IMG/VR virus record: IMGVR_UViG_3300042896_000697 | Coordinates: 1-51,240 of that record | Strand: one strand, 5' to 3' | DNA from: a virus | Length of the DNA stretch: 51,240 nt | Shown here: piece by piece, positions 1 through 51,240 of the stretch | Position numbering within the stretch: the first letter of the stretch is position 1 | How the letters are laid out: every line of letters begins with the position of its first letter | Notes under the pieces: model-generated | Databases searched by the model: none | Told to the model about the DNA's origin: nothing | Seen by the model: the letters and a program-made list of their open reading frames with translations, nothing else | Position numbers and translations under genes: made by a program

Positions 1-533
1 GGAAGAAATGTATATCGAACTTTATTATTTCGTTCAAATTCAATACGTTTAAACCCACCAACACCGCAACCAAACGGATCTTGTAGCCCGCAATGCGGAT
101 TAAACTTCTGTTCTAATTCAAGAGCAATTAAACAAATTTCAGTATCAGTTAAATGCAATTCGGTTTTAATTGATATTGCTTTTATTAAAGAAATAATATA
201 AGCTGATGAAGATGCCAATCCACTTCCTTGTGAATAAACATCGCTAGTCAAAGAAATTGTTAATGGATCTATATTAAAATATTCTAATACAACTCTAACA
301 ACTTCATTTTTTATATCTTTAGCAAAATATTCTTCTTCTCTAATGGAATAGTTAAGAACATATTTATGTAAATGTTTGTTATACCCAACTTTATCTTCAT
401 GAATTGTAACGTATGTTTTTAAATCGCAAGTAAAACTTATTACCGAACCATATCCATATCTCTCAATAAAAAGGGGATTATCAGTAGAACCCCCGAACAA
501 AGAAACTCGTAATGGACAATTTGTTATTATCAT
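1..533 (-). CDS. GHMP-family sugar kinase (HddA-like), 3' end outside window
   Basis: Translated by hand from the start at 533; the reading frame is still open at base 1, so only the first 177 residues are visible. The N-terminus has the GHMP substrate motif (GGSTDNP, residues 14-20), then the glycine/serine-rich ATP loop (GSGLASSSAY, 103-112), and a QDPFGCGVGGF segment (151-161). This last segment matches the D-glycero-D-manno-heptose 7-phosphate kinase branch. Family members phosphorylate a sugar phosphate at C1 so that it can be activated with a nucleotide. The start overlaps the stop of the glycosyltransferase upstream by ATGA, so it is translated within the sugar operon. Kinase superfamily is secure; the heptose substrate is inference. 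Confidence 0.78.
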   Translation of the reverse strand, partial: MIITNCPLRVSLFGGSTDNPLFIERYGYGSVISFTCDLKTYVTIHEDKVGYNKHLHKYVLNYSIREEEYFAKDIKNEVVRVVLEYFNIDPLTISLTSDVYSQGSGLASSSAYIISLIKAISIKTELHLTDTEICLIALELEQKFNPHCGLQDPFGCGVGGFKRIEFERNNKVRYTFL

Positions 534-1519
534 GTTAAATAAACATCCTTGAATTCTTGCATAACAATTTCTGGAGTATAATTAGCGGTATAACCATTCC
601 AATCTATTTTGGCCATCTCGTTTCTATCAAAGAAACATAATATATTATATAGATCCTGAGCAGTATCATAATATATTGCTTTATTTTGCATCAAGTAAAT
701 ATGACCATAATCATAAAAATGAGGAATTTCTTTTGGAAGCCAAGAAATAACAGGTTTATTTCTAATAGTAAATTCAGCTACCGATAAACTAAATATTTCA
801 CCATCAGCGCGTGCATGCATCATAGCATCACAAGTATTAACAAACTTCGCCTTTACTTGCTCGTCCATCGTCCATGGAAGGTGAATAACTCGTTCGTGAT
901 CAATGAACTTATCTGTATTTAAAAAGACGAACCAGAGGTCTTTACGATCCTCTAATGCTTTTTTAATTGCAGGATAAACAAAAGATAAATTAAAAGTTTC
1001 TCTACCTCCATGACGACCCAGAACTAATGCATCTTTAGGGATATCAAATTCTTCTCTAAATGTATCATGCATATCTGGAGCTTCTTTTTCTAGAATATGA
1101 TGAACATAAGGATGAGTTCCGCCAAATTTTTCTGAAATATATTTACATACTCCAGAATAAACGTCAGCATGGGGATCATGCATTCTAAACACACAATGAG
1201 CTAATGATTTTGTATTGGTTGGCATTATGCCATCATTTTCGCCAGCTTTAATTGCATAGAAAGCATCTATCTTTTGTTCATCGCAAATCTTTTCGATAGC
1301 AGTTCTAACATTATCGTTCTTAGCTCCATCTCTATATTCTTCTTCATATAAGATTGTTGAAAAATCTTTAAATCGATTTAAAGATGGAGTTGGTTTTAAT
1401 CCAGAGGAAATAATAATAGATTCATTACCCAAAATTTCTCTATTATATTTTGCATATTTGTAGAGACAAATTTCAGTTCCTCTTTCGCCTAATTGGTTAC
1501 TGTGAAACGCGATTCGCAT
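530..1519 (-). CDS. glycosyltransferase, GT4-like (GT-B fold)
   Basis: 329 residues. The N-terminus (RIAFHSNQLGERGTEICLY) resembles the first Rossmann half of GT-B enzymes. The C-terminal half carries the GT4-like run with HARADGEIFSLSVAEF, where an acidic residue and a following small and hydrophobic stretch form the donor nucleotide-sugar pocket. An earlier in-frame start lies at 1534, but the ATG at 1519 sits behind a GGAAAG Shine-Dalgarno and gives the better N-terminus. It overlaps the 3' end of the GT2 gene by 23 bases and the GHMP kinase start by ATGA. It probably transfers a hexose or heptose to a glycan or base; acceptor unknown. Confidence 0.75.
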   Translation of the reverse strand: MRIAFHSNQLGERGTEICLYKYAKYNREILGNESIIISSGLKPTPSLNRFKDFSTILYEEEYRDGAKNDNVRTAIEKICDEQKIDAFYAIKAGENDGIMPTNTKSLAHCVFRMHDPHADVYSGVCKYISEKFGGTHPYVHHILEKEAPDMHDTFREEFDIPKDALVLGRHGGRETFNLSFVYPAIKKALEDRKDLWFVFLNTDKFIDHERVIHLPWTMDEQVKAKFVNTCDAMMHARADGEIFSLSVAEFTIRNKPVISWLPKEIPHFYDYGHIYLMQNKAIYYDTAQDLYNILCFFDRNEMAKIDWNGYTANYTPEIVMQEFKDVYLT

Positions 1520-2246
1520 TATCTCTTTCCTCATCCATTTTTCTAAATTTTTCTACTGAATATTGTCTTTCTTCTACCTCAAGAGCTTGCAATTCCGGTT
1601 TTAAGAAATTAGCATCTTCGTGGTATCTAAAACAATGAACAACCTTTTCAATCATAATTGGAGAACCATAATGCCAGTAAGATCTAACAAAGTATTCCCC
1701 ATCAACTACGAATCGTAAATTTTCGTCCATATCAATAGCATATTCTCTGCGAACAGCATAAGTAGATGGATTTCCCGTTGAATTATCACCATTAACATAT
1801 GCATTATCAAATCTAGGCAACCTAGCATTAAAGAATTCAGTTCTATCCTCATTACAATTAACAAAACCAGCAATTAACCACTTTTTATCTGGATTTGCTT
1901 GAAATGCATCCCATGTTTCTTGTAAACCAGTTTGTTCTACAAAGAAATCGTCCATAAATAAAATTTTACAAATTTCTCCTGTTGCTTTCTGCATACCAAA
2001 ATTAACATTAGCTGCAGTAGAACCGCGCATATAATCATTTTTGTAATATTTAATATCTAATACATGAGAAAATGTGTCGCAAATAGCTTTTAAATTATCA
2101 CCGATACTATGATCAGCAACAACAATATCAAAATCTTTAAATGTCTGATATGACAAAGAAGCAAAAAATTCTACTAAAAATCTTTCACTATAACCTTCTC
2201 TTATTGAAGAAGTATGGATTGGAGCAATTATTGATATTTTTGGCAT
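1497..2246 (-). CDS. glycosyltransferase family 2
   Basis: 249 residues with a GT-A fold. It starts with the beta-alpha-beta core (KISIIAPIHTSS), followed by YQTFKDFDIVVADHS and the metal-binding DxD-like motif MDDFF near residue 97. A later acidic and aromatic patch (VVDGEYFVRSYW) is typical of the acceptor side. It sits between two other glycosyltransferase genes, with four bases to the upstream neighbour and a 23-base overlap with the downstream GT4 gene, so it belongs to the same transcript. Family assignment is firm from the fold motifs; donor and acceptor are not visible. Confidence 0.8.
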   Translation of the reverse strand: MPKISIIAPIHTSSIREGYSERFLVEFFASLSYQTFKDFDIVVADHSIGDNLKAICDTFSHVLDIKYYKNDYMRGSTAANVNFGMQKATGEICKILFMDDFFVEQTGLQETWDAFQANPDKKWLIAGFVNCNEDRTEFFNARLPRFDNAYVNGDNSTGNPSTYAVRREYAIDMDENLRFVVDGEYFVRSYWHYGSPIMIEKVVHCFRYHEDANFLKPELQALEVEERQYSVEKFRKMDEERDNANRVSQ

Positions 2247-2249
2247 TAT

Positions 2250-3032
2250 TTAATCCTTTTCATACATAGATCTAGGGAAATAAGTTTCACCTAAACTCGA
2301 TATTGGTGGCATAAATGGAGCATTTTTTATTGTATAAAAATCTCCATCACAAACTGAACCTATCCACATTTCAGCTTTTAATCTAAAGGAATTCCATGTT
2401 CGTAAATCAGTAGATTGAATTAATTTAATCCACCAATCATTTTCCATTATATTTGGTAGTTTATTTATATGAGATGACTTAGACCACCAAATTGTTCCTG
2501 AATAATGAGGAGTTGGCCATTCACATAAATTAACTCCTGCACAAGAATGCGTTTCTAAAGCTTCAATGCAACGTTTCCAGTTTTCAACGCAACCCCACTC
2601 TAGGAACTTTCTCCAATTATAATAATTAACAAATCTCCTAAAATCCTTCGCATGTTTCATTCTGCTAGTAGCAGTAACACCTTTAGAGTGAAGATATAAA
2701 AAATAAGCATCTTCTCGTTTAGCATGAGCTTGTAATTCTTTCATTGTTATAGTTTCGTCATGAGGATTATGATTATCCAAATAACTAGAAGATAATTGTT
2801 GATCATTTAATTGAGTTTCGCAACAATTTAAAACTTCAATTTTATTAAACTGAGTACATAAGCCAACAAATAAATTTATTTGTTCTGGAGAACCGATACA
2901 ATTAACATACATTTTTTCCAATTCATCATATAAACCGGAATTTATAGTTAAATAGACTTGGTCTATAAATAAACTAGACCAAGCCCCAGTATCATCAGTA
3001 AGGTAAATATGATAATACAAATATTTTTTCAT
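2250..3032 (-). CDS. putative glycosyltransferase-like protein with YLHSKGV motif
   Basis: 260 residues. No classical DxD was located, but the segment YFLYLHSKGVT (about residue 110) is the signature seen in a widespread group of phage and bacterial proteins annotated as glycosyltransferase-like. The C-terminal half is rich in Trp and Tyr (GTIWWSKSSHI, NDWWIKL), as expected of a sugar-binding surface. Its start overlaps the stop of the dehydratase gene (TAATG), so the two are translationally coupled. The enzymatic role is inferred from motif and neighbours. Confidence 0.55.
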   Translation of the reverse strand: MKKYLYYHIYLTDDTGAWSSLFIDQVYLTINSGLYDELEKMYVNCIGSPEQINLFVGLCTQFNKIEVLNCCETQLNDQQLSSSYLDNHNPHDETITMKELQAHAKREDAYFLYLHSKGVTATSRMKHAKDFRRFVNYYNWRKFLEWGCVENWKRCIEALETHSCAGVNLCEWPTPHYSGTIWWSKSSHINKLPNIMENDWWIKLIQSTDLRTWNSFRLKAEMWIGSVCDGDFYTIKNAPFMPPISSLGETYFPRSMYEKD

Positions 3033-4063
3033 TAGGCTAATTCAATCCATTCTTGATTATTTAATGACCAATGAACGACTTCTGAAATACGTTCCTGTAA
3101 TGATACTTTTGGTTCCCAACCTAATGATTTCATATATTCTCCAGATAATGCATAACGTAAATCATGTCCAGGTCTAGAAGTATGGAAATCAATCATTTCA
3201 TAATTTAATTCTTTACCAGCTGCAGCAGCAATCATTTGCGCTAAAGATAAATTATCAATTTCTTCTTTACCAACAACATTAAATTTAGGACATTTAGCAT
3301 TACCATAATCAGGTTCATAAATAGAAGGATTATTTAAATTTAACAAAAATAGCATAGCATCAGCAACATCACTTGCATGAATATAATGGCGACTACCAGC
3401 TTTAGTTTTATCAGCATTAGAATGAATAAAAACTGTATCTCCATCTCTAGCTCTACGAATACATAATGGAATAAACTTTTCTGGATGTTGCCGCTCGCCA
3501 AATACATTCATTGTGTGAGTAATAAAAATTGGAGTTCCATAAGTATTTTCATAAGCTACACATAATTCTTCACCTGCGGCTTTAGATGCGGAATATGGAT
3601 TTGTTGAATTATATCTATCGCGTTCTTTGTAATCAACGCCTTCTGGGGCAACACCAAAAATTTCATCAGTAGAAAAATAAATAAATCGTTCAAGGCTTTT
3701 ATGTTTTCTAGCAAACTCAAGAATATTTGTAGTTCCCACAACATTATCCATTACAAATTCCATTGGAAATTCAATAGATCTATCTACATGACTTCCTGCA
3801 GCTAAATGTAAAATATAATTTATTTCACCAATAAAATTTTGCGTTAATGTTGAAATTTCAGCCTTTAAATCATGGAATACAAATTTAATTCTACTTTTAA
3901 ATTCCGGATTCCTAGTTATAATGTCGCTTAATCTATTTAAATTTCCAGATAAATCTAATCTATCTAATGTAACTATTTCCCAATCAGTATTCGTTAAGAA
4001 ATGATACACAACATGATGCGCAATAAAACCTGCTCCACCTGTTATTAATACTCTTTTTGTCAT
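3032..4063 (-). CDS. NAD-dependent nucleotide-sugar 4,6-dehydratase/epimerase (RmlB-like)
   Basis: 343 residues, an extended short-chain dehydrogenase. The NAD-binding GGAGFIAHH loop is at 9-17. The catalytic STDE (131-134) has the Thr-Asp-Glu triad of 4,6-dehydratases, and YSASK (157-161) supplies the Tyr/Lys pair. SRHYIHASDVADA matches the RmlB family segment around the sugar site. The length is usual for the family. Such enzymes make 4-keto-6-deoxy nucleotide sugars from dTDP-, CDP- or GDP-hexoses. With the GHMP kinase and several transferases in the same operon, it likely prepares an unusual activated sugar. The nucleotide and sugar cannot be read from sequence. Confidence 0.85.
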   Translation of the reverse strand: MTKRVLITGGAGFIAHHVVYHFLTNTDWEIVTLDRLDLSGNLNRLSDIITRNPEFKSRIKFVFHDLKAEISTLTQNFIGEINYILHLAAGSHVDRSIEFPMEFVMDNVVGTTNILEFARKHKSLERFIYFSTDEIFGVAPEGVDYKERDRYNSTNPYSASKAAGEELCVAYENTYGTPIFITHTMNVFGERQHPEKFIPLCIRRARDGDTVFIHSNADKTKAGSRHYIHASDVADAMLFLLNLNNPSIYEPDYGNAKCPKFNVVGKEEIDNLSLAQMIAAAAGKELNYEMIDFHTSRPGHDLRYALSGEYMKSLGWEPKVSLQERISEVVHWSLNNQEWIELA

Positions 4064-4073
4064 GTTAAAACCC

Positions 4074-4766
4074 TCAATTATAATTACAAATTTTACCAGA
4101 ATAAACTTCTATGGAATTAAACATTCCATCAGTAGAAAAAGTCCCATCAACTATTTGATCGCAGCGTAATTTAAATAGATCTGCGTTTTGTTTATATCTA
4201 CCTTGAAATAGATGGTAAATAGAATTAGCAAATACAGTTCCAATACCATAATATCCAAAATTACCTAACCTCCAAACACCTTCAACTGGTTCGCGCTCAA
4301 AAGTAGTTGGATATAATGCTTTGTATGGAACCATATAATCTTCAGCTACATATGAAACTTCCTCAGCAACATCACTGCGAGAATTTTCCAAAAACGATGG
4401 TTTACCCATTTTAATCCACGTATCTCTATATATGAAGAAAAAACATGGAGCCGCAAAAATATGCGCTCTTGGTGCAATATGATTTGATGCCTGAGCTGTT
4501 CCAATAAATGATTTTGTTGCAGTTGCATATGCAATAGCATATTCTACAATACCTGCATTTAAGGGAACGCAATCATTATCAAAAAAACCAACAACGTCAG
4601 CTGTGCTATTTTCTAAAACTTCATTCATCCACTGACCATGAGGAATTGTAGTTAAATCATACTGAACTTTTAATCCTAAATGCTCTGTAACTTTTTTATG
4701 GGAGTCAATTAAATATTCTCCATTTTGCCAATACATACATCTTAAATCTACTGTTATTTCACCCAT
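4074..4766 (-). CDS. putative glycosyltransferase, GT-A type
   Basis: 230 residues. A DxD-like FFDNDCVPLN segment at about 61-70 follows two predicted beta strands, as in GT-A enzymes. A conserved aromatic patch (PCFFFIYRDTW) and an acidic YVAEDYMVP segment follow. The N-terminus is shorter than in canonical GT2 proteins, so this is a divergent member. The start overlaps the upstream GT2 gene by 13 bases, consistent with one operon. It could also be a lectin-like or inactive relative; the DND motif argues for activity. Confidence 0.6.
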   Translation of the reverse strand: MGEITVDLRCMYWQNGEYLIDSHKKVTEHLGLKVQYDLTTIPHGQWMNEVLENSTADVVGFFDNDCVPLNAGIVEYAIAYATATKSFIGTAQASNHIAPRAHIFAAPCFFFIYRDTWIKMGKPSFLENSRSDVAEEVSYVAEDYMVPYKALYPTTFEREPVEGVWRLGNFGYYGIGTVFANSIYHLFQGRYKQNADLFKLRCDQIVDGTFSTDGMFNSIEVYSGKICNYN

Positions 4767-5467
4767 GGATATTTCCCATTATATTTTTCTCGCATTATTT
4801 TATTACCTTGTTCAAAAAATTCTTTTGTCACAGAACCCTCATTACCACCCAATCGATAATTAATTGTATATTCTCCAGAACATTCATAATTATTAAAATT
4901 ATCGTGCAATACTTTAAAAATTACTCTATCTTCTCCCCAACCAGAATGCCAGAATGAAGCAATTTTAATAGCAATTTCTCTAGGGATACAATAACAATTA
5001 GTATCAACCATATTTGTATTAGTCCAAGCTGACCATTTACCTAAACTTTCGCAATTATCTTGTAATATATAGTTGCCACTAGGAGAATAAATATTTCGTA
5101 AACTATACGCCCATTGACACCCAGTTGATTCTATAGTAGAAATCATAGATTCAATATGATTTGGCTCATACCAATTATCTTGATCCAAGAAAAATAGATA
5201 ATCTTTATTTACTAGATGAGAAAACGCAGCATAAACTCGCTGGCCATAAAAACCGCCAGCCCCAACATTTTCCTCTAGATAAACTATTTGAATAGAAACA
5301 CCAAATCCTTTACCAAAAAACATCTTTCTCACTTTAGATGCAAATTCCTTTCCATCAACTACAATAAGAGCAGTAACATCTTTATATGTTTGTTTAGAAA
5401 TACTCTCTACTGCTTTTAAAAGAGTATCAGCTCCTGTTGTAGGAATTATTACTATTGCACTTTTCAT
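4754..5467 (-). CDS. glycosyltransferase family 2
   Basis: 237 residues. It opens with a GT2 core (AIVIIPTTGADTLLKAVES), then ISKQTYKDVTALIVVDG. The metal-binding FLDQDNWYEP motif follows at about 123-132. The segment SGWGEDRVIF in the second half corresponds to the acidic catalytic base region (ED) of GT2 enzymes. The start codon overlaps the gene 41 stop (TAATG), so the sugar operon is read directly after the replicative helicase. Donor and acceptor are unknown. Confidence 0.78.
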   Translation of the reverse strand: MKSAIVIIPTTGADTLLKAVESISKQTYKDVTALIVVDGKEFASKVRKMFFGKGFGVSIQIVYLEENVGAGGFYGQRVYAAFSHLVNKDYLFFLDQDNWYEPNHIESMISTIESTGCQWAYSLRNIYSPSGNYILQDNCESLGKWSAWTNTNMVDTNCYCIPREIAIKIASFWHSGWGEDRVIFKVLHDNFNNYECSGEYTINYRLGGNEGSVTKEFFEQGNKIMREKYNGKYPWVK

Positions 5468-6864
5468 TATACTTTAAACCCATCAAATGATTTCTTTTCA
5501 AATTTATTTTGTTTTTGCATTGATTTATACGATTCAGTTAGATCCATGCTTCCAGAATCAGTAATACCTTCCTGAGCTGATTGTTCAACATCAAACAATT
5601 TCATTTTAGCTCGATCAACACCAACAACAAATCGTTTATTTAAATTTAAATCTCTATAACGATTTTTTAATTGTTTAATCATCATTTGATTTAAATCATA
5701 TAATTCTTCGCTGTTAATGATTGCACACATAAAATCAGCAATAGCAGGAACACCAAATGATTCAGATACATCACTCATATCAACATCACTACTTTGAGAT
5801 CCGCTTCTAGTTGTCTGAGTTGCTGTTACAACAGGAATACTAAACTCCTGAGCAAAGCCACGCAATTCTTGAGCAATAGCCTGAATATATGTATAAGTGT
5901 TGATACTACCAGACATCTTCATTCGAGAACTAGCGCAAATATTTAAATAATCAATAAAAACTACATCTGGAACGAAATTCTTTTTTAAACGCAACTCATT
6001 CAATAAAGTTCTAAAATGATTAACATTAGCTGCAGCTGTTGGGTATTCTTTGACAAATAACTTACCAATCGTTTTTGATTTAACATAATTAATCTTTTTA
6101 TCAAAAGAAGATTTATCCAATTGCATCAAATCATCCATACTAATTCTTAATAAATTAGCATCAATACGTTTTGCAATTTCTTCTTCAGCCATCTCACAAG
6201 TTATGTATAAAACATTTTTACCTGATAACTGAAAATCAGCTGCGAAATTACACATCATTAAACTTTTGCCGCCATGGGGTGGAGCTAAGATAACATTTAG
6301 AGTTTTCTTTGGTAATCCGCCATTTGTTATTAAATTAAAATAATTTAAACTAAAAGGAACTTTTTCTTCAGTTCTATGATAATATTCATAACGGTTATCA
6401 GCATCACCCAAATAGTCATGACCGACGCTAGAATCAAATGATATCGATAATGCTTCAGATAATAATGTAGGAATACTTCCTTTTGATAAATCTTTATGTT
6501 TTCCATCAAGAATTGTAATAGATTCTCTAACTGCATTAAATATTGCTTGGTCTTGACAAAAAGTTTCCGTTTTATCAACTAACCATTCTAAATCTACAGT
6601 TTCAGATTTAGCTTCATGCAATTCATTTAATAATGTAAGAGTTTCTTTATGTTCTTCTTCGGAAACTTGTTTTTCGTTTAACTGAATAATAAGAGCTTCA
6701 TATGTTGGAATATTTCCATAATTTGTAATGAACGAACTAATCTCGTTAAAAATTGTTCGTTCATTTCTATCATTAAAATAATCTGCCCTTAAAAAAGGTA
6801 ATACTTTTCTCGTAAATTCTTCAGAGTAATGAAGGTTCTTCAAAATCAGCGTATTCAGATTCAA
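5467..6864 (-). CDS. 41: replicative DNA helicase gp41 (DnaB-like)
   Basis: 465 residues, like T4 gp41 (475). The C-terminal RecA-like motor has Walker A APPHGGKS (about 194-201), Walker B VFIDYLN and the DnaB-family ATQTTR segment. The N-terminal helical domain begins with LILKNLHYSEEF. gp41 is the hexameric 5'-3' helicase that works with primase at the T4 fork. The start is a TTG codon preceded by a strong AGGAG seven bases upstream. No ATG exists before the conserved core, so TTG is almost certainly used. It overlaps the preceding gene by 44 bases. No intein is present, although gp41 is a known intein target. Confidence 0.95.
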   Translation of the reverse strand: MNLNTLILKNLHYSEEFTRKVLPFLRADYFNDRNERTIFNEISSFITNYGNIPTYEALIIQLNEKQVSEEEHKETLTLLNELHEAKSETVDLEWLVDKTETFCQDQAIFNAVRESITILDGKHKDLSKGSIPTLLSEALSISFDSSVGHDYLGDADNRYEYYHRTEEKVPFSLNYFNLITNGGLPKKTLNVILAPPHGGKSLMMCNFAADFQLSGKNVLYITCEMAEEEIAKRIDANLLRISMDDLMQLDKSSFDKKINYVKSKTIGKLFVKEYPTAAANVNHFRTLLNELRLKKNFVPDVVFIDYLNICASSRMKMSGSINTYTYIQAIAQELRGFAQEFSIPVVTATQTTRSGSQSSDVDMSDVSESFGVPAIADFMCAIINSEELYDLNQMMIKQLKNRYRDLNLNKRFVVGVDRAKMKLFDVEQSAQEGITDSGSMDLTESYKSMQKQNKFEKKSFDGFKV

Positions 6865-7159
6865 TATTTTCTCCTGCTTCTTTAATACTGTCAGTAAGAA
6901 TTTTCATTAATATATCACCTATAGTATTTTTAAAATCTATAGTTTCAAATAATTCTTTTGGTTTTTCGGCGTCATAAACGACATCATAATTAAAACTTAA
7001 CACAGCAGATCCATCTGGATTATCTGTACCATCATCTTGAACACTAAGTTCGCTTAATGTTACGATAACCCCTTCAAATTCACCGGATTCTAATTTTAAT
7101 CCATTTGCTCCATTGACCTCAATGAAATTATACTCTACAACGGTTCTTTCGTCAACCAT
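6821..7159 (-). CDS. conserved hypothetical protein between gp41 and uvsX
   Basis: 112 residues, acidic, with no transmembrane segment. An N-terminal beta-rich half (VEYNFIEVNGANGL, GVIVTLSELSV) includes a DDGTDNPDGS loop; the C-terminus is helical (GDILMKILTDSIKEAG). I recognise no family. Position between uvsX and 41 is that of small T4 replication-region genes such as 40, but no similarity to gp40 is evident. Its last 44 bases overlap gene 41 in another frame, which includes the Shine-Dalgarno and TTG start of 41, so translation of the two is likely coupled. Confidence 0.7.
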   Translation of the reverse strand: MVDERTVVEYNFIEVNGANGLKLESGEFEGVIVTLSELSVQDDGTDNPDGSAVLSFNYDVVYDAEKPKELFETIDFKNTIGDILMKILTDSIKEAGENIESEYADFEEPSLL

Positions 7160-7168
7160 TTTTTTCTC

Positions 7169-7372
7169 CTACCAAACATTAAACCAAACGCCAGTTCCAT
7201 GAACCCACGCAATTGGAGCCATAATGGCTCCAGCAATTAAAAATAACCATTCTTTATTGTTAATACAAACTATAATATGAGTAAACCAAGATGCTATTGT
7301 CCAACAAAGAAAACTAATAATAAGCGTTACATAAAAAATATCATTAATATCAATTCTAGTTAATCTAGGCAT
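7169..7372 (-). CDS. small two-helix membrane protein
   Basis: 67 residues. Two hydrophobic stretches stand out: FYVTLIISFLCWTIASWF (about 13-30) and WLFLIAGAIMAPIAWV (about 43-58). They are separated by a short loop with Cys, Asn and Lys. It overlaps the uvsX 3' neighbour by eight bases and lies inside the replication operon. Function is unknown; an inner-membrane protein of early infection is the simplest reading. Confidence 0.65.
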   Translation of the reverse strand: MPRLTRIDINDIFYVTLIISFLCWTIASWFTHIIVCINNKEWLFLIAGAIMAPIAWVHGTGVWFNVW

Positions 7373-8438
7373 CTTCTAATTCCTCATCAGCAAACACAGC
7401 ATCAATATCTTCTGCAGTTAATAACGTTCCATTTGATATTTGATAATTATGTTTAATCCAATCGTCAAATGTTTTATCTAATATGATACTTGACCAAAAA
7501 TCTTTATTTTCTGTATCTTTTAATCTATATTTTTTATCTTCTAATTCACCTGTTGACATATTTACCTTTGAATACCACCCATTAGAAGGTTTAATTATAT
7601 GACCAGATTCTAATGCAATATCTAATAATCCAGACCATTTGGATATCCCACCTTCAAATTTAACGGTAAAAGGCAATTTGGCTTTTTCTCTAACAAATCT
7701 AGATTTTTCTATATTAATAGTAAAATTCCAACCAACTAAATCTGATCCATCTTTTTCTTGAGATTTTGATATAATAAAAATTTGATTTGCAGAATACATA
7801 ACTGCTGTTCCCCCACCAACAACAGCTTTTGAATATAATTCCATTGTCTGATATATATGATTTATAATAATACAAGGAATATCTTTCATTGTTAGATGTG
7901 GAGTAATAATTCGCAATAATGAACGAATAGCTTTAGCTCTAGTCATATCAGTAACTGATTTTTCATCTAATGCATCTTCAACTTCTTTTTTAGAACTTAA
8001 TGCGCCTAATGAATCAACTAAAATAAATACTTTATCTCCTCGCTTAATTTCTTCGAGTCGTTTCACTATATCAAATTTTAACATTTCAATATGTTCGATT
8101 GGAATATGAATAACTCGCGAAGTATCAATACCATTAGAAGATAAATATTCTGGGGTAATACCGAATTCAGAATCATAAACTAATGCAACTGCATCTGGAT
8201 ACTTATCAAAATACGCTTTCATACAATATAAACCAAGAAGAGTTTTAAATGATTTTGATGCCCCAGCAAAAACCGACAAACCAGGAACTAATCCTCCAGA
8301 TAATGACCCCGAGAACGCTATATTTAAAATCGGAAGATTTGTTTGAATACAATCCTTAGCATTAAAAAATGGAGAATTTGACAATATCGCTGCTTGTTTT
8401 ATTGTTCCCGCTTTTTGCAATTTTTCTAATAAACTCAT
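7365..8438 (-). CDS. uvsX: UvsX recombinase (RecA/Rad51 family)
   Basis: 357 residues. The Walker A loop has the T4 UvsX form GASKSFKT (59-66), with KVFILVDSLGAL as Walker B. The loop 2 region and the C-terminal GVGxxx-like filament contacts are conserved in spacing. UvsX coats single-stranded DNA and catalyses strand exchange for recombination-dependent replication. It uses gp32 and UvsY, the latter encoded at 29380-29820. It precedes 41 as in T4. The HNH gene 8441-9178 is immediately upstream with two bases between. Confidence 0.95.
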   Translation of the reverse strand: MSLLEKLQKAGTIKQAAILSNSPFFNAKDCIQTNLPILNIAFSGSLSGGLVPGLSVFAGASKSFKTLLGLYCMKAYFDKYPDAVALVYDSEFGITPEYLSSNGIDTSRVIHIPIEHIEMLKFDIVKRLEEIKRGDKVFILVDSLGALSSKKEVEDALDEKSVTDMTRAKAIRSLLRIITPHLTMKDIPCIIINHIYQTMELYSKAVVGGGTAVMYSANQIFIISKSQEKDGSDLVGWNFTINIEKSRFVREKAKLPFTVKFEGGISKWSGLLDIALESGHIIKPSNGWYSKVNMSTGELEDKKYRLKDTENKDFWSSIILDKTFDDWIKHNYQISNGTLLTAEDIDAVFADEELEDA

Positions 8439-8440
8439 AA

Positions 8441-9178
8441 TTATTTCGCCTTATATTGTTTTAATGTTCTACCGCGATACCAACCATCTCCAGGACAAGT
8501 ATTTGATTTTTTATTTTCAACACCGTTAGTCCAATGAGGCAATTTACCAGCAATTTTTCCACCTAAAGAAGCATATTCAGAACGCTTCGTAAGGTCATGA
8601 ATACCTTTTTCTTTAGCTTTGCACGCAAACCCTCCTAAAGAAGCTTGTTGTTGCAACAATGGAATTATGTGATTCATTGTTCCACTACTCCACAATTTTA
8701 GGGCAGCATCTCTTCTATTATAGTCTATAGAAAAAATACCTTTACCGCTATTAACAGATAATTTTCCTAATATCGAAGCTAATTTAGAATTATTTTTTAA
8801 AACTGGAATTAAAATTTTACATTGATGTCTACGTTTAGTTTCAATAGATCTATCCCAGCTATTAGAATATATTCCAGATTTATTTTGTTTAGTTTTTAAT
8901 CCACCTTTTTTGCCTGCAATAGAAGCTAATAATAAATTAACCTCTATATCTGAATTCCCTTTTAACAAATAATAAGCCTTTAAATTACCAATACTAAATC
9001 CAAGTTTATATCTAATAAAATGAATAATTTTATGTTCTTTTATAGTTAATGGTACAATTTCCGTTGATAAATTATTTTCGCAAATCGGAATAATATGATG
9101 ATTTTGATAAATTGAACTATCATACTTTCTTGAACGCGCCCTATTTATAATTGCATCATGAATTTCTAAATAATTCAT
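8441..9178 (-). CDS. HNH homing endonuclease
   Basis: 245 residues. The N-terminal third holds an HNH-type motif: NHHIIP (about 27-32) followed by LTIKEHKIIHFIRYKL. The middle contains Gly- and Lys-rich repeats (SIAGKKGGLKT, ASLGGFACKAK, ASLGGKIAGK) of the type that bind DNA in phage homing endonucleases. The C-terminus ends with WTNGVENKKS and CPGDGWYRGRT, a tail shared by many T4-like HNH genes. It is inserted between uvsX and a hypothetical gene, and a late promoter at 9687-9694 would transcribe it. It might mobilise the nearby gene 43 intron, but there is no direct evidence. Confidence 0.75.
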   Translation of the reverse strand: MNYLEIHDAIINRARSRKYDSSIYQNHHIIPICENNLSTEIVPLTIKEHKIIHFIRYKLGFSIGNLKAYYLLKGNSDIEVNLLLASIAGKKGGLKTKQNKSGIYSNSWDRSIETKRRHQCKILIPVLKNNSKLASILGKLSVNSGKGIFSIDYNRRDAALKLWSSGTMNHIIPLLQQQASLGGFACKAKEKGIHDLTKRSEYASLGGKIAGKLPHWTNGVENKKSNTCPGDGWYRGRTLKQYKAK

Positions 9179-9180
9179 AA

Positions 9181-9618
9181 TTAAAATTCTACAGAAATAT
9201 GTTTTTCAGTATTCGATACATATTCAACTTCAGAGGTTTTAAACCAAGAAACAATAATTTCATTTGAATTAAAATCCATATTAATGTCTTCTGGTAAATA
9301 AAATTCTCCAATTTCTTCCCCTGTTAGCGAATCAACGATAATAACATATTTACTATAAGTAAATAAGTCGCAAATAGATAATTCAGCATTAATAGCACAA
9401 GAAATAGGATCAGAATCAATTAAATCGGTATTTATTGTAATAAATTTTTCAAATTCTTCTGTTTGACCATCATCAAGAGAAAATCCTATACTGGCATTAT
9501 AAAATACTTCACCCGTTTCTTGACAATAATGTTTTGATAATTCAATTGCAGCTAAATGAACTCCAAAAAATGTCCAGTTAGAAATTGAATCGGTCGATGT
9601 TTTCGTTTCGTCTGTCAT
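9181..9618 (-). CDS. hypothetical acidic protein
   Basis: 145 residues, acidic, predicted mostly beta (KYVIIVDSLTGEEIGEFYLPED). No signal peptide, membrane segment or known catalytic motif was seen. It lies between gene 43 and the HNH gene and is the first gene after the late promoter at 9687-9694. It could therefore be a late gene carried along with the endonuclease. I do not recognise it. Confidence 0.6.
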   Translation of the reverse strand: MTDETKTSTDSISNWTFFGVHLAAIELSKHYCQETGEVFYNASIGFSLDDGQTEEFEKFITINTDLIDSDPISCAINAELSICDLFTYSKYVIIVDSLTGEEIGEFYLPEDINMDFNSNEIIVSWFKTSEVEYVSNTEKHISVEF

Positions 9619-9662
9619 AAAAGTTTCCTTATATTTTAGTTAATGGTTGCTGATTATTTTAT

Positions 9663-9681
9663 AGAGGGGAGCTACCCCTCT
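9663..9681 (-). terminator. hairpin downstream of gene 43
   Basis: Perfect 7-bp stem AGAGGGG/CCCCTCT with loop AGCTA just past the gene 43 stop. The minus-strand tract after it (ATAAAATAATC) is only weakly U-rich, so this is a possible rather than certain intrinsic terminator. Confidence 0.4.
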
Positions 9682-9686
9682 TATTT

Positions 9687-9694
9687 TATTTATA
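9687..9694 (-). promoter_or_regulatory. T4-type late promoter TATAAATA
   Basis: Exact TATAAATA on the minus strand, 69 bases before the start of the 9181-9618 gene and touching the gene 43 stop. T4-type late promoters consist of this octamer and are read by the gp55 sigma factor together with the gp45 clamp. Confidence 0.6.
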
Positions 9695-10673
9695 CTATCC
9701 AAAAAAATCATCAATACAATTTCTTCTTTCATAAGACCAACCAATAGATTGTAACATACCATTTAATGGATCCAAGAAAGTTTTTTCATACTGTTTATCG
9801 TAATCTACATATTGTTCTAAATCAAACTCAGGTGGAATTGAAACTGGAAATGAAATTACTTCATGTTTTAATGGATTAGGTAATTTTAAATAACAAAATT
9901 TAATATGTGCACCCTCACCAATCATTTCATATCTATTCTGAAGACCCATTTCACGAAGTTTATTGTTATATAGTATTGATCCTTTAGTGTGAATTGGACA
10001 TTTATTACCATAAATCGTTTCTGAATCAGAATACTTTTCAATACCATTTACTCCACGAGGAAACGCAATCTCTTCAACAGAATAATTTTTAAACTCAGAT
10101 TTAACCGCAGCTACAAAATCTTGAATATCACCTTCAGTTCCGTTTAAAATCAAACCAACTGAACTACGAAGTTTATCGCGAATAACTAATGGAGTTGAAG
10201 ATTTAACAACTTCAAGACCCATAATTTTTATCTTAGGTTCGTTATAAACAACACCTTCATTTTCATACACATTTAATGCATATCGTTTTTTACCAGTCCA
10301 AAAACCATTAGAACTAATACCCTCAAGTTTAAATGAAATACAGTTACGTTTTACATGAGTATAGGCTTGCAAATCATTACAACATTCATTAATAATTGGA
10401 TCAATCTTTTCTTTACAAATTTTACTTAAAACAGGAACAATTTCTTTAAATTCTTTATCAGAATAAAATTTATTAACAATAGGTTCCAATGAAAGATACA
10501 TCGAATCTGTATCTTGATAAATTACCCATGGATAATCAGCTTTAAACATTTTATCTAATTTTAATTTAACAAATTCACCAACGGAAATAATAATGTATTG
10601 ACCAGATAAAGTTACAGCTCGAGCATTTTCTAAGGTGTAATATCTAAAAAACGCATTACCCAAAGCTCCATAT
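9695..10673 (-). CDS. 43: DNA polymerase gp43, exon 2 (C-terminal)
   Basis: Second exon of the family B polymerase, joined to 10925-12462 by removal of the intron. It begins inside motif B, restoring NSL-YGALGN, and continues with AFFRYYTLENARAV. It contains motif C YQDTDSMYLSL with the catalytic aspartates. The protein ends CIDDFFG, matching the short hydrophobic sliding-clamp-binding tail of T4/RB69 polymerases. Exon lengths 979 + 1538 = 2517 bases, exactly 839 codons, giving an 838-residue enzyme (T4: 898). Confidence 0.92.
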
Positions 10674-10924
10674 CAATTATGTTCATATAAGTTCGTTACA
10701 CTTATACCGTTCTCTTATGAACTGCTAACTGTTCCCAGCTAGAGCAGACTATCTCATCAACCACGTGGGTTGCCCTGCGCTTCCACTCACTTGAGTGTAC
10801 TTCCTTTCGGAATAGTCGTTACACCTTCCTATTTCTAGGCTTGGCACGGTATTGTCCGTTCTGGATGTTCACCGTTTTCACAGAGTTCTCATTAAATATT
10901 ACTACTTAATGCGCCATATAGTTT
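10674..10924 (-). ncRNA. group I self-splicing intron in gene 43, no ORF
   Basis: 251 bases. The 5' exon ends in U (TTCGCT) and the intron ends in G, as group I introns require. P1 pairs the exon's CGCU with an internal guide GGCG across a nine-base loop. The P7 pair is visible on the minus strand as AACGACTATTCC (10809-10820) with GATAGTC (about 10747-10753). The P4 to P6 core ATACCGTGCCAAGCC resembles the T4 td intron. Splicing recreates KIAMNSLYGALGN without gap. In-frame stops in the intron mean the unspliced mRNA gives only a 518-residue truncated polymerase. No endonuclease is encoded inside. Confidence 0.9.
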
Positions 10925-12462
10925 AGCGAATTCATGGCAATTTTAAATGCCATTTGCTCATTATTAAATTTTGAGATTAAATTTGAAATTCGTTTGTATT
11001 CTTTTTTATCATAATCTTTATTAGATTTTAAGGCTTCTAACTCAGATTCATATTTTAACATTGTTGATTTTGCTTCTTTACGTTTTTTCATATAAACGTC
11101 AATCAACTCAGGAATCATACCAACTTTATCTTTACGATACATAGCTCCATTAGCTGCAACAGCATATTCTTCTGGAAAAGTATATTCTTTATCTAATAAA
11201 CCTTTAGTTGTAATATTACCATCAAACATACCAGTAAAAGTTTCCAACGAAATATTCCATGTTTGTAAAATACTTGGATACAAACTAGTGGCATCGAAAC
11301 TAGCAATATCGCGATAAAATCCAGGAACTGGTTCGCGAACGTATGCACCTTCAAACTGTTCGCTTTTACTATTTTTAGATCTAGGCGGAATTACTATTTT
11401 ATTGGCTTTTAAATGATTAAAAATAATTGCATCCCACATTCTAATTTGGCTATAAATATCACCATAATTAATCTTAGCCAAATAACTCATGGTTAAGCAC
11501 AAATCAATAAGTTTTTCTGAATCTTCTAACTCATCAACTCTATCGCAATCGATAATGTTATAATCTACAAACATATTCCAACCATTGGTATAAAAATCTT
11601 TAAATGTATCAAATTCACTATGATCTAATTTACCATGACCTAAAACTAACTGAGCTACAGTTTCTAATCGTAAATTTTCTGGTTTTTTCTGTCCGTATTT
11701 TTTATAAAGATCTCGAAAGTCAACAACGTTAACTCCAACAATTTCAAATAGAGTTGTTGGTTTACCAAAATCGTCTTTAGTTTTTCGTTCTTTAATCCTG
11801 TTCCATGGACTTAAATCCTTAACTCTATCTTCGCTAATAATTTTAGCAATACGATTAACAAGATATTTTATATCGAACCCTTCAACGTTCCAACCTGTAA
11901 TAATATCAATATCGCTATGTTTCCAGAAATCAACAAAACGGTTCAATAAAGAATACTCATCATCACATAAAATAAACTCACAGTTTTCTTTTTTATTTCC
12001 AGTATATTCTCTAGACATAAAAGTTGTAGAGCGTTTTGTTTTCATGTTCTTCATAGTGATAAGAAGAACTTCTTCTGCTGCTAAATCAGGAGATGGAAAA
12101 CCGGAATTTTCTGTTGCAGTTTCGATATCCAATACATATGAATTAATGTATTCTATATCCCAATCAATAACTTTTGGAAATTGATCGGAGATAAATTGGA
12201 CATCGAATCCGATATCACCATAAATTTCAAAATTATCTACATCTTCGTATCTTTTAATAAAATCACGGGTTTCTTTAATATCTCCAGGTTGGATTTCTTC
12301 AACATATTGACCGAAAAGATTTTTCCAATCACTTTGTTTATTTGATTTAACATAAACTTTAGGCGAATATTCATATTTGAACTGAACTCGCTTACCATTT
12401 TCAATCCCTTTGTATAAAATACTATTCCCTAATATAGATACGTCAGTGTAGAATTTTGTCAT
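10925..12462 (-). CDS. 43: DNA polymerase gp43, exon 1 (exonuclease and palm)
   Basis: Encodes the N-terminal domain, the 3'-5' proofreading exonuclease and the first part of the polymerase. Exo I is YVLDIETA, Exo II ITGWNVEGFDIKYL, and Exo III DYNIIDCDRVDEL. Motif A is FDATSLYPSIL, with the aspartate that binds catalytic metal. The exon stops within motif B (KIAMNSL). It follows the Sm-like gene with no gap. RegA, encoded nearby, represses early mRNAs in T4. Splicing is needed for a functional enzyme. Confidence 0.93.
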
Positions 12463-12786
12463 TTATTTTCCTGTAAAGATTTTTTGTGGTGGAGTTAAAA
12501 TCTTACCAAATATTTTGTTATACTGCTCAACAAATTGTTCATCTGGCTCAATATAAAATAAAATTAAATTTTTATTAATTTCAATTTTATTTTTATTTTT
12601 TGGATTATTATACTCAGGGAAAGGAGCAAAACCAACTGATTGTTCTTTTGGATTTTCCAATGAGTCAGTAATAACTAATTGAATTGTATCTTCAAATAAA
12701 TAACATTCCGGATATACTTCGCTTTGCCCAAGATATGTTCCAAGAACTGTTTCACCAGATAATAACTTAAATTGTTTAACTGTCAT
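12463..12786 (-). CDS. hypothetical protein with Sm-like N-terminal motif
   Basis: 107 residues. The opening (VKQFKLLSGETVLGTYLGQ) resembles the Sm1 strand pattern of LSm-fold proteins. A second strand region (NLILFYIEPDEQFVEQYNKIFG) follows. It is a distant paralogue of the 27499-27876 protein, which begins with a similar RLRTGEDLIGFYHQ strand and has a matching FVSYSS region. No separation from gene 43 downstream, so the two are likely co-translated. Fold is inference; function unknown. Confidence 0.6.
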   Translation of the reverse strand: MTVKQFKLLSGETVLGTYLGQSEVYPECYLFEDTIQLVITDSLENPKEQSVGFAPFPEYNNPKNKNKIEINKNLILFYIEPDEQFVEQYNKIFGKILTPPQKIFTGK

Positions 12787-12787
12787 T

Positions 12788-13288
12788 TTATTCCTCTATT
12801 TTATATATTTTAACACCGCATTTTTCAAGAAAACGAATACCTGCGGCTGAACGATATTCGTTTTTATAATATAAAGTTTTTATACCAGAACTGTATATAA
12901 TTTTTGCGCACTGTAAACAAGGACTATGAGTACAAATAATTGTTGCACCTATACCAGATTCTGTTGAACGCGCTAACTGACTAATTGCATTTGCTTCAGA
13001 ATGAATTAACTCATCATAGGTTTTTAATCCTTCCCATGCGTTTTTATTAGAATTATACGTGAATCTAGCTTGTTCGTCAAGAGGTAATTTTGAAAATTCA
13101 ACATTATCAATAGAAACTGGATATTCACAATCATTAGGCGTCCACCCTGCAGGCATTCCATTGTACCCACAGCTAATGATACGATTATTCTTTACTATGA
13201 CCGTACCAACTTGTAAACGAGTCGCATAGGACAACTGAGCAGTTCTCTCGGCGACATCCATAAAGTATTTAACAAATTTATCTTTCAT
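12788..13288 (-). CDS. cd: deoxycytidylate (dCMP) deaminase
   Basis: 166 residues. The zinc site is complete: HSE (96-98) with the catalytic glutamate and PCLQC (123-127). The N-terminus FVKYFMDVAERTAQLSYATR is typical of phage dCMP deaminases. The enzyme converts dCMP to dUMP and so feeds dTMP synthesis. Its presence shows pyrimidine pools are managed by the phage. The start overlaps the next upstream gene by ATGA. Confidence 0.93.
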   Translation of the reverse strand: MKDKFVKYFMDVAERTAQLSYATRLQVGTVIVKNNRIISCGYNGMPAGWTPNDCEYPVSIDNVEFSKLPLDEQARFTYNSNKNAWEGLKTYDELIHSEANAISQLARSTESGIGATIICTHSPCLQCAKIIYSSGIKTLYYKNEYRSAAGIRFLEKCGVKIYKIEE

Positions 13289-13557
13289 TTTTTATCAGGG
13301 TTAAATTCATCATCAATATCAAATATAAATTGCTTTATAATATAAAACGCTTCTTCCATATTGCTTTCACTAATTTCCATATCACACCTTGCTCTAATTA
13401 TTTCTGGCGTAATTACTTTTAATTCTTCATAGGTATAAATTGGATTTTCATCAGCTCCAGCATACCATAAAGCTAGTTTTTGAGTTTCTTTTGTTTCACC
13501 GGATTCAGTTGTATGAAATGCATACCAATCTGAACAAGACCAACGGCTATAAGACAT
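13285..13557 (-). CDS. hypothetical protein, first gene after sigma70-type promoter
   Basis: 90 residues. The N-terminus (SYSRWSCSDWYAFHTTESGE) is Trp/Ser-rich and the C-terminal half is acidic and helical. No motif was recognised. It is coupled to the dCMP deaminase by a 4-base overlap. It is the first gene downstream of the strong promoter at 13587-13615, so it should be expressed with cd and the polymerase genes. Confidence 0.65.
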   Translation of the reverse strand: MSYSRWSCSDWYAFHTTESGETKETQKLALWYAGADENPIYTYEELKVITPEIIRARCDMEISESNMEEAFYIIKQFIFDIDDEFNPDKK

Positions 13558-13586
13558 AATACCTCCTACATTTAAACTATAATAAT

Positions 13587-13615
13587 ATTATACTATATAA
13601 GTCATTTTTCGTCAA
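13587..13615 (-). promoter_or_regulatory. sigma70-type promoter TTGACG-17-TATAAT
   Basis: Minus strand: -35 TTGACG inside TGCTTGACG, exact 17-base spacer ending TATAG, then -10 TATAAT. It sits immediately after the hsp20 terminator and before the 13285-13557 gene, driving cd, the Sm-like gene and gene 43. Confidence 0.75.
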
Positions 13616-13617
13616 GC

Positions 13618-13652
13618 AAAAAAAAAAGGGGCAACCATTTCTGATTGCCCCT
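13618..13652 (-). terminator. intrinsic terminator after hsp20
   Basis: Stem AGGGGCAA/TTGCCCCT (8 bp) with a 10-base loop, followed on the minus strand by at least nine U residues. Textbook rho-independent terminator 18 bases after the hsp20 stop. Confidence 0.85.
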
Positions 13653-13669
13653 ATAGCTATAAAACCTAA

Positions 13670-14098
13670 TTATTCTATTTGAAATATTTTAGGCTTTTTG
13701 TTATCCGGTATTACATTTCGTAGCGATACATATAGCATACCATCGGATAATGATACTTTATCGACTTCAACTGTATCAGCTATAGTAAATGTTCTAGTAA
13801 AATCTCTTTCAGCAATTCCTTTATATAAAAATTCCGAATCTTGCTTAGATTTATCTTGTTTAATTTTACCTGTAACAACAAGTTTACCTGTATCTAAAGT
13901 AACTGAGATTTGATCTTTTGTATATCCAGCAACTGCCATTTTGATAACAAACTTCTCTTCAGACTGTTTAATAATATCATATGGGGGAAAACCAGTTTGA
14001 GGCTTTTCCAATTCATTGATTCTACGAAATAATTCGTCAAAACCAATTAATGCTGAATTATGAATTGTTCTAAAAGTAGTTAAGTCTTTTGCGTACAT
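13670..14098 (-). CDS. hsp20: small heat-shock protein, Hsp20/alpha-crystallin family
   Basis: 142 residues. The alpha-crystallin domain spans about 40-140: FPPYDIIKQSEEKFVIKMAV, then KLVVTGKIK, KGIAERDFTRTF and ADTVEVDKVSLSDGML. The C-terminal I-x-I-like KIFQIE anchors oligomers. Such ATP-independent chaperones are common in cyanophages and pelagiphages. It is followed by a strong terminator, with a hairpin region between it and the PAAR gene. Confidence 0.92.
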   Translation of the reverse strand: MYAKDLTTFRTIHNSALIGFDELFRRINELEKPQTGFPPYDIIKQSEEKFVIKMAVAGYTKDQISVTLDTGKLVVTGKIKQDKSKQDSEFLYKGIAERDFTRTFTIADTVEVDKVSLSDGMLYVSLRNVIPDNKKPKIFQIE

Positions 14099-14179
14099 AT
14101 TTTTCTCCTTAAAAGCAAGATTTAATTTCGACCCCCGAAGCAGGTCATTTTTCCACGAGAACCATTCTCGTAAAACTAT

Positions 14180-14440
14180 TTAGCCAGCGTTTACATCGCC
14201 TGACCCAGAAGCTGTATGGCCACATGACGCAGCATCACCAGCCCTACAAACTGCAATGCCATTAACAAATACTGAACCAGAGCCAGCAGCCATTTTAGGA
14301 GAAGCATGAGGAGCATTACCGTGCCCAGTAACAGCATCACCTTTTCTAACTGCAGCAGCTCCATTAACAAATACATTACCGGATCCAGCAGCCAAAGAGC
14401 CGCCAGCTGAATCCGTACCTTTTCTAGTAACTCCAGGCAT
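14180..14440 (-). CDS. 5.4: PAAR-repeat spike-tip protein (gp5.4-like)
   Basis: 86 residues, almost entirely PAAR-type repeats: GSGNVFVNGAAAVRKGDAVTG and GSGSVFVNGIAVCRAGDA, with histidines and a cysteine (GHGNAPH, CGHTAS) that would hold the metal ion. PAAR proteins cap the tail spike and sharpen the membrane-piercing tip. It starts on the stop of regA (TAATG), an unusual place for a tail gene, but cyanophages show comparable arrangements. Confidence 0.88.
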   Translation of the reverse strand: MPGVTRKGTDSAGGSLAAGSGNVFVNGAAAVRKGDAVTGHGNAPHASPKMAAGSGSVFVNGIAVCRAGDAASCGHTASGSGDVNAG

Positions 14441-14841
14441 TATTTTTTAACCTTTCCGATGTTATATTTACTAACCAAATTATATTCATCTTTTTCTTTA
14501 TACGATAAAATTTTAATTTGACTAATAGGAACTAACGGAGATTTACATTCATCTTCGTGTCTAATTTCCAATAATTCCCAATCCCTTAAAAGGTTTACAA
14601 TAGTATTTCTTCTAGCAATATCATTTTCACTAATTTCATGAGATTTATTATCCAGACCAAATAATTCTTTAAAATGGATAATTACATATCTACTTTGTTT
14701 ATGTAAAATATGACATGATTGATATAAAGTTTTATCTTTTTTAGATAACACGCCAATTCTAGATAATGTTTCTTTAATTTTTAAAAAATTATTTTCATCA
14801 ATAAATACCTCAACGCCATATCCATTAAAAATGTCACTCAT
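14440..14841 (-). CDS. regA: RegA translational repressor
   Basis: 133 residues (T4: 122). Matches T4 RegA along its length: IKETLSRIGVLSKKDKTLYQSCHILHK, VIIHFKELFGLD, then the ending YNLVSKYNIGK. RegA binds the ribosome-binding regions of early mRNAs and blocks translation, including its own and those for 44, 45 and 62. The gene order 45-44-62-regA-43 follows T4, with the PAAR, hsp20 and cd genes intervening here before 43. Confidence 0.93.
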   Translation of the reverse strand: MSDIFNGYGVEVFIDENNFLKIKETLSRIGVLSKKDKTLYQSCHILHKQSRYVIIHFKELFGLDNKSHEISENDIARRNTIVNLLRDWELLEIRHEDECKSPLVPISQIKILSYKEKDEYNLVSKYNIGKVKK

Positions 14842-15221
14842 TTTATAACTCCTGTTTTATCAACAACTTCCTTAATTTTATCAATTTGTTCAGGAGTAAG
14901 AATTCTTAATGCATCTTTGGCTTTTTCTGATGAATAACCGAAATACTCCTTAATTACCTGAATATCTTTTGATTCGCTTGCTTTATACCATTTTTGAAAA
15001 GGTCTTTTCTTAGCAACTAATATATTTAGGTAAAAATCATATTGCATTTTTTTATCTAAACCGGAATACTGATTCATTTCATTTACATATAACAAACAAT
15101 CATTATGCTGGCTTAATGCTCTATTTACAATATAAGGTTCGTACTCTTTTTCGTTATCAGAAGTAATAATAGAGTTTTTATTTTGCAATAAAGATGGAAG
15201 AAGCTCTTTAAACAGATCCAT
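14838..15221 (-). CDS. 62: clamp loader small subunit gp62
   Basis: 127 residues, shorter than T4 gp62 (187) but of the size found in marine T4-like phages. Begins MDLFKELLPSLLQNKNSI, then PYIVNRALSQHNDCLLYVNEMN, typical of gp62. With four gp44 ATPases it forms the complex that opens the gp45 ring onto primer ends. It overlaps regA by ATGA. Confidence 0.88.
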   Translation of the reverse strand: MDLFKELLPSLLQNKNSIITSDNEKEYEPYIVNRALSQHNDCLLYVNEMNQYSGLDKKMQYDFYLNILVAKKRPFQKWYKASESKDIQVIKEYFGYSSEKAKDALRILTPEQIDKIKEVVDKTGVIK

Positions 15222-15228
15222 AAATCAC

Positions 15229-16170
15229 CTATTTGAATTCTAAGTCAACCATACATTCTGTAAAAAAAGCCATTAAATTAATCTCATGGTCAATAACAAA
15301 AGCTGTTTGATATTGATATCGACCAATTAATAACACTAACTGGGGTATTGAATTTGGCTTTAAAATATCATACATTGAATCATACATCTTGCGATAAATT
15401 GTTTGACTATCGTTATCTAAGTTATCAACAACCCACTTTCTAACATCAGCAAATGATTTTTCTTTTAAACCTTTGATTAATGGTGTTAAATTTACATCAG
15501 AAACTTGTGATAATAAACCAGCATCAATAACACCACCCATTGCATAACGCTGAAGTTCATTTAAGACTCTACGGTTATCTGGATAATATTTAGCAATAAC
15601 CTGAGCTACAACTTCTTTGTTATATTCAACTTTTTCTTCATCTAAAATCCAACAAACTCGTTTAAAAAACTGAGCCATTAATTTCTGTTTATCTTCTTTG
15701 GAAACTTTTACATCAATAACAGAACATCTTGAATGTAGCGGTTCAATAATACGGTTTTTATAATTACAAGTAAAAATAAATGAGCAGTTACGAGAAAACT
15801 CTTCAATTGCATTACGCAAAGCTGGCTGCAACGAATTAGCATTTAAATAATCTGCTTCATCAATAATAATTACTTTACGTCCGCCAGATAAACTAACTGA
15901 AGATGCATAATTTTTAATTTTACCACGAAGAACATCAATACCATTTTCATCAGAACCATTAATGACAATATAGTCACAATCTGCTTCTTTACATAAGGCT
16001 TTTGCAATAGTTGTTTTACCAACGCCAGCTGTACCGGAAATTAATAAATTAGGTATTTTGTCTTGAGCAACAAATTCTTGAAATGAAGATTTGATTGATT
16101 CAGGAAGAATACAATCGGCAATTTTTTCTGGTCTGTATTTTTCGCACCATAACATATGCTCACGTATCAT
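15229..16170 (-). CDS. 44: clamp loader ATPase gp44
   Basis: 313 residues from the start at 16170 (T4: 319). Walker A GTAGVGKT is at about 46-53, Walker B IIIDEAD at about 102-108, and the SRC sensor at about 148-150. An upstream in-frame extension to 16221 exists but its residues are non-conserved; the ATG at 16170 sits nine bases after GGAG and gives the family N-terminus (LWCEKYRPEKI). AAA+ ATPase that loads the sliding clamp. Confidence 0.95.
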   Translation of the reverse strand: MIREHMLWCEKYRPEKIADCILPESIKSSFQEFVAQDKIPNLLISGTAGVGKTTIAKALCKEADCDYIVINGSDENGIDVLRGKIKNYASSVSLSGGRKVIIIDEADYLNANSLQPALRNAIEEFSRNCSFIFTCNYKNRIIEPLHSRCSVIDVKVSKEDKQKLMAQFFKRVCWILDEEKVEYNKEVVAQVIAKYYPDNRRVLNELQRYAMGGVIDAGLLSQVSDVNLTPLIKGLKEKSFADVRKWVVDNLDNDSQTIYRKMYDSMYDILKPNSIPQLVLLIGRYQYQTAFVIDHEINLMAFFTECMVDLEFK

Positions 16171-16229
16171 AATATAAACTCCAAAATAAAAATAATAAAA
16201 AGGGTGACCGAAGCCACCCAAAAATCAAT

Positions 16230-16514
16230 TTAAGCTGTATGACCTGATACAACACTTACATAAAGTTTAGCAAATTCTTTATCTTCAGTATTTTGTTCAG
16301 CAAAATTTTGTTTATGATACGTTTTAGCTAAACGATTAATAATTTTCTTTGGTAACTCAATTTGATCTTTAACAGCATCAACGATATCTTTAATTGCTTC
16401 TTTTTCGCGCTCAACTCTAGAAAAATGAACTGAAATTTCTTTTAATCCATCAGTAAGAATTTTCAATTGTTTATCATCAAGCGTACCAAATACAGTTTCT
16501 AAAGTTTCAGTCAT
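16230..16514 (-). CDS. dsbA: DsbA-like late-transcription DNA-binding protein
   Basis: 94 residues. The C-terminal two-thirds (IKDIVDAVKDQIELPKKIIN, RLAKTYHKQNFAEQNTE) align by eye to T4 DsbA, a small double-stranded DNA-binding protein that helps at late promoters. In T4 dsbA lies near gene 33; here it is placed between 45 and 44, which would link clamp and late transcription. Similarity is moderate, so a generic DNA-binding role remains possible. Confidence 0.6.
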   Translation of the reverse strand: MTETLETVFGTLDDKQLKILTDGLKEISVHFSRVEREKEAIKDIVDAVKDQIELPKKIINRLAKTYHKQNFAEQNTEDKEFAKLYVSVVSGHTA

Positions 16515-16518
16515 AATA

Positions 16519-16692
16519 TTATTCCTCTGTCAAAATTGATTTAATGCCATGTAAAAATTCATCATTAGACACTTCTAATGATAGATAAGCATCCAATAAA
16601 GTAAACAAAAATATTTGTTTCATTTTATAACTTGAAGTAGCTGGAATATAGGAGTTCCAGTTATCTAACATTGTATTATTAAAATCACTCAT
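16519..16692 (-). CDS. small hypothetical protein between gp45 and DsbA-like
   Basis: 57 residues, found by translating the gap by hand: begins MSDFNNTMLDNWNSY and ends KSILTEE. It runs in the same direction, three bases after the gp45 stop region and four bases before the DsbA-like start, so it fits the operon. It is mildly acidic and helical with a hydrophobic centre (IFLFTLLDAYLSLEV). I do not recognise it; its position would suit a gp45-associated factor. Confidence 0.6.
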   Translation of the reverse strand: MSDFNNTMLDNWNSYIPATSSYKMKQIFLFTLLDAYLSLEVSNDEFLHGIKSILTEE

Positions 16693-16695
16693 ATA

Positions 16696-17379
16696 TTATT
16701 TACCAAATGTTGAACTGGTTTCAATAGTAATCCAATATTTTAATTCAGCTGTAGTAGAAGTCCATGCCGAAATACCTTTACTAGAAATCTCAACCGTATA
16801 GGTATCTGAAATAACTTTTAAATTTTCAGCTTTAAAAACTAATTTAAATACTTTACCTTCTGGGTCAACATCTGACATCTCTAATGAATTAACATGACTT
16901 GAATCATTTGCTTCATCAAAAGTAACTAAAGATACAGTAGTTCCATCAGATTCAACTGCTACATGAGGCGCACCAAGAACAGTTGCAGTTTTTAATACCC
17001 ATTCAAAATCTTCTTTAGAGAACGTAAATTTAACATCTGGAGCTGGAACATTAGGAAGTTTTTCTGGCGGAACAACAATCATTGATTGATCAGCAACACG
17101 ATATTTAATTTTACTACGACCACCGCGACCTTTAATAATAACATGTTTATCATCAAATTCTAATTCTGGACCTTCTTTAAATAAAGAAGCAACTGATAAA
17201 AAGTTATTTAAGTCATAAATACCGAAATCTTGGGGAATTGTATCTGAGATAGTTGCAACAGATAAAATATTTTTACCTGGACTCATTGTTGAAACTGTAG
17301 AACCCTTTCTAAAGAAAATACCTTGATTAATATGAGCAAAGTTTTTTAGAATTGCAGTTGTTTCTTGAGAAATTTTCAT
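16696..17379 (-). CDS. 45: sliding clamp gp45
   Basis: 227 residues (T4: 228). Trimeric PCNA-like clamp: ISQETTAILKNFAHINQGI at the N-terminus, then PQDFGIYDLNNFLSVASLF, with the end ELKYWITIETSST. It tethers the polymerase and, with gp55 and gp33, activates late promoters. Several proteins in this window end with short hydrophobic tails suited to bind it. Transcription likely enters from the promoter at 17588-17616 through two tRNAs. Confidence 0.94.
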   Translation of the reverse strand: MKISQETTAILKNFAHINQGIFFRKGSTVSTMSPGKNILSVATISDTIPQDFGIYDLNNFLSVASLFKEGPELEFDDKHVIIKGRGGRSKIKYRVADQSMIVVPPEKLPNVPAPDVKFTFSKEDFEWVLKTATVLGAPHVAVESDGTTVSLVTFDEANDSSHVNSLEMSDVDPEGKVFKLVFKAENLKVISDTYTVEISSKGISAWTSTTAELKYWITIETSSTFGK

Positions 17380-17418
17380 GTTTTATATCACCTCATCGTT
17401 AAGAATCATTTTAAAAAT

Positions 17419-17492
17419 TGGAGCGGGATAAGGGAATTGAACCCTCACTAGAAGAATGGAAATCTTCTGTTCTACCATTAAACTAATCCCGC
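17419..17492 (-). tRNA. tRNA-Gly (TCC)
   Basis: Seven-base acceptor GCGGGAT, anticodon loop TTTCCAT giving anticodon TCC, TTCAATT T loop, CCA encoded. Located between gp45 and the CAT tRNA. Confidence 0.93.
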
Positions 17493-17498
17493 AATATT

Positions 17499-17575
17499 TG
17501 GTGCCCCTCCTAGGACTCGAACCTAGAACCAACCGATTATGAGTCGGACGCTCTAACCATTGAGCTAAAGGGGCA
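17499..17575 (-). tRNA. tRNA with CAT anticodon, probably Ile2 (lysidine)
   Basis: Anticodon loop CTCATAA, CCA encoded. The body (AATGGTTAGAGC, ACTCATAATCGGTTGG) resembles E. coli tRNA-Ile2 more than elongator Met, so it likely decodes AUA after host lysidine modification. Elongator Met cannot be excluded. Confidence 0.9.
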
Positions 17576-17587
17576 AATTACATTACT

Positions 17588-17616
17588 ATTATATAACGTA
17601 ACTATGTATTAGTCAA
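17588..17616 (-). promoter_or_regulatory. sigma70-type promoter TTGACT-17-TATAAT
   Basis: Minus strand, exact 17-base spacer, just upstream of the CAT tRNA. Would transcribe tRNAs CAT and Gly and then gene 45. Confidence 0.7.
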
Positions 17617-17619
17617 GAA

Positions 17620-17802
17620 TTATTTTTTCTGAACTTTTTTGAAGAAATTATCTAATTTTTTATCACACTGTTTATTTGAATTTATCAAAGATTCAACTTT
17701 TGCAGTTAAAGCAGCATGATCATCCTGTAATTTAGCTAAATCGCCGGAACTAGCGCAACCTGTTACAAATAAACATAAACTAACTAAAAATAAAGTTTTC
17801 AT
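17620..17802 (-). CDS. small lipoprotein (possible o-spanin or Lpp-like)
   Basis: 60 residues. A lipoprotein signal: MKTLFLVSLCLFVTGC, with lipobox VTGC and Ala at +2, predicting acylation and outer-membrane sorting. The mature part is a short coiled coil (LAKLQDDHAALTAKVESLI). Shine-Dalgarno GAGGAAG precedes the ATG. It lies inside the tRNA cluster. Possible roles are the outer-membrane half of a spanin, superinfection exclusion or an Lpp mimic; none is proven. Confidence 0.7.
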   Translation of the reverse strand: MKTLFLVSLCLFVTGCASSGDLAKLQDDHAALTAKVESLINSNKQCDKKLDNFFKKVQKK

Positions 17803-17824
17803 AACTTCCTCGTATTAAATTAAT

Positions 17825-17901
17825 TGGCGGGCAGGGAAAGACTCGAACTCTCATCTTTGTATTTTGGAGGCACATGTTTTATCCAATTAAACTACCTACC
17901 C
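17825..17901 (-). tRNA. tRNA-Trp (CCA)
   Basis: Acceptor GGGTAGG/CCTGCCC with one G-U pair, anticodon loop CTCCAAA, T stem GAGAG/CTTTC, discriminator G and encoded CCA. The anticodon stem has one C-A mismatch at its base. Confidence 0.9.
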
Positions 17902-17906
17902 AGTAT

Positions 17907-17981
17907 TGGCGTCGCTACGGGGAATCGAACCCCGCTTACAAGAATGAAAATCTTGTGTCCTAACCGATAGACGATAGCGAC
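17907..17981 (-). tRNA. tRNA-Glu (TTC)
   Basis: Acceptor GTCGCTA/TAGCGAC, anticodon loop TTTTCAT, CCA encoded. Strong cloverleaf. Confidence 0.93.
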
Positions 17982-18005
17982 AATTATTTTTTAAAACCCA
18001 TTAGG

Positions 18006-18079
18006 GGTGACTAGTGGGACTTGAACCCACAAAATCTCGAATCACAATCGAGGACGTCTACCAATTCCGTCATAGTCAC
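18006..18079 (-). tRNA. tRNA-His (GTG), no encoded CCA
   Basis: Acceptor GTGACTA/TAGTCAC, anticodon loop TTGTGAT, variable loop ATTTT. Discriminator C73 as in tRNA-His. The 3' flank is CCT rather than CCA and the -1 base is T instead of the G needed for histidyl-tRNA identity. Confidence 0.85.
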
Positions 18080-18096
18080 ACCTAATGGGTCTTATT

Positions 18097-18180
18097 TGGT
18101 ACTCTAGGGGAGATTCGAACTCCCAAGCCTCGCGGCAGCGGTTTCTAAGACCGCCGTGTATACCATTCCACCACCAAAGC
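18097..18180 (-). tRNA. tRNA-Leu (TAG)
   Basis: Long variable arm (TGCCGCGAGGCTT) and anticodon loop CTTAGAA; acceptor GCTTTGG/CTAGAGT has three G-U wobbles; CCA encoded. Confidence 0.88.
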
Positions 18181-18189
18181 ATTTTTATT

Positions 18190-18264
18190 TGGCTCCAAAG
18201 GAGGGATTCGAACCCCCGACCTACGGATTAACAATCCGCTGCACTACCGCTGTGCTACCTTGGA
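18190..18264 (-). tRNA. tRNA-Asn (GTT)
   Basis: Acceptor TCCAAGG/CTTTGGA, anticodon loop TTGTTAA, TTCGAAT T loop, CCA encoded. Its 5' end supplies the TAG stop codon of the 18255-18770 gene. Confidence 0.92.
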
Positions 18265-18770
18265 ATAAAACATATTTTCTCAAATATTTTTATTGCATTA
18301 TTTTTGATAATCCATTCACCGCATTCTTTTGTTATATCATGGTGATTTAACAAATTTTTTTCAGTAAGAGATCGATTTAATACAAAATCATATTTAACAA
18401 CTTTAAAATTTCTATAAGGATCATATGTTTGATATGAATCTAATCTAGAATTTAAATCTATAGTCATACCCAATTTATAATGATCTGTAAATTGGGGATT
18501 TTCTATCATATAAACTAAACCGGATTTTAATTGATTAAATTTTGCATTTCTTTCAAAATTTAATTTTAATAAGGTTAATCCAGCTAATTTTCGGGCAAAT
18601 CTAGCATTAGATAATGTTTTCAACCCATTTCCAGATTTTCCAAATAATTCTGAATACATTTTAATATATTCTCGTAAATGAGATTCTTCTATCTGGAAAA
18701 TACCATCAAAGGGAATGACATTTAATTTAATCAATTTATCCAACACCGCTCGTTCAAATTCTTTAATCAT
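18255..18770 (-). CDS. GIY-YIG/T5orf172-type protein, stop inside tRNA-Asn
   Basis: 171 residues. The C-terminal half matches the T5orf172/GIY-YIG nuclease fold: GLVYMIENPQ, YKLGMTIDLNSRLDSYQTYDP with the second-strand K and L, then FKVVKYDFV and a late Glu (LTEKNLLNHH). The N-terminal 80 residues are helical. The stop codon is the TAG at tRNA-Asn positions 8-10, so tRNA processing would cut the mRNA. It could be a homing-type or repair nuclease; role unknown. Confidence 0.6.
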   Translation of the reverse strand: MIKEFERAVLDKLIKLNVIPFDGIFQIEESHLREYIKMYSELFGKSGNGLKTLSNARFARKLAGLTLLKLNFERNAKFNQLKSGLVYMIENPQFTDHYKLGMTIDLNSRLDSYQTYDPYRNFKVVKYDFVLNRSLTEKNLLNHHDITKECGEWIIKNNAIKIFEKICFIPR

Positions 18771-18772
18771 AA

Positions 18773-19384
18773 TTAATTATTTACAATTACATCTAATATT
18801 TTTAACTCTAATTCCGGTAGAGTTCCATTATTGTCAATTATATAGTCAATATGAGGATTTCCATACCAATCGTATTCAGATTTATGCATATTTTGCGATG
18901 CTGCATAAGCATCAAATACAGATTTATCTAACGAATCAAGATAACCGTACCAGTTAGGTCGTGTTTCTTTTCTATCAATTTGAATAAATACAGCTCCAAT
19001 AGATTTTAAGAAACTAATCTCGTTTTTAAATCTAACATCAGTAATAACTACATTATCATACTGTTGAATTTTTCGCTCAAGAGAATCAACCCAAATTCCA
19101 TCAAGTAAATTTTCTCTACAAACTTCTGTACCAAAATACTGTAGTATATATCTAGGTGTTATAGGTTTATTAAATTTAACCGACCAAAAAGTATCAACAG
19201 TTTCACGAAAAACTCTAGATTCTTCGGTGTCACCTTCTAATAAAGCTCTATCCCAACCAAAAATAGAAGATACTGCATCTTTTAATGAGCCAGCAAAAGA
19301 TAGAGCAGTAAAATTATTTTCTACTAAAATATCGCCAGCAGTTCCTTTTCCGGAACCAATAAAACCAAGTAACCCAATAATCAT
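18773..19384 (-). CDS. 1: deoxynucleoside monophosphate kinase gp1
   Basis: 203 residues. P-loop GFIGSGKGT at 7-15. The segment LSFAGSLKDAVSSIFGWDRALLEG matches T4 gp1, followed by TPRYILQYFGTEVCR and VVITDVRFKNE (Walker B-like). gp1 phosphorylates dNMPs, including modified bases in T4 (hydroxymethyl-dCMP), so it would help supply any modified nucleotide. Confidence 0.9.
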   Translation of the reverse strand: MIIGLLGFIGSGKGTAGDILVENNFTALSFAGSLKDAVSSIFGWDRALLEGDTEESRVFRETVDTFWSVKFNKPITPRYILQYFGTEVCRENLLDGIWVDSLERKIQQYDNVVITDVRFKNEISFLKSIGAVFIQIDRKETRPNWYGYLDSLDKSVFDAYAASQNMHKSEYDWYGNPHIDYIIDNNGTLPELELKILDVIVNN

Positions 19385-19400
19385 AATATATCCTAAAATA

Positions 19401-20222
19401 TCAGGAAAGTAAAGACAAATATTTATTCATAATATTTGATAAATCTTGTTTTAATAATATTCTTCCATGATATTTAAAACTGTCTCGCAATGTTTGATAA
19501 CTTTCAGCATTTTCAGATAAATGTTCATTAAAGGAAATTAATAACTTTTCTTTAGTTAATCCAGTTTGACTATTATTATCAGTATGTTGGCCACCAGCCA
19601 TAGCAAGCCTATCGCTAAGAGGAACTCGCGTTTGAATCTGTAGCTTTCTAGCTATAAATTCATCAGTCATAGGAGCAAAACCATAATTAAAAATAATAAA
19701 TCTTTCTGTATTGATTAATCTTCTATAATGTCTGCCTTGATTATATCTAACCGCATTAGAATGCATTAAACGAGAACCTCGATGTTCCATAGTATTAGGA
19801 ACATCCAAACCAACCTTAAGAACATCCCATAAAGGAACGTCATATGACAAAGTATTTGATTCTCTAGATTCCAATTCATCAACAAAATATAAACATGGAA
19901 TATATAATTCTTCTTCTTTTGTTGCGCCTAAACTAGAAAAGTCGCCTATTAAAAATTCAGTTGTATTCAAGCAAACTTTCCAACCAGTAAGATTTGCTTC
20001 AATATCCATTACTTCACGATCTACGTCACTAGCACTAAAGTCTGGGTTTTTGCTGTTAACTATTTCCCAAGTAGGACAAATTTCCTTAATAATTTCAACG
20101 CTTTTATCTGTACTAGCATAATTAATCAAAATACCATGATCAAAATACTTTTTATGGTGATTCAACCACCATGGAAGTAAGTATTCTTCATTATAAAAAT
20201 GAGAAATAATAGTTTTTTTCAT
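19401..20222 (-). CDS. glycosyltransferase, GT2/GT92-like
   Basis: 273 residues. The N-terminus KKTIISHFYNEEYLLPWWLNH is the typical beginning of a family with FYNEE and WWLNHH motifs. It is followed by HGILINYASTDKSVEII and SDVDREVMDIE, and later TEFLIGDF as the DxD-like region. It lies between gp1 and tRNA-Pro and is unconnected to the main sugar operon. It could modify a surface glycan; target unknown. Confidence 0.7.
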   Translation of the reverse strand: MKKTIISHFYNEEYLLPWWLNHHKKYFDHGILINYASTDKSVEIIKEICPTWEIVNSKNPDFSASDVDREVMDIEANLTGWKVCLNTTEFLIGDFSSLGATKEEELYIPCLYFVDELESRESNTLSYDVPLWDVLKVGLDVPNTMEHRGSRLMHSNAVRYNQGRHYRRLINTERFIIFNYGFAPMTDEFIARKLQIQTRVPLSDRLAMAGGQHTDNNSQTGLTKEKLLISFNEHLSENAESYQTLRDSFKYHGRILLKQDLSNIMNKYLSLLS

Positions 20223-20237
20223 TTATCACCTAAAAAT

Positions 20238-20314
20238 TGGTCTCTCATGACGGATTCGAACCGCAGACCTATCCGCCCCAAACGGATCGCTCTACCAGAC
20301 TGAGCTAATGAGAG
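20238..20314 (-). tRNA. tRNA-Pro (TGG)
   Basis: Acceptor CTCTCAT/ATGAGAG, anticodon loop TTTGGGG, TTCGAAT T loop, CCA encoded. Confidence 0.92.
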
Positions 20315-20315
20315 T

Positions 20316-20390
20316 TGGAGCCTCTTCCCAGAATCGAACTGAGATCTGAAGATTACAAGTCAACTGTAATAGCCATTATACTAAAGAGGC
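20316..20390 (-). tRNA. tRNA-Thr (TGT), mismatched anticodon stem
   Basis: Acceptor GCCTCTT/AAGAGGC, anticodon loop CTTGTAA, CCA encoded. The anticodon stem GTTGA/TCTTC has two U-U mismatches, so stability may be reduced. Confidence 0.8.
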
Positions 20391-20411
20391 AAATATTCTT
20401 TGTAAAGTATC

Positions 20412-20419
20412 TATTTATA
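20412..20419 (-). promoter_or_regulatory. possible late promoter TATAAATA before tRNA-Thr
   Basis: Exact TATAAATA, 22 bases before tRNA-Thr, but it lies in the loop of an AAAGTAT/ATACTTT inverted repeat. A chance match in AT-rich DNA is possible. Confidence 0.35.
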
Positions 20420-20453
20420 AAAATACTTTATTCTATTTAGTCAAATTTTATAG

Positions 20454-20484
20454 TATAGAGGTATTATATATTAACACCTCTATA
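20454..20484 (-). repeat. inverted repeat over promoter -10
   Basis: Nine-base perfect arms TATAGAGGT and ACCTCTATA with a 13-base loop containing the -10 hexamer. Could be an operator or a terminator of the upstream gene; no U-run follows. Confidence 0.5.
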
Positions 20485-20491
20485 AAGTCAA
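20463..20491 (-). promoter_or_regulatory. sigma70-type promoter TTGACT-17-TATAAT before tRNA-Thr
   Basis: Minus strand, exact 17-base spacer, -35 in GTGCTTGACT. It overlaps an inverted repeat (20454-20484) whose arms TATAGAGGT/ACCTCTATA flank the -10. Confidence 0.7.
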
Positions 20492-20509
20492 GCACTTTTT
20501 TAAATTATT

Positions 20510-21304
20510 TTACAATTCACCCAAATAATTTGCTACAGCTGGTAAATTACCTTGGAACTGATAACTTCCGACATGTACACAGTTAACCCACGGTGCCATC
20601 CAGACTTCAATACCGATTTTTCTACACTGTTGACAGAAATGATAATCTTCGCTTAATACGCGATTTGATTCTGCATCAATCTCAACATTAAAGTACGAAT
20701 GAATTTTTCTATCTCCACCGAAATGTTGTGTTCCAACGTGGTCTGGAGTATATTCATATTGAGGAAACGCCTCTTTAAATTTAGATAATACATCTTTACG
20801 AATCATCATCATACCAGTTCCAATTTCAAGAACTTGTAACGGCTCAGTAACATTAAACTGTTTAGTTCCTGCAACAGGATTAAATACAATATCTCCGCCT
20901 AAACGTTCCAACTCACCAGAAGAAATATTCGGATTTTTAATAATTGCTTTTTTAATATTATCCCATTTAATAGTTTTCTTTGGATATGGAGCACCAATAA
21001 TATCTTTATCCATAACCAACATTGCAATAACATCTACTGCATTAAATCCAATATCAGCATCAATAAACATCATATGAGTGCAATCAGAGCGTAAAAATTC
21101 ATCAACCAAATAATTTCTTGCCCGCTGAATTAAACTTTCGTTAAATAAAAATGAAAATTTAACTTCAATTCCATACTGCAATCCAGCCATTTGCAAATCT
21201 AGACAGGATTTCATATAAGCACCAAGGCAACTACCACCATACATTGGTGTTGCTACAAATAATTTTTTGCCTTCTAGGTTTTCTTTTGATAATTTAATTT
21301 CCAT
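20510..21304 (-). CDS. conserved glycosyltransferase-like protein
   Basis: 264 residues. GT-A type: KLFVATPMYGGSCLGAYMKSC, then ESLIQRARNYLVDEFL and the DxD motif MMFIDADIGF (about 80-89). The C-terminal half has GTGMMMIRKDVL and SEDYHFCQQCRKIG, the acidic catalytic region. Such proteins are conserved in T4-like marine phages. It begins the block that leads to gene 46. Acceptor unknown. Confidence 0.72.
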   Translation of the reverse strand: MEIKLSKENLEGKKLFVATPMYGGSCLGAYMKSCLDLQMAGLQYGIEVKFSFLFNESLIQRARNYLVDEFLRSDCTHMMFIDADIGFNAVDVIAMLVMDKDIIGAPYPKKTIKWDNIKKAIIKNPNISSGELERLGGDIVFNPVAGTKQFNVTEPLQVLEIGTGMMMIRKDVLSKFKEAFPQYEYTPDHVGTQHFGGDRKIHSYFNVEIDAESNRVLSEDYHFCQQCRKIGIEVWMAPWVNCVHVGSYQFQGNLPAVANYLGEL

Positions 21305-21307
21305 AAT

Positions 21308-21616
21308 TTAAGTAGTCTCTTTTAAAATTTGTTCGTTAATTTTATTTTGTATATCTTCTGGTATTGCGAATATCTTTTCGGTAATCTCGGAATTATATTT
21401 AGATGCAGCAGTTTCTCGTATATTTTTAATCGTTTCAGCGGCTTTTGTTGGAATTAAAGGAATTTTTGAAATATCCTCAGCATAATGAATTTTACATGAA
21501 TATTCTTGAACAGTATTAAATGCTCTAACGTCCTCAATAAAATGTTTAAAATGTATTTTTGCTAATTTCCAAATAGTAGAAATAGTTATACATGGTTGAC
21601 ATTTAGTTTTTGCCAT
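21308..21616 (-). CDS. hypothetical protein
   Basis: 102 residues, basic N-terminus with two Cys (AKTKCQPCITIS) followed by helices. No recognised domain. It overlaps the deformylase-like gene by 14 bases and is separated from the next gene by three, so it belongs to the 46 operon. Confidence 0.6.
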   Translation of the reverse strand: MAKTKCQPCITISTIWKLAKIHFKHFIEDVRAFNTVQEYSCKIHYAEDISKIPLIPTKAAETIKNIRETAASKYNSEITEKIFAIPEDIQNKINEQILKETT

Positions 21617-22214
21617 TTTTACCTCTCTTTTTCCTAATTATGTGACTCTTTACAAATTTCTTAATTTTTTTATTTAGAGCAGTTTCAGCTCGTTCTAGGA
21701 CAAATTTAGAAACTTTAGTTTTAAAATCAATTCCATTTAATCTATCTATTCCTTGTTGAATAATTCTTGAAGTTAAACCATCGAACCTAGTCATCTTTTC
21801 ATTTCCTTCGAAATCTTGATATGAAACAATAACTGTAGTAGGGCGTTTAACTGCCATTAATAAACCCATATTACTTAAATCAGATTCTTCTAATAAAATT
21901 TCGCCATGCGATTCAATAACAATAGGATTGAAAAATGCAACAAAATTATCTGCAACTCCAGCAACCAATACTTTATGCTCTAATCCGCATTGATTTGCGG
22001 CAATTCCATATACTTTATGAAATTTACATGTTGCAATTAACTTTGAAGCAATTTCGCTAGAATTTAATTCAGTATTAGTAAAATCGAAGTGTTTTAACTT
22101 TGTAGTTAAAACTGGATCTTTTTGATCACATAATTCATAACCAAGAAATTGAGGTTCAGGCACTGCTGCAGCCTGAGAAACTACATCAGCAGTATTATAT
22201 ATAAACTCACTCAT
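21603..22214 (-). CDS. peptide deformylase homologue lacking all catalytic residues
   Basis: 203 residues from the ATG at 22214, which overlaps the gene 46 stop by ATGA. The deformylase framework is evident: GIAANQCG (70-77, equivalent to GLAAPQxG), FFNPIVIESHG, and IIQQGIDRLNG (151-161, equivalent to QHEIDHLNG). However, the EGCLS cysteine is aspartate (ESDLS, 110-114), HE is QG (154-155) and the last His is Arg158. All three metal ligands and the catalytic Glu are gone, so it cannot be an ordinary deformylase. A C-terminal basic tail follows. It may bind nascent chains or ribosomes instead. Confidence 0.8.
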   Translation of the reverse strand: MSEFIYNTADVVSQAAAVPEPQFLGYELCDQKDPVLTTKLKHFDFTNTELNSSEIASKLIATCKFHKVYGIAANQCGLEHKVLVAGVADNFVAFFNPIVIESHGEILLEESDLSNMGLLMAVKRPTTVIVSYQDFEGNEKMTRFDGLTSRIIQQGIDRLNGIDFKTKVSKFVLERAETALNKKIKKFVKSHIIRKKRGKNGKN

Positions 22215-24184
22215 TGTATAACCTTCATCTTTGAAAAGTTTTTTATTTTTTCGAACTTTAATGTACAATCGAATTTATCCGATACTTGATCAGATTTGTG
22301 ACTAATAACAAATATATTTGTACTTTTATCAACTGATGCCAATAAATTCATAAAAACATCAGTTCCCGTTGAATCGAGGCTAGAATCCATTATTTCGTCT
22401 AAAATCAATAAATTGGTATTTACCGAATTTTTTAATCTAGCCAGTTGTCTAAATGAAAATAAAATAGCTAAATCTAATCGAGTTTTTTCACCCTCAGAAA
22501 AATTTGCATAAGTAAATTCATCTCTATGACGCGATTTAATTACTTCTTCAAAATTTTCATTAATATTAAAATTAACAAAGAAATCTAATTGAGCCAAATA
22601 CTGATTTATATATTTGTTTAAAATAGGAAGATACTGTTTAATTATACGAGTTTTAATTCCTCCATCCTTTAACATAACAGAAATAAAATCATAATAACTT
22701 TTTTCATTTATATATTCTTCATATTTTTCAACATAAACATCTAATGATTCAATTAATTCTTGCAGTTTATCTGAACCATTATCAGTGGTATTTGATGAAT
22801 CTTTTAGTTGATCAATTTCATTAGAAACTAGTTTTATATATTTTTGCGCAGAAACAATATTTGAATTTTTCTCTGATAAAATACTTGAATTCTTTAAAAT
22901 TTTAGCGTTTATCTTGGATATAGCAACTAACCTATCAGTAGCAACCTGTAATTCCTTAGATAATTTGTTTTCGCCATCAACTAATTCCGTTAATTTAGTG
23001 CTATTTTTTTCAATAATTTCTTGTTTAAACGCAGAATCAATCGATTGTCGGCATGTTGGACAATTATCATTTGAATGATAGAATGTGTTATCTTTTTCTA
23101 CCTTAGATATATTATCGCGCAATTTACCTTCAATTAATAATAATTTATTTTTCTTTTTTTCAACGACATCCATATCAGAAATTTCCTGACCTAGCCGTTG
23201 GTTTTCAGACAATAACTCAGAGATAGTTTGCTGTAAATCTTCAACTTCAACACAAGTATTTGCAATTAATTCTTTTTTTCTAAGAATTAGTTCATCAGAA
23301 ACTTGATTGGTACGTTTAATATTTTGTTTTTGAAGTTCTATTTTGTCTTTAAATAATTCAATATTAAATTTACAATCTTGAACAGTTTCTTTAATTCCAG
23401 ATACTTTATCTTTAACAATAGAATTCATATTAGAGAAAATTTGAATATCAAGTAAATCTTCAATAACAGAGCGTCTATCTCCAGCTGATAACTGCATAAA
23501 AGGAGTATATCTAGCTGACCCAAGAATAACAACTTGAGTAAAAGATTTATAACTCATTTTAAGTATATATCTTTCTAATTGTTCTTGATAATCTTTTACT
23601 TTTGCGTCTTGGCGAACTAAATCGCCATTACAATAAACTTCAAATATATTGGGTTTAATACCACGAATAATTTTATATTTGTTTGGACCAATAGAAAACT
23701 CAACTTCAGTAACCAATTCAGATTTATTAATTGAATTTATTAAACCGCTTTTGTTAATTTTTCTAAAAGGTTTTCCATAAAGGGCAAAGGTAATTGCATC
23801 AATAAACGTTGAATTGTGTGATACCAAACCATTAGCATAAAATTCCTTAACATCGGCAACTTGTAAATCAAAAAGATCTTCCTTAGTTTTTAAGTGTTTA
23901 ATCAATTTAATTTTCACAGGACCGTTTTCTGTGAATAAAAAATCACCAACAGATAAATTTTTACTAGCAACCCAATTACAATCATTGCTTAACATAAGAT
24001 GATCTGGAGAAACTTTTAGGATTTCTCCAGATTCAGATTCAAGCTTTATCACATCAGATTTTTTAGCAGTTAAAGCTGCCCCTTCAATACATTTATATCC
24101 GAAACGAGTTTTTACAGAAAGCGTTCCTATTAAATTTGGATATTTTTTATAAAATTGTACAACATCACCAACTGTAGTTTTCAT
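22211..24184 (-). CDS. 46: IntC-gp46 C-terminal fusion (split intein half plus gp46 nuclease subunit)
   Basis: 657 residues. Residues 1-124 are the C-terminal intein (SPDH block B at about 59-62, LFDLQVADVKEFYANG block F and GLVSHN block G). Ser125 begins the C-extein STFIDAITFALYGKPF, the rest of Walker A. The gp46 body has the zinc hook CPTC, signature FSEGEKTRLDLAIL and Walker B LLILDEIMDSS. After splicing with the 25288-25488 product it would form a 573-residue gp46 (T4: 560), the Rad50-like partner of gp47. Confidence 0.9.
   Translation of the reverse strand: MKTTVGDVVQFYKKYPNLIGTLSVKTRFGYKCIEGAALTAKKSDVIKLESESGEILKVSPDHLMLSNDCNWVASKNLSVGDFLFTENGPVKIKLIKHLKTKEDLFDLQVADVKEFYANGLVSHNSTFIDAITFALYGKPFRKINKSGLINSINKSELVTEVEFSIGPNKYKIIRGIKPNIFEVYCNGDLVRQDAKVKDYQEQLERYILKMSYKSFTQVVILGSARYTPFMQLSAGDRRSVIEDLLDIQIFSNMNSIVKDKVSGIKETVQDCKFNIELFKDKIELQKQNIKRTNQVSDELILRKKELIANTCVEVEDLQQTISELLSENQRLGQEISDMDVVEKKKNKLLLIEGKLRDNISKVEKDNTFYHSNDNCPTCRQSIDSAFKQEIIEKNSTKLTELVDGENKLSKELQVATDRLVAISKINAKILKNSSILSEKNSNIVSAQKYIKLVSNEIDQLKDSSNTTDNGSDKLQELIESLDVYVEKYEEYINEKSYYDFISVMLKDGGIKTRIIKQYLPILNKYINQYLAQLDFFVNFNINENFEEVIKSRHRDEFTYANFSEGEKTRLDLAILFSFRQLARLKNSVNTNLLILDEIMDSSLDSTGTDVFMNLLASVDKSTNIFVISHKSDQVSDKFDCTLKFEKIKNFSKMKVIQ
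23813..24184 (-). other. C-terminal split intein (IntC), 124 residues
   Basis: Begins at the ATG of the gp46-C gene and ends with the His-Asn pair of SHN. The +1 residue is Ser. Block B has SPDH in place of TxxH; block F and G motifs are typical. Confidence 0.9.
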
Positions 24185-25236
24185 AATAAATTTTGCGTGT
24201 AAGTTTCAATAAATTGTTTATAGTCGTTTTTATTAGTCAGAATAACTGAACCAAAAGTAGATTCTTTATATTTCATTTTTTGTATATATACATCATCTGT
24301 ATAGCCAGCTAATTCCACCCAAACATTAGAATTAATCAAATAAAAATCGCACCGCATTTTAGAGTTTGGATAATATTTTTCTATTATAAAATCTACACCA
24401 TTTACAAACCCATTTTCAACTAACATATAGTAAAATAATATTTCATTAGAAGAACGAAGTAATTTATTTTCAACTTTCATCGAATACAAATAATTACCAT
24501 GTTTACCTTTTAGTAATATTGGAGCATCAGTAGATTTAAACTCTAAAAACGTTCTTAACCAAGAATCAATATTTTCGGGTTTATCGTTAACCAACTCAAA
24601 ATAATACGACTTTAAGTATTTCTTCTTAAAATTAACCATAGACAAATATAAATCAAATTCATCTAAATTTTTCAATATAAAGAGTTTTATATCCTCTAAA
24701 GAATAAAAAATTTCGCAATTTCTTGAGATTAAATTTTCTACAAATTTTTGTCTACCAAAAATTTCTCCATATTTTTCAATAAATGTAGTTAATTTAAAAG
24801 TAGATTTTTTAGAATTTATTAGATTAAGTTCATCAACAGATTTAGAATTAAGTGTTGAATTCCATTTTTCTTGCCTATCGATCCAAATAGATAAACCTAC
24901 ATCATATCCATATTTCTGTATACATTTTTCTCTAGAAAAAGTTGATTGAATTTCAGAAACGCGTAAAATCGCTTCCTGAGTCGATAAACCTTTATATTCC
25001 CAGTATTCTATACATCTAGGAGAAAGATGTTTAAAACTTTCTTTAGGCTTGTTTGAATTGGTTTTAGCACCCTTTTTTTGATGTTCCAACCTCATTTCTT
25101 CAGCTTTTTCCAAATCCACGTTAAATTTATGAATATAATATTCAACGTTAGTTGGCCTGCGAATTTTTATTTGATACTTAGCTTCTTCAATAGAATATCC
25201 TTTTTGTATCCAGGTTTCCAATTTAAACGCAGACAT
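24181..25236 (-). CDS. PD-(D/E)XK (Vsr-like) homing endonuclease between intein halves
   Basis: 351 residues. The N-terminal two-thirds carry repeated helical DNA-binding modules: WIQKGYSIEEAKYQI and YWEYKGLSTQEAILRV. The C-terminal domain is nuclease-like: RSSNEILFYYMLVENGF, RCDFYLINSNVWVELAG, with an Asp followed by Glu and Gly as in PD-(D/E)XK/Vsr folds. Its stop overlaps the gp46-C start (ATGA). A late promoter precedes it by 31 bases. Its position between two halves of an intein-split gene is the 'fractured gene' arrangement described for phage-derived split inteins. Confidence 0.75.
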   Translation of the reverse strand: MSAFKLETWIQKGYSIEEAKYQIKIRRPTNVEYYIHKFNVDLEKAEEMRLEHQKKGAKTNSNKPKESFKHLSPRCIEYWEYKGLSTQEAILRVSEIQSTFSREKCIQKYGYDVGLSIWIDRQEKWNSTLNSKSVDELNLINSKKSTFKLTTFIEKYGEIFGRQKFVENLISRNCEIFYSLEDIKLFILKNLDEFDLYLSMVNFKKKYLKSYYFELVNDKPENIDSWLRTFLEFKSTDAPILLKGKHGNYLYSMKVENKLLRSSNEILFYYMLVENGFVNGVDFIIEKYYPNSKMRCDFYLINSNVWVELAGYTDDVYIQKMKYKESTFGSVILTNKNDYKQFIETYTQNLL

Positions 25237-25266
25237 AATTACACCCCTATTTACTTAATATAATTA

Positions 25267-25274
25267 TATTTATA
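25267..25274 (-). promoter_or_regulatory. late promoter TATAAATA between the gp46 halves
   Basis: Exact octamer 31 bases before the endonuclease ATG. It would express the endonuclease and the IntC-gp46 part late, while the gp46 N-part relies on the upstream gp47 transcript. Confidence 0.65.
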
Positions 25275-25287
25275 ATTTTTAAATGGT

Positions 25288-25488
25288 CTAGGAAAGAAAA
25301 TCTTTAAATAATTTTTCTATTTCAGGATTATCAAATAACACATCAATTTCTGTAGATTTATGCAGGCATTTGCCTTGCCCGTTAATTCCAGTGGATAAAG
25401 TAGTTCTATCTTTATTTAATTCAATTTCAGTAAAGTTATTTCCATAGGAAAGAAAGTTTTTAAACCGGATTGTTTCAAAAATTACCAT
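25288..25488 (-). CDS. 46: gp46 N-terminal fragment fused to IntN
   Basis: 66 residues. Residues 1-40 are the gp46 N-terminus: VIFETIRFKNFLSYGNNF, ending in the Walker A start GINGQGK. Residue 41 is Cys, the first residue of the intein. The remaining 26 residues (CLHKSTEIDVLFDNPE...) form a very short N-intein. The start overlaps the gp47 stop (TAATG). Confidence 0.88.
   Translation of the reverse strand: MVIFETIRFKNFLSYGNNFTEIELNKDRTTLSTGINGQGKCLHKSTEIDVLFDNPEIEKLFKDFLS
25291..25368 (-). other. N-terminal split intein (IntN), 26 residues
   Basis: Starts with the nucleophilic Cys (CLHKSTEIDV, block A) directly after Lys of the Walker A loop and ends KDFLS. Unusually short; similar in size to the 25-residue IntN of the AceL-TerL split intein. 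Confidence 0.85.
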
Positions 25489-26552
25489 TATTCAACCGCC
25501 ATTGCTTCAGTATATAAATTAGACATCATAGTCTTCAATTTGTTTTTATCTAATTCTTGTTGATTAATACTATCAATATATTTGTAAGTAATTGTTAATG
25601 TATCATCAGTTTCATCAACATCCTCATCAATTTCTAAATCAACTACATCTTCAGTAATTGATACATCTATAGGGTTATTCGCATAAACTTGATCGACAAA
25701 TAAATCAAACAAATATGGATTAGTTTTGGCCTTAACTTGAATCTTAACATATTTACCAATTACGTTAGATAAAAATTCTTTATCAAGATAACTGGAATTA
25801 ATGACATCACTAGATCCAGAATCATCATAATCCATCTTATAGAAAATTGAATTTGGATTAAGTACAGTTTCCAATTCCCTAGTTTCTAAGTCAAAAACTC
25901 TAAAACCTTTTGGATCGGCATAATCTTGCCAAGTCATCTCATAAGGAGTCCCTATGTACTCGATATTCCCTCTCTTAGACGCGTGATGATAATGACCGGA
26001 TAATACCCTTTCATAATTAGAAAACGCCTTAGCGGACAATCCATGCTCCGATAGGATACTACTTTGGTACATCTTAAAACCTTCTATTTCAAAATGCCCA
26101 ACACAAACAGTAGAAGTATCTTGTTTAATAAAATTTAAACATTCTTGATAATTTTCTTTACAAATCCATGGAATAATAGAAATTCCATTAAGAAGTTTAG
26201 TTGGTTCTTTTACAACAGTTACATTTTTAAATTGTGTTAAGAATAACCCAGAACTACTAATACTCAATGATTCTTTATAAAAGAGGTCGTGATTTCCTAA
26301 TAGCGTAGTTAATTGTATATCCAATTTATCAAATCTAGAAAAGAAATATCTTTTTGCTTCATCAAGAGTATAATGGTTAGAATATTTACGTCTATCAAAA
26401 ATATCACCTAATTGAATAACGTGTTTAACATTATTAGCAATTAAATAAGGAAAAAATATATCAGTATAGAATTTATCAAAAAATTCATGAAAATGTTGAC
26501 TATCCCCGCGACAACCAAAATGCGTATCACCTAAAAATACAATTTTACTCAT
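25488..26552 (-). CDS. 47: recombination nuclease subunit gp47 (SbcD/Mre11-like)
   Basis: 354 residues (T4: 339). Calcineurin-like phosphoesterase motifs: GDTHFG (8-13), GDIFDRR, GNHD and GHYHHASK with metal-binding His and Asp. It works with gp46 to resect DNA ends for recombination-dependent replication. Gene order 47-46 is as in T4. Confidence 0.94.
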   Translation of the reverse strand: MSKIVFLGDTHFGCRGDSQHFHEFFDKFYTDIFFPYLIANNVKHVIQLGDIFDRRKYSNHYTLDEAKRYFFSRFDKLDIQLTTLLGNHDLFYKESLSISSSGLFLTQFKNVTVVKEPTKLLNGISIIPWICKENYQECLNFIKQDTSTVCVGHFEIEGFKMYQSSILSEHGLSAKAFSNYERVLSGHYHHASKRGNIEYIGTPYEMTWQDYADPKGFRVFDLETRELETVLNPNSIFYKMDYDDSGSSDVINSSYLDKEFLSNVIGKYVKIQVKAKTNPYLFDLFVDQVYANNPIDVSITEDVVDLEIDEDVDETDDTLTITYKYIDSINQQELDKNKLKTMMSNLYTEAMAVE

Positions 26553-27217
26553 TAATCCTCCAAGAAAGTTTCAATTCCTTTAGCTTTTTTCTTTTTCTTC
26601 GCTACAGGACTTTTAGTGCTTTTTTTGAATTCAGTATCTTCAAATTTTTGAATAAAATCATACATATTATCATAAACTTCAATTTGTTTAATTTGACCTT
26701 CACCAAGTTCCAATAACTCAGCTTCATCAAGAATACCGAAATTTTCTGTTGCTTTATATTTTATATACTGTTGTTTTTTTTCTTTTTGGATCCTACGAAC
26801 AAAACACCACCAAAGAATCTGAGTAAAATAAGCAAAAGGATTTTTAGTTTTTGCTGAATCAAAATTTTCAAAATACATTAAACAGTTTTCAATTCCATCA
26901 GCAATCATTTCATCTTTATATGAATACCCAAAGAAATTAGGTCTACGAGCTAATCCCTCTGATAATTTAACGAAACATTCTCCAATATAATTTGGAATTC
27001 TAGGTTTAATTTTTCCTTCTTCTTTTGCAAGTGCGCAATCAGCTTTATATTTTTCTAATGCAGCGCAAAAATCAGCATTATTAATATATTCTCTGGTAAC
27101 TTTTTTTCTTTTTACTTTAGCAACAACGGGTTTTTCTTCTGGAAGATCTTCTAATAAAGAAGGTATTTCTTCAGTAAAATCTGGGACGTCAGCAAAATCA
27201 AATTTTAATTCTTTCAT
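26552..27217 (-). CDS. 55: late transcription sigma factor gp55
   Basis: 221 residues (T4: 185). The central region matches T4 gp55: CFVKLSEGLARRPNFFGYSY, MIADGIENCLMYFENFD and NPFAYFTQILWWCFVRRIQKEKKQQY, a sigma region 2 that opens TATAAATA promoters. A basic stretch precedes the short acid-hydrophobic tail GIETFLED, which fits the clamp-binding tail that lets gp55 use gp45. Its own promoter is at 27254-27282. Confidence 0.94.
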   Translation of the reverse strand: MKELKFDFADVPDFTEEIPSLLEDLPEEKPVVAKVKRKKVTREYINNADFCAALEKYKADCALAKEEGKIKPRIPNYIGECFVKLSEGLARRPNFFGYSYKDEMIADGIENCLMYFENFDSAKTKNPFAYFTQILWWCFVRRIQKEKKQQYIKYKATENFGILDEAELLELGEGQIKQIEVYDNMYDFIQKFEDTEFKKSTKSPVAKKKKKAKGIETFLED

Positions 27218-27253
27218 AGCAGTTACTCCACGTATTATCAGTTATTTAATAGT

Positions 27254-27282
27254 ATTATACTATAAAAAAGCTAAAATAGCAA
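27254..27282 (-). promoter_or_regulatory. 55: sigma70-type promoter of gene 55 (TTGCTA-17-TATAAT)
   Basis: Minus strand, -35 TTGCTA, 17-base spacer ending TATAG, -10 TATAAT, about 37 bases before the gp55 ATG. Confidence 0.65.
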
Positions 27283-27368
27283 GAATTATTTCTTCTGAAC
27301 GGGGGATTTGATTGAATTTTCGTCAAGAACTATTTCTCGTTAAAATATAATAAGTTGAAAAAAAGTGC

Positions 27369-27397
27369 TTGACGAAATTAAATTTGTAGGTTACATT
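27369..27397 (+). promoter_or_regulatory. plus-strand sigma70-type promoter into the 27400-27498 gap
   Basis: TTGACG inside GTGCTTGACG, with a 17-base spacer and a weaker -10 TACATT. The upstream context (AAAAAAAGTGCTTGAC) matches the minus-strand promoter at 20463-20491. No plus-strand protein gene follows. Confidence 0.5.
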
Positions 27398-27414
27398 ATA
27401 CCTTAAGTGTTGTT

Positions 27415-27494
27415 TGGAACTTCGCTAAAGCTTCGTTCCATAAACATTAAAGTCTCAAAATAGAATTACTGCGTAGCAGATCCTCGAAGAGGAT
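27415..27494 (+). ncRNA. candidate structured small RNA, three hairpins
   Basis: No ORF. Hairpins: 27415-27440 (TGGAAC/GTTCCA with inner GCT/AGC), 27469-27479 (CTGC/GCAG, loop GTA) and 27480-27494 (ATCCTC/GAGGAT, loop GAA). The promoter at 27369-27397 points into it. Orientation is not certain; on the minus strand the same helices could act as termination or regulatory structure upstream of gene 55. Confidence 0.35.
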
Positions 27495-27498
27495 TAAA

Positions 27499-27876
27499 CT
27501 AGTGAATAATATATCCTTCTGGTGGAATATCTGTTTCAGCTATTAGTGTTTCTTTAATTTGTTTAGCTAATGTTGATTCGGGATCTAGATATTCCAATAT
27601 TGCATCAAGATATCGATATCCAAACTCTATAGATGAATAAGAAACAAATAAAATGTGATCCATTGGAATAGGTGCTTCTTGTAGAGGAAATGCTTCTAAA
27701 GGCATCCAGTCAACCATAATAATTTCTTCAGTTTCATTTTCAATGTCAATGGTAGGGTAGAATGTTTTAGGGTATTTTATTATTACAGTATTAGTTTCTT
27801 TATCTTGATGATAGAATCCAATTAAATCTTCACCAGTTCTTAATCTAACAATTTTAATTTCAAATTTTTCGGTCAT
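27499..27876 (-). CDS. hypothetical Sm-like protein upstream of uvsW
   Basis: 125 residues, acidic, beta-rich. The N-terminal KIVRLRTGEDLIGFYHQDKE resembles the start of the 12463-12786 protein, so the two are probably paralogues. It overlaps uvsW by ATGA, so it is the 3'-terminal gene of the uvsW transcript. Function unknown. Confidence 0.6.
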   Translation of the reverse strand: MTEKFEIKIVRLRTGEDLIGFYHQDKETNTVIIKYPKTFYPTIDIENETEEIIMVDWMPLEAFPLQEAPIPMDHILFVSYSSIEFGYRYLDAILEYLDPESTLAKQIKETLIAETDIPPEGYIIH

Positions 27877-29378
27877 AATGTTTCCATATCCACTTTAATA
27901 ATTTTATAATCAAATTTTTCTTCATTGTAAATCTTGATTCTTTCTTGAAAATGTGTTAGAGTATAATTTTGATGCTTCTTATACCGTAAATCATCAGCAA
28001 GGTCATATAATACTGCTTCATCTTTATTTTCATTTAAACGTAAAACGCGACCAATAGCTTGGAGGTTTCTTATTCTAGATTTAGAAGGGCTAGCAAATAT
28101 AATATTATGTAGGTTTTTAATATTAGTTCCAGTAGACACTGTTCCAACAGAACCTATTAAAATTACATTATGTTCAGTCTCCATTGCCTTTCTAATTTCT
28201 TCTCTTTCTTCAGCCTTAATATTACCATGAATATAATATATCTTTTTATTAACAGCATGTTTTGAATTAGAAATTAACTCATATAACACATCTCCATGTT
28301 TTTCAACATATTGATAAAGTAATAATGTATTTCCTTTTAATGATAATGATAAATTCTTAATAAATTTATTTCTATTGGCATTAGCAATTAAATATTCTAA
28401 TTCTTGTTGATATTTTAATCCTTTTGATAACTTACAAGTTTCCTCGGGATATTTTAAAACAATACATTTAATATTTAATTTTGTTACTTGTTTGTTATCC
28501 ATTAATTGTTTAGTTGTAATAACCTTTCTAACTGGACCAAATAAACTTTCTAATTGTAATGAATGTATTTTTTGTCCATTTAAAGTTCCAGTAACACCAA
28601 CTCGATAATCGGCATTAACGCATTTTTGTACAATACCTGTTAAGCTATTTGCTGATGCTAAATGAGCTTCATCACATAACACAAAATCAAATTGATCAAA
28701 ATAAGTTCGGCTTTTATGATTAAATAATGATTGCCAAGTGCTAATATATAAATGTTTTTCTGCATTTTTATCTTGACCAGCAAATATCATATGAATATGT
28801 TTATTTACATCCCATCTATTATGACTTGAGTAATCAGCAAAATCTGATGTAAGTTGATGACATAATGATGTGTTTGGAACCAACAGTAATCCTTTCTTTC
28901 TATTATGCGCTAACAAGAATCTAACAATAATATAAAGAATACAACTTTTACCTGATGACGTTGGAGATAATAACATTAAACGTTTTTCGTTAAGGAAATC
29001 TAAAACGCCTTTAAATTGATAATCTCTAACCTCAATTTTCTTTCCATTAGAATGGATATCTAATGAAGTAATAAATTTGTGTAACTCAGTGTCCGTAACT
29101 GGGTCGTAGTTATCTTTATAATTGTGTTGAAGGGTATAGTCCCTATCTTTAGCAAACGCCTCTAATTGAGGGATTAAACCGATAAAAAACTCCATATCTC
29201 CATTTGGTAATATTTTTGCTAGGCGAACCTTTCCATCCCATAATCTTGCTTTATAACTGGGCATAAATTTATATCCAGTAGCAAAAAAAGAGAAGTAATC
29301 GCTTAGTTCCTGTGCAATACTTTTGTCGCATTTTAGGATGGCATAAGTTTCGTTATGTTTTTCAATTTCAATTATCAT
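27873..29378 (-). CDS. uvsW: UvsW helicase
   Basis: 501 residues (T4: 503). SF2 helicase: TSSGKS (Walker A, about 140-145), DEAH (motif II), TGT (motif III, GVTGTLNG), and motif VI QAIGRVLR. The first ~100 residues match the T4 UvsW N-terminal domain. UvsW unwinds R-loops and branched DNA, switching from origin to recombination replication. It precedes UvsY-like T4 order. Confidence 0.94.
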   Translation of the reverse strand: MIIEIEKHNETYAILKCDKSIAQELSDYFSFFATGYKFMPSYKARLWDGKVRLAKILPNGDMEFFIGLIPQLEAFAKDRDYTLQHNYKDNYDPVTDTELHKFITSLDIHSNGKKIEVRDYQFKGVLDFLNEKRLMLLSPTSSGKSCILYIIVRFLLAHNRKKGLLLVPNTSLCHQLTSDFADYSSHNRWDVNKHIHMIFAGQDKNAEKHLYISTWQSLFNHKSRTYFDQFDFVLCDEAHLASANSLTGIVQKCVNADYRVGVTGTLNGQKIHSLQLESLFGPVRKVITTKQLMDNKQVTKLNIKCIVLKYPEETCKLSKGLKYQQELEYLIANANRNKFIKNLSLSLKGNTLLLYQYVEKHGDVLYELISNSKHAVNKKIYYIHGNIKAEEREEIRKAMETEHNVILIGSVGTVSTGTNIKNLHNIIFASPSKSRIRNLQAIGRVLRLNENKDEAVLYDLADDLRYKKHQNYTLTHFQERIKIYNEEKFDYKIIKVDMETL

Positions 29379-29379
29379 T

Positions 29380-29820
29380 TTAATTTCCAGCTAGGAATCT
29401 AGTGTATGTCATATATTCTCTTAATTGCCAAGTTCTGTTACCGAGCTCTTTAATTATTGCCTCACAAACATATATACATTCCTCATAGTAGGCTTTCTTT
29501 TCAAGAATTTTTATTAAAAAATCGTCAGCTTCAAGATACGTATCGATATTACCTTTGGTGCCAATCTTTAAGTCGAACTGATCCCACCCATACTCGTCTA
29601 AGGTTTCCTTTGCAAGATTTCCTAGGTAATACTCCCTACGAACTTTTTTCATCCTTGCATGGTCGAATTTTGCTTTCTGTGCAGCGAGTCTATGCTGAGA
29701 AAGAATCTCGACATATTTCGCGTGCAAAAGAGGAGTATTTACAAGTTCTTGGTGTGGTTTAGATTCGTCGATTTGGCTATCAATTTTCCAATATTCTATA
29801 ATCGTGTCAAGTTTTATCAT
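29380..29820 (-). CDS. uvsY: recombination mediator UvsY
   Basis: 146 residues (T4: 137). The pattern IDESKPHQELVNTPLLHAKY and KKVRREYYLGNLAKETLDEYG, then ADDFLIKILEKKAYYEECIY, matches UvsY. UvsY loads UvsX onto gp32-coated DNA. Codon use is more balanced (fewer AT-biased codons) than neighbours. Confidence 0.92.
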   Translation of the reverse strand: MIKLDTIIEYWKIDSQIDESKPHQELVNTPLLHAKYVEILSQHRLAAQKAKFDHARMKKVRREYYLGNLAKETLDEYGWDQFDLKIGTKGNIDTYLEADDFLIKILEKKAYYEECIYVCEAIIKELGNRTWQLREYMTYTRFLAGN

Positions 29821-29862
29821 TTTTTTTAAATTCTCAAGTAAACATTACAAAAATATATAGGT

Positions 29863-30405
29863 TTACTGTAATAATGTTATTTCGTACCGTTTAAACCTAA
29901 ATGTTGCAGTTGCAGTCATAATTTTTGATGAACTAACTCTAATATCGAACGGTATTGATGAAACATATACTGGGAATAGGTCGATAAAATGTATATTTAC
30001 TCTTGGTGTGTCATTTGCTACAGACAATGTTGTTAATATTGCGTCAGCATACTGTGGGGTATTAATATATTCATATTGACTATATTTCGATAATTTATCT
30101 AGATTGATATAATCATCCCAAGCTTCGGCTTGAGTATATCCTTTAATCCAGTAATATATTGACGACCAAGACCTTAATTCTTCGTCTAGAAGAAATTCGA
30201 TAGATAAATCTTCGTATTCCATTTTATCGCCTGGAACGCTCATATCTCTAAATGGTGTATTTTGCACGGTACTTTGTGAATTTACTCCAGGAAGGTTTGC
30301 TGCTTGACAAAAAAACTGAACTTCCTTTAGTCTTGGGATAGTAAAGATAAACTTTGATGACTGTAATAAATCGGTATTACAGATAAGAGCGTCATTTAAA
30401 GCCAT
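29863..30405 (-). CDS. tail-tube-like baseplate protein (gp19/gp54 superfamily)
   Basis: 180 residues. SKFIFTIPRLKEVQFFCQAANLPGV and VPGDKMEYEDLSIEFLLDEEL, ending with the beta-rich ITATATFRFKRYEI-like end, fit the fold shared by phage tube and baseplate proteins. It differs from gp19 at 40391-40930. A late promoter precedes it at 30433-30440, in line with virion function. Likely a baseplate tube initiator; assignment within the family is not secure. Confidence 0.65.
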   Translation of the reverse strand: MALNDALICNTDLLQSSKFIFTIPRLKEVQFFCQAANLPGVNSQSTVQNTPFRDMSVPGDKMEYEDLSIEFLLDEELRSWSSIYYWIKGYTQAEAWDDYINLDKLSKYSQYEYINTPQYADAILTTLSVANDTPRVNIHFIDLFPVYVSSIPFDIRVSSSKIMTATATFRFKRYEITLLQ

Positions 30406-30432
30406 AGAAAATCCTTATAATTTATTTACTTG

Positions 30433-30440
30433 TATTTATA
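30433..30440 (-). promoter_or_regulatory. late promoter TATAAATA before baseplate gene
   Basis: Exact octamer 28 bases before the 30405 start. Confidence 0.7.
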
Positions 30441-30463
30441 AAATTCTAAATATAAAAAAATGC

Positions 30464-30492
30464 TTTACTTTTTTTAAGTTATGTAGTACAAT
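30464..30492 (+). promoter_or_regulatory. sigma70-type promoter of TET gene (TTTACT-17-TACAAT)
   Basis: Plus strand; -35 TTTACT in TGCTTTACT, 17-base spacer ending TGTAG, -10 TACAAT; GGAG before the ATG at 30522. Confidence 0.75.
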
Positions 30493-30521
30493 ATAATTGA
30501 ATCTTACAATAGGAGATATAG

Positions 30522-31940
30522 ATGGTAAAAGTAGTAGTTTTAAAACCGGAAGAGGTAACTCCAAGACCCGATTTGGTTGGTAAATGGCTTGACGAGAGTC
30601 ATTATAAAATATTAGTTGAAGACGATTTGGATGTATATCTTCCTCCAGATTGCGCAGATTTTACTGCCGAGGAAAACTGCGATAATAATATGGAATGTAA
30701 TTCTTGTACAAAAGGATTATCTGAAAAAAATATCGTGTTTAAATTTCGTAAAAACTTTTTCACTAAAGAAGAAGCTGATGCTGCTTATGCTGGTTTACGA
30801 GATGCAGCTGTTGAAACTCAAAATCGCGGAATGGCTGGTGGTCCAAGAACTGCTACATGCGCAGGAAGAGAATGGGTTACTGATGAACAATTTGACTTAT
30901 TAGAATTCTTTGCATATAAAAATTCTACTTCAGTATTTGGTGGATATACTCCAAAAGTAGATGTTGATTTAATTAGAGCAAAGTATAAAAATTTAAAATC
31001 TGATGATAGCCGTGGTGTTGTTTGGTTAACTGAGCAAATTAGAGCTGACCAATTTGTATTTAATGATTTTATTGATAAATTATGTACATTAACTATTGAT
31101 GAAGCAAAATCTGAAGCTCAACGTGTATTAAATAAATTAATCAGCAAAACAACCTATGCTAATGTTGTAAATTCAGGTATTGCTGGTTGGTACGATAGAT
31201 ACCCTAGAATTCCTTTTGGTAGACCAACTACATATACAAGAGATAACCTAGATAAGTTTGTTAAATCTTATCCATTTTTACAATCTTTATCTAAAGGTTT
31301 TAAAGATATGTTACCATGGCGTTATGGTAATCAAAAACGTGCTGCAGAATCGATCGATCAAAGATTTGTTGTACCGGATACTCCATTTACGACAATTACA
31401 GTAAATAGAGACTTTAGAACAGCAGGTCATTATGATCCTGCGAATATGGAAAACGGGTTTGCTAATCTTTGTGTAATTAGCAATAATGACGACTATTCTG
31501 GGTGTTATTTGGTATTCCCTGAAATTGGATATGCAGTTGATATTAGACCTACTGATTTATTATTAGTGAACAATCAAGCAGGTTTACACGGCAATACTGA
31601 AATGATAAAGAATGATTCAAATTCAGAAAGAATTTCTATTATAGCTTTTTTTCACGAAAAAATGTTAGAACTTGGTTCTTATGATTATGAAGATGCAAGA
31701 AGAGAATTTGTTGATAGCCGCAGATTAAATCCAAATCACCCAGACCAAAGATATCGTTGGAATGGCATTACTCCAGGAATGTGGGCTGATACTCCAGATA
31801 AAAACTATAATTATTCTGCAGCAAAAGAATGGTATAATTTTTTAAAAGCAAAAGGTGACGTCGGAGAAAAATGGTTAATTGAACGTCACCCTTGGTTAAA
31901 ATCTGCAAACGAATGTAATGGGTTAGAAGATTTCTTCTAA
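30522..31940 (+). CDS. TET/JBP-family 2-oxoglutarate/Fe(II) dioxygenase
   Basis: 472 residues. The C-terminal double-stranded beta helix (about 290-380) has TTITVNRDF, the iron ligands GHYDP (His303, Asp305), [19 protein letters not shown] (His356) and [10 protein letters not shown] (Arg370 for 2-oxoglutarate). TET/JBP enzymes oxidise the 5-methyl of pyrimidines in DNA (5mC in TET, thymine in JBP). The first ~70 residues contain a CxxC pair (CNSC). The protein ends GLEDFF, a possible clamp-binding tail. The next plus-strand gene is a TET-associated glycosyltransferase. Confidence 0.85.
31923..31940. repeat. palindromic overlap of two convergent stop codons
   Basis: TTAGAAGATTTCTTCTAA: eight-base complementary arms around TT. 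Plus strand encodes LEDFF-stop of TET; minus strand encodes LEEIF-stop of the GIY-YIG gene. Confidence 0.85.
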
Positions 31941-32645
31941 AGAAGTTAAATTAAGGTTGGGAAAATCTTGTATCTTTCCAACCTTAATACATTTCCATCC
32001 ATTTTGGTGTAATTTTATCCCTCTTGATACATTTAACATACCGCTATAATTTAAATTTAATTTCTTGCATATTTGTTTTAACCCTAAAATAAAATAATTG
32101 TTTCCATTAGGGGAAATTATATTATAAATTTTTCTATGCGCTAAAGCTGAATTTTCTATAGCTTGTATTGACCTTTTTCCTGCTGCATTAGTGTTTTTTA
32201 AATTTTTCCCAGTTCCATATGTATTACCGATCATTCTTTTTGCTGTATTTTCTTTTTCAATATCAGATATTATTCTATTTTTTTGTCCTATAGATATTTT
32301 TTTACGAATACATGCTGATGGATTTGATGTCCCATCTCCGCCATCAGTTCTATTTAATAGAATTCCTGTTCCTAAATCTTTTCTTCCATACCATTTAATT
32401 AATTTTCGTTCTATAGCTAATGCACCAATTTCCGTTAAATTAGTTTCAACAAAAACTATATAATTTTTGTCTTTAGGAACAGGAACTTTTCCGTGTTTTT
32501 TAAATGCTCTATTTTTTATACCTTTTCCTATATAATATGGCGTGCCGCTTTTTGCTGTTATTGAATCAATTGTTCTTATGTATGCATAAACATAATAGTT
32601 TAAGGTAAATTTATTTTTATTTGTATAAATATTTTTGCTGGGCAT
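31923..32645 (-). CDS. GIY-YIG homing endonuclease
   Basis: 240 residues. N-terminal [34 protein letters not shown] (about 36-54) with the catalytic Tyr and Arg, then Glu in [15 protein letters not shown]-terminal NUMOD/HTH-like region: [20 protein letters not shown] and NGWKCIKV. The 3' end overlaps the TET gene on the opposite strand by 18 bases. A late promoter lies at 32754-32761. It has inserted between TET and its partner. Confidence 0.8.
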
Positions 32646-32681
32646 TGATATTCTCTATGAATGTTAAAACGAATGTTTAGA

Positions 32682-32721
32682 GCTTATAGATCTGCCAGGA
32701 TCGTGATAAGCATTTTTTTTT
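32682..32721 (+). terminator. intrinsic terminator past the GIY-YIG gene
   Basis: Hairpin with GCTTAT/ATAAGC outer arms and GATC/GATC inner arms, followed by nine T on the plus strand. It ends plus-strand transcription, most plausibly that of the TET gene, whose 3' end is 740 bases away. Confidence 0.75.
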
Positions 32722-32723
32722 GC

Positions 32724-32752
32724 TTTACAATATTAAAATAATATAGTATAAT
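32724..32752 (+). promoter_or_regulatory. sigma70-type promoter of TAGT gene (TTTACA-17-TATAAT)
   Basis: Plus strand; -35 TTTACA in GCTTTACA, 17-base spacer ending TATAG, -10 TATAAT. Starts immediately after the terminator T-run. Confidence 0.75.
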
Positions 32753-32753
32753 A

Positions 32754-32761
32754 TATTTATA
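32754..32761 (-). promoter_or_regulatory. late promoter TATAAATA for GIY-YIG gene
   Basis: Exact octamer on the minus strand, adjacent to the plus-strand -10, so the divergent gap controls both directions. Confidence 0.55.
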
Positions 32762-32791
32762 TTATTTTTAGTTAAAATTAAAGGGTAAATT

Positions 32792-33601
32792 ATGAAATTG
32801 AATATTGCAATTCCTTCGTATAAACGATCTGATACGCTTAGAGATAAAACTTTAAGTGTATTGGAAAAATATAATGTAGATCCAAATACAGTAACAATCT
32901 TTGTTGCTAATGATGCCGAAAAGACCGCATACGAAACATCACTAAAAGATAACATCTATAATAAAAATATTGTTGTAGGTGTTGTTGGTATGGGACCAAT
33001 TAGAAACTTTATTAGAAATTATTATGATGAAGGAGAATTTGTTGTAAATTTTGATGATGATTTATCAAGTATTATGCGCAAAGCTCCTGCTGATGAAAAG
33101 AAAATGGAGCCGATTGAAGACATACATAAAGAAGTATTTGAACCGATGTATAATATCATGCGGGAGAACGAAAATATGCTCTGTGGAGTCTATGCAGCGT
33201 CGAATGCATTTTTTATGAGTTATACCCCTAAGACTGGTTTATATTACTGCATTGGGTCGCTGTGGGGCTGCATTAACGATAAACATCAAGATCGTATGGT
33301 TCAATTATGCGATAAAGAAGATTTTGAGCGAACTCTTCAACATTATGTTCTTGATGGTTCAGTTTCACGATTAGATAATATTACTGTTATATCCAAATAT
33401 TATACTGAAGATGGAGGAATGCAAGTTGAGCGAACTCTTGAGCGTATTGATAAAAGTGCTGATGATTTAGTTCGTAGATTTCCTGATTTGTGTACGAAAT
33501 ATATTCGCGAAACTACAGGTCATGCTGAACTACGTTTACGAGATACTAGTGGAGGTAAATATCAAAAATCCACGTCTTTTGGTTTAGATAGTTTTTTCTA
33601 A
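32792..33601 (+). CDS. TET/JBP-associated glycosyltransferase (TAGT family)
   Basis: 269 residues. The opening LNIAIPSYKRSDTLRDKTLSVL and TVTIFVANDAEKTAYE match the TET/JBP-associated glycosyltransferases known in phages. The metal motif is VVNFDDDLSS (DDD at 88-90). Such enzymes transfer sugars to hydroxymethyl bases made by TET/JBP enzymes. It ends FGLDSFF, nearly the same as the TET tail. The next gene starts on its stop codon (TAATG). Confidence 0.82.
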   Translation: MKLNIAIPSYKRSDTLRDKTLSVLEKYNVDPNTVTIFVANDAEKTAYETSLKDNIYNKNIVVGVVGMGPIRNFIRNYYDEGEFVVNFDDDLSSIMRKAPADEKKMEPIEDIHKEVFEPMYNIMRENENMLCGVYAASNAFFMSYTPKTGLYYCIGSLWGCINDKHQDRMVQLCDKEDFERTLQHYVLDGSVSRLDNITVISKYYTEDGGMQVERTLERIDKSADDLVRRFPDLCTKYIRETTGHAELRLRDTSGGKYQKSTSFGLDSFF

Positions 33602-35043
33602 TGAACAATCTTATTGAGATATTACAAGAAATTCGTTTATCTCCAAGAAAACAACATAAATCATATCTAGAATCAATCGGGGTTCTAGATATGATAAATC
33701 ATTATGTTCCTAATAATTATAAAATTAAAGAGAAGATTGATATAATAATCAAAGGAACTTATGATAAATGTTTTTGTGGATCTTTATGTAAACCAGAATC
33801 AAATTGGTGTTCAATAACATGCAGAAACAAAGACCCTTTAATTAGGGAATCTATTGGTAAAAAAAATTCAGAAAACAAAGTTTCAAGAAGTATTGCATTA
33901 AAGAAAACATTAAATGAGAAATATAACGTCTCGGCAGTACAAAATATCCCTTCAGTAAAAGAAAAAACTAAGATAGCAAAACAAAGTTATTATGATAAAG
34001 TGATACAAAATACATTTAAAAAATATAATGTGGATATTATTAAATTTTCGGATTTTTGTTACTTAGACTCAATTACTAAAAATGGAAGTTATACAGAATT
34101 ATCGAAATATTTTTTTAATGAGATGCCTCCGATGACAATTTATAGGCATTTTGAGCGTATTAATTATGACCCAAAATTTCCAAAAAGTTCATCAATCGGT
34201 CAACGAGAGATTCAATCTTTTTTGTTTGAGTTAGGAATAAATTATATTACTGAAGACAGGGTTTTAATAAAACCTTTTGAAATTGATATATTTCTACCTA
34301 ACTTTAATCTAGGAATAGAATTTAATGGATTGTATTTTCATGATTCAACAAAAAAATCAAAAGAATATCATAAAATGAAGACTGACTTATGTAAAGAAAA
34401 AAATATATCTTTAATTCATGTATTTGATGATGAGTGGACATTTAAACAAGAAATTATAAAATCGATTATAAAAAGTAAATTGGGGTTATTGGATAAAATA
34501 TTTGCAAGAAAAACTGAACTTAAATTGGTATCCGGTTCTATTGCTAAAGAATTTTATGACAATAATCATATACAAGGTTGGGCAACTTCAACATTTCATT
34601 ATGGATTATATTTTAATAATGAATTGGTAAGCTTGATGAGTATAGGTAAAATTAGAAATAAATTAAAATCGAATCCAAATAATATGTTGGAATTGGTTAG
34701 GTTTTGTAATAAATTGGATTATTCAGTTGTTGGGGGATTTTCTAAATTATTAAAATATGCAAAAACTCAATTAAATTGCCCAATTTTAACTTTTGCAGAT
34801 TTGCGGTTTTTTGATGGTAGAACGTACGACAAATTCGGGAAATATTCGCATACAACAGAAATTGGATATTATTGGGTAAACCCATCAAAAACTAAAAAAT
34901 ATAGTAGATATATGACACAAAAACATAAATTATCTAAATTTCTTGGTGATAATTTTAATGTATCCTTAACTGAAGAAGAAAACATGATTAATAATGGATA
35001 TACGAAAATATATGATTGCGGGAATATTGCCTATATTTTATAA
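33601..35043 (+). CDS. EDxHD (Vsr-like) homing endonuclease
   Basis: 480 residues. A zinc-finger-like CFCGSLCK...CSITC at about 59-80. The nuclease domain is in the middle: IGQREIQSFLFELG, FEIDIFLPNFNLGIEFNGLYFHD and CKEKNISLIHVFDDEW, with conserved Glu, Asp, Asn/His and Asp as in the EDxHD family (I-Bth0305I-like). The C-terminal domain ends YMTQKHKLSKFLGD and YDCGNIAYIL. It is coupled to TAGT by TAATG and shares its domain plan with 47652-49169. Confidence 0.8.
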   Translation: MNNLIEILQEIRLSPRKQHKSYLESIGVLDMINHYVPNNYKIKEKIDIIIKGTYDKCFCGSLCKPESNWCSITCRNKDPLIRESIGKKNSENKVSRSIALKKTLNEKYNVSAVQNIPSVKEKTKIAKQSYYDKVIQNTFKKYNVDIIKFSDFCYLDSITKNGSYTELSKYFFNEMPPMTIYRHFERINYDPKFPKSSSIGQREIQSFLFELGINYITEDRVLIKPFEIDIFLPNFNLGIEFNGLYFHDSTKKSKEYHKMKTDLCKEKNISLIHVFDDEWTFKQEIIKSIIKSKLGLLDKIFARKTELKLVSGSIAKEFYDNNHIQGWATSTFHYGLYFNNELVSLMSIGKIRNKLKSNPNNMLELVRFCNKLDYSVVGGFSKLLKYAKTQLNCPILTFADLRFFDGRTYDKFGKYSHTTEIGYYWVNPSKTKKYSRYMTQKHKLSKFLGDNFNVSLTEEENMINNGYTKIYDCGNIAYIL

Positions 35044-35047
35044 TAAA

Positions 35048-35073
35048 AAAAGGGGAGCCGAAGCTCCCTTTTT
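35048..35073. terminator. bidirectional terminator between TAGT island and gene 23
   Basis: Stem GGGAGC/GCTCCC with CGAA tetraloop, extended by A/T pairs; A-run on one side and T-run on the other serve both convergent transcripts. Confidence 0.85.
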
Positions 35074-35100
35074 CTGTTTCATCCATGAAACACAACTAAA

Positions 35101-36435
35101 TTACATTAAGTTTTTAACAGCAAAGATGCGGTAATAGTTGTTGCTACGTGGAGTAATAGCACCTTGACCTTGGGTTGTACCTTCAGCGAATGGATTCGCA
35201 ACTAAACCGTATCTTGTTTTAAAGCCGATTTTTGGTTGGAAAGTACCAGGATCAACCGCACGAACCATTTGTAAAGGAACGTATGGGCAGTAGAATAAAC
35301 CAGAGTCATAAGGACTTGTACCTTTATAACCAACAGTACATAATTCAACGTTTTGGTATGAACCACCGAAATAAGGATCGATATAAACTTTGATACGACC
35401 GTGTAACAAACCAGCATATGTATTACCAGTATCATCAACTTGTAAATCAGCAGATAATGCAGGAGTATATTGTAATACGCCAGCCATTGCTAGAGCAGAA
35501 GCAACGTCAGAAGAAACGATTAAGATGTTACCTTTTCCTCTACGAGTTGTTTTAGCGATTTGATTAGCTTCTCTTTCGATATGATAAATCAAACCTTTAA
35601 ATCTTTCAACTGACCAACGGCCATTTGAGTCTGTATCTAAGTCGAATACGCCTGGAGTAACTGTACCGAATTGAGCGCCAGCTTTAGCTACTGTATAAAT
35701 TGTACGAATTACTTCGCGGTTCATCTCAGCAAGAATTTCTGTAGATAAAACGTTTGATAATTCAGTTTCAGCATCCAAACCATGGATTGCTTTCAAATCT
35801 TGAGCCATTTCTAAGCTGTATTCAGCTTTCAATGCACGAGTTCTAGCAGAAACAGTAACTTTTTCGATTGAAATTGACATTTCACCGAATACAGTACCCG
35901 CACCATCGCCTAATACTTCGCCCATAGCAGTTGTCATTGCTTGACCAGAATCAAACGCTGAATTAGCTAATGGACCTGTAGAACCTACAGCTGAGTTTGC
36001 TTGACCTGTAGTAGTTGAACCACCTGTACCGATAATACCAGAGAAGATAGTATTAGCTTCGTTATAGAATGCTTCAGTTCCACCACCGTTAGGGAATGTA
36101 CCGTTACCTTGAGCGCCATAACGTGAACGTAGAGCAAAGATTAATCCAGTAGGACCAGTCATTGGTTGAACGCCAGCTACGTCATATGCAATCAAATTAG
36201 GTAAAGCACGACGTACTAAACTGATTAAGATTGGATCGAAGTTAGAAATACCGCCAGTTACGTTAGTTGGTGTTCCTTCCATCAATGTTTCGCGATCTGA
36301 ATCCATCGCTGCTTGTTGATTTTCCAATACAATTGCAGTAACTGCTTTTTTGTATGGATCAGTAATTTTTGCTAATTCTGGATGATCCAGAACTGGACTC
36401 CATTTATTTTGCAATTCTTCGTTTAATAAAGCCAT
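35101..36435 (-). CDS. 23: major capsid protein gp23
   Basis: 444 residues. HK97-fold capsid: NQQAAMDSDRETLMEG, FDPILISLVRRALPNLIAYD, GVQPMTGPTGLIFALRSRYG typical of gp23, and the C-terminal SNNYYRIFAVKNLM. Shine-Dalgarno AAGGAG. The first ~60 residues should be removed by gp21. The AT content is lower than in neighbours, as expected of a highly expressed gene. Confidence 0.96.
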   Translation of the reverse strand: MALLNEELQNKWSPVLDHPELAKITDPYKKAVTAIVLENQQAAMDSDRETLMEGTPTNVTGGISNFDPILISLVRRALPNLIAYDVAGVQPMTGPTGLIFALRSRYGAQGNGTFPNGGGTEAFYNEANTIFSGIIGTGGSTTTGQANSAVGSTGPLANSAFDSGQAMTTAMGEVLGDGAGTVFGEMSISIEKVTVSARTRALKAEYSLEMAQDLKAIHGLDAETELSNVLSTEILAEMNREVIRTIYTVAKAGAQFGTVTPGVFDLDTDSNGRWSVERFKGLIYHIEREANQIAKTTRRGKGNILIVSSDVASALAMAGVLQYTPALSADLQVDDTGNTYAGLLHGRIKVYIDPYFGGSYQNVELCTVGYKGTSPYDSGLFYCPYVPLQMVRAVDPGTFQPKIGFKTRYGLVANPFAEGTTQGQGAITPRSNNYYRIFAVKNLM

Positions 36436-36462
36436 TTAGATAAACTCCTTAAATTTTTATTT

Positions 36463-37542
36463 TTATTTTAAAATTGTTTGTGAAATACGTGAAGCATAAG
36501 CAGCAATTGTTGGGTCAACTCTTTTTGCTGGTTTTACTTCTTCATTTAAGTCAATAACGTCATTTAAAGATTCGATAGAAGCTGGTTTAACGGTAGATGC
36601 TGAGAAATAAGATTCTTTAATATCTTCCATTTGTGTAACAAAATCATTTTCGCTTACAAATTCTACGCTCTCTGCAATAGTTTTAATTTTTTCAGCTTGA
36701 GATAATGTTAATCCTTCACATACTGAGTGAAGAGCTTCAACTTTCTTTTGTTCTGACAATTTTTGTTTCAAGTTAATGTTTTTATTCATTTCTTCATTAA
36801 CTTGTTTTTCTAATGCCTCTACTTTAGAAGCCAATTCTTCTACTACATCGAATTTTTCTTCAGGAATATCGATATAGTGTTCTTCGAATACGGTTTTTAA
36901 AGACTCAATAAAGCCTTCTGCAATTTCAGTTCTTAAACCTGATTCAACTGCTAATTTATTTTCTTCCATCCAAGATTCAGTAACGTAATCTAAATATTCG
37001 TCAACTTTATCAGTGAAATCTTCTTTCATATCTTCATAAGCTTCTTCGAATTGAGCAACGTAATGTGTTTCTAATTCTTCAGCTAATTCAGCAACTTTAG
37101 ATTTTACTGCAGCTTCAAAAATAGAAGATGCTTTACGTTTAAAACTTTCTGATAAATTTTCACCAGCCATTAATGCTGCAATATCTTCGTTTACTTCATC
37201 TTCGTCTTCATCTGGTTCGCCTTCTTCATTAACACCTTTTTTAGGATGAAGATTTACTTTTGTATCAACTTTAGAAGAAGCTTCAGCTGGTTGTGGAGTT
37301 AATTTTTTCATCGGTTCAGCGCCAACAGGTGGCGTTTGGCCAGGAGGCGTAGCAGATGGAGCTTCAATGCTTAATTTATCCCAATCAGCATTTCCTACAT
37401 CATGAGCTGTTGTTTTGTTAGCTGTATCGCGCAATTTATCGCCTTCGCCAAATTTATCTTGTTTAGCGCCTTTATCTTTTCTGTTGCCGTTCAGAATATC
37501 CATTGCAGCTTCAGAAAGATTTAAGTTTTTATCTTGTGACAT
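36463..37542 (-). CDS. 22: prohead scaffold core protein gp22
   Basis: 359 residues from the ATG at 37542, seven bases after AGGAG; a TTG start at 37545 is also in frame. Very acidic, long helices (ESFKRKASSIFEAAVKSKVAELAEEL and coiled-coil EKQVNEEMNKNINLKQKLSEQ), C-terminal YASRISQTIL. Acts as the core on which the capsid assembles and is cleaved by gp21. Longer than T4 gp22 (269). Confidence 0.88.
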   Translation of the reverse strand: MSQDKNLNLSEAAMDILNGNRKDKGAKQDKFGEGDKLRDTANKTTAHDVGNADWDKLSIEAPSATPPGQTPPVGAEPMKKLTPQPAEASSKVDTKVNLHPKKGVNEEGEPDEDEDEVNEDIAALMAGENLSESFKRKASSIFEAAVKSKVAELAEELETHYVAQFEEAYEDMKEDFTDKVDEYLDYVTESWMEENKLAVESGLRTEIAEGFIESLKTVFEEHYIDIPEEKFDVVEELASKVEALEKQVNEEMNKNINLKQKLSEQKKVEALHSVCEGLTLSQAEKIKTIAESVEFVSENDFVTQMEDIKESYFSASTVKPASIESLNDVIDLNEEVKPAKRVDPTIAAYASRISQTILK

Positions 37543-37573
37543 CAAATATCTCCTATTAGATTTTTATAATAAT

Positions 37574-37581
37574 TATTTATA
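37574..37581 (-). promoter_or_regulatory. late promoter TATAAATA before gene 22
   Basis: Exact octamer 32 bases before the gene 22 start; likely drives 22 and 23. It overlaps nothing coding. Confidence 0.7.
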
Positions 37582-37597
37582 TAAATTAAATTTTGTA

Positions 37598-38239
37598 TTA
37601 AAGTTTTCTTAAAAAGTTTTCGAAGATTTTAAGAGCCATCGGTTCAACTTCTTTAGCTGACAATTTTCTTAAAGTATCTCTTGATTCTTCTAGATATTGC
37701 TCAACCCATCCTTTTCCTTCAATAAACATCCATTCTTTGCCTTCCATTAAACCTTCAACATAGCAATCTTTACCTGATGGATCCAATACAATATCAACTG
37801 TTACTAAACGAAAATCTGGTTGGACGTATTTAATTCCATTAGATTCTTTTATAGAACCCAATCCTCTTGTTGATACACCGAAATTAACTCCAGCATCAAT
37901 AAAAGATTTTACGATATTTCCATTAGGAGTATCTAAAACTTTAGCTTCACCGTAGCAACGGTGGTCATCAAAATCCAATTTAGTAATAAGGTGAGATACT
38001 TTATCTGGATTAATTTGTGGTCCTTCTGGGTGAGACAATTCACCTAAAGATCTACGGGTATCAATATAATCTCTTTTATATCTTGTTACTTCAGGTAGCA
38101 TATGTTCTTTTACATAAACTCTACCATTTCTATTTTGTTCATTGCAGTGAATGAAATAACCTTTAATAGTGTGATTCTTTTTACCGTTAGCTTCTTCTAC
38201 AAGAACTTCTGTTTCGGTAAACTCATTTAACAATTTCAT
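37598..38239 (-). CDS. 21: prohead core protease gp21
   Basis: 213 residues (T4: 212). Serine protease of the S14/S78 herpes-assemblin type: GYFIHCNEQNRNGRVY near the N-terminus, LGELSHPE (catalytic His), and GVSTRGLG (catalytic Ser). Cleaves gp23, gp22 and other head proteins. Matches T4 length well. Confidence 0.93.
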   Translation of the reverse strand: MKLLNEFTETEVLVEEANGKKNHTIKGYFIHCNEQNRNGRVYVKEHMLPEVTRYKRDYIDTRRSLGELSHPEGPQINPDKVSHLITKLDFDDHRCYGEAKVLDTPNGNIVKSFIDAGVNFGVSTRGLGSIKESNGIKYVQPDFRLVTVDIVLDPSGKDCYVEGLMEGKEWMFIEGKGWVEQYLEESRDTLRKLSAKEVEPMALKIFENFLRKL

Positions 38240-38255
38240 CGTTTGTTAACTCCTG

Positions 38256-38663
38256 TTATTGACCAGATTCTTCCGATAAATCTGTTGATTGTACTTGAGC
38301 AGCCTGTTCCAAAATTTCTAAGAAACTTTTATCTGAAACGTGTAATTGTTCTGCTAATTCTTCGTTATTGCTAATAAAACCTAAAATTACATCAGCGCAT
38401 TCTTTATTTATATTCAGCTCAGATAGATCGCTAAAGATAATAGATTGTATTTCGTCATTCTGAGATATTTGGCTCAATGTTTCTAATACTGATTCAGTTG
38501 TGTTAGAAAATTGTGAACTATCTAACGGAACAGTAATAAATTGATCTAAATGTTCAGAATGATAAAGCGCAACTTGCTGCCCATTAGGAAATCTCTGAAT
38601 ATAAGTTCTTTTTAAGATTAAGATTTGCGGTAAATCTCTATGTATTTTTTTCTTATTAGTCAT
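38256..38663 (-). CDS. hypothetical head protein in gp67/gp68 position
   Basis: 135 residues, acidic, helical, no motif recognised. It lies between portal gene 20 and protease gene 21, where T4 has the prohead core genes 67 and 68. It overlaps gene 20 by 8 bases. A core component role is inferred only from position. Confidence 0.6.
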   Translation of the reverse strand: MTNKKKIHRDLPQILILKRTYIQRFPNGQQVALYHSEHLDQFITVPLDSSQFSNTTESVLETLSQISQNDEIQSIIFSDLSELNINKECADVILGFISNNEELAEQLHVSDKSFLEILEQAAQVQSTDLSEESGQ

Positions 38664-40347
38664 AGTATGGGTTTTTTGAAGTTTTATCGGATTGTTGTTT
38701 AGAGTTTGCTTGTTTAGAGTTTGCTCTTCCTATAGATGGATCTTGGTCATTAGTATCTTGACTATTTGGTATTCCGTCTCCATCTGGATCAGCATTTGGA
38801 TCTTGCCCATCATCGCCACCATCTCCTCCGCCCAACCCAGCTGTTGGATCATTCATTAATTTTGGATCTGGATATACTTGATCTTTAATTTCTTGTGCAA
38901 TTTGTTTTTGCATTTCTTCAATTTCATCTTCATCCATTTTAAGTATATTTTTTTGAATCCATGCTTGAGAATAATAAACTCCTTTATATGGATCAACTAC
39001 TGCCAATAAATTTAATCTATTTTGTAATAATTCTGAATCTTTCATTTCAGCGTAATTATTATCTCTAATAAAATCATAATCAAAATCTTGCTTGTATACG
39101 TCAAATTCATCACCGGAACAAATACCTTTTAATTGGCATTGAACCTTTAATGCTTGATCGAACACATCTGTAAATTTATTTCTTAATCTTTGAATAAACT
39201 TATCAAATTTAATTTCGTCACGAGAAATTACTTGATTGGTACCAACATCAAATGCGCTATCTGGTTGAACTAACCTAGAGAAAGGAACATTAAGTGCTTT
39301 ATATAATTTTTTCTCGAAATATTCTACCATAGACATATCATCGAATGCAGCAGATGATGGTAAGGTAGTAATTTCTGTTGATTTATTATCAGAGCGTCTC
39401 GGAAGCCAGAAATCATCCATCATAGAAAGGAATCTTCTATCATCTCTAATTTCGCCTGTTGTGGCATCGTAAACGACTTTATTTTTATATTTGGTCATAA
39501 TATCTTTAAGATATTGTTCTGCCTTCATTTTAGGTAGATTACCAACATCAATATAAAAAATACGTCTTTCTGGAGCTCTTGATACTTTGTAAATTACACT
39601 AGCATCCTCAATCATTCTTAGTTGATTTAGAGGTTTAATACATTTATGTAAGTTACTTAATATAATTGATCGTTTTGCGTCTAATAGACCTGATGTAACG
39701 CAAATCATTGAGTCTGGAGCAATTCTTAATCCAGAATTTGTTAAGTTTGATTTTGTGGATATACTATCAGAATAGATGTAATATTCAACATATCCAGCAA
39801 CAATATCAAATCCAGTTGTTTGATCTTTTACTTTTTTAATTTCGCGGATTTTTGTAATTTTTCTTGGATCTGTATATCTTAATTCTTGAATACCCGCATT
39901 TGGGTTTTCTTTATCAAGAATAATATTATAATACATTCTTCCATCAATATAATATCTTCTAAAGATATCTTGACCCAATTGTTTAAAATTCAAAAGAGTC
40001 AAGATATTATCAAATTCATCTTCAATAGCTTTCTTTATTTTAGGTGCAACTTTCAAATTATCTAATTTTAATTTTACAATAACTCCATCTTCATTGATAA
40101 TTGCTTCATTAATAATATCATCAACAGCACTTTCAATTTCTGGTTGCATAGCCATTTCGCGATATCGAGTAATTAACTCTACATCATTTTTATAATTTGA
40201 ATCTAAATCAATGGTTGTGCCGTAATGAGCTGCTGCAGTTATAGTAACTGCACCATCATCTAGTACTGGAGCTGAAAAAGAAGGTAGCACTTCCTGTGCT
40301 GGTGCATCTTTCCCTATTTTAAAACCGAATAATGAAAATTTAGCCAA
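38656..40347 (-). CDS. 20: portal protein gp20
   Basis: 563 residues (T4: 524). Typical segments: MAMQPEIESAVDDIINEAI, EDASVIYKVSRAPERRIFYIDVGNLP, EYFEKKLYKALNVPFSRL. The C-terminus has a Gly/Asp-rich low-complexity tail (GGGDGGDDGQDPNADPDG, NSKQANSKQQS). The first codon is TTG; no ATG precedes the conserved LFGFKIG. Dodecameric portal through which gp17 packages DNA. Confidence 0.94.
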   Translation of the reverse strand: MAKFSLFGFKIGKDAPAQEVLPSFSAPVLDDGAVTITAAAHYGTTIDLDSNYKNDVELITRYREMAMQPEIESAVDDIINEAIINEDGVIVKLKLDNLKVAPKIKKAIEDEFDNILTLLNFKQLGQDIFRRYYIDGRMYYNIILDKENPNAGIQELRYTDPRKITKIREIKKVKDQTTGFDIVAGYVEYYIYSDSISTKSNLTNSGLRIAPDSMICVTSGLLDAKRSIILSNLHKCIKPLNQLRMIEDASVIYKVSRAPERRIFYIDVGNLPKMKAEQYLKDIMTKYKNKVVYDATTGEIRDDRRFLSMMDDFWLPRRSDNKSTEITTLPSSAAFDDMSMVEYFEKKLYKALNVPFSRLVQPDSAFDVGTNQVISRDEIKFDKFIQRLRNKFTDVFDQALKVQCQLKGICSGDEFDVYKQDFDYDFIRDNNYAEMKDSELLQNRLNLLAVVDPYKGVYYSQAWIQKNILKMDEDEIEEMQKQIAQEIKDQVYPDPKLMNDPTAGLGGGDGGDDGQDPNADPDGDGIPNSQDTNDQDPSIGRANSKQANSKQQSDKTSKNPYYD

Positions 40348-40390
40348 AATAAATTACCTTTTTTAAATATTAATAGTATATTCTTATATA

Positions 40391-40930
40391 TTAGGTTACA
40401 GAATCTGATTGCCAATATTGATACGAGAATGTTACATTAAATTCTTCAATTCTATCATTTGAACCCCAATCAACTTGAATAGGATCAACTGTATTAGGGA
40501 ACATACCAACAAATTTATATGCTTTGATTGGGGTTCCAATTTTAGAATATTGTGTTACTGTAGCATCGCAGCAATATACTGTTGACGCAATTGCTTTAGC
40601 AGCACGAACGTTTTGTGTATGACTGTTTAATTTATCTGACCATCTTTCAAATGCGTTTCTTATAATAAAATCTTCGTCATTAATAATCGTCAAACTCCAA
40701 TCTGGGAATTGTCTATCGCCAGCAAATTTTACTTGACGACCAAAATAAAATTGTGTAGCAACACCTACGATTGATGGCGGTAATGATGTTGCGTGAGCCA
40801 TAAATGTTAATTTTGTAGATGCAAGTGGTGAACTCGCAACAGTTGGAAATGTTAACGCAACCGAAAATAAATTAGGTCTTGCTCCATCACCAGTCATTGC
40901 CGATCTAAATTCTGCAATATTGAACGCCAT
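40391..40930 (-). CDS. 19: tail tube protein gp19
   Basis: 179 residues. Matches T4 gp19: ARPNLFSVALTFPTV, GRQVKFAGDRQFPDWSLTIIND and the end QVDWGSNDRIEEFNVTFSYQYW. Stacked hexamers form the tube through which DNA passes. A late promoter is at 40973-40980. Confidence 0.94.
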   Translation of the reverse strand: MAFNIAEFRSAMTGDGARPNLFSVALTFPTVASSPLASTKLTFMAHATSLPPSIVGVATQFYFGRQVKFAGDRQFPDWSLTIINDEDFIIRNAFERWSDKLNSHTQNVRAAKAIASTVYCCDATVTQYSKIGTPIKAYKFVGMFPNTVDPIQVDWGSNDRIEEFNVTFSYQYWQSDSVT

Positions 40931-40972
40931 GTTTGAATACTCCTTGTTAAAAATCGTAATATATTTTTTAAT

Positions 40973-40980
40973 TATTTATA
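40973..40980 (-). promoter_or_regulatory. late promoter TATAAATA before gene 19
   Basis: Exact octamer 43 bases before the gene 19 start. Confidence 0.7.
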
Positions 40981-41018
40981 TGAGCCAGCAATGAATCGCT
41001 GGCTCACAAGTTCATTAT

Positions 41019-43139
41019 TTAGAAATTACCGGCAATTTCAGTGAAGTCTACGCCAGTACGAACTGCTACGAAATTCAACTGGATAAAGTTAATAGATCTA
41101 GCAGGTTTAATATAAATATCACCAATAAATCTATTTGTATCAATAACTTCTGCAGTATTATTTGTATCATCACAAACAACTTTATAGTCATAAATACCTC
41201 TACGCCCTTTTACATCTCTCAAGAACGGTTCAACAATAGATATGAATTGCGCTCTTGTAAATGCATCATTGAATTCAAATAGAGAGTATTTAGCTGCAAT
41301 TGCAATTGCTTTTTCAAGAACAATAAACAATCTACGAACGTTAATACGATCAAATGCAGATGGTTTAGTTTGCATTGTTTTGTCACCATATAAAATAATA
41401 CCTTCACCTGGAAAAGCAACAACAGGATTAATGCCATTTTTATACAATTCATCTCTTTGTGCTTTAGATGGATTCCATGATAATTTAATTGCATTTAAAA
41501 TTTGTCCGCGATTAAATCCAGCAGGCGACCACCATGGATCTCTAACATTATCAGTTCTAGCGCATAAACCCGCAATATCAGCGTTTAATGGAATAAAACG
41601 ATATTTATTATTATACTTATCGAATTGATATTTCCATCCTGAATCAAATACTGAGTATGATGTAGATGGAGTTAATGTATTTCTATATGCAATAATATTA
41701 TCTAAATTAACTGATTCTACTGCATCTGCTCTTGTTGGAGAAACGAATGCAACGCAATCTTTTCTTTGATTAACGATATCTAATGCATGATTAACAATTG
41801 TTGTATTATTATCGCCAGTAAGCAGTAATGAAATATCAACTTCGTCTGGATCAGCAAATAAATCATATCCAGCATAAATATCTGCTGTAGTTGGAGCAAC
41901 GTCAGTTCCGCCGGACAATTTACTTGAATAATTTACCAAATAATCAAATGATAAACTAGCTTCAGATACAGAACCCCAGTTTGTTGAACCATTAATATGG
42001 TCAGCAACATAAATATATTTAGAATTATTAAAAATTCTTGTCACATAATAGTTTGGCGAACCATCATCAGTTCTTGCATCATCAGCTTTAGATGTATGAG
42101 AATATTTTTCTAATACAGTTCCTCTTTCTCCAGTAAATCTACCATCAGTGTCAATCACGATAATGTGCATTTCATCGTCGCGAGCGTTTTTGTTTGCAAC
42201 ATACTGAGAAGTTCCTGGAGCAGAATCAAATTGATCAGCATATGCCCATTTTGTTATAGTTGTTACGTCAGTTTTGGTTCCAACTAATGGATTTAATAAT
42301 ACAACAGAAGATGTAGCTGCAGTTACTGCTCCGATGCTAACAACTTCATTATCAGCTCCGCCAATATTAATAATATCGCCAGTAGATAAAAATGTATTTG
42401 CATACCCAGTGTTCAAAATAACTGTAGAACTTGCATCCGTTGTATTTGCAGTTAATCCAATTTTAGAGAATGAATTTGCAGAAGAACAAACACTAATAGT
42501 TAATGAATTACCAAATACTCCTGGATAACGACCAAAGAATGCGCCGTATTTAGAATAGGTTCCAGCATTAAAATTTAATTCATAATCCGTTTCATTTGAA
42601 ATACTAACGTTAGTTTGTGATGCTGGTAATACAACAGAAGAACCAGTTGAAGTGCCAACTAAATTATTATATACAACAACTGTATTACCACTAACAGTAT
42701 TTGCAGTTAATGTAAAAATATCTCCAGCTGGAGTAGTAACTTTAAATGTATCGCCGCGATCAATATAATCTGCAACTTCATCTGTAAACACAACATTATT
42801 GCTGCTGCTATTTGTAGTTACAGTCAAAGTAGTTAAATTGATAAAATCAGAAATACTTGTTGAATTAAATGTATTTGAATTATCAATAGCTCTTACAACT
42901 CTAAGGTTATTTGTATATGCTAAGAAATTCGCTGCTGTAAAAAATGATGTAAAATTGTTATTATTTGGTTTACCAAATATTGATGCTAATCTGTTTTCTG
43001 AGTCGACTAAAACTCTTATTGCTGCCGGTCCCCAGCTAAATTGTCCAGCAAATGCCCCAATAGATGAACCTACGCCTGGAACGACGTTGGTTAAATCTAT
43101 CTCCGATACATTTACTCCTGGCGATAATTGAAATCCCAT
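41019..43139 (-). CDS. 18: tail sheath protein gp18
   Basis: 706 residues (T4: 659). N-terminus LSPGVNVSEIDLTNVVPGVG and SSIGAFAGQFSWGPA, and C-terminal half with YPGVFGNSLTIS, NVRRLFIVLEKAIAIAAKYSLFEFND and FVAVRTGVDFTEIAG match gp18. A middle region of Ser/Thr/Val-rich beta repeats carries extra surface domains. The sheath contracts on infection. A late promoter lies at 43199-43206. Confidence 0.95.
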   Translation of the reverse strand: MGFQLSPGVNVSEIDLTNVVPGVGSSIGAFAGQFSWGPAAIRVLVDSENRLASIFGKPNNNNFTSFFTAANFLAYTNNLRVVRAIDNSNTFNSTSISDFINLTTLTVTTNSSSNNVVFTDEVADYIDRGDTFKVTTPAGDIFTLTANTVSGNTVVVYNNLVGTSTGSSVVLPASQTNVSISNETDYELNFNAGTYSKYGAFFGRYPGVFGNSLTISVCSSANSFSKIGLTANTTDASSTVILNTGYANTFLSTGDIINIGGADNEVVSIGAVTAATSSVVLLNPLVGTKTDVTTITKWAYADQFDSAPGTSQYVANKNARDDEMHIIVIDTDGRFTGERGTVLEKYSHTSKADDARTDDGSPNYYVTRIFNNSKYIYVADHINGSTNWGSVSEASLSFDYLVNYSSKLSGGTDVAPTTADIYAGYDLFADPDEVDISLLLTGDNNTTIVNHALDIVNQRKDCVAFVSPTRADAVESVNLDNIIAYRNTLTPSTSYSVFDSGWKYQFDKYNNKYRFIPLNADIAGLCARTDNVRDPWWSPAGFNRGQILNAIKLSWNPSKAQRDELYKNGINPVVAFPGEGIILYGDKTMQTKPSAFDRINVRRLFIVLEKAIAIAAKYSLFEFNDAFTRAQFISIVEPFLRDVKGRRGIYDYKVVCDDTNNTAEVIDTNRFIGDIYIKPARSINFIQLNFVAVRTGVDFTEIAGNF

Positions 43140-43198
43140 AACTTATACTCCGTGTTAATAAAATAGAAATACCAAATAGAAAATATCTTTCATGAAAG

Positions 43199-43206
43199 TA
43201 TTTATA
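43199..43206 (-). promoter_or_regulatory. late promoter TATAAATA before gene 18
   Basis: Exact octamer 60 bases before the gene 18 start; may co-drive downstream 19. Confidence 0.7.
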
Positions 43207-43222
43207 ATTTTGATATTTTATG

Positions 43223-44923
43223 TTAATAGTAAAATTCTACTGAATTCGTAACTTCCCATAAATCTCCATCTTCTAATATATATTTATCTGCTAATGGATT
43301 GCTAAATTGTGGCATAGGTGGAACGTCGATGTCATCTTCTTTTGCATAATTATTTTCTATTTGTAATCTTTTGCGAATATCTGTAGAAGATAATTCTATA
43401 AACAATTTTTGAGTAGATAACCAAGCAAAAATTACAAGAGTCATGGCTAAATCGTCATTCGCGCCTTCTTCAGCTGCAAATGAATTATTTGTTGCAATAA
43501 ATCTTGTTAATTCATATATCGTTTCGCCGGAATTAATTCTTAATTTATCAGTTTCTATTAAAGTTTTTAATGTAGTACACCCAACGCGTTTTACTAATGG
43601 ACTCATATTAACGCCATTTTGTGTTGCTTTACCGTTCTCGCTTATTTGTTGAGCTTTTTTATTTCCGGCATAAACTTTTAATACATTTTCATATTCTAAA
43701 TCTTGAAATAATGTATCAGCTACTGTTGGATTATTATTAACCTCAATTAAAACATATGCGTTATTATAATATTCTGCAGCCATTTTAATAATATCTGGAA
43801 ATAACATTGGATGTAATTGGTTATTTCTATATGTAGCTACTTGAGTATATGGAATTGTTGATACGTCAAAAATAGAAAATGCAGCGTAATCTAGATTTTT
43901 TCCCTCTGAAACGTCAACAGTCATTGCATAGATATGATCTTTATCTATTTGTTTTTTTGTTTCATCGTCAAATGATTCTTTAACTGGAGGGATAAATACA
44001 TCCATCTCATTTGGGATTGTTATTCCAGTAAATATTTCATCATCAGTATCTAATGGATCTGTTGCGACAAGGAGTTGTAATTTGGAACCATCGATTAGAG
44101 TATTGGTGGAACCGTGAAACTCACACCCAAATTCTTGATTAAACTGTCGAGCGGAGGTATTTCTAATTGTAGTTTCTTTCCAGTTTTCATCGCGCCCTGG
44201 AACCCTAGACCAATGAATATCAACAGCTTTATAATCGCTTTTCTTGCTAACTGCATCCATCCACATTTTGTAGTATAAATTCATACCACGAGGAGTAGAT
44301 ACAATAATAATTTTAGTTGTTTTACCTGATGAAATTACCGGATATGTTGAAGTAAAGAATTCTTCAGCGAGATTATTATGAACGTGAGCGAATTCATCCA
44401 TAAAAACTAAGTTAAATGACCCTCCCCGTATCGACGACGCGGCAGTTGAAGCTGCTAATAATTTAGCTCCATTTTCTAGTTCAACAGAACCTTTATTCCA
44501 TATAACAACTCCTTGTTGGAGCCACATAGGTAAATTTTCATAGGCTAGTTGATACCTTGATAAGATATCAACAGCAAGAGCTTTTTTATTAGCTGTTATA
44601 GCGATACTATAACGTTCTGAAAATAAAGAAAGCCATAGAAGATAACCGACAGAAGTCGTTGTTTTACCACTTTGTCTCCCTATTCTCACTATCGAAAAGC
44701 GGTTATTATGAAATGTATTAACCATTTCTTCTTGATATTCATGCATATCAAAAAGAATTAGCCCATCATCAAGAGAAATAATTTTTACATAATTTCTAAT
44801 AAAATAAACGGGATCTTTAGAACATTTTACATATTCGTCGATTTGAGTTTGATCAAATTCATATTGAACTCCTGGTCTTTTTAACAGGAGATTGTCACGA
44901 TAATACTCTTTATTTTCAGCCAT
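43223..44923 (-). CDS. 17: large terminase subunit gp17
   Basis: 566 residues (T4: 610). ATPase: RIGRQSGKTTTS (Walker A), FNLVFMDEFAHV (Walker B), IIVSTPRG (coupling). Nuclease: AMTVDVSEGKNLDYAAFSIFD and YVLIEVNN with acidic metal ligands, and EEGANDDLAMTLVIF. Packages DNA into the prohead through gp20. Unspliced, no intron or intein. Confidence 0.95.
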   Translation of the reverse strand: MAENKEYYRDNLLLKRPGVQYEFDQTQIDEYVKCSKDPVYFIRNYVKIISLDDGLILFDMHEYQEEMVNTFHNNRFSIVRIGRQSGKTTTSVGYLLWLSLFSERYSIAITANKKALAVDILSRYQLAYENLPMWLQQGVVIWNKGSVELENGAKLLAASTAASSIRGGSFNLVFMDEFAHVHNNLAEEFFTSTYPVISSGKTTKIIIVSTPRGMNLYYKMWMDAVSKKSDYKAVDIHWSRVPGRDENWKETTIRNTSARQFNQEFGCEFHGSTNTLIDGSKLQLLVATDPLDTDDEIFTGITIPNEMDVFIPPVKESFDDETKKQIDKDHIYAMTVDVSEGKNLDYAAFSIFDVSTIPYTQVATYRNNQLHPMLFPDIIKMAAEYYNNAYVLIEVNNNPTVADTLFQDLEYENVLKVYAGNKKAQQISENGKATQNGVNMSPLVKRVGCTTLKTLIETDKLRINSGETIYELTRFIATNNSFAAEEGANDDLAMTLVIFAWLSTQKLFIELSSTDIRKRLQIENNYAKEDDIDVPPMPQFSNPLADKYILEDGDLWEVTNSVEFYY

Positions 44924-44931
44924 AAAACTTC

Positions 44932-44960
44932 TTTACTTTTTTAACATTATAATATATAAT
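44932..44960 (+). promoter_or_regulatory. sigma70-type promoter TTTACT-17-TATAAT before endonuclease remnant
   Basis: Plus strand, -35 in TTCTTTACT, 17-base spacer, -10 TATAAT; ATG at 44994. Confidence 0.7.
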
Positions 44961-44993
44961 ATATTTAGTAATAACTAACACTAACTTTTATCT

Positions 44994-45328
44994 ATGAAAG
45001 ATTTTATTAATACCACACTATTAAATAAAAATGGCGTTTTAGATGCCAATAAACTTCAACATCGATATTTTGTTAATAATTGTATAGAACACGAATTTAA
45101 TCAGATATTATTATTAACCAATTTTTTAGGTAATACTGTAACATTAAAAGAACGAATTTACTGTATTTTAAGGGAAGTTTAATTAAATCAAGAGAAAGTA
45201 TGCAGAAACATAAATTGGGTGCAATTTTAAAAGATTTTGATCCAATTTTAACTGCAGATCAAAATCTTTTAAATAATGGTTGGGGTAAAGTTTGGAATTG
45301 TGGTAATGGAATATGGGAACTAATTTAA
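44994..45328 (+). pseudogene. internally deleted EDxHD homing endonuclease
   Basis: Two open pieces: 44994-45182 encodes the N-terminal ~62 residues (FLGNTVTLKERIYCIL, like the start of the family), and after a stop the frame resumes at about 45188-45328 with MQKHKLGAILKDFDP and WGKVWNCGNGIWEL. The latter is the C-terminal end of the 33601-35043 and 47652-49169 proteins. Some 350-400 residues including the nuclease core are missing. It sits between gp17 and gp16 and its end overlaps gene 16 by nine bases. Confidence 0.8.
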
Positions 45329-45775
45329 ATTCTCTATAGATTCGGTATTTTTAATATCTTTCATTGCTTTTAATAATTCTGTTGTAGAACCAACAAATAC
45401 TGCGTTTTTGATATTTTGAGTAACATTTTCTTTTTTACCTGTAATATCACGCATTTTCTTTTGTATCTCTAGTAATTCTTTTGATGCGTCTACAACAGTT
45501 TTTATCATATTACCCGCAACTTCAAAATCTCTTGCTTTTTCTGATTGTCTGGCAATTGCTAACATATCATCAATTGCCTCAGTTCCTTTTGCTATTAACG
45601 TATCAATACTATCTCTAGTTTTTTCGTAATCAGTTTTTAAGTCATGATCCAGTAAAGTAGATAAGTCATGCGTTGATTGTTCTGCAGGTAAAAATTGTAC
45701 AGATTCAGTTTCTTCTTCAAATTCAGATGGAAGGACATTAAATATTCCTTCCATGGTTTTATCAAATTTACTCAT
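45320..45775 (-). CDS. 16: small terminase subunit gp16
   Basis: 151 residues (T4: 164). Acidic and helical: SKFDKTMEGIFNVLP, then DYEKTRDSIDTLIAKGTEAID, KARDFEVAGNMIKTVVDASKELLEIQKKMRDI, a gp16-like coiled coil. It recognises DNA for packaging and stimulates gp17. The short C-terminus overlaps the endonuclease remnant. Confidence 0.9.
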   Translation of the reverse strand: MSKFDKTMEGIFNVLPSEFEEETESVQFLPAEQSTHDLSTLLDHDLKTDYEKTRDSIDTLIAKGTEAIDDMLAIARQSEKARDFEVAGNMIKTVVDASKELLEIQKKMRDITGKKENVTQNIKNAVFVGSTTELLKAMKDIKNTESIENLN

Positions 45776-45784
45776 AAAATTTTA

Positions 45785-46765
45785 TTATACCGTATTATCA
45801 ACATATGTTATATTTATTCCATATGGACCTGTAGGAGGAAATGTATTAGAAGTTGGCGTCTCTGAAGTTGCATATGCAAGCCCAGCAGTGGGTAGTGTTC
45901 CAATGAGATACTCGGCGGAACCGGACACGTTTCGTAATATAGAGTTAACTGTAAAATCGCCAATTACGTTATCTACAGATAATATTTTAGTTAATTTATC
46001 CCAAGATGCAACAGTTGCTTTTGCTGATGCCGTATCATAATTATATCCTTGATATACGTTTTCGCCTCCAATAAAATTACCAACTCCATTTATTAATTTT
46101 AAATTGTAATATGTATAACTTCCTGCATTTCCATTATTTTGTGATATGGATATAGTTGTATTCGCTTCCAAAATAGGAATATATTCTTTTGGAGGTTGAA
46201 AAATAAAACTTCTTGCTGTAAACGTTAAAGTTCTAAAAACAGATCTAACTGGAGAATCAAATGATCCTGTTGAATCTTCTTCCACAGAATCCCCGTTAAA
46301 CGTTATTGGAATAGTTTTAATGATTCCAGCCTCAGGAATCATTACAACTCTCATATTATAATCAGGCTGAAAATGCGATAAAATATATTCAGTTATTTGG
46401 TTAGCATCTTCAATATTTCTTGTGTATAATACTAATTCTAAATTAAAATTGTATGGAATTGGAGAATTTACATATAAATTTCCTGTTCCTGTGCAACCCA
46501 TCAATTTATTTGCTGGATTTAATTTTCTATCTGAGTCATATTCTATTGTTATTAATCCATATTCAATACGAGGTAATGTTATCTGAACTTTTTCGTGCGA
46601 AATATCTAATCTTTTTACATATTTTTCTTTATCGCCATAAATAATTGGAACAATTATTCTTTCAACTTCTTTACCGTTTTCGTCATATTTTATTAATGGG
46701 ATATCTTTAAATAAACTGGCAAATGCAACAACGGTTTTTCTTATCGATTGTAATCTGTATGTCAT
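45785..46765 (-). CDS. 15: tail completion/sheath stabiliser gp15
   Basis: 326 residues (T4: 272). N-terminal SIRKTVVAFASLFKDIPLI, then VPIIYGDKEKYV and ILPR-like ITLPRIEYGLITIEY, with the 'ELVLYTRNIEDANQITEYILSHFQPDYN' segment paralleling T4 gp15 (given here as ELVLYTRNIEDANQ then YILSHFQP). C-terminal extension (about 215-310) contains the repeated beta domain with GNFIGGENVYQGYNYDT, shared with gp14. Caps the tail tube. Confidence 0.88.
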   Translation of the reverse strand: MTYRLQSIRKTVVAFASLFKDIPLIKYDENGKEVERIIVPIIYGDKEKYVKRLDISHEKVQITLPRIEYGLITIEYDSDRKLNPANKLMGCTGTGNLYVNSPIPYNFNLELVLYTRNIEDANQITEYILSHFQPDYNMRVVMIPEAGIIKTIPITFNGDSVEEDSTGSFDSPVRSVFRTLTFTARSFIFQPPKEYIPILEANTTISISQNNGNAGSYTYYNLKLINGVGNFIGGENVYQGYNYDTASAKATVASWDKLTKILSVDNVIGDFTVNSILRNVSGSAEYLIGTLPTAGLAYATSETPTSNTFPPTGPYGINITYVDNTV

Positions 46766-46773
46766 ATTGCCTT

Positions 46774-47637
46774 CTAGTATTTTAAACTACCAAAACCATC
46801 AGAAACGTCAATGAATCCGCTAACTTCGTTAAATAGCGGTAAATTATCAAATTGCGTTTCATGTATTCGTGTATCAACAACTGTTAATGAATATCTTGTG
46901 TTACTTGTCTCGCCGATAATAGGTCCTGCTGTATTAGAGAATTCTCCAGCAGTATTCATTACAACCAATAACGTATTTGCTGCATTCCATGATACGACTT
47001 CAGCATATGCGAGTTTATTATTAGCTGCGCCTTGATAAATAATTTCCCCAACAGTATAATTTCCTGTTCCACTTTGAACGTCAATGATTGTTTTGTATGA
47101 TTCAATAAGTTCAATGTCGTCAATTAAATCAATACCAGTATCAAGGCTTTCGTCATTATATTTAAACGGTTCAAGAGATAATTCATAATAGAACGGTCTA
47201 ATTCTGCCCAGAGTATATAAATCTTTAGATGTATTGACAAATTTAATTTCAAATAATTCGCCGGAATCTTTAAAGAATGGAATACAAATTAAATTTCCTT
47301 CCTTTGGAACAGTAAACTGATTTCCAGTTTGTTTCATAAATTCTTTGAATGTAACTTGAACTTTAGTTTGATTTCTTACTTCTAAGCCAAATTTAGAAAA
47401 GAAATCTTGTTCGTCTCCATAATCCATTGTGTTAACTAAATACATATCCATTTTATATGCGTCATCAAAGTGCTTTAATGGATCGTCCCCAAAGATTAAA
47501 TCTCGTCCTGCAACGTTGGTATTTGGAATATAGTACCCGCTGAAGCCTTGAATATTTATCGCCTCGTTGTAGAGATCCTCGATTAAATTTATCTCGATTG
47601 CAGGTTTACCATAATTTTGAAAATATTTACTTGGCAT
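46774..47637 (-). CDS. 14: neck protein gp14
   Basis: 287 residues (T4: 256). KYFQNYGKPAIEINLIEDLYN and DLIFGDDPLKHFDDAYKMDMY match gp14, then EVRNQTKVQVTFKEFMKQTG. Includes the inserted beta domain GTGNYTVGEIIYQGAANNK and LAYAEVVSWNAANTLLV shared with gp15. Part of the neck joining head and tail. A late promoter lies inside the upstream endonuclease gene. Confidence 0.88.
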   Translation of the reverse strand: MPSKYFQNYGKPAIEINLIEDLYNEAINIQGFSGYYIPNTNVAGRDLIFGDDPLKHFDDAYKMDMYLVNTMDYGDEQDFFSKFGLEVRNQTKVQVTFKEFMKQTGNQFTVPKEGNLICIPFFKDSGELFEIKFVNTSKDLYTLGRIRPFYYELSLEPFKYNDESLDTGIDLIDDIELIESYKTIIDVQSGTGNYTVGEIIYQGAANNKLAYAEVVSWNAANTLLVVMNTAGEFSNTAGPIIGETSNTRYSLTVVDTRIHETQFDNLPLFNEVSGFIDVSDGFGSLKY

Positions 47638-47651
47638 AATGTTTATTTTTA

Positions 47652-49169
47652 TTATGTGTTAATTCTATTATTTATATTATCTAGTACAAATACTAATTGA
47701 CCGCAATCCCATACTTTAACATAATCTTTTGATGTCATATATTGTGATTCAGTTAAAGTTGTATTTAATTTATGTTTTTGAGTTTTATATCTAGGTAAAA
47801 TATTTGATGAATATTTATTAGCCCAGAAATATCCTGGATCAGTTTTATGTGATAATACAAAACCTGCTTTTATAAATGACTCGCCAGAAAATAATCTTCT
47901 GTGTGAATATGATACAATAGTATCAAATTCTAGATTAGTTTTTATAAATTTAATAAATTTACTTAAACTGCCTATAATTCTAAACCCAATTTTGGTGCAA
48001 AATCTAATAACTTCAAAATCGTATTTTTTTGTAAATCTTGATTTGCTTAATGTTAATACAGATACCAATTCGTTTTCGTAAAATAATCCATAATTATATT
48101 TTGCATTAATTGCACCATGTATATGGTTCTGTTCAATAAATTCATTGGATTCAATTTTAGAAATTTCCTTTACAATAGTTTTTCTTCCATAAATTGTTGT
48201 TATATTTTTATCTATTAATGAATTTAAATGACCTTTGATTTGTTCTTTTCTATTTTCCCATTCAAAATCAAAAATTTGTATTAATTTAATGTTATTTTGT
48301 TCAGCAAGTTTTTGTTTTGTTATATGGTATTGTTTATCTTTGCCTTGTTCTTCTGAATGCCAATATGCACCATTATATTCAATACCAAGTTTATAATCGG
48401 GTAAATATAGATCTATTTCATATGGAGAAATAATTTTTCTTGTATTTCTTTCAAGTTTTATTTCATTTGCGAAAAAATCCTGTAATTCAAATTCAGCTGA
48501 ACTCGTTGAATTTTGATTTGAAAATGGAATTCCACAATTTCTTGCATAAACGCATAAAGTATTTGGAGATAACCCTAACTCTTTTGCTAATATTTTTGAG
48601 TTTTTGTTTTTATTTTGCTCGAAATAACTTTTATCGAATAATTCCGGAAAATCTTCTAACATTTTTTTATTTTGTCGTTTTTTCTTAATATCCCCGTTAA
48701 CGATTAACTTATTTGTTGATAAATATTTTCTTAATGCGCCACTAGAAACATTAAATTCTTTTGCGATTTCAGGAATAGTTTTTGTATTAGATTCTTTTGT
48801 ATATTCAATAACACATAATTCAAGCTTATCTGTTAATAACCCCCAAAATGCTTTAGATCTATTTTTATTGGTTGTTATGTTACAAGTTTTACTAATAGTT
48901 GACATAGAACACGCAACTGAGCAATATTTTCTAAATCCATTAGTTATTGATTCAAATGCTGTTTGTTTTCCGCAATTACAAATAGTTGGTTTTATTCCTG
49001 TAGCCATACAATAAAGTCCAGCTAATGCGCTTTCAACTTTATATGTTTCCATTAATAAAATTGTATCTTCTTTTGTAATTTGTGTTGTATATCTTCCGGA
49101 GACTCTTTTTCCGGAAGATATAGCGGTAATAATTTTCGATATTACTGGAGAATAATTATTAGTATTCAT
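47652..49169 (-). CDS. EDxHD (Vsr-like) homing endonuclease
   Basis: 505 residues. A zinc-finger-like CNCGKQ...CSVAC is at about 64-87. It has two HTH-like units: TIPEIAKEFNVSSGALRKYL and NSKILAKELGLSPNTLCVYA. The nuclease core is SSAEFELQDFFANEIKLE, YEIDLYLPDYKLGIEYNGAY and LIQIFDFEWENR. The C-terminus RYKTQKHKLNTTLTESQYM and WDCGQLVFVL matches 33601-35043. It is inserted between genes 13 and 14 and has its own sigma70-type promoter. Confidence 0.82.
   Translation of the reverse strand: MNTNNYSPVISKIITAISSGKRVSGRYTTQITKEDTILLMETYKVESALAGLYCMATGIKPTICNCGKQTAFESITNGFRKYCSVACSMSTISKTCNITTNKNRSKAFWGLLTDKLELCVIEYTKESNTKTIPEIAKEFNVSSGALRKYLSTNKLIVNGDIKKKRQNKKMLEDFPELFDKSYFEQNKNKNSKILAKELGLSPNTLCVYARNCGIPFSNQNSTSSAEFELQDFFANEIKLERNTRKIISPYEIDLYLPDYKLGIEYNGAYWHSEEQGKDKQYHITKQKLAEQNNIKLIQIFDFEWENRKEQIKGHLNSLIDKNITTIYGRKTIVKEISKIESNEFIEQNHIHGAINAKYNYGLFYENELVSVLTLSKSRFTKKYDFEVIRFCTKIGFRIIGSLSKFIKFIKTNLEFDTIVSYSHRRLFSGESFIKAGFVLSHKTDPGYFWANKYSSNILPRYKTQKHKLNTTLTESQYMTSKDYVKVWDCGQLVFVLDNINNRINT
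47669..47676 (-). promoter_or_regulatory. late promoter TATAAATA of gene 14 inside endonuclease 3' end
   Basis: Exact octamer within the last codons of the endonuclease, 32 bases before the gene 14 start. Confidence 0.7.
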
Positions 49170-49199
49170 AAATTCCTAGTTATATTAGAATAAATTTAT

Positions 49200-49228
49200 A
49201 TTATACTATAATTTATTGTTTTTGTAAA
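49200..49228 (-). promoter_or_regulatory. sigma70-type promoter TTTACA-17-TATAAT before endonuclease
   Basis: Minus strand, -35 TTTACA in TTCTTTACA, 17-base spacer ending TATAG, -10 TATAAT; 31 bases before the ATG at 49169. Confidence 0.7.
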
Positions 49229-49234
49229 GAATAA

Positions 49235-49981
49235 TTATCCAACTAAAAATTGAACTGGTAATTCGTATCTATCTTGCATCTCAGTTTCTAATCTCTGAAT
49301 ATCTGTTGTTGCTTCATCGTATGTTTCTTTTCCGTTTAATGTTAACCCACCTGGAAGTTGTATTCCTCCAAATTTCTTCATATTATCACCCCATTGACGT
49401 TTGAATAACGAAGTAACATATTCTTTTAGCCATCTATCATTGTAAACGCTTTCATATGTTTCGGGATCAATAGCTTTAAAGCCTTCAGCAATTACAGTTG
49501 TTCCAACTGGTATCTGTGTTGAACCCCACCCCCAATCTACATATAATTTACGAGTGTGACGCTGAAATCTAATTGGAACATCACCAGTAAACATTTCACT
49601 TAGATTTTGAAGATGTTGCATGGTAATAGAGAAATTGGTATAAGAAGTTGACGTAAAATCGTACAATTCATGAAGACGAAGTTGATATCTTAGGTCAAAC
49701 ATATTATTTTTTGTGATGGTATCATTAAGAGGAAATACTCTAGTAATACCTAGAATACCTGGATCTATATTAAAATAACGTTGATCGACATCTTCTTGTG
49801 TAATTACGTGCATCCAGTAAAAAGATTCAGTTGCATCAAAATGATAATCTTGATAAAATTGTAGTGCATCATCAATTCTATCTTCTAATTGATCATCATC
49901 AACATTAATCTTTATTACTGGAGCGCCTAATCTTCTTAGAGCATAATCTTTTAATTCATCTCTTGTTGTAACGAGTGCCAT
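49235..49981 (-). CDS. 13: neck protein gp13
   Basis: 248 residues (T4: 309). ALVTTRDELKDYALRRLGAPVIKIN and LEDRIDDALQFYQDYHFDAT, then YFNIDPGILGITRVFPLND, match gp13. Forms with gp14 the collar between head and tail. The C-terminus is shorter than in T4. Late promoter at 50016-50023. Confidence 0.88.
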   Translation of the reverse strand: MALVTTRDELKDYALRRLGAPVIKINVDDDQLEDRIDDALQFYQDYHFDATESFYWMHVITQEDVDQRYFNIDPGILGITRVFPLNDTITKNNMFDLRYQLRLHELYDFTSTSYTNFSITMQHLQNLSEMFTGDVPIRFQRHTRKLYVDWGWGSTQIPVGTTVIAEGFKAIDPETYESVYNDRWLKEYVTSLFKRQWGDNMKKFGGIQLPGGLTLNGKETYDEATTDIQRLETEMQDRYELPVQFLVG

Positions 49982-50015
49982 TGGAGAGGTTTCCTATATT
50001 ATAAACTTTATCATC

Positions 50016-50023
50016 TATTTATA
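50016..50023 (-). promoter_or_regulatory. late promoter TATAAATA before gene 13
   Basis: Exact octamer 35 bases before the gene 13 start. Confidence 0.7.
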
Positions 50024-50042
50024 ATATAGGAATTAAATTGAG

Positions 50043-50489
50043 TTAATTGTTACATTCCGCTAATTGAGTTCTTAGGGCATTAATTTTACTTTCGACTTCA
50101 TCAAGCCACCCATTATCAGTTTTTAAGATAGCTTCACGTTGTCTTCGTGGTGTGACTGAATCTTCAAGTAACTCAATATCAGTTTTAATTTTAACTTTTT
50201 GATCTTCAATCTTTTGCGCCTGCGCTTGAGCAAGAACCTCGCCTTCTAACGGCACAATATTCCATGACTGTTGATAAAGCGAATCGTTTATTTTAATAGG
50301 ATTACCTTCAATAATCGTTTCTGAATAGTCATCAAAAACTGGTTTATCTGAAAGAATGTAATCAGCAATAACTGCATTATTAGAAATAGAAAAAGGGATG
50401 CTAATTCCGTCGCATATAAATGCGTCATCAACCACTTCGATAGTAGAAAATTCACCTAATGCTTGTGTATTAGATATTAAATAAGGCAT
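50043..50489 (-). CDS. tail-fibre-associated hypothetical (possible assembly chaperone)
   Basis: 148 residues from the ATG at 50489, which overlaps the stop of the upstream gene (TAATG); an earlier in-frame start is at 50549 but lies inside that gene. The C-terminal half is a coiled coil (LAQAQAQKIEDQKVKIKTDIE) ending TPRRQREAILKTDNG and LDEVESKINALRTQL. This tail occurs in phage proteins encoded next to fibres. Function inferred from position. Confidence 0.5.
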   Translation of the reverse strand: MPYLISNTQALGEFSTIEVVDDAFICDGISIPFSISNNAVIADYILSDKPVFDDYSETIIEGNPIKINDSLYQQSWNIVPLEGEVLAQAQAQKIEDQKVKIKTDIELLEDSVTPRRQREAILKTDNGWLDEVESKINALRTQLAECNN

Positions 50490-51240
50490 TATAGTACCCC
50501 TTCTATTTTGAAAATTGTAGATGCTTTCGTTGTGCTTGAATAAAACCAAGATTCATTATCGCCAAATCCTTGAGTTGGAAGTTTATCACCGCTTGTTGGG
50601 AAATAAGGTAGACTTCTAAATGCCGCGTAATCATTTTCACCGTAGACTGCATCTGAACTAGGATACATTCCAAAACTACCCATCAAAGAAATAGTAGTTG
50701 ACCCAATTTGTAAATTATAACCATAGCGATATTCAGTTGAAGTACTGTTATAAGGAATCAGATAAGGTGAGCCTGTTACTTTAGTTGCTATCGCTTTATG
50801 AGAAACAAAAACAGGACTGCTACCAGTGCAATCGAGAACAATTCGAGTTGTCGATCCTAGAGAATTTGAATTTTGAAGCAATACATTTATAGCACTGAGT
50901 GACGTTGGATTACGCAATATAAATGAACCATTATAAAAAGAAAGACTATTGGCAGGTATTGGTAATTCAGTTCCTCTACTTGCTGTACCACTTGTATCAG
51001 TTAAGATATTTGCATAAGCCGATGAATTTGATGCTCCTGCAATAACAAGTGTCTTATTTGATGTTAGTGGGATAAAATCCAGATTAGAATGAGAATCAAA
51101 CGACATACTAGGCATCGTAATAACTGATACCGCTTCTGTAACACCAGTTAATTTAAAAATTGCGGCTTTAAACGAACTGTTATTATGAAATACAATGATA
51201 TTACCATTAGCATTCATATAACCTTTAGTAAGATAATATG
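50489..51240 (-). CDS. structural protein, 5' part outside window
   Basis: Frame open to the window edge upstream of the Met at 51217 (YYLTKGY precedes), so the start is missing. Visible 250 residues are Ser/Asn/Thr-rich beta strands (NIIVFHNNSSFKAAIFKLTG, FIPLTSNKTLVIAGASNSS) as in receptor-binding fibres or appendage proteins. Its position just upstream of a possible assembly chaperone supports a tail-fibre role. No family recognised. Confidence 0.55.
   Translation of the reverse strand, partial: YYLTKGYMNANGNIIVFHNNSSFKAAIFKLTGVTEAVSVITMPSMSFDSHSNLDFIPLTSNKTLVIAGASNSSAYANILTDTSGTASRGTELPIPANSLSFYNGSFILRNPTSLSAINVLLQNSNSLGSTTRIVLDCTGSSPVFVSHKAIATKVTGSPYLIPYNSTSTEYRYGYNLQIGSTTISLMGSFGMYPSSDAVYGENDYAAFRSLPYFPTSGDKLPTQGFGDNESWFYSSTTKASTIFKIEGVL

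Follow-up and report, generated by a model that had tools for sequence, protein, structure and literature searches.

What is transcribed from a long gap beside the late sigma factor gene of a phage whose genome is otherwise tightly packed, and in which direction? The question arose for a 51,240 nt stretch of a T4-like virus (IMG/VR record IMGVR_UViG_3300042896_000697, positions 1 to 51,240), hereafter the window. Its DNA is similar to that of phages of Synechococcus, Prochlorococcus, Pelagibacter and Methylophilales, and the fetched phages with such similarity belong to the Kyanoviridae, bar one without a family. On the minus strand the genes follow in the order tail tube, uvsY-like, uvsW, Sm-like, gap, gene 55 and gp47-like (Table 1). 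A preliminary description of this DNA had pointed to some 280 free bases beside gene 55, and the gap at 27218-27498 indeed spans 281 bases with no ORF of ≥25 aa on either strand. Intergenic DNA accounts for 3,479 of the 51,240 bases (6.8%). Six gaps reach ≥200 bases; three contain tRNAs, one lies at the window edge, one separates two polymerase ORFs and one is the gap considered here. The polymerase ORFs (10906-12462 and 9695-10663, minus strand, 242 bases apart) appear to make up a single DNA polymerase gene, possibly divided by a split intein, an intron or a frameshift. The Sm-like gene is annotated as 'methylamine utilization' in many cyanophage records; Pfam PF16243 (Sm_like) matches the S-RIM8 counterpart at 1e-44 and that of Melnitz at 1e-6 (29.3 bits, cut-off 29.4), and the window protein has no Pfam match.

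Table 1. Position of genes, promoter signals and hairpins around the gap (window coordinates)
Feature	Position	Strand	Details
gp47-like gene	25488-26552	minus	
Gene 55, late sigma factor	26552-27217	minus	phrog_234, 1.4e-54
Gene 55 promoter	27254-27282	minus	TTGCTA-17-TATAAT, 10/12 match
Second -35-like box, opposite orientation	27321-27337	minus	AGAAATAGTTCTTGACG; imperfect inverted repeat with the plus box
Divergent, antisense-directed promoter (predicted)	27358-27397	plus	extended -35 box AAAAAAAGTGCTTGACG 27358-27374, 17-nt spacer, -10 TACATT 27392-27397
Hairpin 3	27406-27447	unassigned	GGAAC/GTTCC stem, symmetric 3x3 internal loop, apical loop, outer stem AGTGTT/AACATT
Hairpin 2	27469-27479	unassigned	CTGC(GTA)GCAG on plus; TAC loop on minus
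Hairpin 1	27480-27494	unassigned	ATCCTC(GAA)GAGGAT on plus
Sm-like protein gene	27499-27876	minus	synteny; phrog_527 5e-8
uvsW helicase	27873-29378	minus	opposite strand to plus promoter; Pfam UvsW_N 3e-16
uvsY-like recombination mediator	29380-29820	minus	same presumed operon; phrog_231 1.3e-30
Tail tube gene	29863-30405	minus	
T4-type late-promoter-like octamer	30433-30440	minus	TATAAATA; gap upstream of tail tube-uvsY-uvsW-Sm-like

The preliminary description had also placed a plus-strand promoter in the gap, directed antisense to the Sm-like and uvsW genes. We recovered the site as TTGACG-17-TACATT (27369-27397, 9/12 match, -35 hexamer at 27369-27374), and its orientation holds as well, both genes being on the minus strand, and it faces the 3' end of the tail tube-uvsY-uvsW-Sm-like series; the predicted start falls at about 27404-27406. 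Taken alone this match is uninformative, because a promoter scan of 26000-28500 returned 16 sites against 16.0 expected, and the site itself is weak (score 9.1, p=0.07 against dinucleotide shuffles). Its extended -35 box had been called the same as the sequence upstream of a tRNA promoter. The two are near-identical rather than strictly the same, since AAAAAAAGTGCTTGACG resembles TAAAAAAGTGCTTGACT before tRNA genes (20486-20502, minus strand) with 2 mismatches; sites within 3 mismatches of the AAAAAAAGTGCTTGACG-type box number 4 against 0.26 expected. The inverted repeat formed by the two -35-like boxes of the gap is, by eye, 14 bp and perfect in locus L011. No intrinsic terminator was called on either strand of 26000-28500 (shuffles mean 0.6). 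As a separate observation, the stretches 17614-17634 and 27280-27300 are 95% identical over 21 bases; the gene 55 promoter is similar in its -35 region to a promoter that precedes tRNA-Met/Gly and overlaps the end of ORF 17620-17802.

Close relatives of the locus were defined as 13 IMG/VR loci with Sm-like protein identity of 79-96%. Eleven of them have the gap with its two promoters and its hairpins. The contig of L010 ends before the gene 55 promoter but retains the plus promoter and the hairpins, and that of L015 ends before the gap. The plus promoter is nearer to consensus in L011 and L012 (TTGACT-17-TATATT), while across the window's clade -35 elements are mostly weaker (TTGACG, TTGACT, TTGCTT), with TTGACA in two loci and the 17-nt spacing kept. 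The pattern GTNCTTGAC-17/19-TANNNT occurs 16 times in five relative contigs (2-4 each; reversed-pattern control 2) and occupies the gap position in all five; in three of the five another copy is exactly the promoter found before tRNA genes in the window.

We found that the predicted promoter is kept at this place and in this orientation far beyond the window's clade, in many Kyanoviridae and similar contigs of both lake and marine origin. The main group comprised the best 80 of 592 IMG/VR gp55 loci in a search with an alignment of gene 55 sequences headed by S-RIM8; their gaps measure 76-230 bases. All of these best 80 carry TTGACA-16/18-TANNNT directed away from gene 55 into the upstream gene. 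With no motif imposed, 67 of the 69 non-redundant gaps have a best divergent site that outscores dinucleotide shuffles at p<=0.05, the two exceptions being the window (p=0.07) and Melnitz (0.32); the gene 55 promoter passed the same threshold in 64 of the 69. Among the 14 named phages fetched, 12 show TTGACA-16/17-TANNNT in divergent orientation, including DSL-LC03 and S-SRM01 (lake and reservoir) and Mosig of Pelagibacter. By eye, ACG-2014f (TTGCCA-17-TATAAT) is a 13th that fits, and Melnitz has at best TTGCTT-17-TATATT. In 52 non-redundant loci with spacer 17 the mean spacer identity was 0.43, and the fourth, fifth and third -10 letters reached 0.82, 0.68 and 0.29, respectively; the search itself fixed the -35 and three letters of the -10, and in part restricted the fourth and fifth -10 letters. 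Antisense-directed sites scoring ≥12 are few, with 2 intergenic and 2 intragenic each in S-RIM8 (168 kb) and in 140 kb of Mosig, and in both phages one of the two intergenic sites is that in the Sm-like/gene 55 gap. A second set, gaps near window-type gene 55 in other, mostly more distant contigs, reached p<=0.05 in only 9 of 18 non-redundant gaps, thus promoter conservation is weaker there. Loci L165-L226 show by eye a sense-strand GGGTACATAC-type motif about 15-35 bases past the stop codon of the upstream gene, which is kept in several loci with a poor sigma70 match.

Regarding what follows the promoter, the distance from the -10 end to the Sm-like stop codon is 11-48 bases in most of the 69 non-redundant gaps, with outliers of 63 (L097), 126 (L110) and 100-104 (L011, window). 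In the main group the -10 therefore ends too near the stop codon for a hairpin array. Sequence conservation was absent downstream of about +10 in the main group, and no extra synonymous constraint was detected at the 3' end of 74 non-redundant Sm-like genes, so that no specific RNA body appears to be selected there. Terminators within 2 kb were called on the antisense strand in 43 of the 80 loci versus 14 of 80 on the sense strand, at scattered positions and at no fixed place on the antisense strand.

In the main group a variable palindrome (AACNC-TGT-N-GGGTT) comes right behind the -10. Of 52 loci that were not aligned on the palindrome, 40 have G and 12 have T as the seventh base past the -10, and G occupies the eighth position in 12; transcription should start at this G, 7-8 bases after the -10. 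Across 66 distinct start regions the arms often pair (287 Watson-Crick pairs, 14 mismatches). A hairpin on the sense strand was disfavoured, as wobble pairs numbered 55 on the divergent strand versus 5 on the other with both strands treated symmetrically, many of the 55 being one recurrent, non-independent pair. A hairpin in the divergent RNA is itself hard to reconcile with the predicted start, which would fall in its loop, and the palindrome may just as likely be an operator as an RNA hairpin. A strict composite of promoter and palindrome matched at least 120 stretches in IMG/VR. In the 80 listed, gene 55 is on the other side in 66 and Sm-like plus uvsW are downstream in 2 more; the remaining 12 have no uvsW, Sm-like, gp55 or gp47 within 2.5 kb on either side, where contigs reach. 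Six of these 12 have an ORF start 20-37 nt past the element, e.g. of an endonuclease-like gene (named from sequence reading). In S-RIM8 the only further strong copy precedes a small ORF at 41953 (25.7 versus 28.3 at the gap), in a search with a threshold of 9, above which the shuffled control gave 2 matches; no copy was found in the window. By these counts the element is a small class of predicted promoters, of which the antisense use at the gene 55 gap is the widely conserved part. The class TTGACA-17-TANAAT-AACTCTGTNAGGGTT also precedes ordinary genes, in S-RIM8 (HQ317385, 41953, plus strand) and in L228, L255, L260, L270, L280 and L300, which suggests a small shared regulon. In L305 and L283, and less clearly in L264, it faces the 3' end of an ORF on the opposite strand; antisense use of the class may thus extend beyond uvsW/Sm-like.

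In the window's clade the space is filled otherwise. The three back-to-back hairpins first described at 27415-27440, 27469-27479 and 27480-27494 all appear when 27400-27500 is folded at minimum energy, whichever strand is taken. This segment folds at -23.8 kcal/mol on the plus strand (z -2.73) and -25.1 kcal/mol on the minus strand (z -2.49), with 4/200 shuffles as good in either case; for 27400-27450 alone, equal or better folding was seen in 0/200 shuffles (plus) and 2/200 (minus). The outer stem of hairpin 3 begins 0-2 nt after the predicted plus-strand start in the window, and the first stem begins 2-7 nt past it in the window, L003, L010, L011, L013, L156, L160, L161 and L162. A search of relatives for compensating base changes, as had been proposed, found them. 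Between loci hairpin 3, one base shorter in several close relatives, changes from T-A to A-T and G-C to A-T, hairpin 1 from C-G to T-A and T-A to C-G, and in hairpin 2 L161 alone has TTCC(GAA)GGAA with two compensatory pairs. In a hand alignment of the arms of hairpins 1-3, 101 of 102 cells are Watson-Crick and 6 of 16 pairs show a compensatory change; pairing was the criterion by which the arms were picked, some arms are common to several loci, and 4 of the 6 compensatory pairs come from a single locus each. RNAalifold on the unedited automatic alignment gave double changes in 5 of 15 pairs, 12 of the 15 being also broken or gapped in 1-2 sequences. The changes suggest, on few independent events and within the window's clade, that the hairpins are a selected structure.

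The array was found only in this clade. In the wider clade (L156-L164, gene 55 identity 60-79%) the gaps span 284-354 bases and contain a promoter-like site of 17-base spacing, which a varying set of hairpins separates from the Sm-like stop codon. Only L162 (TTGACA-17-TAATAT, p=0.015) and L164 (TTGACA-17-TATACT, p=0.005) pass there; L156, L160 and L161 have TTGCTT with TACTAT, TAATAT or TATATT, and in these three another site in the gap outscores the aligned one, none being significant. The full hairpin 3 pattern (≤3 mismatches) occurs nowhere else in five relative contigs; its two hits, in the L013 and L012 contigs, are both this locus, and the other three contigs were missed owing to a one-base deletion. 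Rfam at the gathering score returned only tRNAs for the whole window, and by E-value four sub-threshold matches, the best in the gap with 22.7 bits against a gathering score of 63. A BLAST search of 27380-27500 against phages gave one match, which was dismissed as chance.

How these elements act together could well be as follows, a reading to which we give an even chance: a divergent promoter in the gap, read with host sigma, yields an RNA antisense to a late uvsW/Sm-like operon, and the 5' part of this RNA is structured here. As expected of cis-antisense transcription, the predicted and conserved promoter lies on the strand opposite its target gene. The plus signal would be a sigma70-type phage promoter, the local form of the divergent promoter of Kyanoviridae and similar contigs. 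Before the late switch, host-type RNA polymerase would fire both this promoter and the opposite gene 55 promoter in the same gap, and the plus transcript, antisense to the Sm-like gene and uvsW, would keep both low by polymerase collision or RNA pairing until the product of gene 55 redirects transcription. The three hairpins in the first ~95 nt would, in the window's clade, give the antisense RNA a stable, structured 5' part. Promoter conservation and orientation, the compensating changes and the gene order are what we observe; from them we infer transcription, timing, repression and the action of the hairpins in the plus RNA. A delay of uvsW/Sm-like expression would follow if the antisense promoter is early or middle. 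Passages of PMC3016281 describe a late promoter for UvsW in T4 and the unwinding of origin R-loops by this protein, and the uvsW/Sm-like operon is probably late here too. Late-type octamers, one of them upstream of this operon, number 17 in the window versus 15.8 by chance; 9 were judged by eye to be in the intergenic 6.8%, all 9 on the minus strand. In its widest form, in which the gap of Kyanoviridae T4-like phages fires the late sigma gene together with an antisense RNA silencing late uvsY-uvsW-Sm-like until late sigma is made, a shared regulator acts through the start palindrome on this promoter and on one or a few others, and the 5' part of the RNA has become a hairpin array in the window's clade, we consider the scheme tentative and on the whole rather unlikely.

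The strand on which the hairpins act cannot be read from the sequence, because nearly all pairs are Watson-Crick, and by eye the few wobbles conflict. The G-U wobbles in a stem of L161 pair only on the minus strand, as they would if the hairpins were a 3' UTR array stabilising or ending the uvsW/Sm-like mRNA, with the plus promoter separate; the single wobble of a 16-bp stem in L164 pairs only on the plus strand, which speaks against this. On the minus strand hairpin 1 starts 4 nt past the Sm-like stop codon in the window, further hairpins come after the stop codon and ahead of hairpin 1 in L160 and L156 (by eye), and the internal loop of hairpin 3 reads GAA/GAA, which could form sheared G-A pairs. 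However, there is no U-run and no terminator call in 26000-28500, and the first stem lies close to the predicted plus start, so that we hold this 3' UTR account possible, if somewhat doubtful. The original proposal was a small RNA. A discrete version of it would be a trans-acting RNA of ~95-100 nt, spanning 27405 to about 27495, with the adjacent Sm-like (Hfq-fold) protein handling it. Promoter and hairpins do fill the space from the predicted start to the Sm-like stop codon, the Sm-like gene adjoins, and the structure is conserved with compensating changes, albeit from few independent events in the window's clade. An intrinsic terminator with a U-run is absent from both strands of 26000-28500, an Rfam match is likewise absent, the main group has no room for the array, and RNA binding by the Sm-like protein is putative here. 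What stands of the proposal are the conserved promoter and the compensating changes in the hairpins, which pair equally on the minus strand; the discrete small RNA we regard as improbable, and an antisense promoter appears the more general reading of these sequences.

A conserved promoter beside the gene of an R-loop-removing helicase could also prime replication through an R-loop. The T4 origins oriF and oriG each combine a middle promoter with an unwinding element, and the R-loops are removed by UvsW (passages of PMC3016281). The negative GC skew of the window weakens right of ~27 kb, but beyond 30 kb the window turns to plus-strand genes, followed by structural genes, S-RIM8 has no skew change at the locus and Mosig only a slight one, and a conserved downstream element is lacking. 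A replication origin was unsupported by skew in the window, S-RIM8 and Mosig, and we judge this reading highly unlikely. The predicted antisense promoter is like oriF/oriG and uvsW control in T4 in that a late UvsW, probable here, goes with promoter-started transcripts that need no protein product (PMC3016281).

The nearest parallel to the antisense reading is found in the T4-like cyanophage S-PM2, for which passages of PMC5931967 describe CfrI, an antisense RNA of the psbA region. CfrI is like the RNA proposed here in being antisense in such a phage, but lies in the psbA region and not opposite uvsW/Sm-like, and the gap is without an Rfam match at the gathering score. An antisense promoter that is conserved, with a structured leader peculiar to one clade, would be a variant of the cis-antisense transcription known for psbA in S-PM2. 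In the open-access literature searched, including passages of PMC5931967, PMC5082946, PMC9964418, PMC3037559 and PMC3016281, we found no description of an antisense promoter in this gap; an earlier report of the start site, for instance in the transcript map of Doron et al. 2016, is possible. The predicted promoter is present in phages cultured on cyanobacteria and in one Pelagibacter phage and is thus directly testable in laboratory phages, and it would bear on the timing of late recombination in these phages and on the role of their Sm-like protein. The work of Doron et al. on cyanophage Syn9 is reported to have found that middle genes have promoters of the host type and that an unusual element marks early ones. 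The main-group palindrome might be that early element; the window lacks the palindrome.

Elsewhere in the window, gene 46 (22211-25488, minus strand) looks intein-split by eye. An N-part (25288-25488) has an intein-like start after GQGK, the C-part (22211-24184) has an intein-like end before STFIDAITF, and an endonuclease-like ORF (24181-25236) lies between the parts, an arrangement that resembles 'fractured genes' with split inteins.

Follow-up and report, generated by a model that had tools for sequence, protein, structure and literature searches.

Both DNA-modifying enzymes of a T4-like phage, the TET/JBP-family dioxygenase TET and the TET-associated glycosyltransferase TAGT, end in hexapeptides that are very probably clamp-binding motifs of the gp43/gp55 type, which points to DNA hypermodification tethered to the sliding clamp. 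The window, that is, the whole stretch of 51,240 nucleotides that we analyzed, is a 51-kb fragment of the phage genome and encodes gp45, gp44, a split gp43, gp41, and gp55. A preliminary description of this DNA had read the C-terminal tails of TET, TAGT, the DNA polymerase, and gp55 as given in Table 1 and had assigned them to the clamp-binding type. The four tails were exact on re-reading of the sequence, and the proposed type was strongly supported by sequence comparison, namely, by conservation of the tail, its tracking of gp45, its covariation with the polymerase tail, its spread to nonhomologous enzymes, and a switch to an end of the beta-clamp type.

Table 1. Positions in the window of TET, TAGT, their tails, and the replication and late-transcription proteins discussed
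Feature	Coordinates	Strand	Evidence
TET/JBP-family 2OG-Fe dioxygenase (TET), 472 aa	30522..31940	+	PF12851 E=1.1e-24; phrog_24024 E=1e-130
TET C-terminal clamp-binding-like tail GLEDFF	31920..31937	+	sequence; low-confidence end of AlphaFold model
TAGT, TET-associated GT-A glycosyltransferase, 269 aa	32792..33601	+	PF20691 E=2.2e-11; D88-D90 invariant
TAGT C-terminal clamp-binding-like tail GLDSFF	33581..33598	+	sequence; AlphaFold disordered, pLDDT <50
DNA polymerase gp43, C-terminal part	9695..10663	-	phrog_262 positions 527-852, E=1e-106
Polymerase tail CIDDFFG	9698-9718	-	C-terminal end of gp43 C-terminal part
DNA polymerase gp43, N-terminal part	10906..12462	-	PF00136 + PF03104
gp55 late sigma factor	26552..27217	-	phrog_234 E=1.4e-54
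gp55 tail GIETFLED	26555-26578	-	C-terminal end of gp55
gp45 sliding clamp, proposed partner of the tails	16696..17379	-	PF09116 + PF02916; phrog_223 E=8e-69; T4 gp45 structure 1czd E=1.7e-22
gp44 clamp-loader subunit	15229..16221	-	phrog_168 E=6e-123; PF21328

The window TET contains the catalytic H-x-D...H arrangement of PF12851, its residues H303, D305, H356, and R370 are invariant among 33 homologues, and the PF12851 profile also matches human TET2 structures. In the DLP_6, Cr30, and S-CBWM1 records, the annotation of the TET dioxygenase reads SNF2 DNA repair protein. Judged by its profile match and the invariant Asp-rich D88-D90, the window TAGT is a member of PF20691, and its assignment to GT-A is by profile. 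Both genes lie on the strand opposite to that of the replication and gp55 genes, with a GIY-YIG-like gene between them, and an HNH-type homing endonuclease then follows. The GIY-YIG-like gene (31923-32645) is antisense to the last 18 bases of TET, and the end of this gene reads SLEEIF. Among relatives, an 852-base gap between TET and TAGT, as in the window, goes with the 472-aa TET, and adjacent TET and TAGT genes go with a different TET 3' end (460 aa), as if the GIY-YIG gene had arrived together with co-conversion of the TET 3' end. Elsewhere in the window, gene 43 consists of two open reading frames (ORFs) (9695-12462), whereas it is intact, with 838 aa, in a 126-kb relative; gp46 (22211-25488) is apparently interrupted directly after Walker A by an intein-like sequence (PF14890) that itself contains another ORF (24181-25236); and nine tRNA genes are clustered at 17419-20390.

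The motif [LIV][DE]x[FL][FLIMY]x{0,4}-end, defined from the polymerase and gp55 tails, matched 4 of the 60 window ORFs, which are exactly the polymerase, gp55, TET, and TAGT, and the same four proteins were the only matches among the 144 ORFs of the 126-kb contig, which is the closest long relative. The chance rate, estimated from randomly truncated phage proteins, was 0.58%, so that ~0.35 matches would be expected for the window. Of 1,614 other proteins encoded at related loci, 32 matched, and many of these are modification enzymes themselves. In the AlphaFold models, the body of TAGT is predicted with high confidence and its tail, residues 262 to 269, as disordered; the end of TET has a pLDDT of 71 and then 53, and its disorder is less clear than that of TAGT.

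The C termini of homologues had been set beforehand as the comparison that could refute the proposal, and here the tail proved to be conserved. The first homologue searches found it in 36 of 37 TETs and in 31 of 31 TAGTs. TET identities range from 44 to 95%, and the tail is kept though the region preceding it is exchanged and variable in length; it persists even in homologues in which the ~50 residues ahead of it are unrelated, as in an end that reads ...RRFGNSLDNFF. Moreover, across 30 TETs the five core codons are written in 29 different nucleotide forms, yet the encoded residues remain L/I-E/D/Q-x-F/L-F, and this combination of diverse codons with constant residue classes points to selection on the protein. 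Within TAGT, the tail state changes at least four times on the tree, and TAGT sequences are therefore not independent samples.

To a large extent, the tail also follows the clamp. gp45 is present on 30 of 44 related records. On gp45-bearing contigs, the tail was found in 30 of 32 distinct TET C termini and in 9 of 9 distinct TAGT C termini, whereas on contigs without a detected gp45, many of which are fragments, it was found in 16 of 34 and 17 of 33, respectively (Fisher P = 4e-5 for TET and 0.008 for TAGT, with kinship ignored). As a marker of the T4-likeness of the fragments, gp23 was informative only in part. Tail-less forms came nearly all from contigs where the gp45 search came up empty, and the complete gp45-less phages Acadian, Altadena, HTVC112P, and P12024L have a TET or TAGT without the tail. 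S-CBWM1, in which gp45 was not found, is mixed, with a tail-less TET and a TAGT whose end, LEDLLP, fits the motif. The counterexamples are tail-less TETs on two gp45-bearing contigs, L042 and L247. On the 305-kb contig L042, TET, the polymerase, and the amino acid:DNA transferase (ADDT) are all without the motif, and from these C termini its clamp interaction must differ from the usual type. The TET of Cr30 is truncated and ends ..GATLF.

Other enzymes encoded near TET carry the same tails, including a second TAGT group and the nonhomologous GT-B glycosyltransferases (PF00534) and ADDT (PF18724); the GT-B relative had zero matches among cultured phages. Downstream of TET, proteins of ~220 aa with weak acetyltransferase similarity end in SLEEFL on four records (L204, L212, L031, and L035). 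In Ackermannviridae-type phages, thymine is hypermodified via a 5-hmdU kinase and transferases (PMC6449724), and here the tail type differs and is phage specific, yet it is common to the polymerase of the same phage. In the Vibrio phage D504, the polymerase ends in ARKLW, ADDT in TRKLW, the kinase-family proteins HMUD2 and HMUDK_hel in TKKLW and TKRLW, respectively, and gp33 in TRKLF; an [RK]LW end occurs in only 5 of ~204 ORFs, namely, the polymerase, ADDT, HMUD2, HMUDK_hel, and a 99-aa protein. In CBA120, the corresponding tails are VNLLSMM (polymerase), VNLMTLL (ADDT), VSLLGLL (HMUD2), and INLLEKM (HMUDK_hel), and all three enzymes are among the five of 207 ORFs whose ends most resemble that of the polymerase; among the tails compared, the polymerase VNL motif is absent from CBA120 gp33 and gp55. 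Likewise, the Cr30 polymerase has DLSSLF and its TAGT has DLSKLF. Across seven divergent phages, with tails entered by hand, the pairing of each enzyme tail with the polymerase tail of its own phage was the best of 5,040 permutations. Small proteins encoded near DNA ligase in D504 (L483, 6592-6891) and CBA120 (L501, 28731-28943) also end in the tail of their own polymerase and, from these ends, are possible clamp adaptors.

Some gp45-less phages have a different end in the same position. A Q..[LIM]F end was found in 12 of 1,892 proteins, compared with 0.24 expected, and all 12 come from genes that immediately follow TET in gp45-less phages, which are partly related to one another (records L079, L357, L359, L361, L363, L364, L366, and L377). 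The carriers are seven TAGT-like proteins (six of them over the Pfam cutoff or close homologues of such proteins), one N6/N4 methyltransferase, one P-loop kinase, and three members of a 151-aa family of unknown function. None of 867 ORFs of gp45 phages has a Q..[LIM]F end. Set against the bacterial beta-clamp consensus, Q-aliphatic-x-[LM]-[FL] (PMC11139829), all 12 ends keep Q..[LIM]F, with position 2 often a nonaliphatic T, Q, or E. TAGT appears from its C termini to carry, in gp45 phages, a tail of the gp45 type and, in some gp45-less phages, a putative tail for the host beta clamp.

By analogy with the tails of gp43, gp55, and gp33 (PMC2988020, PMC7892883), we infer that the flexible tail of TET or TAGT docks in a hydrophobic pocket of the ring formed by the phage gp45; each enzyme would thereby be tethered to a ring around freshly replicated duplex. 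TET would then oxidize a pyrimidine at its 5-position, and TAGT would attach a sugar there, both while sliding with the clamp. gp45 is expected to be a trimer with three equivalent sites, which could hold both enzymes at once, and modification would precede the encounter of restriction enzymes with bare DNA. Binding to gp45, simultaneous occupancy, timing, and the substrate base are all put forward as parts of this model, which our data fit equally with a fork-bound or a free-sliding clamp. With regard to the substrate, a search of 50 TET/TAGT records, including the window, yielded no C5-methyltransferase (PF00145), and this family was accordingly dropped as a candidate tail carrier; neither the window nor two long relatives contained a match to the thymidylate synthase and dCMP hydroxymethylase queries. 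TET may act on T or on a cytosine that has been methylated in another way. The lack of PF00145 despite the presence of TET, together with the frequent company of ADDT, hints that the product of TET in DNA may be 5-hydroxymethyluracil. More broadly, we consider it likely that, as a general rule, phage hypermodification pathways are built on the sliding clamp as a postreplicative modification toolbelt, for which dioxygenase, GT-A, GT-B, ADDT, 5-hmdU kinases, and methyltransferase would have acquired tails independently, matched to gp45 or to the host beta clamp. It is still an open question how phages can modify almost all target bases at the speed of replication and leave no bare DNA to restriction; a removable six-residue tail on each enzyme makes this question directly testable. 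The tail also provides a sequence signature for finding new phage modification enzymes.

The tails may bind the clamp while tethering plays a minor part, for example, by concentrating the enzyme on the DNA of the phage instead of that of the host, with modification mostly distributive and uncoupled from the fork. This reading is a weaker version of the clamp-tether explanation, with which it overlaps, and we regard it as a serious contender, albeit with chances somewhat below even. In T4, the interaction of the alpha-glucosyltransferase with gp45 is real, yet promoter and translation strength mainly set the alpha share (PMC13216743). The glucosyltransferases of T4 and the T2/T6-like ones of the Acinetobacter phage AB1I1M lack such a tail, and the GTs of LuckyBarnes have none either. 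However, selection keeps the tail in nearly all gp45 phages and has retuned it with the polymerase tail. It is improbable that the tails bind some other shared hub (SSB/gp32, the clamp loader, RNA polymerase, or the replication compartment) also touched by the polymerase, gp55, and gp33. Acidic-hydrophobic tails do resemble SSB-type tips, and the D504 polymerase has its KLW end in addition to an internal VNLFAL stretch; this end could serve a partner other than the clamp. Nevertheless, the C termini of gp43, gp55, and gp33 are experimentally established gp45 ligands (PMC2988020, PMC7892883), the KLW tails of D504 are basic and in this differ from SSB tips, and gp45-less phages change to a motif of the beta-clamp type. 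Chance or low-complexity likeness of hydrophobic C termini, for which the shortness of the motif and its rate under random truncation could speak, has a negligible probability, given that both enzymes carry the tail, that it is conserved across ~45 to 95% identity with diverging codons, and that it covaries with the polymerase tail. It is just as implausible that the TET tail is a by-product of the 18-base antisense overlap with the end of the GIY-YIG gene, since the tail SLDNFF is kept where there is no room for that gene (on L007 and on the 126-kb contig, where TET and TAGT are ~8 bases apart).

Clamp-binding motifs (SCBM) of T4/RB69 gp43, gp55, and gp33 bind gp45 and are interchangeable (PMC2988020, PMC7892883), and T4 ligase is likewise a known carrier (PMC7892883). 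Like these motifs, which in the T4 record read SLDFLFG (gp43) and SLDFLYEAND (gp55), the tails described here are short hydrophobic/acidic C-terminal ends on a variable linker. By sequence, the window tails show the features of an SCBM, being placed at the extreme C terminus on a linker predicted outside the fold, in a phage with its own gp45, and covarying with the polymerase. They differ in their carriers: the known ones are the polymerase, late-transcription factors, and ligase, whereas here they are TET, TAGT, and other DNA-modifying enzymes. A DNA-modifying enzyme of T4, the alpha-glucosyltransferase, likewise binds the clamp of its phage (Sommer 2004), as a pull-down has confirmed (PMC13216743). 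However, it is an unrelated GT-B enzyme, clamp binding is not the main determinant of the alpha-glucosylation level (PMC13216743) and has little effect on the alpha share, and its C terminus, FKEQFDIITK, is without the motif, which excluded it as a carrier of the same tail. The preliminary description had known of no precedent for tails on TET/TAGT pairs, and the nonsubscription literature that we searched likewise mentions no clamp tail on TET, TAGT, ADDT, or 5-hmdU kinases; the precedent of T4 alpha-glucosyltransferase and gp45 had been missed. The QxxLF ends of TAGT-family and neighboring proteins in gp45-less phages resemble the bacterial beta-clamp motif QL(S/D)LF, which, however, is a ligand of host DnaN, not gp45, and several of the phage tails have a nonaliphatic second residue. 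Phage TET/TAGT and ADDT/5-hmdU-kinase cassettes comprise the same enzyme families and gene neighborhoods, but the papers searched describe no clamp tail there. In eukaryotes, DNMT1, which carries out maintenance methylation, is tethered to PCNA by a short motif, an N-terminal PIP box. The proteins are unrelated and the position of the motif differs, but the phage enzymes would share with DNMT1 the tethering of a DNA-modifying enzyme to the clamp via a short motif.
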